Below are positions 1 to 38,248 of a stretch of 38,248 nt of DNA, piece by piece. Position numbers and translations under genes: made by a program. The notes beneath the pieces were generated by a model. That model did no database searches and had not been told where the DNA came from. It was given only the letters and a program-made list of their open reading frames with translations. Each line of letters opens with the position of its first letter. The stretch's first letter is position 1. Origin of the DNA: a virus. Location: IMG/VR virus record IMGVR_UViG_3300042923_001762, positions 1-38,248 of that record, one strand, 5' to 3'.

Positions 1-3000
1 TTATATCCTCTTGATTCTAACTGTTACATATTGCGCTTGTGTCGTTAATTGTCTTAGATATGGCGCTATACCAGTTGTTGTACTTTTTAATAAACATATC
101 TTACCACTTGTCGCTGCAGCAAAATCAACACCATTAGTGTAAATTACTGTATATACTCCATTAATAGCAATACATTTTCCCGAACCAATTGCTGTTATAA
201 CGTCTATTTCATAGTTTGCAAGCGATAAGTCTATCGGAAGTACGATTTCACCATCAGGAGGTATGTTTGGCATACGCATTTCTAAATAATTAATACTTTT
301 TACAAATTCTTTTGCTACAGCAGTTCTATTTTCTAATTCAATTGTTACTTGTGAACCACCAAACATGCCAGGCACTTTATCAATTACACCGCTTATTTTA
401 CATTTCGGAATAAATTTAGTTTGTGCAGTGCCATAATGTAAATCACCTGCAGTTGGGTATGATGCAGTCCAACAATCGTATTCTATTTTTTTCACGTTTT
501 CGTATGTATTCGTAGAGAGTGTTGCAGGTATAAAGAATAAATATTGGCTATCATCAAGTTTTGCTTCTATATCAATGTTAGTTATTTTTTTAGAAACATT
601 TGTTATAAATCTCGCAAAATTTCCAAGCGCCCTTGCACTGTCAGATATTTGTATTCTTGTATTACGTACTTTTACACCATTTACATAGCCATCAACAAAA
701 TTACTATCTACTTCATCAAAACCGAAGAATACATTGTCAGCATTTACACTGTGTATATCAATACATTCACAATTTATTAATTCAATATTCTGTATATTGA
801 ACCCTGTATCACCAACGATATTACTAAACATTACTATTGGAGCAATCATGTTTTTATTTATAATTTTCATATTATTAAATGATACGTTTTTCACATTTCG
901 ATGAATATTAATTAAAAACCCCGAGTTTTCATTAGATTGATTGTCATATATAATTCCATCAAATACTAGATTTTCAACATTATATGTTTGTGTAATAGCG
1001 TAGTGAAAACCTTCGTTTGTACTATTTGTTGTATCATCGACAAATATTTTTACATCATTTACTTCTATATTTTTTGCTCTAATTGCACCTGTACCACAAT
1101 ATTTTACTGCTTGAGTATTTCTTGCTGTTATATGGTATGCTCTAACATTACTTGCTTGACAATATACAACACGTTCACATACAAATTCACCGTAGACTCT
1201 ACTCATGTTAACATCCGTTGATGGATTAACCGCATCACTTTCAATTAAAATTACGTCTAACCCGTTTCTATCTCGTGGTGTAGTAAAAGTTTTTCCAACC
1301 CAATCTATTTGTTGTGACTTTGTATTAACGATTGAAGCATTGTCAATAGATATATTTCGATTACCTGCCATTAATAAAATTAATGTTTCAATGTTGTTTC
1401 CATATACATTAGTAATGGAAATATTTTTAGACAATTTTTTAAATGCTAATGCTGTCATAAAATTTTCAAAAGTTAAATTAGTTATTTCACCCCTATTTGT
1501 TTGTGGAAGTAAGAACGCATATGGTGAACGTTTTATTCCTGTGGCTTGTGAAACAGTACAGATAAATTTAAGGTTTTTTAATTTAACAAAATCTAGTGGT
1601 GTGTTTGATTCGCAATACCATAAATGTCCGCCACTAGGGTTATCTAAAGTACCTTTTGCATAATCTGTTATTATAGTTAAATCTTCAAGTATAAAAGTTT
1701 TTACTGCTGTTATATCAAATTTTAAATTACCTTGTACAGTTAATGTAGCACCATTGCCTAAGATACTTACACAATCAATATAATTTGCAGTTGTACTTTT
1801 AATAAGATAATTTTTACCATGACTGAAAGCAACGGTTTTATATTTAGTTAATTTTGCTTGTGTGATTGCAGTAATTAAAGCATTTGTATCATCAGTTGTA
1901 CCGTTACCAACCGCACCACAATCATCTATATTAATATATACTTTTGCATTAGTCGATACTAAATCTGCACTTTTTGCATAATATGTAGGCACTTGATTAC
2001 CTAATTTATCTGTATTAGTTGCTTTTGCGACGGGTGTTGTACCATTAACTATATTTGGTATTGTAGTAATTTCCATCGTGTCTAATCGACTGTCTAATGC
2101 TGGTATTGTAGTTACTTCAATCGTGTCTAGCCTATTATCTAATGCTGGTATTGTAGTAATTTCAAGTGTATCTAATCGACCATCTAAGCCATCAACTTCA
2201 CTTTCAACTGCACGAATTTCTTTTGCTTTATCTTGTAAATCATTAGTTATTAAATTAACTTGTCCTGCTAAATCTAAAGCACAATGTAAATTAACAGTAG
2301 GTTTTGCGATTGTATCTGATAAATTATATACTGTATATCCTTGCGCGAATGTTAAGTCATCATCAAGATATGATACACTGGCTATTGGATAATCAGGTAT
2401 AAGTGGTTGATATGTTAATTTCTTACCTATTAAAAATGTTTTAGCAGTTGCTAAGGTTTGAGAGCCTTTTGTAAAATAAATTAGTATATCAGTAAGGTTC
2501 ATGTCAGTTCTAAAAATTTTATCAGCTGTAGTTATGCTTTCGCTTATGCCAGTTATTAAAGCCCAATTTTTTAAAGCATTATTATAACCAATACTATCAA
2601 TCGGCTTTCTGATTACAGCATAATCAAAAGGGTCACTACTATAATAGTTTACTATATCACTATCAACTAATATCTTTTCTTTTGGTGTGCCATTCCACAT
2701 TGACTCACCTTTAAACATTATATAATTTCTATAACAATACAATTTACATTTTTGCACATTTGTAAGTGGTGAAACAAAAGTAGAGAATATTATTTTTTCT
2801 TGTGCTGTCATAGTTTCAAAAGTGATTACGTCAATTAGAGGTTTTTCAAGCATCATTACGATACCAGTCTTATCAATATCCCCTGTAAAACGCCACATTC
2901 TAACATCAGAAAAAACGCTATTAAAATTAATTGTATTTATAAACACATTTGCTTTAATACTATTATTTACCCTAAAATTAGAAAAAGTAAATACATAAGT

Positions 3001-5325
3001 ATTGCTGTATGTTGGGAAAGATGTTGTGTCTTGTAATATATTATCATACTCCCACAACTTAGCCCCTGCTGTTTTCTTCATCACCTTTTCAATACCATTA
3101 TGTTTTATGATTTCATCAGTGATTGAAGTATTTGGTATTGAGCCTATTGTTTCGATGTAGGCTTTTTCAGTTGAAATGAATGGTTCATATGGAAGTGCAA
3201 TTAAATCTTTATTTAACATTACTTGACTATTTAAATCAATACTTGTAAATCTAAATCTTAAATAGTTTGAATTAATTGGTGTTTTAAATGTTGTCTGTGT
3301 AAGAGCAATTCCTCCTGCGTTACTTATAAAATTATTATTTATATCATAAAAAGCAATTCTCAATTCTACATTTACTGGTATCTTTATTGTGTAATCGTAA
3401 TTCGGTCTTACAAATAATTTATTTTTGTTTCTTACAATAGAAGTAGAATCTACTAAAGTACCGTTTAAATAATTAAATGAACCTAATTCTAACAATCCAT
3501 CAAACAAATTCTTTTCAACACTTCTCATTATCGGATTGACAACATCAGCAATCCCTAAAGTGTCGGCAAAGCGTTGGGTTGTTAGTTGATAGGTAAAACT
3601 TATAGTTGCTTTTTGGGTAGCACCTTTAGCAACTCTTATTAAAATAACATTAGTTATATCTTTACGCCAAGTATTAACAACTGTTGATGTACTGTAAGTA
3701 AATAAAGCACTATCAACTAAAGCACTTGCTTCTGACATATCATAAGTAGGGATGCTATAGTAATGTATATCGGCTTCAGCAAAAGAAGTATTTGCTGATA
3801 AAAAAGTTGCTATTACTAATTTAGGGTTTTGAACTGCGAGCTGATAAGTTACGGTTAATGGGTTATTTGCTGTTGCTTGAGATTGTAAGTAGGTTTTAAA
3901 GCCTGCTACATCGGGAGTTACAAGTTTTGATTTTAAAATAGATACAAATAAACCTAAATTACCAGCGTTACCACTAAATATACATTCCTGATTACCAAGA
4001 TAAGTACTATCAGGCACGATAGAAAATAAATTAGAATTAAAAAGTCCACTTACTTTACCATCCGAAATATTAATATAAACAGATAAATAATTATCGTTTG
4101 TGCCAAGTGCATATGTTTGCCAAAATTCTCCGACTACACCCACAAAAGTCTTTTTATTAACTTTTATATCTATTGTCGCTTGACCACTAGTATAGATTAA
4201 TTCATTTTTTTGTGTATCATTAACTTTCCATGTTGATTTGTCTAGGTCAGCAGGAGTGACAATTGGGGTTGAATTACCTTTAATACTGATAACTTCATTT
4301 GGTGATATTTTAATTGCATCTGTGATGTGGTTTACTTCGTTTGATAGGGTTAAGTCGATAAAGTCAGGCTTGTCTAATTCAGCATCAAGTTGCTCAGGTG
4401 TGATAAATCTACTAGGATCAACCCCCGTTATACCCGCAACAGTTTTATCTACATACTCTTTATCTGCTGGCTGTTTTGAAATAACAGGAGTATATCCTTC
4501 AATAAATTTAATCGTACCATCATTTAATAGTATTTTATTAGGTGCGGGAATTGCATAGACTTCATTTCTCAATACACCAATGTCAGTTTTATTTTTAGTT
4601 ATTTCTGTATCTTGAGATGTATTTTTTCCTTCAATAGCTAAAATGGCGCTATCTTGTTCAGTGTTTTTTTGGTTTATTAATTCTATGGAATTATCTTGTT
4701 CAGTGTTTTTTTGTTCAATTAAGTCTTGTTTTGAAGCAATCTGCGTTATTGTATTGCCAATGTTAGAAATATCTTGATTTATAATTACTAACTCAAGGTT
4801 AGTATCTTCAACATCTTCCTCTAATTCTATTACTCTTCCTTTTAATCCAGATTGTTCTACAACAGTGTTATTTATTTGCACTTGTAATTGTTGAGCAGTT
4901 GTATCATCTACCGGTGCAACACTAGCTATATTAGTAGGGTTTACAGCTAAATCTGTTTTTTCCGTTGACTGAGTTGATATTAAATCACCTTCCGCAGAAT
5001 ATTCCTCAAAATAAAAAGAAACCCATAAAGGGCTTGAATTGTATTTTAAAGCTGCGCTTGTAGCTGCACTAGTTAATTGCCATTCCCATATGTACCAGGT
5101 AACATCATTGATCGTCTCAGTTTCTAACCTTAAGGCCATTAGTTTAGCTGGTAAGATAATACCATTAGCTAACTCAATTACAGCATTAACCGTATGATCT
5201 AACGGAATGAAGGTTGATAACAGTTGAAGTTTGTTATTTGTGCTATACTGAAATATTGGTGTTTCTACTTGCAAATCACGTCTAATTGTCCCGTCTGGAT
5301 TAGCGTATATTTTTATAAAGTTCAT
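1..5325 (-). CDS. Tail spike/fibre with pectate-lyase-type beta-helix
   Basis: A 1774-residue virion protein, last gene of the structural operon in this window. The first ~140 residues resemble the N-terminal domain of BppU-type baseplate proteins, which anchors receptor-binding proteins to the baseplate. A coiled-coil region follows (about residues 145-260), with near-identical 14-residue units around KNTEQD. A second coiled coil near residues 1045-1095 has three 15-residue repeats of the type LDxRLDTxExTTIPA. From about residue 1130 a pectate-lyase-3 entry motif (DDCGAVGNGTTDDTNAL) opens a right-handed beta-helix reaching near the C-terminus. Such proteins bind and often cleave surface polysaccharide; enzymatic activity is inferred from fold only. 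The middle (about 300-1030) was not recognised. The TAA stop is the first three bases of the window, so the gene is complete. Five bases separate it from the upstream hub gene. Confidence 0.85.
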   Translation of the reverse strand: MNFIKIYANPDGTIRRDLQVETPIFQYSTNNKLQLLSTFIPLDHTVNAVIELANGIILPAKLMALRLETETINDVTWYIWEWQLTSAATSAALKYNSSPLWVSFYFEEYSAEGDLISTQSTEKTDLAVNPTNIASVAPVDDTTAQQLQVQINNTVVEQSGLKGRVIELEEDVEDTNLELVIINQDISNIGNTITQIASKQDLIEQKNTEQDNSIELINQKNTEQDSAILAIEGKNTSQDTEITKNKTDIGVLRNEVYAIPAPNKILLNDGTIKFIEGYTPVISKQPADKEYVDKTVAGITGVDPSRFITPEQLDAELDKPDFIDLTLSNEVNHITDAIKISPNEVISIKGNSTPIVTPADLDKSTWKVNDTQKNELIYTSGQATIDIKVNKKTFVGVVGEFWQTYALGTNDNYLSVYINISDGKVSGLFNSNLFSIVPDSTYLGNQECIFSGNAGNLGLFVSILKSKLVTPDVAGFKTYLQSQATANNPLTVTYQLAVQNPKLVIATFLSANTSFAEADIHYYSIPTYDMSEASALVDSALFTYSTSTVVNTWRKDITNVILIRVAKGATQKATISFTYQLTTQRFADTLGIADVVNPIMRSVEKNLFDGLLELGSFNYLNGTLVDSTSIVRNKNKLFVRPNYDYTIKIPVNVELRIAFYDINNNFISNAGGIALTQTTFKTPINSNYLRFRFTSIDLNSQVMLNKDLIALPYEPFISTEKAYIETIGSIPNTSITDEIIKHNGIEKVMKKTAGAKLWEYDNILQDTTSFPTYSNTYVFTFSNFRVNNSIKANVFINTINFNSVFSDVRMWRFTGDIDKTGIVMMLEKPLIDVITFETMTAQEKIIFSTFVSPLTNVQKCKLYCYRNYIMFKGESMWNGTPKEKILVDSDIVNYYSSDPFDYAVIRKPIDSIGYNNALKNWALITGISESITTADKIFRTDMNLTDILIYFTKGSQTLATAKTFLIGKKLTYQPLIPDYPIASVSYLDDDLTFAQGYTVYNLSDTIAKPTVNLHCALDLAGQVNLITNDLQDKAKEIRAVESEVDGLDGRLDTLEITTIPALDNRLDTIEVTTIPALDSRLDTMEITTIPNIVNGTTPVAKATNTDKLGNQVPTYYAKSADLVSTNAKVYINIDDCGAVGNGTTDDTNALITAITQAKLTKYKTVAFSHGKNYLIKSTTANYIDCVSILGNGATLTVQGNLKFDITAVKTFILEDLTIITDYAKGTLDNPSGGHLWYCESNTPLDFVKLKNLKFICTVSQATGIKRSPYAFLLPQTNRGEITNLTFENFMTALAFKKLSKNISITNVYGNNIETLILLMAGNRNISIDNASIVNTKSQQIDWVGKTFTTPRDRNGLDVILIESDAVNPSTDVNMSRVYGEFVCERVVYCQASNVRAYHITARNTQAVKYCGTGAIRAKNIEVNDVKIFVDDTTNSTNEGFHYAITQTYNVENLVFDGIIYDNQSNENSGFLINIHRNVKNVSFNNMKIINKNMIAPIVMFSNIVGDTGFNIQNIELINCECIDIHSVNADNVFFGFDEVDSNFVDGYVNGVKVRNTRIQISDSARALGNFARFITNVSKKITNIDIEAKLDDSQYLFFIPATLSTNTYENVKKIEYDCWTASYPTAGDLHYGTAQTKFIPKCKISGVIDKVPGMFGGSQVTIELENRTAVAKEFVKSINYLEMRMPNIPPDGEIVLPIDLSLANYEIDVITAIGSGKCIAINGVYTVIYTNGVDFAAATSGKICLLKSTTTGIAPYLRQLTTQAQYVTVRIKRI

Positions 5326-5330
5326 TTACT

Positions 5331-7691
5331 TCACCCTCTCTTATTTTTAAAATTAATGTATACTGTTCTTATACCAATATCATTACAAGCTATAAATAAA
5401 TTGCCGTTGATATCTCCAATAGCCCAAGATTTTATTGTACCCGAAGGATCACTAAAAATGGGCATTTCGATTTTGCATACTGGATCAGTAGCAACAAAAA
5501 ATTCACCCGAAGAAGAGATCCCTTTAGCTTTTTTATTTTCAAACAGCCCGTATTTTTCGGTACTGTAATATATCTTTAAATCTTTATAATCGGTGTTATA
5601 GTAGACCAGTCTATTTTTGTGTAGCATTTCGCTACCAATAACAAAAGTATTTTCTAATCCTTTTTTAGTCACGATCTGCAATTGATATGTCATCTTAAGT
5701 ACTTCTGCTGGGTCCTTAATTAGCTTAAAGTCAGGGGTACTTATTAACACATCTTGCAAATAACTGGGATCCACTTGCGGAAGATTCTTAGCAAATATAA
5801 TTTGTGATGCTATATCATCCCCCGGTGTAGCAGCACTAGCTAAATCAAAGCTAAAGGTATCAAGCGTTCCATCTGGATTAGCGTATCGGATATACTGGTT
5901 TACATTATCAGTATCTTGCTTTACAACCTGATCACCAGCATTTACATTATCATTAAATCCAAACGTAAATATTAAGCTATTACCACTTGCCACCGAATTA
6001 CAGGTTACTAATAAATTTCCCGGCTTAAATAACGTAACACCTATAGGAAATACGAAGGATTGTCTAATAAAGGTTTGCATAAAGTGCGATTGACCTACAA
6101 ATGTAACAAAACTACTATTTACTTCGCTTATATCTGATAGTTCTACGTATTCACTGTAGCGTTCATGTCGTTCAAGTGTAAATCCATCACTAGGAATGTT
6201 ATACTGTCTAATTTCACTATTGATTCCAACATAATCTGATATCTTATTGTAATTTCTAGACGCCACAGCGCTTGAAATAATAAAATCATTATAAATTTGA
6301 TTCTTAGCTACCGTAATAATATAATTATCTGCAGTGTATTGACCTTTTCTAAAGCATTCTCCAACCGTTTTAACGTATTTGGATATTTCTATGTCCCCAT
6401 TCGATAAACGATTAATCTGGCCATATAGATTGTCACCGAAGGCACCTAAATCAACTATCCGTTCTTGCTGATTAGAATAGAGTATGCTATCGATATTCAC
6501 ATCGATTAGACTTGCTCTTTCAATTTGTATTCTTGTGTCAAATATCGGAATATAACTAATATTAAATAGAATATCTTCGTAATTCGGGATGGTAACAGGA
6601 TAAGCTGTACCGAAAATATCAAATATCATTTTGGAAAAAATTGTAATAATGACCTCAGTGTTAAAAAAGCCATAGGTCTCACCGAATCCGTATATTTTTG
6701 TTCCCTGATAATCGTAGCGTAAAGCAGCTCTCTTAGTACCTAGTACTGCAGTGATATCCGCTGATCCAATTGGAAGAGAAGCCCAAGCTGAAGACTCATA
6801 AATGTAAGGAGTTAGGTCACTATAAATCTCAAATGGAGTTTCGTTAGATCCATATAAAATTTTAGCCCTTATTGTTACATTTTTAATTTTGTACATCGAA
6901 TAGGGGACTTTGAACATCATATTTGCTGACGTTAATCTTAATTCGTCACTTCTTACGCTCGCAAAGCTTAAAGCTGTTGGGTAATTTATAGTTGATTGAT
7001 TTACATTGCTTTCCGATATTTGATTATCGATATAACTTTCTAATTTTGTTGCATAATACTCTATACTTTGACTTTGCTTGAAGTCAGTAATATTATTTAA
7101 ATTAATTAAATCGGTAAGATCGTTATAAAAGTCTGCTGAGAGTGTATTATTCTTAAGTCTAGGTGCAGCTTTAAGATATTTCAACTCTTGTATTAGCGCT
7201 CCTAATGCTGTTGGCCGACTAATAAAAAATTGAGGTGCTTTATATTGTTTGGCTTTATCAAGCAAGCCCTCATCAATTGTAAACAATCTAGTTGAGGCGT
7301 GATTAATCACTGTTTCAAAAGGGATAACATCTTTAGTCCTACTTAATACATCTTCCATAGTGTATCTAACACCACCTACAGGCTGTGTAAATGTTATGGA
7401 TGCACCAGTTTGACGTTCTAGTCTTTTAGTAGGTTCGATGAGCATTATTGTATGTTGGTACAACAAGGGTGACTTACTTATAATCTGTGAATCATCTGAT
7501 GAAACAACAAAGTGCAATGTTTCCGCATCTCTAGTTATAAATACATCAGCAAATTGAGGATATTGTTCTTTTCTTGTTGTTGCAACTTGAATCAATAAAC
7601 CTGAATCTAATTCTTCATCGATTCTTTCAATTATTGTTAGCCCTTGTTTTATTTGGCCAACTGTTTGACCTTTAATAGTAATTGTAATCAT
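5331..7691 (-). CDS. Large tail/baseplate hub protein
   Basis: A 786-residue protein between the short connector/tail genes and the spike. Position, length and an N-terminal region rich in beta-strand (around residues 1-160, containing TMEDVLSRTKDVIPFE) suggest a baseplate hub or tail-associated structural protein of the gp27/Prophage_tail type. No peptidase or lysozyme motif was seen, so a wall-degrading tail tip is not supported. Its ATG overlaps the TGA of the upstream 148-residue gene (ATGA), implying translational coupling. A segment near residues 625-632 (YANPDGT) repeats a phrase found at the N-terminus of the downstream spike (residues 7-13), perhaps reflecting related baseplate-binding strands. 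The family assignment is inferred from context and not from a recognised full domain. Confidence 0.6.
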   Translation of the reverse strand: MITITIKGQTVGQIKQGLTIIERIDEELDSGLLIQVATTRKEQYPQFADVFITRDAETLHFVVSSDDSQIISKSPLLYQHTIMLIEPTKRLERQTGASITFTQPVGGVRYTMEDVLSRTKDVIPFETVINHASTRLFTIDEGLLDKAKQYKAPQFFISRPTALGALIQELKYLKAAPRLKNNTLSADFYNDLTDLINLNNITDFKQSQSIEYYATKLESYIDNQISESNVNQSTINYPTALSFASVRSDELRLTSANMMFKVPYSMYKIKNVTIRAKILYGSNETPFEIYSDLTPYIYESSAWASLPIGSADITAVLGTKRAALRYDYQGTKIYGFGETYGFFNTEVIITIFSKMIFDIFGTAYPVTIPNYEDILFNISYIPIFDTRIQIERASLIDVNIDSILYSNQQERIVDLGAFGDNLYGQINRLSNGDIEISKYVKTVGECFRKGQYTADNYIITVAKNQIYNDFIISSAVASRNYNKISDYVGINSEIRQYNIPSDGFTLERHERYSEYVELSDISEVNSSFVTFVGQSHFMQTFIRQSFVFPIGVTLFKPGNLLVTCNSVASGNSLIFTFGFNDNVNAGDQVVKQDTDNVNQYIRYANPDGTLDTFSFDLASAATPGDDIASQIIFAKNLPQVDPSYLQDVLISTPDFKLIKDPAEVLKMTYQLQIVTKKGLENTFVIGSEMLHKNRLVYYNTDYKDLKIYYSTEKYGLFENKKAKGISSSGEFFVATDPVCKIEMPIFSDPSGTIKSWAIGDINGNLFIACNDIGIRTVYINFKNKRG

Positions 7692-8134
7692 GTATAACGA
7701 CCACCTTTGCGTGAACCATCTACAGCTAATCCTCCGTATAATTCTCTCATTCTTGAGGCTTCTCTATCTGATCTTTTGTATTGTAGTTGCTGATTATATG
7801 CTTTAAATCCTACAGAGGCTACTGCTGCTGGAACCCCTACTATTGGATTCACGGCAATCATTGCAACGTATCCGGCTATTTCCATCGCATTATTAATCTG
7901 ATTTTGCGCCATATAATCCCCTGTAAAATTACCTACGTTACCAATTGTATAGCTCATTATTTGTTTTGCAGATCTTTGAAGCATTGTTGTTAGCGCGGCT
8001 TGCTTCGCTGCAGTAGGTGATTTTGGTATTTGAGTAGGTGAAGATTGTTGACCTGGGGCCTTAACTTCAGTAGGACCAGGTAAAGAACCGCCTCCATCTC
8101 CAGTAAACTCAACTATAATCTTATGTTCACTCAT
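7688..8134 (-). CDS. Small protein in the tape-measure position
   Basis: A 148-residue protein, family not recognised. The N-terminal ~40 residues are rich in Gly, Pro and Gln and look disordered. The middle is helical and Ala/Met-rich, and residues ~85-112 form a hydrophobic segment (AGYVAMIAVNPIVGVPAAVA) that could cross a membrane. The C-terminus is basic. It overlaps both neighbours by a few bases, so the three genes are probably translated as a unit. It lies where a tape-measure gene is normally found, between connector/tube-like genes and the baseplate hub. A short tape measure or an ejected membrane-penetration protein are reasonable guesses; neither is shown by motifs. Confidence 0.55.
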   Translation of the reverse strand: MSEHKIIVEFTGDGGGSLPGPTEVKAPGQQSSPTQIPKSPTAAKQAALTTMLQRSAKQIMSYTIGNVGNFTGDYMAQNQINNAMEIAGYVAMIAVNPIVGVPAAVASVGFKAYNQQLQYKRSDREASRMRELYGGLAVDGSRKGGRYT

Positions 8135-8954
8135 CGACTAACACCTCACTCGCTTTTGTAAACACTACTGTGATATTAGAAAAGTCACCAATAGGATTAT
8201 TAATAGAGCCTGACTCCAGTAATACTTTTCTAGTAATTTCAAATCCTGGGTAAACTATTTTCAAATCATATACTCTATTTTGATATGTGTCTGTTTCGAT
8301 TTCTTCAGCTAACACGTGATAAACATAATCATTCATGTAGTAAAAGCTTAAGACCGTCTTTTTTACATTCTCTTTAATAATTGTCGTAGAAGTAGAAGAG
8401 TTTAGTACCTGGTTAGTATCTGGACTCTTAATAAGATCGGTTTGTCTTGTTGTGGGAGTTAACTCTACATCATCCAAATAATACTTGACTTGATTACCGA
8501 AAATAAACCCTTCGCCAATACGGGTGTAAATATTAAAGATAAAATTAACATAGTCATGGCCCTTAAAGGTATACGAATCTGTATTACGCGGTTGACTCAT
8601 ATTAAATACCGCTTGTGCTGTATCTAAGGCATATTGTTGACCAATAATTAACGGTGCAAGATGATTAAGTAGAATAGTTTCAACTTGTTCCTGATATTGT
8701 AGTTCTGCCACGACGTATATAATTGCGCTCTGATTTAGAGCTTTTTTATTTGTTAATGGAATATAATCACCTGAAAAGTCACCGATGATTACCGGTATAT
8801 ACTTTTGTTCAATAACTTGATAGTTTTCAATGACTTCTTCAAAGAAATCTTCACGATATTCAACATTAACGAACACCTTAAATTTTAAATCTGTTTGTTG
8901 ATTAAGCAGCTCTTCCAATAACGCCGCCAATCGTTTATATAAATTCTCTAGCAT
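8127..8954 (-). CDS. Putative tail completion/tube protein
   Basis: A 275-residue structural protein without a clear family match. The first ~150 residues resemble a tail-terminator/completion protein in size and alpha-beta pattern (N-terminal amphipathic helix with KRLAALLEELL, then strands). The second half is mostly beta-strand (for example KKTVLSFYYMNDYVYHVLAEE), as in a tail-tube fold. One possibility is a fusion of tail-terminator and tube functions, since no separate major tail protein is seen. It begins right after the stop of the 146-residue gene and overlaps the start of the next gene. The assignment rests on position and composition. Confidence 0.5.
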   Translation of the reverse strand: MLENLYKRLAALLEELLNQQTDLKFKVFVNVEYREDFFEEVIENYQVIEQKYIPVIIGDFSGDYIPLTNKKALNQSAIIYVVAELQYQEQVETILLNHLAPLIIGQQYALDTAQAVFNMSQPRNTDSYTFKGHDYVNFIFNIYTRIGEGFIFGNQVKYYLDDVELTPTTRQTDLIKSPDTNQVLNSSTSTTIIKENVKKTVLSFYYMNDYVYHVLAEEIETDTYQNRVYDLKIVYPGFEITRKVLLESGSINNPIGDFSNITVVFTKASEVLVDE

Positions 8955-8955
8955 C

Positions 8956-9396
8956 TTAATACATCACCCGTCCATTAAAATATTCTGCTAAGTATCTAAT
9001 TATATCGTCTTTAGCTCTTTCACTAAACCAACCCTTATGGGGATTGACTTTTTCTCCCGGTACATATTTTTTACGTCCTCGGATCATTCGTTCTGTGGAG
9101 CTTGCTTTCATCTTTTTCATACCAGTAAGCTTTTCAGATATCCTATCTTTTGTTTCTTGTTTTTGTTTCCATCCGCCTGTTTTTTCCCATTCATCTAACC
9201 AGATACCGTAAGGATGGGTTACATCATCGATGTATATTGCAAAGCTGCTATCAGAGTATTCTTCTTTTTTAATTCCATATAACATTAGACTACCTGTTGC
9301 ATAAGGCGCTCTAATTAAAGCCAATGAAACACAATAGGATTTCACATTTGCCGGTATTTTAGGACCTGTCCTTAATGCTATTCCAGTATCAACCAT
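8956..9396 (-). CDS. Putative HK97-gp10-like head-tail connector protein
   Basis: A 146-residue basic protein with many Lys/Arg in the middle (TKDRISEKLTGMKKMKAS). Size, basic character and order (after an adaptor and a stopper-sized gene, before a tail-completion-like gene) fit the gp10-like/minor-tail component of head-tail connectors. It overlaps the upstream gene by 19 bases. No catalytic motif was seen. Family membership is inferred. Confidence 0.5.
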   Translation of the reverse strand: MVDTGIALRTGPKIPANVKSYCVSLALIRAPYATGSLMLYGIKKEEYSDSSFAIYIDDVTHPYGIWLDEWEKTGGWKQKQETKDRISEKLTGMKKMKASSTERMIRGRKKYVPGEKVNPHKGWFSERAKDDIIRYLAEYFNGRVMY

Positions 9397-9725
9397 TTTG
9401 GTAACCTGCTTTCTAAATATTCTTTTGAAAACTTTCTAGCTCCTAAAGAATATACACTATTTTCTCCTAACGCTACATTTGATATCTTCAGTAACATCTC
9501 ATTGTGTTCAATTCTATCGTTTACCTTAAATCTTAGCGGACTAGTCGTATAAATAACCTTTTTTGTTGTATCCGTTATTATACCTTGAACTGGCTTGTAT
9601 ACAGAAGCGGTTGTAGGCTCTAGAACATTACATCGGAATGTTGAAGGTATTTCTTCATACTGATTACTATTCTTTACCTTAGGGTACAATTTCGCTTCAT
9701 AGGGTTCATATATTTGTTGTGCCAT
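9378..9725 (-). CDS. Putative head-tail stopper protein
   Basis: A 115-residue protein predicted mainly beta-strand, the usual size and fold type of head-closure/stopper proteins (SPP1 gp16-like). It has a good ribosome site (GGAGGG) 8 bases before its ATG, and its end overlaps the next gene. Its place directly after the connector-adaptor-sized gene supports the call; sequence identity to a known stopper could not be established by eye. Confidence 0.5.
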   Translation of the reverse strand: MAQQIYEPYEAKLYPKVKNSNQYEEIPSTFRCNVLEPTTASVYKPVQGIITDTTKKVIYTTSPLRFKVNDRIEHNEMLLKISNVALGENSVYSLGARKFSKEYLESRLPKWLILE

Positions 9726-9726
9726 A

Positions 9727-10206
9727 TTAGTAATCCCTCCTATAAGCTGCTTGAGATACAGTGTAGCCGTAAGTTCCAGTATAAAGCAATCCTGCTGATC
9801 TAAGTGTTTGAATTGCTTGGGCCGATACTAATCTTTCATCTCGTAGATCTCTGATGTTCATTGCTGTACCTTTTTCAACATTGATACCGTGTTGACTGCC
9901 TAATGTATCCGCTGAAGATTCTAGCGCATATTCCACCTGAGCTAGTAACGCCTGGAATATAACATCTCTATAATTCACATCCATAGCAAGCCTATATTCT
10001 ACTAGTTTTTTTGATGAAATATTAATTTGAGAGTATAACCAGGAGTAAAGTTTTCTAGAGTTGTTCTTAAGTTGTATTTGTGCTTTTTCTAATCCGCCGT
10101 ATGCTATTTCAATATTTTCACCCAGATTGTTTTCAACTGCTTTTGGTGTAATTACATATGCGTGTAAATCCACGTCATAAATTAAATTATCATCATTGTA
10201 AGGCAT
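9727..10206 (-). CDS. Putative head-tail adaptor
   Basis: A 159-residue, largely helical protein that is the first gene after the major capsid gene and its terminator. Size, helical character and position match head-tail connector adaptors such as SPP1 gp15 or HK97 gp6. A GGAG site precedes the ATG by about 10 bases. It starts a run of tightly packed genes leading to the tail spike. No promoter is obvious in the 143-base gap upstream, so expression probably depends on read-through of the terminator at 10275-10309. Confidence 0.5.
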   Translation of the reverse strand: MPYNDDNLIYDVDLHAYVITPKAVENNLGENIEIAYGGLEKAQIQLKNNSRKLYSWLYSQINISSKKLVEYRLAMDVNYRDVIFQALLAQVEYALESSADTLGSQHGINVEKGTAMNIRDLRDERLVSAQAIQTLRSAGLLYTGTYGYTVSQAAYRRDY

Positions 10207-10274
10207 TTAAATCATCTCCTTTAATTATATTTTTACTTTTATAAAGGTTCTTTAAATCAACTAAAAAACCCTTA

Positions 10275-10309
10275 TAAAAATAAGCCCCTCTCCATTACGA
10301 GAGAGGCTT
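10275..10309 (-). terminator. Intrinsic terminator after the major capsid gene
   Basis: On the minus strand an 11-bp stem (AAGCCTCTCTC pairing with GAGAGGGGCTT, one wobble) has a short loop and is followed by TATTTTTAT. It lies in the 143-base gap between the major capsid gene and the connector genes. It would end much of the capsid mRNA here and set a high capsid-to-connector ratio. Confidence 0.8.
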
Positions 10310-10349
10310 AAATTGGTTAAACAATCAATTTTAAGGGTTAGGGGTAGTA

Positions 10350-11888
10350 TTATGCTAACATTACGAAGTCAATACCTGTAACGTTTGTACCTTGGTATGA
10401 TACAACTTGTTGTGCAGGGATCTTTGTAGCAAGACCAGCTTTAGTAGGGATAACTGTTACTGTGCCTGTTACATTTTCGATTGTGTAAGTACCATCTGCA
10501 GCTGTAGTAGCTTCAAATGCTTGACCAAACTCATTGGTTGCTGTAACTGTTACACCGACAAGTCCAACATTAGTACCACTAACTGTCTTACCAGCTATGC
10601 TATAAGCAATTGGTAAGTTCTTAGGAAATGGATTTTGAACAGCTACTGAAGGCCCTTTTGACAAGGTGTTTTCAATTACTGTAACTGCTTTAACACCAAA
10701 TTCTGATGGAGCAATAATTGGACGAGGTTGTAATACTGGATTAGCGATTGATCCTGTTAATAATGCCGGGAAAGTGAAATCGGATTCCACGATAACGAAT
10801 GTTTTTCTGTATGCAGTACCACCGAATTTGTGAAACGGAAACGCCACTAATCCGTTATAAACAGTAGATTGAAGTAAGCTAATTTCTTCCGTGAACGCAC
10901 CACCTGAAGCGTAAGCCATTGGTGTGAATACGATACCTAATACTTTAGATAATGTTCCTGCAGTAATACCTAACCATTTTTCAACGTATGTAAACACTTG
11001 TTGATTAGCTTCGGTTAACATATAGCCTTTTACGTTACCACGGTATTGTGATCCGTATTGAGAGGCAATACCTAAGTCAAAGTTAGGCTCTAATAATAAG
11101 CTTTGGCCAATATCACTGTAGTTTGAGATATAACCTGTTTTAGGTGATTTTGACCAAGTGATGAATTCAGGTTTCCCAATGATCTGACGAGTACCATTGA
11201 ATGTCATTGCTTGTTTTAGTGGGTCACCTTCAGCCATTTTCACATCTAACTCGTTATACACTTTAACCATGTAATTTTCGTCGTAGATGCTAGCGCGGGT
11301 TACTTTAACAACGTTAGACGCTAATTCGATATTAGCTAAACCTAATTCTTTTGCTTCATATACTGCTCTATATGCCGCATAAGCAAAGTTAGTAGCCATA
11401 TGATATGTATCCATTGATAGAGCAGCCATATCAGAGTAGTTAGCTAATGCTTTTACAACTTTGTCGAATAAGGCTGTTTTAAGTTGTAAAGCCGGGAAGA
11501 ACAATGGGCGGTCATTTAATTGGTTTAAAGGGATGTGGAATGGAGTAGTTGAAGGGATTAAATGTGGTGCCATATTGATTAGGCCATTATTACCTGCAGT
11601 ACCATTCTCACCAATTGTACGAGTTGACATGTCAAACGTATTTTCCATTTCGACTGTAACTTGGAATATTTTGTTAACATCGACATCTTGTACAAATTCT
11701 TCTGTCGTACCAATACCGGGACGAACTAATCTACTAATTAAGATAGCTCTTGCAAGTATTGGGGACACTTGAGACGTAATCATTGATCCATCAATGTACG
11801 TATAGCCATTTGCTTGACGATCGACAGCACCTGGTGCTAATCGGTTAATTTCGCGGTCGATTACGACTTGTGTTGCTGTAGTAAACAT
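10350..11888 (-). CDS. Major capsid protein with C-terminal Ig-like domain
   Basis: A 512-residue protein located directly after an acidic scaffold-like gene and before a strong terminator, as expected for the major head protein. The body (about 1-410) contains long beta/alpha segments. The last ~85 residues form a separate domain of the carboxypeptidase-regulatory/Ig-like type (core motif GLVGVTVTATNEFGQ then TTAADGTYTIENV), like the decoration domains fused to some phage capsid proteins and exposed on the head surface. A strong ribosome site (AGAAGGAGATGG) precedes the ATG. The HK97-fold assignment is by position and size; the C-terminal domain is recognised from its motif. Confidence 0.82.
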   Translation of the reverse strand: MFTTATQVVIDREINRLAPGAVDRQANGYTYIDGSMITSQVSPILARAILISRLVRPGIGTTEEFVQDVDVNKIFQVTVEMENTFDMSTRTIGENGTAGNNGLINMAPHLIPSTTPFHIPLNQLNDRPLFFPALQLKTALFDKVVKALANYSDMAALSMDTYHMATNFAYAAYRAVYEAKELGLANIELASNVVKVTRASIYDENYMVKVYNELDVKMAEGDPLKQAMTFNGTRQIIGKPEFITWSKSPKTGYISNYSDIGQSLLLEPNFDLGIASQYGSQYRGNVKGYMLTEANQQVFTYVEKWLGITAGTLSKVLGIVFTPMAYASGGAFTEEISLLQSTVYNGLVAFPFHKFGGTAYRKTFVIVESDFTFPALLTGSIANPVLQPRPIIAPSEFGVKAVTVIENTLSKGPSVAVQNPFPKNLPIAYSIAGKTVSGTNVGLVGVTVTATNEFGQAFEATTAADGTYTIENVTGTVTVIPTKAGLATKIPAQQVVSYQGTNVTGIDFVMLA

Positions 11889-11904
11889 TATTTACCATCT
11901 CCTT

Positions 11905-12279
11905 CTAATTTAAATCAAAAAAGCCATGTCTTTTGGTAGCACTAGCAACCTCGACTGGCTTTTTTTCTTCTATTTTTTTCTCTAACAGCAATTTGTTAAG
12001 TAGTTGCTCTAAAGCATCTAACTTACCTAGAATTAATTGATTTGAAGCAACTATTTCATTGATTCTTGAATCTTCTGCAGCTTCATTTACTTGTTTTTCA
12101 ATCTCCTCTTCTTGTGATTCTGGATTATCTTGAGGAGCTACTTCAGATGTTTCTTCTGTTTGATCTTCAGTACCAGGTTCTTCAGGATTTTCTTCGGTTG
12201 TTTCAGTACTTGGAGTATCGTTCTCATCGTTCTTTACTTCTTCTTCCTGAACAACTTCTTTTTCTTTTTCATCTGGCAT
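11905..12279 (-). CDS. Acidic scaffold-like protein
   Basis: A 124-residue protein of which roughly the first 90 residues are dominated by Glu, Asp, Asn, Thr and Pro. A coiled coil follows (about 75-105, LILGKLDALEQLLNKLLLEKK) and then a short basic C-terminus (KRHGFFDLN). Acidic, coiled-coil scaffolds with a basic capsid-binding tail upstream of the major capsid gene are common in tailed phages. It is shorter than most scaffolds. Its ATG overlaps the TAA of a 16-codon reading frame (TAATG), pointing to coupled translation. Confidence 0.65.
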   Translation of the reverse strand: MPDEKEKEVVQEEEVKNDENDTPSTETTEENPEEPGTEDQTEETSEVAPQDNPESQEEEIEKQVNEAAEDSRINEIVASNQLILGKLDALEQLLNKLLLEKKIEEKKPVEVASATKRHGFFDLN

Positions 12280-12329
12280 TATAATTCTCCTTCCATAAAA
12301 AATTCTATGTTATATGGCCATGCAGCCAT
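12279..12329 (-). CDS. 16-residue reading frame between minor capsid and scaffold genes
   Basis: The reading frame MAAWPYNIEFFMEGEL starts one base after the TAA of the minor capsid gene (TAAATG), and its TAA overlaps the scaffold ATG (TAATG). It carries the scaffold's GGAG site inside it. It could be a coupling device or a tiny virion protein. It has no ribosome site of its own apart from reinitiation. Low certainty that a stable product is made. Confidence 0.3.
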   Translation of the reverse strand: MAAWPYNIEFFMEGEL

Positions 12330-13343
12330 TTAAACATCATATCTAACGATTTGAGTTCTCCAGTGGTTTACAGCTCTTTCATTAGCTTGACTGAACTCGG
12401 CATATTCTTTGTATCTAAGTCCTGCTTTTTCATTAAGTCTAAGCGACTCCACTTTATCTACATCACGTAGTAGTAATGCTTCAGTTCTTAACTTGACGAT
12501 TTGGCGTTCCATGTAACGCTGTTTCTGATCAATTGCTCTTTGCTTCTTAATCGTACCTTCACGATACTCTTTAGGCCCTAAGGTACCTTTTTTGTATTCC
12601 TTCAGGTAATGCCGGCAATTGTAACCTAAGATGATTGAGTTGCCTTCATTATCACTTGTAGCCGTTTCAAGTGGAATGTAGCTGATCCCATCAATTGAAC
12701 CGTAAGTTCCATCAAGCGAATAAAGTTTACCCTGCCATTTCTCGCAACGTTTTGAACAATCGGCATGGCTTGAAGTCCATACCAGGTTAACATCCTTGTC
12801 CTTAAACTCTTGGATGTCGTCTAATTGCTTTTCGTACCGGACTGACATTTCCGCTAAGTTGCGCATTGATAAGGGTTTTCCTCTAATCGTTGGAGCCTTA
12901 AGTGGCTTTTCAGCCAAGTCTCTAACAGCTTGTTTCACCTTAGATTGATAGTTGGCCATATGAGGGTTACCACGTTCCATATAGTCGTATAAACTATCCT
13001 TAACGATCGCATTAGGGTTGTTTACGTTACGTAATATTTCTTCCGGCTTTTTACCTCGATTAGAAGAATAGGCTGGAATAAGCATTTGCGCTGCGGCCGC
13101 TTTTTCATTAAACTCTAAATACCAACGTCTAGCCGATTCTCTCATGCCGATAATGAATAAATCCTTGTTATGGATTTCAACTTCTTTTGTTATTTCGGCA
13201 ATTACTCCATAGATTCTATTCTGAATATCTTCTTTTGATTTTCCTTTCAAAAAGCCTTCAACGATAGTCTTCTTAATTTCAACTTCTAACGTTTGAATAA
13301 GTATCAGAAGCTCTTTGCTTATATTGATTCGACCTCTTACCAT
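12330..13343 (-). CDS. Phage minor capsid protein 2 family (SPP1 gp7-like)
   Basis: A 337-residue minor head protein, probably associated with the portal during assembly. The family signature of Phage_min_cap2 is visible at about residues 190-250: SSHADCSKRCEKWQGKLYS, then a Gly-Ile-Ser-Tyr stretch, then GYNCRHYLKEY. The N-terminal third is helical. It overlaps the end of the portal gene by seven bases, and the portal/minor-protein pair is the usual SPP1-type arrangement. Confidence 0.82.
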   Translation of the reverse strand: MVRGRINISKELLILIQTLEVEIKKTIVEGFLKGKSKEDIQNRIYGVIAEITKEVEIHNKDLFIIGMRESARRWYLEFNEKAAAAQMLIPAYSSNRGKKPEEILRNVNNPNAIVKDSLYDYMERGNPHMANYQSKVKQAVRDLAEKPLKAPTIRGKPLSMRNLAEMSVRYEKQLDDIQEFKDKDVNLVWTSSHADCSKRCEKWQGKLYSLDGTYGSIDGISYIPLETATSDNEGNSIILGYNCRHYLKEYKKGTLGPKEYREGTIKKQRAIDQKQRYMERQIVKLRTEALLLRDVDKVESLRLNEKAGLRYKEYAEFSQANERAVNHWRTQIVRYDV

Positions 13344-14941
13344 ACGCTAGCAGTCGCTTTCTTTTCTTCTTCTATTTCTAGCTTTTTGATGTACTCCTCT
13401 ACTTCCTTTTTCGACATGTATTTGTTGAGCTGTTTAATTGCATCTTCTTTTGTCATTAGTCCTGCAGCTACCTTCTGAATGATCAAATTAGTTTCCGTTA
13501 CTGGGTTAGCGATAACTTCTTGATTGAAAACCACATCGATATCACCATAAGCCATATTGGCATTAACAACTTGATAATGCCGCAGTACGATTTCGTACAG
13601 TTCTCTCATTGGATCTGATATTAATTTACGCTTACCTTCAATCGTTAACCTGGTTGCAGTTTCTTCAGAGTTAACCTCAGTTGCTGTTCTAGCTCCTGCG
13701 TTCTCATCAAGGAATCCAGCTAAGGTAGTAGGAGTTAATCCAATTTGTGCTGCAATGTCATTTAGAATAGCACGTAAATCACCGTTATATTCTTCAGCAC
13801 GTAAATTGGCCTGAAAGAAAAAAGGTTCCTGTTCGTCCGGTGACAAATAAGGAATCTTTTTAAATATTTTTCCACCTACTTGTGATTTAGGCTGATAATC
13901 GATATAGGTATCATTCTTTGGAGGGTCCATAGCATCAGGTACTAATACTCCAGTTTGTGCAAAATACTTGTCTGAGTTCTTCATCGTATAGGTCCAATCA
14001 AAGTCATATAAATAAGAGTGGATACCGTACAATGTGGAATCGCTGAAGCAAGTGAAGTCTTCAACTCCTGTGGCTGTCTTTTCGTTGTGAATAATAACTG
14101 CACCTATATGATCAGTTAAAGGTAATTGATAGACTTTATCTAACTTAGTGACTGTATCTAGCTTTATCTGCATTAAAACTCTAGGTGGTAATCCTTTTTC
14201 ACTAATATTTTGTGCGATAGGTATTTCTACAGTAGTTAGTACAGCCGGAGCTTGATAAACTTTAAAGCACTCATATACGTTTTCGCCTTCCATCCAGCGT
14301 TCCTGAACTAAATAATATCCGATCTCTTGCAAATTACTAACTTGATTCATAGTACGAGAAGGCGATGGTGATATATACTGTCTAAATGCTCTAAATGCTT
14401 TAATATTTCCATCTTCATCTGTAGCAGCGTAATATCTATTTCCTTTGATAAAAGACATGTTAAGATGTCCATCCGGTCTAAAGTCAACTATACCTAAAGC
14501 AAATCCAACAGCATTAAGCATTGGTAATACCTGAGCTAACTTTTGTTTTATCTTTCGCTTTTTATTAAACATATCGATAAAGTTTACGGCTGCATCATAT
14601 CCTTCGATTCGATAATCACCGGCCATCGTTAAGTTGGCCATCTTCTTACAAATAAAGTTACCTAAGTTTCTCGCATAAATCCCGTTATTATGAATACCAG
14701 GAACGAATCCTCTAAACCACTGTAAATTACGTCTTACTATCCTATAGTAGTAATTTAGCATCGATGTAGGCGCAAGAGAATAAAACGATGTATCGTTATT
14801 GAAAATATTATTGTAGTTGATGAATGCGTCACTAGCGAATGGTCCAAATATTTCTTTTTCAACACCATCTCTAGGTGTTAATTCGAGATCATTAGGAACA
14901 GCGCTGTTAGCAATTGTGTTTAAATCTGGCAATGTTTTCAC
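13337..14941 (-). CDS. Portal protein (SPP1 gp6-like)
   Basis: A 534-residue protein forming the DNA entry ring at one head vertex. It directly follows the terminase large subunit gene, and length and architecture match the SPP1 gp6 portal group: an N-terminal wing, a helical stem/crown region near residues 370-450 (including LTPTTLAGFLDENAGARTAT), and a Lys/Glu-rich C-terminal helix. The TA-motif segment RTATEV is typical of portals of this group. It is preceded by a short gap and followed by an overlapping minor capsid gene. Product inferred from motif and order. Confidence 0.82.
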   Translation of the reverse strand: MKTLPDLNTIANSAVPNDLELTPRDGVEKEIFGPFASDAFINYNNIFNNDTSFYSLAPTSMLNYYYRIVRRNLQWFRGFVPGIHNNGIYARNLGNFICKKMANLTMAGDYRIEGYDAAVNFIDMFNKKRKIKQKLAQVLPMLNAVGFALGIVDFRPDGHLNMSFIKGNRYYAATDEDGNIKAFRAFRQYISPSPSRTMNQVSNLQEIGYYLVQERWMEGENVYECFKVYQAPAVLTTVEIPIAQNISEKGLPPRVLMQIKLDTVTKLDKVYQLPLTDHIGAVIIHNEKTATGVEDFTCFSDSTLYGIHSYLYDFDWTYTMKNSDKYFAQTGVLVPDAMDPPKNDTYIDYQPKSQVGGKIFKKIPYLSPDEQEPFFFQANLRAEEYNGDLRAILNDIAAQIGLTPTTLAGFLDENAGARTATEVNSEETATRLTIEGKRKLISDPMRELYEIVLRHYQVVNANMAYGDIDVVFNQEVIANPVTETNLIIQKVAAGLMTKEDAIKQLNKYMSKKEVEEYIKKLEIEEEKKATASVW

Positions 14942-14944
14942 CTC

Positions 14945-16285
14945 CTATGCTACAAAAGCTGTACCGCTACGATAATGATAAGTTTGATATTTCATCATAT
15001 CGATGTAGTGGTCTTCCTGATTCTTTTTAATTTCATTATTTTTCTCAACGTCGTAAACGTAAGACTGGAATTGAGATATTCCGATATAATTTTGATTGAA
15101 TTTTCTATCGTGTTCATTATCCAGGATGAAGATCAAGTCTTCCTCGAACATGTTCTGAAGTCTTTTCGTATCCCGGTAAATATTTTTGTCAGTAGCTGCG
15201 CGCCATGGAAACCATTTAAACTCGTCCATTTGTCTAAGCATTAGTAACAAGTCAAAGTTAGCATTATCAACTGTTCCTAACCAATGCTTTAGGAATTGTA
15301 AAAATGGATATCTTTGAAAGAATTCACCGAACCATTTGGCTATTTTACGTGCTTGATCGATATCTGCAAGCTGTTGGCCTGTTTGTATTGGATCGTAATA
15401 GTAAGAAGCCAGTTCAATCATTCTACCATCTCGAACTATAACACCGATACCAACCGCTGTCGAATCGTTCTTAATAGCACCATCCACTGCAATAATACAT
15501 TCAATAGCGTTTTGTTCTAGCCATTTCAGGTCTATGTGTTTGATGACGTGTTTTTCTTTTTTGAATTGTCTGAATACTAATCCACGTAATGAGATGATGT
15601 GTCCTAGATACCAATATTTGTAGTAATCTGGGTCATTCCTTTGCATTTGTATAATCTTCTTAATTGTCTGTGCTGTAAGCAAGTTCCGAATATCTTCCCA
15701 AGTTGAATAGATTTCTAACGCGTCTCCTAGTTGTACTTTCTTAGGGAACCAGATATTGGCCCAATGACTTGCTATCTCAGGTGGATTATATGCATATAAT
15801 GTTTTGCTGTTCTGATCAAAGAACCGGACAAAAGTTGTATTAGCTCCATCGATGTATATTTCGCTATCCATCTCCTGAGCTTCTTCATGCCATACTACAG
15901 CAATTCTTCCATGCGGTATGGTAAAACCTTTTGTACGGTTTATATCACCGTTAATAGCTTCAAAGAAGATTTTATTTCCGTACGGTAGGTAGGTTATTTC
16001 GAATGGTGATTTATTGAATTTGAAGAATCTTTCTAGATTTAATTCAGCAACTAAGGCTTCAAACATTGCGAAAACTGTTCTTCTGATGTCATTACCTTCA
16101 GCACGAGTGACTACAATGTGATTTCCTTTTTTCTCTAAGAGCTTACCAAAACAATAATCACGAAATGCGTATGACTTACCACTAACACGTCCTGATCTAG
16201 CAATAATCTCGTCGATTGTGGTTGTGTATAAAGGATGGAAGGGTTTAGGTATTTTAGGTCTCCAGTTAACTTCCACTATAATCAC
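14945..16285 (-). CDS. terL: Terminase large subunit
   Basis: A 446-residue DNA-packaging motor with ATPase and nuclease domains. The Walker A-like motif is GRVSGKS (residues 32-38) and the Walker B is IAVVWHEEAQ with Glu134/135. The RNase H-like nuclease starts at about residue 250 (IIAVDGAIKNDSTAVGIGV), with a second acidic motif near 338 (TVDNANFD). Length is normal for the phage terminase 3 family. The start shown is a GTG overlapping the small-subunit gene by 20 bases. A second in-frame GTG nine bases downstream has a GGGTGAT site and is an equally good start. Confidence 0.92.
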   Translation of the reverse strand: MIIVEVNWRPKIPKPFHPLYTTTIDEIIARSGRVSGKSYAFRDYCFGKLLEKKGNHIVVTRAEGNDIRRTVFAMFEALVAELNLERFFKFNKSPFEITYLPYGNKIFFEAINGDINRTKGFTIPHGRIAVVWHEEAQEMDSEIYIDGANTTFVRFFDQNSKTLYAYNPPEIASHWANIWFPKKVQLGDALEIYSTWEDIRNLLTAQTIKKIIQMQRNDPDYYKYWYLGHIISLRGLVFRQFKKEKHVIKHIDLKWLEQNAIECIIAVDGAIKNDSTAVGIGVIVRDGRMIELASYYYDPIQTGQQLADIDQARKIAKWFGEFFQRYPFLQFLKHWLGTVDNANFDLLLMLRQMDEFKWFPWRAATDKNIYRDTKRLQNMFEEDLIFILDNEHDRKFNQNYIGISQFQSYVYDVEKNNEIKKNQEDHYIDMMKYQTYHYRSGTAFVA

Positions 16286-16778
16286 CCATTTCTTGAGTGA
16301 TGTTAATCGTAATACCTTTTTCCATTGTCTCGACTTCTTTATATTTAAGTTTCAACTCATCTTCTTTAGCTTTAGCTAAGCGTTGATTAACATTATCGTA
16401 CTTATCAGGCTTCAATGTCTTAAGTGCAAAGGCAAGGGCTCCAACGTCTGGAGTAACATGCTTAACAGTTACTCTTTTCTTGTAGCCATCTTCCGATTCT
16501 TCATTCATCACTTCTTTGTAATCGTAACCTAATGCTCTCTTGTATAAGGCGCTTTCTAGTTCAATGACTAGCGCTTCATTTCCTTCCTTAAGTGCATCAG
16601 CAAATTCAGAATGTTCTCTTTGAAGCTTATATCCAGTGGATTTCGCAATACCTAAACGCGTGAAAATATCTTCAACTTTCGCTCCCGCTTTCCGCCATTT
16701 TGGTATCTCTTTTAAGTAGGGTTTTACGTGACTTTCATATTTGTCAGGTCTCCCTCCTTTGCTCTTTGATTGTGGCAT
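16266..16778 (-). CDS. terS: Terminase small subunit
   Basis: A 170-residue DNA-recognition subunit of the packaging terminase. The N-terminal ~60 residues contain a helix-turn-helix of the kind seen in phage terminase small subunits (KVEDIFTRLGIAKSTGYKLQ). The next part is helical and oligomerising, and the C-terminus is acidic/amphipathic. The gene directly precedes and overlaps terL. A GGTGGTGG ribosome site lies just before the ATG. Confidence 0.85.
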   Translation of the reverse strand: MPQSKSKGGRPDKYESHVKPYLKEIPKWRKAGAKVEDIFTRLGIAKSTGYKLQREHSEFADALKEGNEALVIELESALYKRALGYDYKEVMNEESEDGYKKRVTVKHVTPDVGALAFALKTLKPDKYDNVNQRLAKAKEDELKLKYKEVETMEKGITINITQEMGDYSGS

Positions 16779-16789
16779 TGTACCACCAC

Positions 16790-17158
16790 CTAATTTACTA
16801 TTTCTTGTTTAAAATCGAATTGTCTAGTATCTTCTTTGATTGCTTTTTCAGCATCTATCAAGGACTGTTGAAACGCTTCATCACTTAATCGGGGTTTAAG
16901 TAAAAAAGAGGCATCATCTACCTCAAACTTTCTACACCTATATTCAGCACCTGGTCCAAAGGGGTAGCAGATGTATCCTGGTTGGATGTTCTGCCATTTA
17001 TTCGGATCGTACGATGCGCGCTGATCAAACATCGCAAAGCGTTCATTGTATACAGTTAGAACCTTTTGAATTACTTCTCCCGCTTTTTCTTCAGAAGAGC
17101 ATATCGCTACAGCTGCATAGCTAGCGCCGTTATCGTTAGTAACATCTAGTAGGTACAT
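16790..17158 (-). CDS. Unknown protein next to the Tad2-like gene
   Basis: A 122-residue soluble protein, not recognised. I chose the ATG overlapping the upstream stop (TAATG) because a GAGGTGG site lies seven bases before it; an upstream in-frame ATG has no site. It begins MYLLDVTNDNGASYAAVAIC and looks alpha/beta. It sits between the Tad2-like gene and terS in the late operon and is translationally coupled to the former. It could be a second host-takeover or counter-defence protein, but nothing in the sequence says so. Confidence 0.7.
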   Translation of the reverse strand: MYLLDVTNDNGASYAAVAICSSEEKAGEVIQKVLTVYNERFAMFDQRASYDPNKWQNIQPGYICYPFGPGAEYRCRKFEVDDASFLLKPRLSDEAFQQSLIDAEKAIKEDTRQFDFKQEIVN

Positions 17159-17655
17159 TATTCCACCTCTTTCCAATCGTTACTTAGCATATCCGATTGA
17201 CTTGCTAACCAACCTAATTGAACTCCTGATGTTCCCACAAAAGCTATTGCTTTGTTTCCCATACTACTGTGATTAACATTTATGATTTCCTTGTTTGAAT
17301 TAACATAACTGATGTTTGTTGCTAATTCAATATACTGATTTTTACCGTTCCAGCCTTTACGCGCAACCTTAAATCCACGTTTTAACATTGATAAGGCCCA
17401 TCCAAACGTGCCTGTCTCACTATATAACCTACATGCACAATCTGTTATCTTAATTTTTGGATTAGCTTTCAAACACAATTCGTCATCATAAGCTTTTTCT
17501 ATGTAATCACGTTTATATTTTGCGTTCTCAATAGGGTTGTAGATCTCTTCTGGTAAGTTCATATCAGGGTTTTCAATTGTTAAAGTGATCCCTTCTATTT
17601 CACCATGTTCTATAGCACTATCGATATAACGTAATAATTGTTGTTTCTTTGACAT
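17158..17655 (-). CDS. tad2: Tad2-like anti-Thoeris protein (DUF2829)
   Basis: A 165-residue protein whose C-terminal half (about 84-165) is a clear DUF2829 domain: FGWALSMLKRG, VARKGWNGK and WLASQSDMLSNDW. Tad2 proteins of this family sequester the cyclic-ADP-ribose-type signal made by Thoeris defence systems and so block cell suicide. The domain here is complete with all three conserved blocks. Unlike the usual ~80-90-residue phage versions it carries an ~80-residue N-terminal extension of unknown role. Its ATG overlaps the stop of the preceding membrane-protein gene, and its stop overlaps the next start. Domain identity is strong; anti-Thoeris activity is inferred from the family. Confidence 0.82.
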   Translation of the reverse strand: MSKKQQLLRYIDSAIEHGEIEGITLTIENPDMNLPEEIYNPIENAKYKRDYIEKAYDDELCLKANPKIKITDCACRLYSETGTFGWALSMLKRGFKVARKGWNGKNQYIELATNISYVNSNKEIINVNHSSMGNKAIAFVGTSGVQLGWLASQSDMLSNDWKEVE

Positions 17656-18494
17656 TATTGCTCACCTTCTTTATTAAAATATTTAATGTTTCCTGTCTCT
17701 TCAGCAAACATGTGTATAAAGTTTACCCTAGCGCCAAATACTTTGATACGTTCATCAAGCATTACTATTTGGCCAAGTTTCCATCCGGCTATTCCGTTAT
17801 ATAAAATCACAACAAGTCGCATACCAAACATAAATATCTTATCTGGTGTGAATCCACCGGCTAGATCTACTACAACCATAGACAGCAAAATTGACATTAG
17901 AATACCACTTGTAATCTTACTAAGTGATTTGCTGGTGATTGAATTTTGAATACTGTGAGATACGTTAATCTTTTTATGGCCTTCTATATCATCGAGAATC
18001 TCGCTGCTGTAGATTACCTCGTAATTAACCTGATTGTGATTGTATCTTTTTAGGACTCTGCGTTCATGCTTAGCATATTTTTGTTCTTTTTTGCGATAAC
18101 GTTCTAAATCGTCTTTGCCTAAGCGATAGATATCTAATAATTCCGTTCTTGCTACATCGAGATTTCTTCTAGTTACTTTTTCGCAGTAATCAGCGAATAA
18201 CTTTATGAGTCCATTTTCTCTTAGCGTGTCAGTAGCTTTTCGATATTCTGTTAATGCACTGCGGTAAGTCAAATCATCTCGTGAACGTTCTGTCGATTCG
18301 TACGTTAGTGAAAATAGCGCTAGGACCTGGAGTAGAGTAGTGAACGAAACACTAAACCAAAATGATCCTTCACCTATTTGTCGATAATCTAATCCGGACT
18401 TAGCAAACTCAGCTATGAAGGCTAATATGATTGCAAAAGTGAATAGAAAAGCATTTCCTAACGTTCTGACATATTCTTTCTTAATCCATAACAT
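17655..18494 (-). CDS. Membrane protein with central charged domain
   Basis: A 279-residue protein with two N-terminal membrane segments (about 12-30 and 46-64), a central charged helical domain (about 70-190, rich in Arg/Lys/Glu/Tyr), and two C-terminal membrane segments (about 196-216 and 221-240). The family is not recognised. It is the third of three consecutive membrane-protein genes at the head of the late operon and is coupled to the Tad2-like gene by a TAATG overlap. A lysis, membrane-remodelling or superinfection-exclusion role is possible; none is proven. Confidence 0.7.
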   Translation of the reverse strand: MLWIKKEYVRTLGNAFLFTFAIILAFIAEFAKSGLDYRQIGEGSFWFSVSFTTLLQVLALFSLTYESTERSRDDLTYRSALTEYRKATDTLRENGLIKLFADYCEKVTRRNLDVARTELLDIYRLGKDDLERYRKKEQKYAKHERRVLKRYNHNQVNYEVIYSSEILDDIEGHKKINVSHSIQNSITSKSLSKITSGILMSILLSMVVVDLAGGFTPDKIFMFGMRLVVILYNGIAGWKLGQIVMLDERIKVFGARVNFIHMFAEETGNIKYFNKEGEQ

Positions 18495-18977
18495 CTATTT
18501 CACCTCCAGCTGTTTAACTATATCCTGGATGGCTTTAATCTCTTTAGCTTTCTTCAAGCGTTCCTTGTAGATGATTTCCTTTTTGTTAATCAGAAAGTCT
18601 ATACCAAGTAGAATGAAGCCTATTGAAACATAACCCATGATGTATATCAAAAATCCAGCTGCAGAAGTTAGAAAGTTTTCATAATATTTGAATACAAGGA
18701 ACAAGGCGATCATAGGAATAACAGCTCTAAACATTTTAAGCAAGTAGCTTATGAATGATCTAGGAACCTTATCGATTGTTTTAAACAGTACGATAAATAT
18801 TACAGTTAATATTCCAATGAAAAATAAAAGGCCCACAAGATTGTAATCAACATCCTGGACCTTCTTAAATTGAAAATGTTTGTACAGCGTATGGAGTAGT
18901 GGGAATAGATAGATGCAAGCTATACCTATTATTCCAAATACTCGTTTACGCAAATTAGCGAATAAACGTCTTACCAT
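18495..18977 (-). CDS. Four-segment membrane protein, holin-like by position
   Basis: A 160-residue protein with a basic N-terminus, about four hydrophobic segments (about 13-33, 45-65, 84-101, 107-128) and a charged C-terminal helix rich in Lys/Glu. Small polytopic proteins in an early-late position can be holins, but the family is not recognised. The start overlaps the end of the preceding gene by 23 bases, and the next gene follows immediately. Confidence 0.65.
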   Translation of the reverse strand: MVRRLFANLRKRVFGIIGIACIYLFPLLHTLYKHFQFKKVQDVDYNLVGLLFFIGILTVIFIVLFKTIDKVPRSFISYLLKMFRAVIPMIALFLVFKYYENFLTSAAGFLIYIMGYVSIGFILLGIDFLINKKEIIYKERLKKAKEIKAIQDIVKQLEVK

Positions 18978-19353
18978 TTTGAGTCTTCACAATTTCTTTC
19001 GTAGTATTAATGACTGCAGCTTGCACAGTTGCTTTTGTTATCTCAGCTGATAACGTGTATTTGATATCATTGTAACGATTACTAATATCTCTTAGCTTGC
19101 TTTTCTCACCAGGAGATAAGTTTACGTTAGCGTTGAATATTAACAACGCATCCATAATTAAATCAAGCTTGTCATGCATGTCCTTATTGATTTCATTGGA
19201 TTGGGCTTGTGTCTGATTTAATTGATTAATTTTATTGCGATTCAGATAAAACTTGAAAAGAAAAATAATAACTGCAGGTAAACTCACACCTGCTACTGTG
19301 ATACCGAAGAATGCCAATATGTTATTCTCGATAGTATTTAAAAAATGTTCCAT
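18955..19353 (-). CDS. Single-span membrane protein with coiled coil
   Basis: A 132-residue protein with one N-terminal membrane segment (about 13-33) and a long polar helical tail containing a coiled coil (QLNQTQAQSNEINKD and following). I chose the ATG at 19353 because GGAGGGAG lies just before it; the in-frame ATG 18 bases upstream lies before that site. It is the first gene after the promoter/terminator element at 19374-19463, so it opens the presumed late operon. It resembles holin/antiholin or spanin-sized proteins only in general build. Confidence 0.65.
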   Translation of the reverse strand: MEHFLNTIENNILAFFGITVAGVSLPAVIIFLFKFYLNRNKINQLNQTQAQSNEINKDMHDKLDLIMDALLIFNANVNLSPGEKSKLRDISNRYNDIKYTLSAEITKATVQAAVINTTKEIVKTQNGKTFIR

Positions 19354-19373
19354 AGTCTCCCTCCATTTCAAAT

Positions 19374-19400
19374 AAAAAAGGCACCTGTATATCAGATGCC
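19374..19400 (-). terminator. Intrinsic terminator ahead of the late operon
   Basis: On the minus strand GGCATCTG pairs with CAGGTGCC (8 bp, one wobble) around a 5-base loop, followed directly by six T. It lies about 10 bases after the predicted start point of the promoter at 19411-19463 and just before the first late gene. It can therefore end early transcripts from the right as well as short transcripts from the late promoter. Confidence 0.8.
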
Positions 19401-19410
19401 TAAAATTCTA

Positions 19411-19463
19411 TATTACTATAATAACACATAAAAAGGCGTTTGGAGTCCTGCATTTAGTCCAAA
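19411..19463 (-). promoter_or_regulatory. Candidate late promoter with upstream inverted repeat
   Basis: An extended -10 element TGTTATTAT is read on the minus strand at 19426-19418, without a recognisable -35. In place of the -35 there is an inverted repeat with TTTGGA at 19439-19444 and TCCAAA at 19458-19463, centred about 40 bases before the predicted start (near 19411). That is a class II activator position. The late-regulator-like gene lies immediately upstream, so it is a natural candidate for the binding protein. Inference from layout. Confidence 0.5.
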
Positions 19464-19488
19464 TTGCTTGATTTTTTCTTTACTCTCC

Positions 19489-19698
19489 TTAAATTAAAAT
19501 TAATTTATTGGTAATTAGGTATAAAATAAAACAAAAATATAACAGAGAAAATAAACTGATAAGTATTTTTGATAGCTCAATACCTAATTCATTATTCTTT
19601 TTACCTGCTAAATCTAACAATCCAAACATAAAAAATACTCCAAAGAATGCGGTGTATAACGCAATAAATGCTAGAAATATTATTGTTATTAATGACAT
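19489..19698 (-). CDS. Small two-span membrane protein
   Basis: A 69-residue protein with two hydrophobic segments (about 2-28 and 43-64) separated by a short polar loop (AGKKNNELGIE). Its ATG lies inside the end of the late-regulator-like gene (10-base overlap) with a GGAGAG site, so it is co-translated with it. Family not recognised. It ends just before the late promoter region. Confidence 0.6.
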   Translation of the reverse strand: MSLITIIFLAFIALYTAFFGVFFMFGLLDLAGKKNNELGIELSKILISLFSLLYFCFILYLITNKLILI

Positions 19699-20195
19699 TC
19701 TTCTTCACTCTCCATTTTTCCGCTCATATACTCGTACATGTCGATCACTCGTTCTAAATCGTAACCTTTAAGAAGTAGCTCAGCACATAATGCCTTCTCA
19801 GCTTGTTGCTGGATAACATAGAATGCTGATTTGCTTATCCTCATCTTCATGTAGATTTGGATGTTATCCAGTTCTTTGAAATGCTGATCCATGAAGATGT
19901 TCACATAAAAAGGTGATAAGTTAGATACGCAATCTCTGAAGTCCTTAACATATCTATCAGCGTCAATTACTTCATGGAGTCTATCTTCAAATGTTTTCTT
20001 AGCTGAGCCACCACGCCCGTCACTTTGAAAATTAACGGTTGTTTTTTGTTCCGGCTTCTGTTTACGCTTTTTAAGACAAAGCCTGTAAACTTTAAAACTA
20101 ATCCGGACTAAATCGCGATCAGTTTCTATGTTGTCCCGGTCGATATCTTTTTCGATATCTTTAATTTGTTCTGTTGTAATAATAATCCCTCCCAA
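19689..20195 (-). CDS. Late transcription regulator (ArpU/sigma-like)
   Basis: A protein of up to 168 residues with the build of phage late regulators of the ArpU/RinA/sigma-like group: a charged N-terminus, a basic middle, and a C-terminal helix-turn-helix (about 125-150, NIQIYMKMRISKSAFYVIQQ). The gene sits at the early/late boundary, as such regulators do. The start is unusual. The only standard start codon (TTG, 20195-20193) overlaps the GGGAGGG ribosome site at 20187-20193, while the codons correctly spaced after that site are ATT (20186, 20183, 20180). The regulator role is inferred from helix-turn-helix and position. Confidence 0.65.
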   Translation of the reverse strand: MGGIIITTEQIKDIEKDIDRDNIETDRDLVRISFKVYRLCLKKRKQKPEQKTTVNFQSDGRGGSAKKTFEDRLHEVIDADRYVKDFRDCVSNLSPFYVNIFMDQHFKELDNIQIYMKMRISKSAFYVIQQQAEKALCAELLLKGYDLERVIDMYEYMSGKMESEEECH

Positions 20196-20209
20196 AATTG
20201 ATAGTTTTA

Positions 20210-20238
20210 TTGTATTATTTTGTCATATATAGTAAAAT
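20210..20238 (+). promoter_or_regulatory. Promoter for the plus-strand gene at 20262
   Basis: TTGTAT (20210-20215) and TAAAAT (20233-20238) with a 17-base spacer give a plausible sigma-A promoter. It would start RNA near 20245, just before the ribosome site AAGGGG (20247-20252). It drives a single gene against the direction of the surrounding operon. Confidence 0.5.
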
Positions 20239-20261
20239 TAAGTGAAAAGGGGGTGAGTACA

Positions 20262-20792
20262 TTGGGTCAAGAAAATCTAAAGAAATTAAGAAAAGGTATA
20301 CTCTTATTGTTCTATCAGAAAACACTTGATATCGGTAAATTTAAAATTGAAGCCACTGATGATATAAAAAAGGAAATTTATCAACTTGAAAATTCTAATG
20401 AAAAAACGGTCATGCATTCTATTTATTATCTTGAAGATTCCGGTTATTTAAAGCATTATACAATTGGTAATACAGTGTTCGCTGAAATAACAATTAAGGG
20501 AATCGACCTAGTAGAATCTAACGAAGAAAAAATTAATCAAGTATTTAATATATACCATTCACACATTGGTACTTTGACGGGGGACGTTTATATTGAAAAA
20601 TATGTTAATAACTTACTCGTAGAATATAAACAAGAAATTGATAACATTAAACAAGAACCTAATGAAGATAATAAGAGGAAATCAATAAAAGAATTTGCTT
20701 TATCTGTTCTAAAGAAAAGCGGAGAAATGTCTCTTGATATTGCCGCAGGCGTATTAGTTTCTTATTTAAATAAACAAATGGGGCTAAGCTAG
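20262..20792 (+). CDS. Winged-helix-like moron protein
   Basis: A 176-residue protein on the opposite strand from all its neighbours. I place the start at TTG 20262, which is correctly spaced after AAGGGGGTG; the TTG at 20220 and the GTG at 20253 have no usable site. The first ~85 residues look like a winged helix (LKKLRKGILLLFYQKTLD at the start, then a two-strand wing near HYTIGNTVFAEITIKG). A coiled region follows, and the C-terminus has a Gly-bounded hydrophobic segment (LDIAAGVLVSYL). Own promoter and terminator. Function unknown; a lysogenic-conversion or superinfection-immunity role is possible. Confidence 0.7.
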   Translation: MGQENLKKLRKGILLLFYQKTLDIGKFKIEATDDIKKEIYQLENSNEKTVMHSIYYLEDSGYLKHYTIGNTVFAEITIKGIDLVESNEEKINQVFNIYHSHIGTLTGDVYIEKYVNNLLVEYKQEIDNIKQEPNEDNKRKSIKEFALSVLKKSGEMSLDIAAGVLVSYLNKQMGLS

Positions 20793-20820
20793 ACGCTATA
20801 ACGTCTAGCTTTTTTCTTTT
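20787..20820 (+). terminator. Intrinsic terminator of the plus-strand gene
   Basis: AGCTAGACG (20787-20795) pairs perfectly with CGTCTAGCT (20802-20810) around a 6-base loop and is followed by TTTTTCTTTT. It overlaps the stop codons of both converging genes. Confidence 0.88.
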
Positions 20821-20954
20821 TCGTTTAAATTACGTTGATACTCAACACCGTCACTAAATCCCTTATGATAGCCGATGTCTTTACCTTCGCTTAAACCAAA
20901 TACTGTTATCATTATGAACATAATTACCAATGGGATTATGTCAGCGTTACTCAT
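20805..20954 (-). CDS. Small single-span membrane protein
   Basis: A 49-residue reading frame beginning MSNADIIPLVIMFIMITVFG, with one hydrophobic segment and a charged tail (KGFSDGVEYQRNLNEKEKS). Its ATG overlaps the TGA of the upstream zinc-finger gene (ATGA), indicating coupled translation. Its stop lies inside the terminator stem of the converging gene. It is the last gene of the early operon before the plus-strand insert. Function unknown. Confidence 0.6.
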   Translation of the reverse strand: MSNADIIPLVIMFIMITVFGLSEGKDIGYHKGFSDGVEYQRNLNEKEKS

Positions 20955-21400
20955 TTTCTCACCCTCTTGCATATAACTAGATAAATATCATCTGCATCAA
21001 CGTATTTCCACTTCGCCGACCAATCGTATTTTTTGAAGCGTTTATTTATTTCATCTGTTAATATTACAGCTTGGTCTTCTTTAAAACACACAATTTCATA
21101 CTCAAATCTTACTTTTACTTTTTCTCTAAATACTTGTATTTCACCTTCGATTAATTGCTTACAATAGTCAGTTATTGTATAAAAGCTAGAAGGTAGTAAA
21201 TCTTCTATTTTTTTCTCGCGTTTTTGTTTAGCATATTGCCTAATATATTCGTTATTACATTCGCGACAGTACGAGAATGTATTTCCCTTCCCTTTACCTG
21301 GTGCAAAGCTAGATAGTGGTAATATTTCTTTACATCTAGAGCATTGCTTGCTACCTAGAACCGTTTTAGCCCTAGGTAGACTTAAAGTCATGTCCTGCAT
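20951..21400 (-). CDS. Zinc-finger protein
   Basis: A 149-residue protein with a four-cysteine zinc site near the N-terminus (Cys20, Cys23, Cys45, Cys48 in CSRCKEILPLSSF and YCRECNNEY). This resembles the zinc knuckle that often precedes HNH nuclease domains, but no HNH histidines follow. The rest is alpha/beta. The start has an AGAGGTG site and overlaps the upstream gene. Function not recognised; DNA binding is plausible. Confidence 0.72.
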   Translation of the reverse strand: MQDMTLSLPRAKTVLGSKQCSRCKEILPLSSFAPGKGKGNTFSYCRECNNEYIRQYAKQKREKKIEDLLPSSFYTITDYCKQLIEGEIQVFREKVKVRFEYEIVCFKEDQAVILTDEINKRFKKYDWSAKWKYVDADDIYLVICKRVRK

Positions 21401-21611
21401 TTTGTTTCACCTCTCCCATAATTAAGTCGTAATGGCTGTCAGCAACTTTGATAATATCGCCAACCCTTACAATCGCTTTTTTCTTAGATGTTTGAATCAC
21501 ATATCCGGTGACAAATCCATTTAGCTTAATCTCTTCTTCAACTGTTCCGTAAGCGTAGATGAAATTGTCACCTCTTTTGTATTCTACAGCTTTAACATAT
21601 TTACCTAACAC
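21372..21611 (-). CDS. Small beta-rich hypothetical protein
   Basis: A short protein of the early operon, about 79 residues from the GTG at 21611. This start fits an AAGGGG site nine bases upstream; the ATG at 21620 touches that site. It contains a run of strands (DNFIYAYGTVEEE, GYVIQTSKKKAIVRVG) suggesting an OB/SH3-like small barrel. It overlaps both neighbours. Not recognised. Confidence 0.6.
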   Translation of the reverse strand: MLGKYVKAVEYKRGDNFIYAYGTVEEEIKLNGFVTGYVIQTSKKKAIVRVGDIIKVADSHYDLIMGEVKQNAGHDFKST

Positions 21612-21801
21612 GTGATTCATCCCCTTGAAGATATTCCATACATTCTTCCCTGTTGTCAAATTCTTCAGTCCATGCATCACCAGTAGAATTATCTATCGCA
21701 ATAAACTTACTTCCTTCTTTGCTGTAGAAGAGTCCCACCGGTTCACGTGTACAAATTATCTCTTCAGCTTCTTCAGCTGTTACGTATTTGATTTCGTCCA
21801 T
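21601..21801 (-). CDS. Small acidic hypothetical protein
   Basis: A 66-residue acidic protein starting MDEIKYVTAEEAEEIICTRE, with a strand-rich middle (VGLFYSKEGSKFIAIDNS). Similar small proteins are common in early regions of Bacillota phages, without known function. A GGAG site lies about 11 bases before the ATG. Its end overlaps the next gene. Confidence 0.65.
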   Translation of the reverse strand: MDEIKYVTAEEAEEIICTREPVGLFYSKEGSKFIAIDNSTGDAWTEEFDNREECMEYLQGDESRVR

Positions 21802-21851
21802 TTAACATATCACTCCAATTCTTTTTTTATGTAGTCCGAAAACTCCATTAA

Positions 21852-21965
21852 CTACTTAATATCGTCATATCCCATTGCATCGTCGTAATCAGATGCTACT
21901 TTTAAACAAGCCCATAATGTAATTATCATCAGTACTGCTATTATCACTCCTATAATCCAAAACAT
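21852..21965 (-). CDS. Short single-span membrane protein
   Basis: A 37-residue reading frame beginning MFWIIGVIIAVLMIITLW, i.e. one membrane helix, with an acidic tail (SDYDDAMGYDDIK). A strong AGGGAGG site lies eight bases before the ATG (21974-21980), which supports translation. Function unknown; tiny membrane proteins of this form are frequent in phage early regions. Confidence 0.6.
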   Translation of the reverse strand: MFWIIGVIIAVLMIITLWACLKVASDYDDAMGYDDIK

Positions 21966-21992
21966 GCTTTTTACCTCCCTCAGGTAAAATTT

Positions 21993-22229
21993 TTATTTAA
22001 TAACTTTCTTAAGTCGCTCTTTCAAGGTAGCTCCGTTAGGTCCTACATCGTATAATTGCATGTAGCCTTTACCTCTACCTCTTTTGCTTTTATATTCGAT
22101 ATTAACTGAATTATCTTCTTCAGTAACATAAACCGCTGTTACTCTTGCTTTTTTTTGAATCGCATTATAAATACCTTCAGATACAAAAACAGATTGTCCT
22201 TTATTACCCAAAAACTCGACTGTTTTCAT
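21993..22229 (-). CDS. Small basic hypothetical protein
   Basis: A 78-residue basic protein with predicted beta-strands and a Lys/Arg/Gly-rich segment (KSKRGRGKGYMQLYDVG). It follows the helicase gene by five bases. Nucleic-acid binding is possible from composition, but the family is not recognised. Confidence 0.65.
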   Translation of the reverse strand: MKTVEFLGNKGQSVFVSEGIYNAIQKKARVTAVYVTEEDNSVNIEYKSKRGRGKGYMQLYDVGPNGATLKERLKKVIK

Positions 22230-22234
22230 TACAC

Positions 22235-23605
22235 TTACATCCTCCCTTTAATTTTTTCTATTCTCGCTTTCACAGCTTCTAAAAGTGCCGATTGATTAAC
22301 ATCCTTACGTTCTAATGCCCTCATTACATCCTCATCAACTGTTCCTGGTGCTACTAGGTGATTTATAACAACTGAATTCTTTTGACCTTGTCGATGAAGT
22401 CTTGCATTAGCTTGTTTGTATAGTTCTAAGCTCCAAGTTAATCCGAACCATACAATTATGTTTCCACCATCCTGTAAGTTAAGTCCATGGCCACTAGAAG
22501 CTGGATGTGATAACATGATCTTTATTTTCCCATTATTCCAATCTGATATATCCTGCGATGTTTTTAAATCCCTGACCTGATAGTTCTTCAAATACCCGTG
22601 TATTCTATCGTGATCATGCTTATAACCATAAAACACAAGTATTGATTTTCCCTCATTGACTTCGATTATTTCTTCTAAAGCTTTTAGCTTCTCCTGATGT
22701 ATTTCAGTAACATTTTTATCTTCATCGTAGATTGCACCATTGGCCATTTGAAGCAATTTGTTGCTAAGTACTGCAGCACTATTAGCTGTTATCTCGTTAT
22801 CCATGATTTCAAGTACTAGATCTTTTTCCATTTGTTCATAATATTTCTTAGCTGCAGGAGATAAAGTTACAGGTACAATTCTATCTATCCGTTCCGGTAG
22901 GTCTAGGTAATCCTTAGACCTCATACTGAAACAAATATCTGATATCTTTTGATAGATTTCTTCTTTAGCTCCTGGCTTCAAATCCCAAGAATAGATAATC
23001 ACTCCATTACGCTTACCAGGGTTAAAATACCGATTGCGATATTCTGTTAAGGTTTTACCTAATCTTTCTCCCTGATCTAACAAGTAAATCTGTGGCCACA
23101 AATCAATCAAAGTATTTGGTGCTGGCGTTCCGGTAAGCCCTACAATTCTTTTAATTAAAGGTCTTACTTTTCTCAATGCTCTGAATCGATTCGCCTTAGG
23201 CGATTTAAAACTTGATAATTCATCGATGATCACCATATCGAATGGCCATTTAGATTTATAGTGATCTACTAACCATTCCACATTTTCACGATTGATTACA
23301 TAGATATCTGCTTTTGCTTCCAACGCTTCAAGTCGTTTCTTTTGTGGTCCCAATATTTTAGATATTTTCAAATAATCCAGATGATCCCATTTATCTACTT
23401 CACGACTCCAGGTATCTTCAGCTACTCTTAATGGTGCTATCACTAAAACCCTACAGATTTCAAACATGTCATAAAGTAGATCGGATACAGCCGTTAATGA
23501 ACACACAGTTTTTCCCATGCCCATATCTAAGAATAATGCAGAGTAGGGATGCTCGATTATCTGATTAGTTACATATGATTGATAGTTGTAAGGATTAAAT
23601 TTCAC
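22235..23605 (-). CDS. SNF2-type DEAD-box helicase
   Basis: A 456-residue superfamily 2 helicase/translocase. Walker A is DMGMGKT (27-33), the DExx box is DELSSFKSP near 127, the TGTPAPN motif is near 158, and the C-terminal motif (SLELYKQANARLHRQGQK) with its arginine fingers is near 395-415. It is one of the phage replication/recombination SNF2 proteins commonly encoded near VRR-NUC, primase and polymerase genes. The start is GTG after GGAGGT. Substrate unknown; DNA remodelling during replication is inferred from neighbours. Confidence 0.9.
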   Translation of the reverse strand: MKFNPYNYQSYVTNQIIEHPYSALFLDMGMGKTVCSLTAVSDLLYDMFEICRVLVIAPLRVAEDTWSREVDKWDHLDYLKISKILGPQKKRLEALEAKADIYVINRENVEWLVDHYKSKWPFDMVIIDELSSFKSPKANRFRALRKVRPLIKRIVGLTGTPAPNTLIDLWPQIYLLDQGERLGKTLTEYRNRYFNPGKRNGVIIYSWDLKPGAKEEIYQKISDICFSMRSKDYLDLPERIDRIVPVTLSPAAKKYYEQMEKDLVLEIMDNEITANSAAVLSNKLLQMANGAIYDEDKNVTEIHQEKLKALEEIIEVNEGKSILVFYGYKHDHDRIHGYLKNYQVRDLKTSQDISDWNNGKIKIMLSHPASSGHGLNLQDGGNIIVWFGLTWSLELYKQANARLHRQGQKNSVVINHLVAPGTVDEDVMRALERKDVNQSALLEAVKARIEKIKGRM

Positions 23606-23635
23606 ATAATACCTCCATAATTACATTAATTGAAT

Positions 23636-23663
23636 TTGTTTTTTAAGTTATATGTGATAAAAT
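23636..23663 (+). promoter_or_regulatory. Promoter for the plus-strand gene at 23687
   Basis: TTGTTT (23636-23641), a 16-base spacer and an extended -10 TGATAAAAT (23655-23663). RNA would begin near 23670, just at the ribosome site AAAGGTGGTG. Confidence 0.5.
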
Positions 23664-23686
23664 ATTGTTAAAAGGTGGTGAGTAAT

Positions 23687-23968
23687 GTGGAAATGAAAAA
23701 TAAATTTTTACTAAATCTCTTAGAAAATGTTACATACGATAAATTGTTTTCCGATAATTTTATAAAAACTAATACCAAATTCAATACATTCAGTGAGTTA
23801 TTAGATAAGTACGGAATTGATTCGGAAGAAGAATTTATATCAGCAGTCAAAACATCGGAATTTAATCAATTTATCAAAATGCATACAATATTTAATAGTT
23901 CTAAAGAAATGTTTGAAAAATCTATTTTAGTTTATTTTTTAGATGGTTTTGAACTCGATTGTATTTAA
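23687..23968 (+). CDS. Small moron protein of unknown function
   Basis: A 93-residue acidic, helical protein on the plus strand between the helicase and VRR-NUC genes, both on the minus strand. I place the start at GTG 23687, eight bases after AAAGGTGG; ATG 23693 is an alternative, and GTG 23675 lies within the site. Nothing in the sequence (phrases such as FSELLDKYGIDSEEEF) was recognised. It has its own promoter and a perfect terminator and looks like an independently expressed insert. Confidence 0.68.
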   Translation: MEMKNKFLLNLLENVTYDKLFSDNFIKTNTKFNTFSELLDKYGIDSEEEFISAVKTSEFNQFIKMHTIFNSSKEMFEKSILVYFLDGFELDCI

Positions 23969-23994
23969 ACTAGTCATATTTGACTAGTTTTTTG
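23967..23994 (+). terminator. Intrinsic terminator of the small plus-strand gene
   Basis: AAACTAGTCA (23967-23976) pairs perfectly with TGACTAGTTT (23981-23990) around TATT and runs into further T. The stem lies within the last codons of the converging VRR-NUC gene. Confidence 0.88.
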
Positions 23995-24264
23995 TTTGTC
24001 TACTATAAACATATCTATCAAATCATTCGAATTAAGACATACAACTTCAAATCCTAACTTTTTGATTTGTTTTCTTCTTGTCTCCTGGATTTTAGATAAC
24101 TTACCATCTTTCGCTTTCAGCTCTACGAATGCTACTTTTCCTCCCGGTAGTAAAACAAGTCTATCAGGTACTCCATTCATTCCCGGACTTACAAACTTAA
24201 ATGCTAGTCCACCGATTTTGTGTACTGATTCTTTTAATCGTTTCTCGATTCTTGATTCTTCCAT
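23974..24264 (-). CDS. VRR-NUC nuclease
   Basis: A 96-residue standalone VRR-NUC domain (PD-(D/E)XK nuclease superfamily). Key residues are visible: GVPDR (31-35) with the catalytic Asp, VAFVELK (45-50) with Glu and Lys, and a downstream Gln (KIQ, 60). Single-domain phage versions act on branched DNA and are usually encoded beside a SNF2 helicase, as here. Length is typical. The helicase is downstream, separated only by the plus-strand insert. Confidence 0.88.
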   Translation of the reverse strand: MEESRIEKRLKESVHKIGGLAFKFVSPGMNGVPDRLVLLPGGKVAFVELKAKDGKLSKIQETRRKQIKKLGFEVVCLNSNDLIDMFIVDKQKTSQI

Positions 24265-24551
24265 AACTTACCTCCGATTTAGCCTGGTAACAGTGTCAAC
24301 ACTCACGCGTATACACATATACGTTTAGGCGGATTAGGTGTGTATATGCGTATATGTGTGTGCCTAATTTACCTAATATTGATATCTTTATTAATATATT
24401 GTTACCACTGTTACCGACATGAACTTTATTCATTTATATCTAATCTTTTGCGGTTACAACTCGTGCCAACAAGTGCGATTTTGTTTGTTACCACTGTTAC
24501 CGCCTAAAAAATGTAGGTTGTTACCACCTGTTACCACTTTTATATAGGTTG
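24265..24551. repeat. Iteron cluster, putative replication origin
   Basis: A 287-base non-coding gap between the VRR-NUC start and the primase-helicase stop. It holds seven direct copies of GTTACC (at 24401, 24410, 24487, 24496, 24520, 24530 and 24551), mostly as paired units GTTACCACTGTTACC, plus an inverted copy at 24286-24295. The last copy covers the stop codon of the primase gene. An AT-rich stretch with a 10-bp inverted repeat (CACATATACG / CGTATATGTG) lies at about 24310-24360. Repeats beside the primase-helicase gene fit an origin where the replication initiator binds; transcriptional control is an alternative. Confidence 0.6.
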
Positions 24552-26930
24552 TTACCACTTTTCTCGTGAAAATCCTCTCTGTCTGCCATAGATATTTCCA
24601 AATCTGTAGTTGCCCTCTTTGTTCCATTCAGGCGTAGTTCTAATAACATCGTTAATCTCTCTAGCGTCTACATAACTGATTTTTCCGGGCTGCCCATTTA
24701 ATAATTCAACCCATACTTCAGCTGCACAAACCCTTTCGCGTATTACTGTTCCAACTGTTGTTCCGCCAAAGTCATCATCGTGGATAAATCTTCGTCGTTC
24801 ATCGATACTCATCCCGTCCCAATTCTCTGGAAGCAAAGTATCTAAGAAGTTTCGGATCATACCAGCTTTGGGTGATTCTTCTAAATGTTCCGCTTGTTTC
24901 TCCATAGCCTCTTTTTCAAGTTCGGCATCAAGATATAATTTTTCACCAGTTTTCCACTTTTCCACAGCTTCAGCCCATATTTGATCTACATCAAGATCTT
25001 GCCATACATTTAGTTTGGGTTCTTGGAGTCCAACATCTAGGACCCACCAGCGTCTATTCCCGGTCTTATCTCGTAGGAATTCCTTATCGTTTGTAGTACC
25101 GAAAAAGATACATTGACGCGGCGCATAGATTTTATGCCTTCCATAAGCAGGTCTAAACTCATCAGCAGTTTTCGAAATAAATTGTTTAACTGATTCAATA
25201 TCAGATTTCTTTGTTGCTGTAAGTTCTCCAACTTCTACGATCCAATTACCTAATATCTGTTCCATGGCTTCTTTACCTGAGAAGGTTGTAATCGAATCAG
25301 TGTACCAGGATTTACCTAATCGCTGGATAAGCGATGATTTTCCAAGTCCTTGCCTACCTGACATTACTAAGATGTAATCGAACTTTGTTCCTGGTTGATA
25401 GATTCTTGCTACAGCTGCAGCTAATGTCTTTCTTGTTATTGCTCTTGTGTATTCACAATCTTCAGCACCTAAGAAGTCTACGAATATTGTTTCAAGTCTA
25501 AGAGTTCCATCCCATTCAAGGCTATTCAGGTAATCTCTTACCGGATGCATTCTGTGAGTGTTCTCAATATTAGTAATTGAATCTTGTATCTTCTGCTTCC
25601 CTATTAGGCCGTAAATCTCTTCTAGATACTTCATTAATCCAACATCATCACTATCACGCCAGGCTTTACCTTCCTCGAGATTTCTCCAGGGTGTATCGTG
25701 TAATAAGGTTAATCTTGTTTCAAATTCGTTGTATGCTGCTAATCCTTTTAGATTCGGGTCATTTTCTAATATCGTTTGAACATTGGCGAAGGTGATTTCA
25801 AATTCACCTTTTTTATTTATTTTTAAGCGTTTAATCCAGTCTTTGTTTTCTTCATCACTAAACTTGTAACCATCACCAAATGCTTCACGTGCTTCATCAA
25901 TCTTACGTTGTCCAATATCAGCTTTAACTTCGTCTAGGTCACTGGCCATACTTGCCATGGCCACAAATGAAGGCAGTTTGTTTACTGGTGTATCGGGCTT
26001 AACATTCTCGTCCTGATCACCATAAAGATGTAGTCTCACTAAATCGAATGAGTTGCATAGTTTAGCACTGCATGGATCTGTTGAATGGTGTGAGTAAGCG
26101 AATTTATCGTCATAAACGATTAATCCACCTGATGTTGACCCTTTGGTATAGGTGTATCGATTTTCATCTAGAGTAGGTGAATAGGCTTCACTTAAATATT
26201 TTTCTATTACCTGGTGGATGTTAAAGGACCTACAGAAGGCTCCAATAACCCCAGTCTTTTCTTCTGGATCGCCTTGCTTCTTTGCAAGTTTTCTATATTG
26301 TTCGTTTACTCTTGATGATACTGGCCACTTACTCATATCTTGCCAATCGTCATAGGTTGCTAGGACCTTATCAACATCTAGCCATTTACCATCCTGGTAC
26401 TCGAATATGTAATCAGCGTCACTTGAAGTGCTTGGCCAATACATCAAACGGTGCGGTTGGTAGGTTGTATCATCGAAATAATCGATACCTAATTCAAAGG
26501 CAATTCTACGCGCTATAGCCTCGTATTCTTCCGGACTTACTTTTCGTTTAAGTGGTAGTATTAGACGCAATCTAGGCTTGTCTTTCGAATGCTTATGCGT
26601 GCTATACACGACAGCTGCATTATCGTACAGCATTGTGTAAAGGTCCCATAAATCAACTCCAGCTGGCACACTGTCTGCATCTAATGTAAGTATTGTTCTA
26701 TACTCAATTGTGTCAGCTTTGCGACAACCATCTTTAAGATAGCCACCAACAAAGCCTCCAACGTCTTTAATTTCATCTTGTTCTGATTTAGGAAGCTTCA
26801 TGTACTCCTGATATGTTTCATCTGTTCTACGAGTGGTCTTTAGTTTTGCAAGAAAGTCCGACCACTCAATGTCCTGATTCTTCCATTTTAGTTCTTTACG
26901 ACTTCTCCCAGTCGATATAGTTACTTTCAT
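24552..26930 (-). CDS. VapE-like primase-helicase
   Basis: A 792-residue replication protein with two modules. The N-terminal part (about 65-190) carries prim-pol-like motifs: LTLDADSVP, then KPRLRLILPL and HRLMYWPST, which match archaeo-eukaryotic-primase-type conserved strands. The C-terminal part (about 470-720) is a virulence-associated-E-family ATPase, with Walker A GRQGLGKSS near 525, an acidic EVGELTA motif near 560, and FFGTTNDKEFLRDKTGNRRWW near 615-635. It probably primes and unwinds at the adjacent iteron region. Length is normal for the family. Confidence 0.88.
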   Translation of the reverse strand: MKVTISTGRSRKELKWKNQDIEWSDFLAKLKTTRRTDETYQEYMKLPKSEQDEIKDVGGFVGGYLKDGCRKADTIEYRTILTLDADSVPAGVDLWDLYTMLYDNAAVVYSTHKHSKDKPRLRLILPLKRKVSPEEYEAIARRIAFELGIDYFDDTTYQPHRLMYWPSTSSDADYIFEYQDGKWLDVDKVLATYDDWQDMSKWPVSSRVNEQYRKLAKKQGDPEEKTGVIGAFCRSFNIHQVIEKYLSEAYSPTLDENRYTYTKGSTSGGLIVYDDKFAYSHHSTDPCSAKLCNSFDLVRLHLYGDQDENVKPDTPVNKLPSFVAMASMASDLDEVKADIGQRKIDEAREAFGDGYKFSDEENKDWIKRLKINKKGEFEITFANVQTILENDPNLKGLAAYNEFETRLTLLHDTPWRNLEEGKAWRDSDDVGLMKYLEEIYGLIGKQKIQDSITNIENTHRMHPVRDYLNSLEWDGTLRLETIFVDFLGAEDCEYTRAITRKTLAAAVARIYQPGTKFDYILVMSGRQGLGKSSLIQRLGKSWYTDSITTFSGKEAMEQILGNWIVEVGELTATKKSDIESVKQFISKTADEFRPAYGRHKIYAPRQCIFFGTTNDKEFLRDKTGNRRWWVLDVGLQEPKLNVWQDLDVDQIWAEAVEKWKTGEKLYLDAELEKEAMEKQAEHLEESPKAGMIRNFLDTLLPENWDGMSIDERRRFIHDDDFGGTTVGTVIRERVCAAEVWVELLNGQPGKISYVDAREINDVIRTTPEWNKEGNYRFGNIYGRQRGFSREKW

Positions 26931-26946
26931 TGACTATCATCCACCC

Positions 26947-28947
26947 TTAGTCCTTTTTGTAGTACTCACAAACGTATCCATCAGCTCTCAGTAATAATCC
27001 GGGAGCCCAATCAATTGGTTCCGACATGATCTTACCAACTATTCTTAATTCTTCATCGATGTCAACTTCTTCTGTATATGTTCCGTATTTAATTTGAAGC
27101 GGAACATCATTAATCACTTCATCATGAACATGCATAACAATTTTGTAACCATTAGTATCAAGTTTCATCATTGCTTCAGCTAAACAATCTCTTGCGATAG
27201 CCTGTACGATGTTTTCGACTAATTTACCGCCGTAAGTAGGTATTTTTTCCCACTTCTTAGTTGTTTGGTTAACGCCTTCATAGGACAACTTGCCTTCATT
27301 CAACGAAGGTTTTATATAGGCTAAATGCCTTCCCGATGGAAGCCTTACAAACATGATTCCTTGTTGCGGTATGAACTCAATACCTTTTTGGATTTTGGTA
27401 ACAGCCTTATAAGCTACAGCTTCTACAGCTGCATCTTCTACATCTCGCCATAATCTTACAATTGCAGGATTTGCTTTTCTCCATGCCTTCACTATTCCTG
27501 GTAGTTCATCTTCAGTTAATCCCATTTCTAAAGCACCCATTGTGAGTAGTGCGCCCACTGATCCTTGATAGCCTAAAGCTAGTTCAGCAATCTTTCCTTT
27601 TTGTCTTAGCGGATTTCCTTTGTTGATTTGTTCTATTGGTACATGAAACATCTGAGATGCAGAGGCCTCGTATATCTTACCGTGTGAAGCAAATACATCG
27701 AGTCGCCACTTCTCATTTGCTAACCACGCAATAACTCTTGCTTCGATTGCACTGAAGTCGGATACAATGAATTTGTGACCAACTGATGGAATAAAGGCTG
27801 TCCTAATTAACTGCGATAATACACTTGGTATATTTGTAAATAATAAATCAATTAATTCGTATTCACCTGATTTAAGTAAATTTCGCGCTAGATCTAAGTC
27901 GGGTATCTTATTTTGAGGTAGGTTTTGTACTTGAACTAATCTTCCAGCCCATCTTCCCGTACGGTTAGCACCATAGAATTGGAGAAAACCTCTAATACGT
28001 CCATCTTGACACATCGCTCTTTCCATGGCCTGATACTTCTTCACTGATGTTTTTGACATTTCCTGTCTTAACTCAAGCACTCTTTGTCCGGTATCGCTGA
28101 CACCTTCTTTTAGTTCTGATATTACTTTCTTATTAAGTGATTCGATTTCAGTATCTTCATTTTCCTGGAACCAGTCTTTAAGTTGGGCCACACTGTTTGG
28201 ATTATCTAAGCCAGTTAGCTCAGAGGCTTCTTGATATAAGGCTTCACTATTTTGTGCATCTGCTTCAATTGCTTTGGCAATTAGCTGAGTGTCCATATTA
28301 GAACCGTAACAACTAATTTTTTGGTCTAGGACCCACAAATCATGTTCAAACTGTGGTATTAATACCTGGTATTTATCTAATTTATTTTTTACTTCTCTTT
28401 CCACAACAACGTCCTGGATACAATAAGCTCTAAATAGATTCCATTTGTCGAGATCTTGTTCAGGAAGGTTTCTTAATCTACCAAAATTCTTTTTTGTTGG
28501 TTTACAAGGTACGCAGAAGTATTTTATTAGGGCCTTACCTGATGCATCTTTTTGTTTATTTTCCGGAAAGCCTAAAGTTTTTGCTACTCCTTCTAAATAA
28601 CCTGGTAGACCTACCATTGAAGCTAGCACTGCTGTACAGCGCCATTGTTTTGGATCTAGTTGCAAATCGTAATCGAAATAATATTTATCTAAATATTTTT
28701 GAATACAGGTTAATTCGAAATTAGCGTTAAACGCTGTTTTAACTACTTGATTATCAAATAAGGCTTCTATAACTCCTGTAGGCAATCCCTCGCCACGTGC
28801 TAAGTCAATAATTTCTACATCACCATCATCAAAGGCATATGCGAATAGCAATATTTGGAAGTCAGGGGCCTCGCAATAAGCGTAAACCCCTGATTCCTTT
28901 AAACCAACACTGCTGTAAGTTTCAATATCTATACTTAGTGTTCTCAT
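26947..28947 (-). CDS. Phage family A DNA polymerase
   Basis: A 666-residue replicative polymerase. The N-terminus is a 3'-5' exonuclease (SIDIETYSS, residues 4-12). Polymerase motif A is SDFSAIEARVIAW near 396, motif B is RQKGKIAELALGYQG near 448-460 with the Lys and Tyr of the O-helix, and motif C is HVHDEV near 607. No 5'-3' exonuclease domain is present, as is usual for phage versions. It lies in the order polymerase, DUF2815, DUF2800, which is a common phage replication block in Bacillota. Confidence 0.94.
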   Translation of the reverse strand: MRTLSIDIETYSSVGLKESGVYAYCEAPDFQILLFAYAFDDGDVEIIDLARGEGLPTGVIEALFDNQVVKTAFNANFELTCIQKYLDKYYFDYDLQLDPKQWRCTAVLASMVGLPGYLEGVAKTLGFPENKQKDASGKALIKYFCVPCKPTKKNFGRLRNLPEQDLDKWNLFRAYCIQDVVVEREVKNKLDKYQVLIPQFEHDLWVLDQKISCYGSNMDTQLIAKAIEADAQNSEALYQEASELTGLDNPNSVAQLKDWFQENEDTEIESLNKKVISELKEGVSDTGQRVLELRQEMSKTSVKKYQAMERAMCQDGRIRGFLQFYGANRTGRWAGRLVQVQNLPQNKIPDLDLARNLLKSGEYELIDLLFTNIPSVLSQLIRTAFIPSVGHKFIVSDFSAIEARVIAWLANEKWRLDVFASHGKIYEASASQMFHVPIEQINKGNPLRQKGKIAELALGYQGSVGALLTMGALEMGLTEDELPGIVKAWRKANPAIVRLWRDVEDAAVEAVAYKAVTKIQKGIEFIPQQGIMFVRLPSGRHLAYIKPSLNEGKLSYEGVNQTTKKWEKIPTYGGKLVENIVQAIARDCLAEAMMKLDTNGYKIVMHVHDEVINDVPLQIKYGTYTEEVDIDEELRIVGKIMSEPIDWAPGLLLRADGYVCEYYKKD

Positions 28948-28951
28948 ACGA

Positions 28952-29533
28952 TTATCCTAAGTAATCTTCTTCATCATCTTCTAGTGAGTCGAAATCATCT
29001 TCAGCACGAGAACGTCCGCCTAAGTAATCACCGTCAGCAAGTTTTTGAACGTTGTTTAAACCACAAGCAATACCTTTATTTCCGGCCTTATCAAAAGCGT
29101 AGAAGTTAATTGAAGCTCTGGCATACATTCCACTGTATACTTCTTCCGAGTCGATAATTGGGTTAAGAGCTTTGTCCACAACCCCTGGTTTTTGTTTTGA
29201 ACTTGCATTAAGGAAATACATTCCTGCATATTCTGGATGATCATCAGCACGTTCTTCATCACCATCACGTAGAGGTGTTTTAAGATTAGCTGGTAATTTT
29301 CCGCCCCATTTAGTGCGTCCTGCTTCTTTAGCCTTTTCAACAGCCGATTTGATTGCACTAAGTGTTGCTTTATCCGTTTTAGGGATTAATAAACAAACAC
29401 TGTATTTTGGATCCGCGCTATCATCGATAGCAGTAGGTTGGAATAGGTGCGCGTAACTTAATCGCACCTTTCCAGTAACAACTTTAGTGTCTTTGTTTGT
29501 AGTAACTTTGTTCGTAGTAGCCATATTATTCAT
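28952..29533 (-). CDS. DUF2815 protein, probable ssDNA-binding protein
   Basis: A 193-residue protein of the DUF2815 family: the N-terminal GKVRLSYAHLFQP, the central RDGDEERADDHPEYAGMYFLNA, and an acidic C-terminal tail (DDFDSLEDDEEDYLG) as in single-strand-binding proteins. Family members accompany phage family A polymerases and are thought to be functional analogues of SSB. The start could be the ATG at 29533 or the ATG at 29524; the second is better spaced from GGAGG. It overlaps the DUF2800 gene by eight bases. Confidence 0.85.
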   Translation of the reverse strand: MNNMATTNKVTTNKDTKVVTGKVRLSYAHLFQPTAIDDSADPKYSVCLLIPKTDKATLSAIKSAVEKAKEAGRTKWGGKLPANLKTPLRDGDEERADDHPEYAGMYFLNASSKQKPGVVDKALNPIIDSEEVYSGMYARASINFYAFDKAGNKGIACGLNNVQKLADGDYLGGRSRAEDDFDSLEDDEEDYLG

Positions 29534-30704
29534 TTCCTCCGTTTTCGTTTTCTAATTTGAAATCTTCTACCGCGCTGTTAAGGTTCAACTCTTGTCTCTT
29601 ATCTGATTCAGGAGCAAGAGTTGGCTTACCTTGCGGTTTTATAACTAATCCTTCTAGGATAGTACCAAATTGTTTTTTACCAATGGTTTTTTCCATTGCG
29701 GTTATTCCGTATAGTTTCTTTTCAAACAAAACTGCTTCATCGTAACCACATGACTTAAGCTTGTCTGCAACCTGTATTTCATCAACATATGCCCTATTAC
29801 TTCTTCCTTCAACAAGCTTGAAGCCTGGCCATTTCTTACCTTTGATTGCTTCATTAAGTGAGAATTCTTCGATGTCTTTTACCCACGATTTGAAGTTATC
29901 AACTCTAGTTAAGATATCGGCTATTTCTACATCAGACAATAATTCACATGTAGCAAATTCATATTTTGCAAGTTCTAGGTTCTGATCAGCGCGAGCCTTA
30001 CAGTTGTAACGAGCCTTGCAGAACTTACAGTGATCACCGGCTAAGAACTCTCCTTCGCCATCCCATGCAAGCTTTGCACGTGGTACCAGGTAGTTATACG
30101 CCCATTCATACAAGTCTCTAACACTGATTATTGATGTTGATATGCTATCTAACCTAGGTTGTACAATCGTCATCTGCACGTCTTGGATATCGTATAAGAA
30201 TTCATATTCGTTCAGTGCACCTAGTGCGTATAACATCATTTGAGTGTTATCTTCAGAATCAACTTCAACGCCTTTGCCGTATTTTAGGTCGATAATCTCC
30301 ATTGTTCCATCAGCTATAATTACTGTGTCACCAGTTCCAAATCCTTCAGGAACTAGATGAGAGAAGTCTAGCCTTTGTTCTAACGCGATAATTGCATCAC
30401 TGCTGCGCTTTTTAGCTTCGTTAAATCTTTCAATAACGTAGTTTACGTAGAGGTCTACGTAATCAGGCATTGTATGGTCGTAGAGTTCATGTTTTTCAAT
30501 TTTCTTAACTTCTTTTGAATATTTAGCTTTTGTTATTTTCCCAAATTCAAGGCTTAACTTCGCTTCACCAAGTGAGTGGGCCAACGTTCCTTCTTCAGCG
30601 TAAACGCTAGTTGTATCTCCTGGAAATTGTTCTTCAAGTCTAGCGCTGGGAGTACAAGTCAGCCAGCGCTTAGATCCTGATGCGGATAGTTTTGCGTGGG
30701 CCAT
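29526..30704 (-). CDS. DUF2800 RecB/Cas4-like nuclease
   Basis: A 392-residue PD-(D/E)XK exonuclease-type protein. The N-terminus has SASGSKRWLTCTPSARLEE with Cys17. Asp126 (GTGDTVII) and Asp139-x-Lys141 (IIDLKYG) form the nuclease core, and the QMMLYALGA helix follows. A cysteine cluster near 226-235 (CKFCKARYNCKAR) with Cys17 would hold a 4Fe-4S cluster, as in Cas4/AddB. It likely processes DNA ends with the neighbouring DUF2815 protein during replication or recombination. Confidence 0.86.
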   Translation of the reverse strand: MAHAKLSASGSKRWLTCTPSARLEEQFPGDTTSVYAEEGTLAHSLGEAKLSLEFGKITKAKYSKEVKKIEKHELYDHTMPDYVDLYVNYVIERFNEAKKRSSDAIIALEQRLDFSHLVPEGFGTGDTVIIADGTMEIIDLKYGKGVEVDSEDNTQMMLYALGALNEYEFLYDIQDVQMTIVQPRLDSISTSIISVRDLYEWAYNYLVPRAKLAWDGEGEFLAGDHCKFCKARYNCKARADQNLELAKYEFATCELLSDVEIADILTRVDNFKSWVKDIEEFSLNEAIKGKKWPGFKLVEGRSNRAYVDEIQVADKLKSCGYDEAVLFEKKLYGITAMEKTIGKKQFGTILEGLVIKPQGKPTLAPESDKRQELNLNSAVEDFKLENENGGNE

Positions 30705-30705
30705 G

Positions 30706-31083
30706 TTATAAAGCCTCCGCTTTTTTCATCATTTGTGGATATTTATCAGGATCAATATCCGTTAATCTACTTCCACCAAATTCATTGATAAGTGCTTTTA
30801 CTTTTACTTTGTCCTTACCAGCTAATACAGTTCTAATTTGTTCAAGTTTAATCTTTTCAACCTTAGGCTCACCTTTAGTGATTTCTTCAGGTAATGGATC
30901 AGATTGAATAGTTGGTTCAGATGCTATTTCCACTTCTTCAGTTTGGGAAGTAATTTTAACCTCTTCCTTTGCTACTGTTGGAATGGATTGAATTCGTACC
31001 GGACTTTTTCCTAGCACTGAAACTAAAGTTAATATTGCATTAACTATTTCAGGTGCTTCGATTTTGATTGTAAATTGACTCAT
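30706..31083 (-). CDS. Small replication-block protein
   Basis: A 125-residue protein with three parts: an N-terminal helical region, an acidic Glu/Thr/Pro-rich linker (about 40-80), and a C-terminal helical domain (about 80-125, IRTVLAGKDKVKVKALINEFG). The latter resembles a small domain common just upstream of DUF2800 genes in Bacillota phages. The role is unknown; association with the replication complex is inferred from conserved order. A strong GGAGG site precedes it. Confidence 0.7.
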   Translation of the reverse strand: MSQFTIKIEAPEIVNAILTLVSVLGKSPVRIQSIPTVAKEEVKITSQTEEVEIASEPTIQSDPLPEEITKGEPKVEKIKLEQIRTVLAGKDKVKVKALINEFGGSRLTDIDPDKYPQMMKKAEAL

Positions 31084-31097
31084 TTTTCGTTTCCTCC

Positions 31098-31265
31098 TTA
31101 TTTTTCGTTATATATCGTTAAAGCGTCTTCGTAATCTAACGTATCTGACTTGGATAGCGTAGTGTTTCCTATTCTTTCTACAACAGCATAACTTCCGTAT
31201 TCCGTATCACTTGTCAGTATCACAACAACACCCTTAACATCTTTGGCCTTAAGCACATTGATCAT
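31098..31265 (-). CDS. Small hypothetical protein
   Basis: A 55-residue reading frame beginning MINVLKAKDVKGVVVILTSD. Its ATG directly follows the TAG of the upstream HTH gene, with GGAGG eight bases before it, so translation is likely. It looks like a small beta-rich fold followed by a helix. Not recognised. Confidence 0.6.
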   Translation of the reverse strand: MINVLKAKDVKGVVVILTSDTEYGSYAVVERIGNTTLSKSDTLDYEDALTIYNEK

Positions 31266-31565
31266 CTATACCGCCTCCGTCGCAAACTCTAATCCGAATA
31301 GTTCTTTTTCTCTTAAAGCTGCGGTATAAATTTCATCTTTTGAGATACCCAGATGTTTTAGGACACGGTTCATCGATACAACTCCCCGTGCTACAGGAAA
31401 CCTTCCTTCCTCGAGTATCTCTTTATGGAGTTCGTTAATAATCTTGTAAGCTTTTGATTTCGAGAAACCAGTCAGCTTACAGACATCTTCGGCTTTTGCC
31501 CATTGATTGTTTACGATTTTAAATTTTTCAATACTAGTTGCTTCTGAAAGATCAATTACTTCCAT
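31266..31565 (-). CDS. Helix-turn-helix DNA-binding protein
   Basis: A 99-residue protein with a winged-helix/HTH motif (about 25-50, AEDVCKLTGFSKSKAYKIIN), followed by RFPVARGVVSMNRVLKHLGI, which looks like the DUF3173/excisionase-like small DNA-binding proteins of phages and ICEs. A candidate regulator of the early operon or of excision. A GGAGGT site lies close to the ATG. Confidence 0.68.
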   Translation of the reverse strand: MEVIDLSEATSIEKFKIVNNQWAKAEDVCKLTGFSKSKAYKIINELHKEILEEGRFPVARGVVSMNRVLKHLGISKDEIYTAALREKELFGLEFATEAV

Positions 31566-31658
31566 ACTGGTTACCTCCTGATTTTATTTGATGATAGTAC
31601 CTAATCGATGTATTGCGTATTTCAGTGATTCATTTAGTTCATCTAGCGTTGTTGTCCT

Positions 31659-31754
31659 TCAATTTTTCAAATCATCTAAACTATTCAACTTTTGAACTAT
31701 TTTGTTCGAGTTGTGTTCTATTTCTCTAATCAGTTCTTCACGACTTTGGACCAT
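31659..31754 (-). CDS. 31-residue reading frame, possibly cut short by an in-frame TGA
   Basis: The frame MVQSREELIREIEHNSNKIV... ends at a TGA at 31661-31659, with an AAGGA site before the ATG. The same frame continues without another stop for 24 more codons (to 31584) and still looks protein-like (TTLDELNESLKYAIHRLGTI). The intact ancestor may have been a ~56-residue helical protein with TGG in place of TGA. The start overlaps the previous gene by 17 bases. Confidence 0.45.
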   Translation of the reverse strand: MVQSREELIREIEHNSNKIVQKLNSLDDLKN

Positions 31755-32016
31755 TTTCGTTTCCTTCTTTCGCATTCCATTCCTCGAATATGGTACTAAG
31801 TTCTTCCCAATCTTCTTCTGCAGGTGCACCATCTGATTCAATTCCGTTTTCGGTCTCAAGATATCTAATGGCGTATACCTCTGGTTCATCATCTTCTATA
31901 TTAGACGTACAAAACACATATTTTCTTTTGTTGACCTCGGTAGCAAATAACACCTCGCAAGGGATTTTTTCGTTCTCGTCAACACCGATGATAATTCTTT
32001 TTCCTTTTTCCATCAT
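31738..32016 (-). CDS. Small hypothetical protein
   Basis: A 92-residue acidic protein, beginning MMEKGKRIIIGVDENEKIPCEVLF and ending in an acidic helix. Strand-rich first half. Proteins of this size and style (DUF1292-like, with a conserved phrase similar to EPEVYAIRYLE) occur in Bacillota, where DUF1292 has no known function; that relation is tentative. Confidence 0.62.
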   Translation of the reverse strand: MMEKGKRIIIGVDENEKIPCEVLFATEVNKRKYVFCTSNIEDDEPEVYAIRYLETENGIESDGAPAEEDWEELSTIFEEWNAKEGNENGPKS

Positions 32017-32028
32017 CTTTAAACCCTC

Positions 32029-32235
32029 CTATCTTAAAATTTGGATTTCTCTTTCAATTTCATTTTTTCTAACTACCAAATTACTGATTTTTACATCAAT
32101 GTTTAGAGATTCATCACTTAAACTATTGATTTCGGCATCTATATCCTCTATTTCACGAAGTTTAGCTTGTAGGTATTCACTCCGAGAATTATATGGATAG
32201 TTGTCAGTATTACGAGTCATTGGATTGTCAATCAT
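32029..32235 (-). CDS. Coiled-coil small protein
   Basis: A 68-residue protein, mostly a coiled coil from residue 20 (LQAKLREIEDIDAEINSLSD onward). An AAGGAG site lies ten bases before the ATG, and the end abuts the next gene. Not recognised. Confidence 0.6.
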   Translation of the reverse strand: MIDNPMTRNTDNYPYNSRSEYLQAKLREIEDIDAEINSLSDESLNIDVKISNLVVRKNEIEREIQILR

Positions 32236-32292
32236 CTACATAAACTCCTTTCTTAACTGATTTTCTAACAACATTTGACCTGTTAATCGACC

Positions 32293-32326
32293 CAAGTTAT
32301 CCGACATAATTCGTAAGGATAACTTG
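32293..32326. repeat. Perfect 10-bp inverted repeat in an early leader
   Basis: CAAGTTATCC (32293-32302) and GGATAACTTG (32317-32326) are perfectly complementary around a 14-base loop, in a 125-base gap between two early genes. No T-run follows on either strand, so it is not a terminator. On the minus strand the loop contains an ATG that opens a 23-codon frame (32307-32236) lacking its own ribosome site. Confidence 0.6.
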
Positions 32327-32360
32327 TACACTAGGTATCTACAAACGCTAAGAAGTGGGA

Positions 32361-32561
32361 CTATATAGCCGCAAATCTCATACGACCGCTTAATTGTTCT
32401 ACAGCGATTGTTACTGTTTCGAGTCTATCAAGTTCTGTGCTAACCTTTTGTTTCATTTCAATCAGATCATTAAGTTTAAGACTAAATGGATTAAATGTTT
32501 TCATGATTTGAATTTCATTTTCTAATTGCTGTTCCAGGTTCTTAAGTTCTTGCTTAGACAT
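32361..32561 (-). CDS. Small coiled-coil hypothetical protein
   Basis: A 66-residue helical protein with an excellent AAGGAGG site. It has heptad-like hydrophobics (NLEQQLENEIQIM, then IEMKQKVSTELDRLETV). The second gene of the early operon. Not recognised. Confidence 0.6.
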   Translation of the reverse strand: MSKQELKNLEQQLENEIQIMKTFNPFSLKLNDLIEMKQKVSTELDRLETVTIAVEQLSGRMRFAAI

Positions 32562-32575
32562 AAGTTTGTACCTCC

Positions 32576-32764
32576 TTAAATGATTTCTTCCAGCGGTATA
32601 CCTAAAGTTGTCGATAGTTTCTTAGCTACCTTCCCTTTTGGTTTTCTTATACCTGTTTCGTATTGAGAAACTGTGTTAGCCTTAACTCCGATCATTCTTC
32701 CCAATTGTTCTTGGGTAAGTTTTAAGGCTTCGCGCTTTTTAACTATCGATTCATTTCTTGCCAT
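32576..32764 (-). CDS. Cro-like Xre regulator
   Basis: A 62-residue single-domain Xre/Cro HTH protein, first gene of the early operon and divergent from the repressor. The HTH is LTQEQLGRMIGVKANTVSQYE, followed by the typical GIRKPKGK turn. I chose the ATG at 32764 because GGAGGTG lies seven bases before it. By analogy with Cro it should bind the operators at 32813-32909 and shut off the repressor gene. Confidence 0.82.
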   Translation of the reverse strand: MARNESIVKKREALKLTQEQLGRMIGVKANTVSQYETGIRKPKGKVAKKLSTTLGIPLEEII

Positions 32765-32812
32765 TTTTTTCACCTCCTGGTGCTTCTTATGGGTATATCG
32801 AGATATTTTTAT

Positions 32813-32829
32813 TATCTCAATGTGAGATA
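32813..32829. promoter_or_regulatory. Operator O1 (17-bp palindrome)
   Basis: TATCTCA-ATG-TGAGATA, a perfect 7-3-7 palindrome just downstream of the early promoter start point, where bound repressor would block transcription. Confidence 0.75.
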
Positions 32830-32836
32830 TATCTCG

Positions 32837-32865
32837 ATTGTACTCTCGTTGTGAGATAATGTCAA
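32837..32865 (-). promoter_or_regulatory. Early promoter with operator O3 in the spacer
   Basis: On the minus strand TTGACA (32865-32860), exactly 17 bases, then TACAAT (32842-32837): a near-consensus sigma-A promoter. The spacer and -10 carry a half-degenerate copy of the operator (TGAGATA at 32852-32858 with TCTC opposite). It drives the early operon starting at 32764. Confidence 0.85.
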
Positions 32866-32892
32866 CAGCTTTTGAGATATTTTTTTATTTTT

Positions 32893-32909
32893 TATCTCTT
32901 ATTGAGATT
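32893..32909. promoter_or_regulatory. Operator O2
   Basis: TATCTCT-TAT-TGAGATT has the same 7-3-7 layout as O1 with one change per arm. It lies between the divergent promoters. A lone TGAGATA half-site also lies at 32873-32879. Confidence 0.65.
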
Positions 32910-32928
32910 AAGTGCGATAAATAGTAAA

Positions 32929-32952
32929 AATCTCATTTTGTGATGTTATAAT
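32929..32952 (+). promoter_or_regulatory. Repressor promoter with weak operator
   Basis: An extended -10, TGTTATAAT (32944-32952), lies 37 bases before the repressor start and lacks a clear -35. A degenerate operator (AATCTCA-TTT-TGTGATG, 32929-32945) overlaps its upstream side, consistent with autoregulation. Confidence 0.6.
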
Positions 32953-32989
32953 ATTAATAGTCTAAATTTATTGAATTTTGGTGATATAG

Positions 32990-33385
32990 ATGAATAAATC
33001 TAAAAGGTTAGAAAATCTAATTGAATTGAGAAAAGAGAAGGGAATGACTCAGCTTCAAATGGCTAAAGAGCTAAACATCGCCCAGAACACGTATTCTCAA
33101 TATGAAACAGGTCAAAGACAAATTGATGACGAGATGAAAATTAAGATAGCAACTTTTTTTAATGTTACGATTGGCCATATTTTAGGTGAAGAACAACGTA
33201 GATCTCGGCTTAATATTCAATTGTTTGCAAATGACAATACTTTTGATGACCAAAAGAAATTAATAGAAGAAGCCTTAGGAGAAGACGCATTTGCACTATA
33301 TAAAAAGCTTAAAAATGCTACCCCTGAACAACTTAAATACATCAAGGCCATATTAGATGCCGATGACGAGAAAGAAAGTGAATAG
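32990..33385 (+). CDS. Xre-family phage repressor (ImmR-type)
   Basis: A 131-residue repressor with an N-terminal Xre helix-turn-helix (20-41, TQLQMAKELNIAQNTYSQYE) and a C-terminal helical part (about 80-131, EEALGEDAFALYKKL). It has no LexA/CI-type autopeptidase domain, so inactivation probably relies on the ImmA/IrrE-type protease encoded at 36658. It is divergent from the Cro-like gene across the operator region. The GGTGAT site gives the start. Confidence 0.85.
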   Translation: MNKSKRLENLIELRKEKGMTQLQMAKELNIAQNTYSQYETGQRQIDDEMKIKIATFFNVTIGHILGEEQRRSRLNIQLFANDNTFDDQKKLIEEALGEDAFALYKKLKNATPEQLKYIKAILDADDEKESE

Positions 33386-33386
33386 T

Positions 33387-33689
33387 ATGTTGTCGATTAT
33401 TTTTATATTAGAATTTATTGGTTTTATGTTAGCTTTAATTCTGTATTCTGCGAATGGTCTGGCATTCGAAGAAATTACAATCATACTTTTATTATTTTTT
33501 GGTCTGTATAAAACAGGTATGCTTTACAAGTTTAGAGAGCATAAACAATTAATCGTGCATCTTGAAACTCAAATATGTTTTTTAACAGATAAGTTGGTCC
33601 AAAAAGGCGTACTTGAAGAAGATTTTAATTACGATGAATTACACAAAGATGATGATGATTACGATTTATTGAAACCTATCAAAAAATAA
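33387..33689 (+). CDS. Membrane protein co-transcribed with the repressor
   Basis: A 100-residue protein with two membrane segments (about 3-22 and 27-45) and a cytoplasmic acidic tail (DELHKDDDDYDLL). The ATG follows the repressor stop by one base. Expressed in the lysogen if read with the repressor; a superinfection-exclusion role is possible but unproven. A terminator follows directly. Confidence 0.65.
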   Translation: MLSIIFILEFIGFMLALILYSANGLAFEEITIILLLFFGLYKTGMLYKFREHKQLIVHLETQICFLTDKLVQKGVLEEDFNYDELHKDDDDYDLLKPIKK

Positions 33690-33690
33690 A

Positions 33691-33725
33691 AAAAAGGCAC
33701 CCATCCAATAAGGACGAGTGCTTTT
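33691..33725 (+). terminator. Intrinsic terminator of the repressor transcript
   Basis: AAAAAGGCAC pairs with GTGCTTTTT (one bulged base), and the stem's right arm is itself the T-run. The next gene's ribosome site (GAGGTGAT) begins at its foot, so downstream genes need read-through or an unseen promoter. Confidence 0.7.
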
Positions 33726-33738
33726 TGAGGTGATATCA

Positions 33739-34293
33739 ATGTTTGAAGAATATGCTGAATTATTAGGTATTGATGATTGGCGGAATGAACTGTTCCCAAA
33801 TGAACAGGAATACATCGAAAGCTTACCGGAACAACTTCTCCTGCATCCTAACATGTCAGTAGCTAGAGTAATGTACCATCTCACTGATCGGATGGATAGA
33901 AGTAAAAACAGCAGGTATTATAAACTTGTAGAACGTACACTTCTATATGCTGAAAAGATAGCAACTGATGACTTAGATCTACATTACATCTATACCAGGT
34001 TAGCAGAGTTTTATTATAGGTATAATGAGCTGTTTGATTGTGAACGATATTGTCTGAAGGATCTAGGAATCATACAAAAATATATAAGTGATGTATTTGA
34101 GTTCCTGGATAAGCGTGTACCGGATATCTTAACACTTGAAAGACTAACCATTTTATACGATAAAGAAGGGCGCTACCAGGAAGCAATGCCGCTGTGCGAG
34201 TTAGGAATACTGTTACACCTAGATGGATATGAGGAAAGAAAAAAGAGAATTGAAAAGAAAATAAAAATGAAAGTTGAATTATTGGAGGGATAA
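33739..34293 (+). CDS. TPR-like helical protein
   Basis: A 184-residue, wholly helical protein. I chose the ATG at 33739 after GAGGTGAT. Two or three TPR-like helix pairs are visible (for example YTRLAEFYYRYNELFDCERY and LTILYDKEGRYQEAMPLCE). It has no DNA-binding domain. It opens the cargo stretch after the repressor. TPR proteins in this position sometimes sense peptides or bind repressors; no such role can be shown here. Confidence 0.7.
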   Translation: MFEEYAELLGIDDWRNELFPNEQEYIESLPEQLLLHPNMSVARVMYHLTDRMDRSKNSRYYKLVERTLLYAEKIATDDLDLHYIYTRLAEFYYRYNELFDCERYCLKDLGIIQKYISDVFEFLDKRVPDILTLERLTILYDKEGRYQEAMPLCELGILLHLDGYEERKKRIEKKIKMKVELLEG

Positions 34294-34294
34294 T

Positions 34295-34795
34295 ATGGAT
34301 ATTTTTTTTTACAACCCTTATGCTTTAGCAATTATACCATTAGCGGTTGTAGGTATATTTTCATGGTTTCTTTTGCGTTTAAAATCTAATAAAAAATTAA
34401 AAGTTGATATCATTGAAATTCAAATAATAAATAAGGAAATTAATTTAGGTTTAGCATACGACTCATCAAATACTGCTTTTACCCGTTCACTGATGCTAAA
34501 AATAAATATTAATTTTACAAACTTATCAAATATACCCAAAGCGATAAATAACTTATATGCAGAGGTAAAGTATTTTGATAAAACTTCTAATACAAAAATT
34601 AAGCAAACTTTACTTATTGAAAAATTTATTTCTGTAACCGATAAAACTGAAAATGTAAATAAGGAAGTACTAATCACAAAGCAAAAGGAGATAGATGTAC
34701 CAGAGGTTAGGTTCAAATTTAAGTATAAAGAAAATGGAAAAGAAAGAAAATTAAACACGATATATGTTAACAATATAGTACTAGGTGAAATCTAA
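34295..34795 (+). CDS. Membrane-anchored cargo protein
   Basis: A 166-residue protein with one N-terminal membrane segment (about 9-28), followed by a beta-rich domain. I chose the ATG at 34295 because GGAGGG lies just before it, immediately after the upstream stop. Not recognised. A T-rich run (attttttttttac) at the start is a possible phase-variation or sequencing-error spot. Confidence 0.62.
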   Translation: MDIFFYNPYALAIIPLAVVGIFSWFLLRLKSNKKLKVDIIEIQIINKEINLGLAYDSSNTAFTRSLMLKININFTNLSNIPKAINNLYAEVKYFDKTSNTKIKQTLLIEKFISVTDKTENVNKEVLITKQKEIDVPEVRFKFKYKENGKERKLNTIYVNNIVLGEI

Positions 34796-34866
34796 AAATA
34801 AGCATTTCGACAATACAATAATTTTATCTTAAGAGAGTTCTAAATTACGAGAGGAGAAAAGGACAC

Positions 34867-35034
34867 ATGAACAAGTGGAAGTTATTTAAACTATTATTAA
34901 TTTTATTAATTGGATATTTCATAGTGAAAGGATTAACAAGTGGTAACGGCATTAATTTTACTATAATAATCCCTTTGATAGTTGTGCTTCTAATTTTTAA
35001 ACTAATTGCATGGTTACTAGATAAAAACTTATAA
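34867..35034 (+). CDS. Small two-span membrane protein
   Basis: A 55-residue reading frame with GAGAGGAG before its ATG and two hydrophobic stretches (about 7-22 and 32-52) around a short loop (GLTSGNGINF). Function unknown. It lies 70 bases after the membrane-anchored gene. Confidence 0.58.
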   Translation: MNKWKLFKLLLILLIGYFIVKGLTSGNGINFTIIIPLIVVLLIFKLIAWLLDKNL

Positions 35035-35049
35035 CACACGGGGGTTATT

Positions 35050-35232
35050 ATGGAAAATTGCTTTTTTGAGGTTAATGAGACGCTTATTAACCTGTGGGAG
35101 GAAATGATTTTTAATAAGTTAGATTGTGAAGAGTATGAAGAAGGATTGAAACTATTGGAGATGTACGAGCTGTTCTGCAATACACATGGTGGGGATAAGT
35201 ACTTTAACGATTTGTTTGTTAATAATACCTGA
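35050..35232 (+). CDS. Small acidic hypothetical protein
   Basis: A 60-residue acidic protein (MENCFFEVNETLINLWEEMI at the start) preceded by a GGGGG site. Likely helical. Not recognised. About 120 bases of AT-rich non-coding sequence follow before the zinc-ribbon gene; no clear promoter was seen there. Confidence 0.58.
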   Translation: MENCFFEVNETLINLWEEMIFNKLDCEEYEEGLKLLEMYELFCNTHGGDKYFNDLFVNNT

Positions 35233-35352
35233 GGACCTAATTCAGATTATTATGGGACCAACAAAAGTTTTAAAGAAGTATTTATAGACAAGCTTAATAA
35301 ATTAAATTTTTTTGTTAATTAATGAATTTAAATTATAAAGGAGAATAAAAAA

Positions 35353-35589
35353 ATGCAAAAAATATGTAAACACTGTAAATCCACAGTAACTGTGGAAAAA
35401 GTACAAGGAGAGGTATATTGTAAATATTGTGGGTCACCAATTTTTAATTATTGCTCAAATGAACAGTCTTGTGGGGTAGAACTAGATGATGATGCAGCTT
35501 ATTGCACAAAATGCGGTAGCAGATCAATTTTTTTAAATTCAGATTTGGTAGTCTCTAAGCATAAAGTAGATAAGGAATATCCTTTTTAA
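35353..35589 (+). CDS. Double zinc-ribbon protein coupled to DUF3800
   Basis: A 78-residue protein with two zinc ribbons: Cys5, 8, 23, 26 and Cys34, 40, 51, 54 (motifs CKHC, CKYC, CTKCG). An AAGGAG site lies ten bases upstream. Its TAA overlaps the ATG of the DUF3800 gene (TAATG), so the two are translated together and probably work together. Zinc ribbons of this type bind nucleic acid or protein. Partner in the DUF3800/RNA element proposed here. Confidence 0.75.
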   Translation: MQKICKHCKSTVTVEKVQGEVYCKYCGSPIFNYCSNEQSCGVELDDDAAYCTKCGSRSIFLNSDLVVSKHKVDKEYPF

Positions 35590-36395
35590 TGTATCTATTA
35601 TATATCGATGATTCGGGTTCGATTGATAAAAAGGATGATCCAAAACCACAAGGTGATGAAAATGGTAATTCCCTTTATTTTGTATTAGCAGGAGTATTAA
35701 TTGATGCGAGTAAAGTTAATACAATAGAGAAAAAGCTATTTTCTCTCAAATCTGAATGCCTTTGTGATAAATATGATGAAATCAAGTTTTCTAAAAAGGT
35801 TACGAATGTATTTAAATGCGTAAACAACAAATCCTGTTGTAATGGCGAACCAACAATTATTTTAAATACGAATAATGATATATGTATAGGTAATATTAAG
35901 AAATGTTATAGGCAACGCTTTATTTCTGGGTGTCAAACAATTGATGCTAATTGTTTTAGCGTATTTACTAATAAATTCGAATTTTACAAACACAGTCCGC
36001 ATGTAACTCCCGGTGAACTTTATGAAGAATGTTTTAAACGATTGATCTCATTAGTTTTTAACTATCTTAAAAACAAAAACATTAATAAACCTATAGTAAT
36101 TTTTATTGATAATACTGATAAGACAAAAAATAATAGAACATATAAATCCTATGAAAAAATAATAAGAGAACCTGATCTAAACATTTTTACCGCACCAAAT
36201 ATCCTACCATTGAGCCTTAACATCTGCAATTCATACTACACCTTAGGTATACAAATAGCAGATTTACTTGCTGGTTCTATTGCGCATGCATATGAAAAAA
36301 AAGACTATTTATATTCTAATTTTTGGAAGGATAAGTTTATCCAAGAAAACAAAGAATATTTTGGTTATAGTCTCTTCAATGTTAGAAATTTATAG
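35589..36395 (+). CDS. DUF3800 protein
   Basis: A 268-residue member of the DUF3800 family. Diagnostic motifs are YIDDSGS (5-11), LYFVLAGVLID (29-39), IVIFIDNTD (169-177) and IQIADLLAGSIAHA (221-234). The conserved acidic residues Asp7/Asp8, Asp174 and Asp225 suggest a metal-dependent RNase H-like active site, but no activity is established for the family. Residues 57-122 are unusually cysteine-rich (nine Cys). Members are common in phages and mobile elements, and several are found next to structured RNAs. Translationally coupled to the zinc-ribbon gene; the RNA at 36396-36471 converges on its stop. Confidence 0.88.
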   Translation: MYLLYIDDSGSIDKKDDPKPQGDENGNSLYFVLAGVLIDASKVNTIEKKLFSLKSECLCDKYDEIKFSKKVTNVFKCVNNKSCCNGEPTIILNTNNDICIGNIKKCYRQRFISGCQTIDANCFSVFTNKFEFYKHSPHVTPGELYEECFKRLISLVFNYLKNKNINKPIVIFIDNTDKTKNNRTYKSYEKIIREPDLNIFTAPNILPLSLNICNSYYTLGIQIADLLAGSIAHAYEKKDYLYSNFWKDKFIQENKEYFGYSLFNVRNL

Positions 36396-36471
36396 AAAAA
36401 AATAAACGGCAGAGCGAGAACGAATTCCCCATAGGCTGCCAAACGGCAACGACCTCTGCCAATAATATTAT
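36396..36471 (-). ncRNA. Three-way-junction small RNA beside DUF3800
   Basis: Read on the minus strand, the RNA folds as a closed three-way junction. P1 is GGCAGAG (36460-36454) with CUCUGCC (36414-36408). P2 is GUUGCC-GUUU-GGCAGC (36450-36435). P3 is GGGAA-UUCG-UUCUC (36429-36416), a UUCG loop. Both P2 and P3 contain a G-U pair that would be an A-C mismatch on the plus strand, so the minus strand is the functional one. A run of seven U follows P1, and a TTGACA promoter lies upstream. Structured RNAs near DUF3800 genes were described computationally (the DUF3800 motifs); whether this belongs to one needs a covariance search. Confidence 0.7.
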
Positions 36472-36477
36472 ATCCAT

Positions 36478-36506
36478 ATCTTACACAAAAGATACAAAAA
36501 TGTCAA
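36478..36506 (-). promoter_or_regulatory. Promoter of the DUF3800-linked RNA
   Basis: On the minus strand TTGACA (36506-36501), 17 bases, TAAGAT (36483-36478). Transcription would start near 36471, 11 bases before P1 of the RNA. The spacer contains TTTGTATC, one arm of the inverted repeat at 36487-36532. Confidence 0.62.
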
Positions 36507-36540
36507 CTTTTAATATTGAATTTGTATCTTTTTTTTATTT
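36487..36540. repeat. 12-bp inverted repeat around the RNA promoter
   Basis: AAAAGATACAAA (36487-36498) and TTTGTATCTTTT (36521-36532) are perfectly complementary around a 22-base loop that contains the RNA's -35 element. On the plus strand the right arm runs into eight T, so it may also end DUF3800 transcripts. A regulator binding both arms would cover the RNA promoter. Confidence 0.6.
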
Positions 36541-36586
36541 ATTTTCATATATTTTTATGTGCTTTTTTATATTATTTCAAGTCGAT

Positions 36587-36616
36587 TTGTATTTTTTACA
36601 TTCTTACAACTATTAT
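36587..36616 (+). promoter_or_regulatory. Possible promoter for ImmA-type protease and integrase
   Basis: TTGTAT (36587-36592), 18 bases, TATTAT (36611-36616), about 40 bases before the protease gene and its AAGGGGTG site. Moderate match only. Confidence 0.4.
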
Positions 36617-36657
36617 GTACCAAAGCAAGTTAAAATAGTGATAAGGGGTGATTTATT

Positions 36658-37116
36658 ATGGAATATATACCAACAGCATTAGAATTATATATTTCTAATT
36701 TACTCATTGGAAAGGGGATCCAGTGTATATGGGATCTCAACATCGATTCGTTAGCAACAGCGTTTAACATCCGGATTAAATATTATCCTGGTGAAACAGC
36801 GCTAATCAAAAAGGGAAAAAGGATATATGTGTTTGTTAATAAGACTTTATCAGAACAGGAACAGTATGAAGAATTTCTTCACGAATTAACACATCAGATT
36901 ATGGAGCATTGTAGTGTTTTACATCTCGATGTTAACCAGTGGCACCATATTGAACTAAAAACCGACCACTTAATGCAATATGTTGCAATACCTTACTTTT
37001 TATTAGATACTTTGACAAAGTTAGAAACTGTTGAAGCTGCGTCTGAATACTTTTACATCTCGCGAAGTTTAGCCTGGAAGAGAATGGAAAATATTAAAGA
37101 TAGAATAAATAAGTAA
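36658..37116 (+). CDS. ImmA/IrrE-type metallopeptidase
   Basis: A 152-residue protease of the ImmA/IrrE (DUF955) family, with the zinc motif HELTH (75-79) and a following helix. Such proteins cleave the cognate Xre-type repressor to trigger induction, so the partner here should be the repressor at 32990. The two are usually adjacent; here 3.3 kb of cargo separates them. C-terminal HTH-like segment near 128-145 (AASEYFYISRSLAWKRME). A strong ribosome site precedes it. Confidence 0.82.
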   Translation: MEYIPTALELYISNLLIGKGIQCIWDLNIDSLATAFNIRIKYYPGETALIKKGKRIYVFVNKTLSEQEQYEEFLHELTHQIMEHCSVLHLDVNQWHHIELKTDHLMQYVAIPYFLLDTLTKLETVEAASEYFYISRSLAWKRMENIKDRINK

Positions 37117-37156
37117 ACAGGTTAAAACTAAATTTAAATTTAAGGAGGATTAATCC

Positions 37157-38248
37157 ATGCCTGTTTACAAAGATAAGAAACGTGGTACCTGGTACTATCA
37201 AATCAATTATAAAGATATCCAAGGCGAGTATCGACAAAAGCGGCAATCTGGATTTGCTACTAGGAAAGAAGCACAGAACCAGGAATACTTGGCTGGATTA
37301 GAGCTTAATCGTACACCTAATCAATCCGATATTAGTTTTGAGGACCTTTATAATTATTATTTCTCATACATTGAGGGTGAGATCAAATACACTAGTTGGT
37401 ATTCTAAAAAAAACTTAGGAGATCTACACATACTACCCTATTTCATAGGTAAGAGGGCCAATCAAATATCTACTAATGATATTATCGCTTGGAAAAAAAT
37501 TATTGTATCCAAAGGATTTGCTTATGAGTATTTATCTAAAATATACACTAATCTATCCAGTATATTTAGTTATGGGATAAAGCATCATGGGTTAAAAGAT
37601 AATCCGTGCAGATTAGTAGGTAATTTTAAAAATCCAGAAGAACTAGAAGAAGAATTGCAATACTGGACACACGATGAATTTAAAGAATTTATTTCTAAAA
37701 TAACTAACGATCTGGTTTACCTTGTTTTTTTTTCATTTTTATATTTTATGGGGACACGTAAAGGAGAAGCAATGGCTCTATCATGGAAAGATATTAACTT
37801 TGATAATCACACCGTTAGCATTGCAAAGACAGTCGCTGAGAAATCTAAAGAAGGTGGATGGAAGATAACACCACCTAAAACTAAAAGTTCAATTAGGCGC
37901 ATTCTAATGCCAAAAGAGCTTGAACGCATGCTGAAGATATATTATGAATACTGCAAACAATTTGAGGACTTCAGTGATGATTCATTTGTATTTGGTATTT
38001 ATAGGCCACTAGCCACAACTACGATCCAACGAACTTTCGATAAATACCTGGCGTTAACCAATCTTAAGAAAATAAAAATCCATGATCTAAGACATAGTCA
38101 TGCTTCACTATTAATAAATCTTGGTGCTAACGTTCTGATCGTATCAAAACGCTTAGGCCATAAAGATGTTAATGAAACTTTAAATACTTACTCGCATATG
38201 TTCCCAAACAAAGAAAAAGAGGTCGTCGATTTAATCGACAACCTCTAA
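37157..38248 (+). CDS. int: Tyrosine integrase
   Basis: A 363-residue phage integrase. The N-terminal arm-binding domain (about 1-50, starting PVYKDKKRGTWYYQINYKD) is followed by a SAM-like core-binding domain (about 60-155) and the catalytic domain (170-363). The active site is complete: Arg201 (TRKGEA), Lys near 241-243, His309-x-x-Arg312 (HDLRH), His335 (LGHKD), Tyr345 (NTYSH). An AAGGAGG site gives the start. The gene ends at the last base of the window, so the attachment site probably lies just beyond. Confidence 0.95.
   Translation: MPVYKDKKRGTWYYQINYKDIQGEYRQKRQSGFATRKEAQNQEYLAGLELNRTPNQSDISFEDLYNYYFSYIEGEIKYTSWYSKKNLGDLHILPYFIGKRANQISTNDIIAWKKIIVSKGFAYEYLSKIYTNLSSIFSYGIKHHGLKDNPCRLVGNFKNPEELEEELQYWTHDEFKEFISKITNDLVYLVFFSFLYFMGTRKGEAMALSWKDINFDNHTVSIAKTVAEKSKEGGWKITPPKTKSSIRRILMPKELERMLKIYYEYCKQFEDFSDDSFVFGIYRPLATTTIQRTFDKYLALTNLKKIKIHDLRHSHASLLINLGANVLIVSKRLGHKDVNETLNTYSHMFPNKEKEVVDLIDNL
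38218..38246. terminator. Hairpin overlapping the integrase stop
   Basis: Thirteen-base arms (38218-38230 and 38234-38246) with one mismatch surround a TTA loop, in the last codons of the integrase. A T-run, if present, would lie outside the window. It could be a terminator or part of an attachment-site region. Confidence 0.5.

Follow-up and report, generated by a model that had tools for sequence, protein, structure and literature searches.

A convergent branched RNA gene abutting a viral DUF3800 gene recurs in distant relatives and probably forms a protein-RNA system with it

Genes and features at the locus

We analysed a stretch of DNA of 38,248 nucleotides, here called the window, which comes from an IMG/VR virus record (IMGVR_UViG_3300042923_001762, positions 1 to 38,248). 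In it, a DUF3800 gene faces a small RNA gene carried by the opposite strand. The features of the region are listed below.

35353-35589, plus strand: double zinc-ribbon protein, 78 aa (PF12773)
35589-36395, plus strand: DUF3800 protein, 268 aa, predicted RNase H2-like nuclease (PF12686, AlphaFold2 model, conserved residues), with acidic residues D7, D8, E64, D174 and D225
36396-36402, minus strand: run of seven U (sequence), likely an intrinsic terminator together with helix P1
36396-36471, minus strand: predicted transcript of about 76 nt, inferred from the promoter and U-run positions without expression data
36408-36460, minus strand: three-way-junction RNA core (fold; relatives share this topology at the equivalent position)
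36460-36454 with 36414-36408, minus strand: P1, 7 bp (fold)
36450-36445 with 36440-36435, minus strand: P2, 6 bp (fold)
36429-36425 with 36420-36416, minus strand: P3, 5 bp, UUCG loop (fold)
36478-36506, minus strand: promoter TTGACA-17-TAAGAT (sequence; TTGACA 36506-36501, TAAGAT 36483-36478, spacer 17), with a mostly perfect equivalent in all relatives
36488-36532, plus strand: putative terminator hairpin, 12-bp stem and T-run, overlapping the RNA promoter
36658-37116, plus strand: neighbouring ImmA-type metalloprotease, outside the unit (phrog_87, E 2.7e-9)
37157-38248, plus strand: neighbouring tyrosine integrase, context only (tblastn matches to phage integrases)

The DUF3800 protein matches PF12686 with 61.1 bits against a cut-off of 21 (E 2.7e-16), and no sequence relative was found in the PDB. 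Its AlphaFold2 model, made from seven sequences (pLDDT 71.6, pTM 0.77), has an RNase H-like fold whose closest structures are RNase HII (Z 11.5 over 169 residues) and human RNase H2 (Z 10.7), with PIWI domains ranking after them at Z about 10. At the level of the model, the protein fits the RNase HII/H2 branch of this fold, which agrees with the RNase H fold already reported for DUF3800 (PMC10910872, PMC12669027). Residues D7, D/E8, E64, K66, Q222 and D225 are conserved in the DUF3800 group, as is D174 except in L041, which has N at this position. The DE-x-G start is similar to the RNase HII motif. Nuclease activity is a prediction, and catalysis is inferred.

The zinc-ribbon stop codon overlaps the DUF3800 start codon in the window. 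Each of the 11 prophage/Bacilli-clade loci has a double zinc-ribbon gene (78-97 aa) immediately before DUF3800, and in 10 of these the stop codon of the first gene overlaps the start codon of the second; the two genes are translationally coupled in the prophage clade. The earlier note on this DNA had described a unit made of DUF3800 and the RNA; both parts stand, but the zinc-ribbon gene, which belongs to the unit, had been missed. Its placement of the unit between the repressor and the ImmA-type protease is correct, since the order repressor, zinc ribbon, DUF3800, RNA, ImmA-like protease is found in the window, L009 and L086. Most phage loci have the unit between the repressor and the integrase/recombinase, and the remaining neighbours vary. 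The units of 12 bacterial loci (L048-L059, called group A below) consist of a lone DUF3800 gene and the RNA at varied chromosomal places, several of them near tRNA genes. Segments resembling the zinc ribbon of the window were also seen in other phages (L088, L089, L091-L096), fused to the C-terminus of an ImmA-type protease.

Fold and promoter of the window RNA

Sequence and fold reproduced the coordinates and strand of the RNA, helices P1 to P3, the U7 run and the TTGACA-17-TAAGAT promoter as they had been described earlier. The RNA start was inferred 7 nt past the -10 box and its end was set at the U-run, which directly abuts the DUF3800 stop codon (36393-36395). A 17-nt stretch separates TAAGAT from the closed three-helix junction. 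Because the UUCG loop of P3 is closed by an A-U pair, it is not the extra-stable cUUCGg form. Two G-U pairs, one in P2 and one in P3, had been said to fix the functional strand. These pairs and the fold energies (-22.1 kcal/mol for the minus strand vs -14.2 for the plus strand) favour the minus strand.

Taken alone, the window gives suggestive but modest evidence for an RNA gene. The fold has a z of -2.6, 13 of 1000 dinucleotide shuffles being equally stable, and a junction closed by at least 6 bp appeared in 9 of 1000 shuffles. The window promoter by itself is weak evidence and within chance: its -10 box matches at 4 of 6 positions, and a promoter scan of this AT-rich region returned 20 sites vs 15.5 expected. 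The significance of the RNA gene comes from its relatives. On the other strand, we infer that the DUF3800 mRNA could cross the complement of the RNA up to the terminator at 36488-36532.

The convergent promoter recurs in distant relatives

To find relatives, DUF3800 alignment scans and a scan with the zinc-ribbon protein were used; on viral contigs these did better than a scan with the single DUF3800 protein, which returned nothing. Counting each genome once, 23 distinct loci were obtained (the window, L002, L003, L005-L010, L041, L086 and L048-L059). The DUF3800 proteins are distant from that of the window (about 22-35% identical) and come from Streptococcus phages Clyde and Javan291, IMG/VR, reference genomes, sampled Bacilli (one Bacilli chromosome) and one order of small-genome Clostridia-like bacteria. 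No group A member was found in the viral contigs scanned, and no further member in the order or family of L041. A nucleotide search of phages and plasmids with the window RNA gave chance fragments only.

All 23 loci carry a sigma-70-type promoter and a branched RNA, convergent with DUF3800 and abutting its stop codon, the RNAs being about 53-90 nt long with a U-rich end. At 22/22 scored DUF3800 3' ends, and at 8/79 other gene ends from the same loci, an antisense promoter with no more than 2 mismatched positions out of 12 lay within 220 nt (p = 6e-16); 19 of the 22 had no mismatch. This p value is overstated, given that the loci are related and do not count independently; the set of controls is also small. 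The 23rd locus, found later, also has an antisense promoter.

Several further observations were made at these loci. In L006, a stop at 2152 interrupts the DUF3800 frame (2039-2819) in its first part, the rest being open from 2136, and the RNA is intact. In the streptococcal prophage L004, a sub-threshold match to Spy779816, an S. pyogenes sRNA, lies just upstream of the RNA promoter (5615-5701, minus strand; 51.4 bits, gathering threshold 67), with weaker matches in L002 and L003. An OLE RNA (343 bits) was detected close to the DUF3800 unit in L059 (624-1218, minus strand).

The RNA structure is supported by covariation

The group A RNAs were studied with RNAalifold on a plain MAFFT alignment. 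They form a three-way junction with a P1 of 8 bp, a P2 of 5 bp and a P3 of 7 bp, in which 240/240 cells are paired, 9 of the 20 pairs are changed on both sides and no pair is broken. None of 500 shuffles reached these pairing and covariation values, and pairing dropped to 28-47% when the partners were slid. The RNAs of L006, L009 and L086 have the group A topology with an additional bulge on the 3' side of P1, and have the core GUAG(C/U)A...GU(G/A)UGU in common with group A. When the two clades were aligned jointly (ten sequences), 98.9% of cells were paired and seven of nine pairs were doubly changed, namely the six outer pairs of P1 and one pair of P2; again, 0/500 shuffles matched the paired cells or the covariation score. 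The covariation in P1-P3 that the earlier note had asked for is thus present among relatives, the window RNA itself being without a close one.

The other RNA types are less alike. In the six Streptococcus RNAs, P1 is 9 bp long with a bulge, and there are three hairpins rather than two, one of them with compensated changes. The L041 and window RNAs show P1 plus two hairpins, and that of L041 is not unusually stable on its own (z -1.2). Overall, the RNA type tracks the DUF3800 protein clade. The group A covariance model placed its hit on the window RNA where expected, but as one of 22 matches and without significance (10 bits, E 8.7 in 71 kb). For this reason, it is location, strand and topology that underlie the inference of common descent between the window RNA and group A. 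Aligning the window RNA with the other types by sequence alone left the helices unaligned and was rejected, so that this comparison too rests on topology. We do not claim a single RNA family by sequence across all types.

The RNA is found without the protein but not the reverse

The RNA model was used to scan 287 genomes of one order and gave 25 matches in 23 of them. All 12 genomes with a group A DUF3800 carry the RNA, and no DUF3800 without the RNA was seen in these 287 genomes. In 11 genomes, the RNA has no intact DUF3800 beside it, one of these being at a contig edge and one retaining a DUF3800 remnant of 67 aa; most of these RNAs are decayed. A fully paired RNA is nevertheless kept in L067, L070 and L074. 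In L070, just the final codons of DUF3800 are left next to an intact RNA and promoter, and in L067 (1501-1582, minus strand) an intact group A RNA lies directly after a tRNA gene with neither DUF3800 nor promoter. Two contigs carry two RNA copies on the same strand 2-3 kb apart (L075/L083 and L074/L084), the second copies being degraded in promoter or structure. Finding the RNA without the protein and never the reverse fits a protein that needs the RNA, as inhibitor or as subunit; every model that makes the protein dependent on the RNA can accommodate survival of the RNA alone.

Interpretation

Altogether, these results establish an RNA gene architecture, a conserved structure, a strict association with DUF3800 and the presence of the unit at unrelated genomic sites. 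Since the face-to-face pair was found again at 22 further loci, viral and bacterial, it is probably a genuine protein-RNA system, which may act in phage defence. A protein-RNA accessory system had been raised as a possibility from the window alone; the covariation in relatives and the conserved promoter, junction and strand now support it.

The explanation we prefer, on which we are evenly divided between belief and doubt, is an accessory module for phage defence or superinfection control, whose RNA binds the DUF3800 protein and probably keeps it in check; binding, toxicity, inhibition and defence are all inferred. The compact module would consist of the zinc-ribbon gene, the DUF3800 gene and the convergent RNA gene with its own promoter. 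In the lysogen, the closed branched-junction RNA would bind the RNase H2-like nuclease and keep it inactive. Phage infection would disturb transcription or the RNA, and the freed nuclease could then attack nucleic acid, leading to abortive infection or superinfection control, with the zinc-ribbon protein possibly adding nucleic-acid or protein contacts. We counted in favour of this module its position between repressor and integrase at most phage loci, the RNase H2-like fold, the conserved acidic residues and a weak match to the PADLOC candidate PDC-M04A. Against it stand the 10 bits of the window RNA, the three hairpins in Streptococcus, the N174 and z of -1.2 in L041, the weakness of that PADLOC match and the lack of data on expression, binding, toxicity or defence. 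That the RNA is an antitoxin is inferred by analogy.

Alternatively, DUF3800 could be a ribonucleoprotein nuclease that cannot work without the RNA, which would then be an active subunit serving as scaffold or activator. The RNase H-like/PIWI-like fold, the fact that DUF3800 was never seen without the RNA and the DUF3800 protein that accompanies some Cas12a2 loci (PMC10910872) speak for this reading, which we hold to be unlikely though worth keeping in mind. There is no evidence of activation, and the group A RNA has a conserved 5' leader (CAGA..A.AA) followed by a base-paired remainder with no spacer-like stretch, which makes a guide role unlikely. Inhibition was ranked somewhat above obligate activation because the RNA has a strong promoter of its own at most loci, because of the location in prophages and because AbiF/RCd22, described below, sets a precedent. 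An inhibitory effect could also be exerted on the mRNA, if the RNA were a cis-antisense regulator that pairs with the 3' part of the DUF3800 transcript and lowers its level. At every locus the two genes converge and overlap at the stop codon, which suits this idea, as does, in the window only, the plus-strand terminator past the RNA gene, which makes full-length complementarity possible; yet antisense action does not need the compensatory changes in P1-P3, and we regard it as improbable.

Two further readings have little left to support them. The RNA sequence might act as DNA, marking the end or the insertion site of a mobile element that carries DUF3800, as the tRNA genes near several group A units and the paired RNA copies in two genomes could suggest. 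We think this very improbable, given a conserved promoter, strand-specific pairing and the decay of the second copies and of most orphan RNAs. The last, that no more than a terminator for both directions separates the convergent genes and that the promoter is fortuitous, draws on the terminator-like P1 and U-run and on a window promoter not above chance. It is already contradicted, and scarcely tenable, since the promoter is found at 22/22 scored loci vs 8/79 controls and the branched fold and its covariation go beyond a hairpin. The plain terminator hairpin that the earlier note named as its own refutation is likewise excluded by the conservation of promoter, junction and strand in relatives.

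Beyond the preferred inhibitory module, we entertain as a doubtful but far-reaching possibility a minimal ribonucleoprotein nuclease, in which an RNase H2/PIWI-like DUF3800 would strictly require its face-to-face three-way-junction RNA within a three-part cassette, zinc ribbon included, moved by prophages. If true, an RNA-requiring DUF3800 would be a new kind of minimal ribonucleoprotein nuclease. The pair is small and has clear boundaries, its RNA types follow the protein clades and it is present in cultured phage genomes, and the role of DUF3800 RNAs thereby becomes directly testable with two small genes.

Comparison with known systems

That structured RNAs without a known role adjoin DUF3800 genes has long been recognised, and DUF3800-linked RNAs as such are already represented in Rfam. 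Kinship with these families, which the earlier note had thought worth checking, was not borne out: the window RNA matches none of them, even at E 10, nor any other Rfam 15 family, and no family of Rfam 15 matches the convergent RNAs of the relatives (E 0.5-1); all these RNAs add to the DUF3800 RNAs absent from Rfam. DUF3800-I (RF02969) and DUF3800-VIII (RF03075) are likewise structured RNAs of unknown role beside DUF3800 genes. In the sampled loci, however, the former lies downstream and the latter upstream of DUF3800, both on its strand, whereas the window RNA is convergent. One DUF3800-VIII RNA (55 bits) was found in L041 (2790-2855, minus strand), about 240 nt upstream of the zinc-ribbon gene, whose strand it shares, so that L041 may have two distinct RNAs linked to DUF3800. 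In L042, L043 and L045, which belong to another DUF3800 clade, an RNA of about 50 nt lies just downstream on the same strand, with a varying closing stem and the core GUUGU.GUUC.GUCC.GGAGC.GC (two tandem copies in L042); it has no match in Rfam. Judged against Rfam 15 and the open literature that was searched, DUF3800 RNA motifs outside Rfam not being covered, the convergent RNAs, the zinc-ribbon partner and the setting in the prophage lysogeny region are new.

Among candidate defence systems, the PDC-M04A profile of PADLOC matches the DUF3800 protein weakly (E 2.4e-7, 28 bits). No PDC-M04B-type match was found among the neighbours scanned, and we found no report of an experimental test of the PDC-M04 candidate in the literature. 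The group A RNA lacks the variable guide-like segment of OMEGA-like ribonucleoproteins; the window RNA has no close relatives for this comparison.

In type III toxin-antitoxin systems (ToxIN, CptIN, TenpIN), an RNA holds a nuclease inactive, as we propose for the DUF3800 unit. By definition, their antitoxin RNA consists of tandem repeats upstream of the toxin and is co-transcribed with it (PMC12373285). The window RNA has no tandem repeats and is neither upstream of DUF3800 nor co-transcribed with it, and the protein has another fold than these toxins; a single, convergent RNA with a separate promoter rules out a type III system in the strict sense. The unit may still work like one, through RNA inhibition by direct binding, for which there are no binding data. 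A precedent is AbiF/RCd22 of a C. difficile prophage, where the RNA binds the toxic protein directly and thereby neutralises it (PMC12373285). AbiF is an Abi_2, Cas13-like protein unrelated to DUF3800, and RCd22 lies upstream of AbiF and has two repeated motifs, whereas the window RNA is one convergent unit with its own promoter; the two systems are alike in that a prophage encodes a protein together with its own non-coding RNA.
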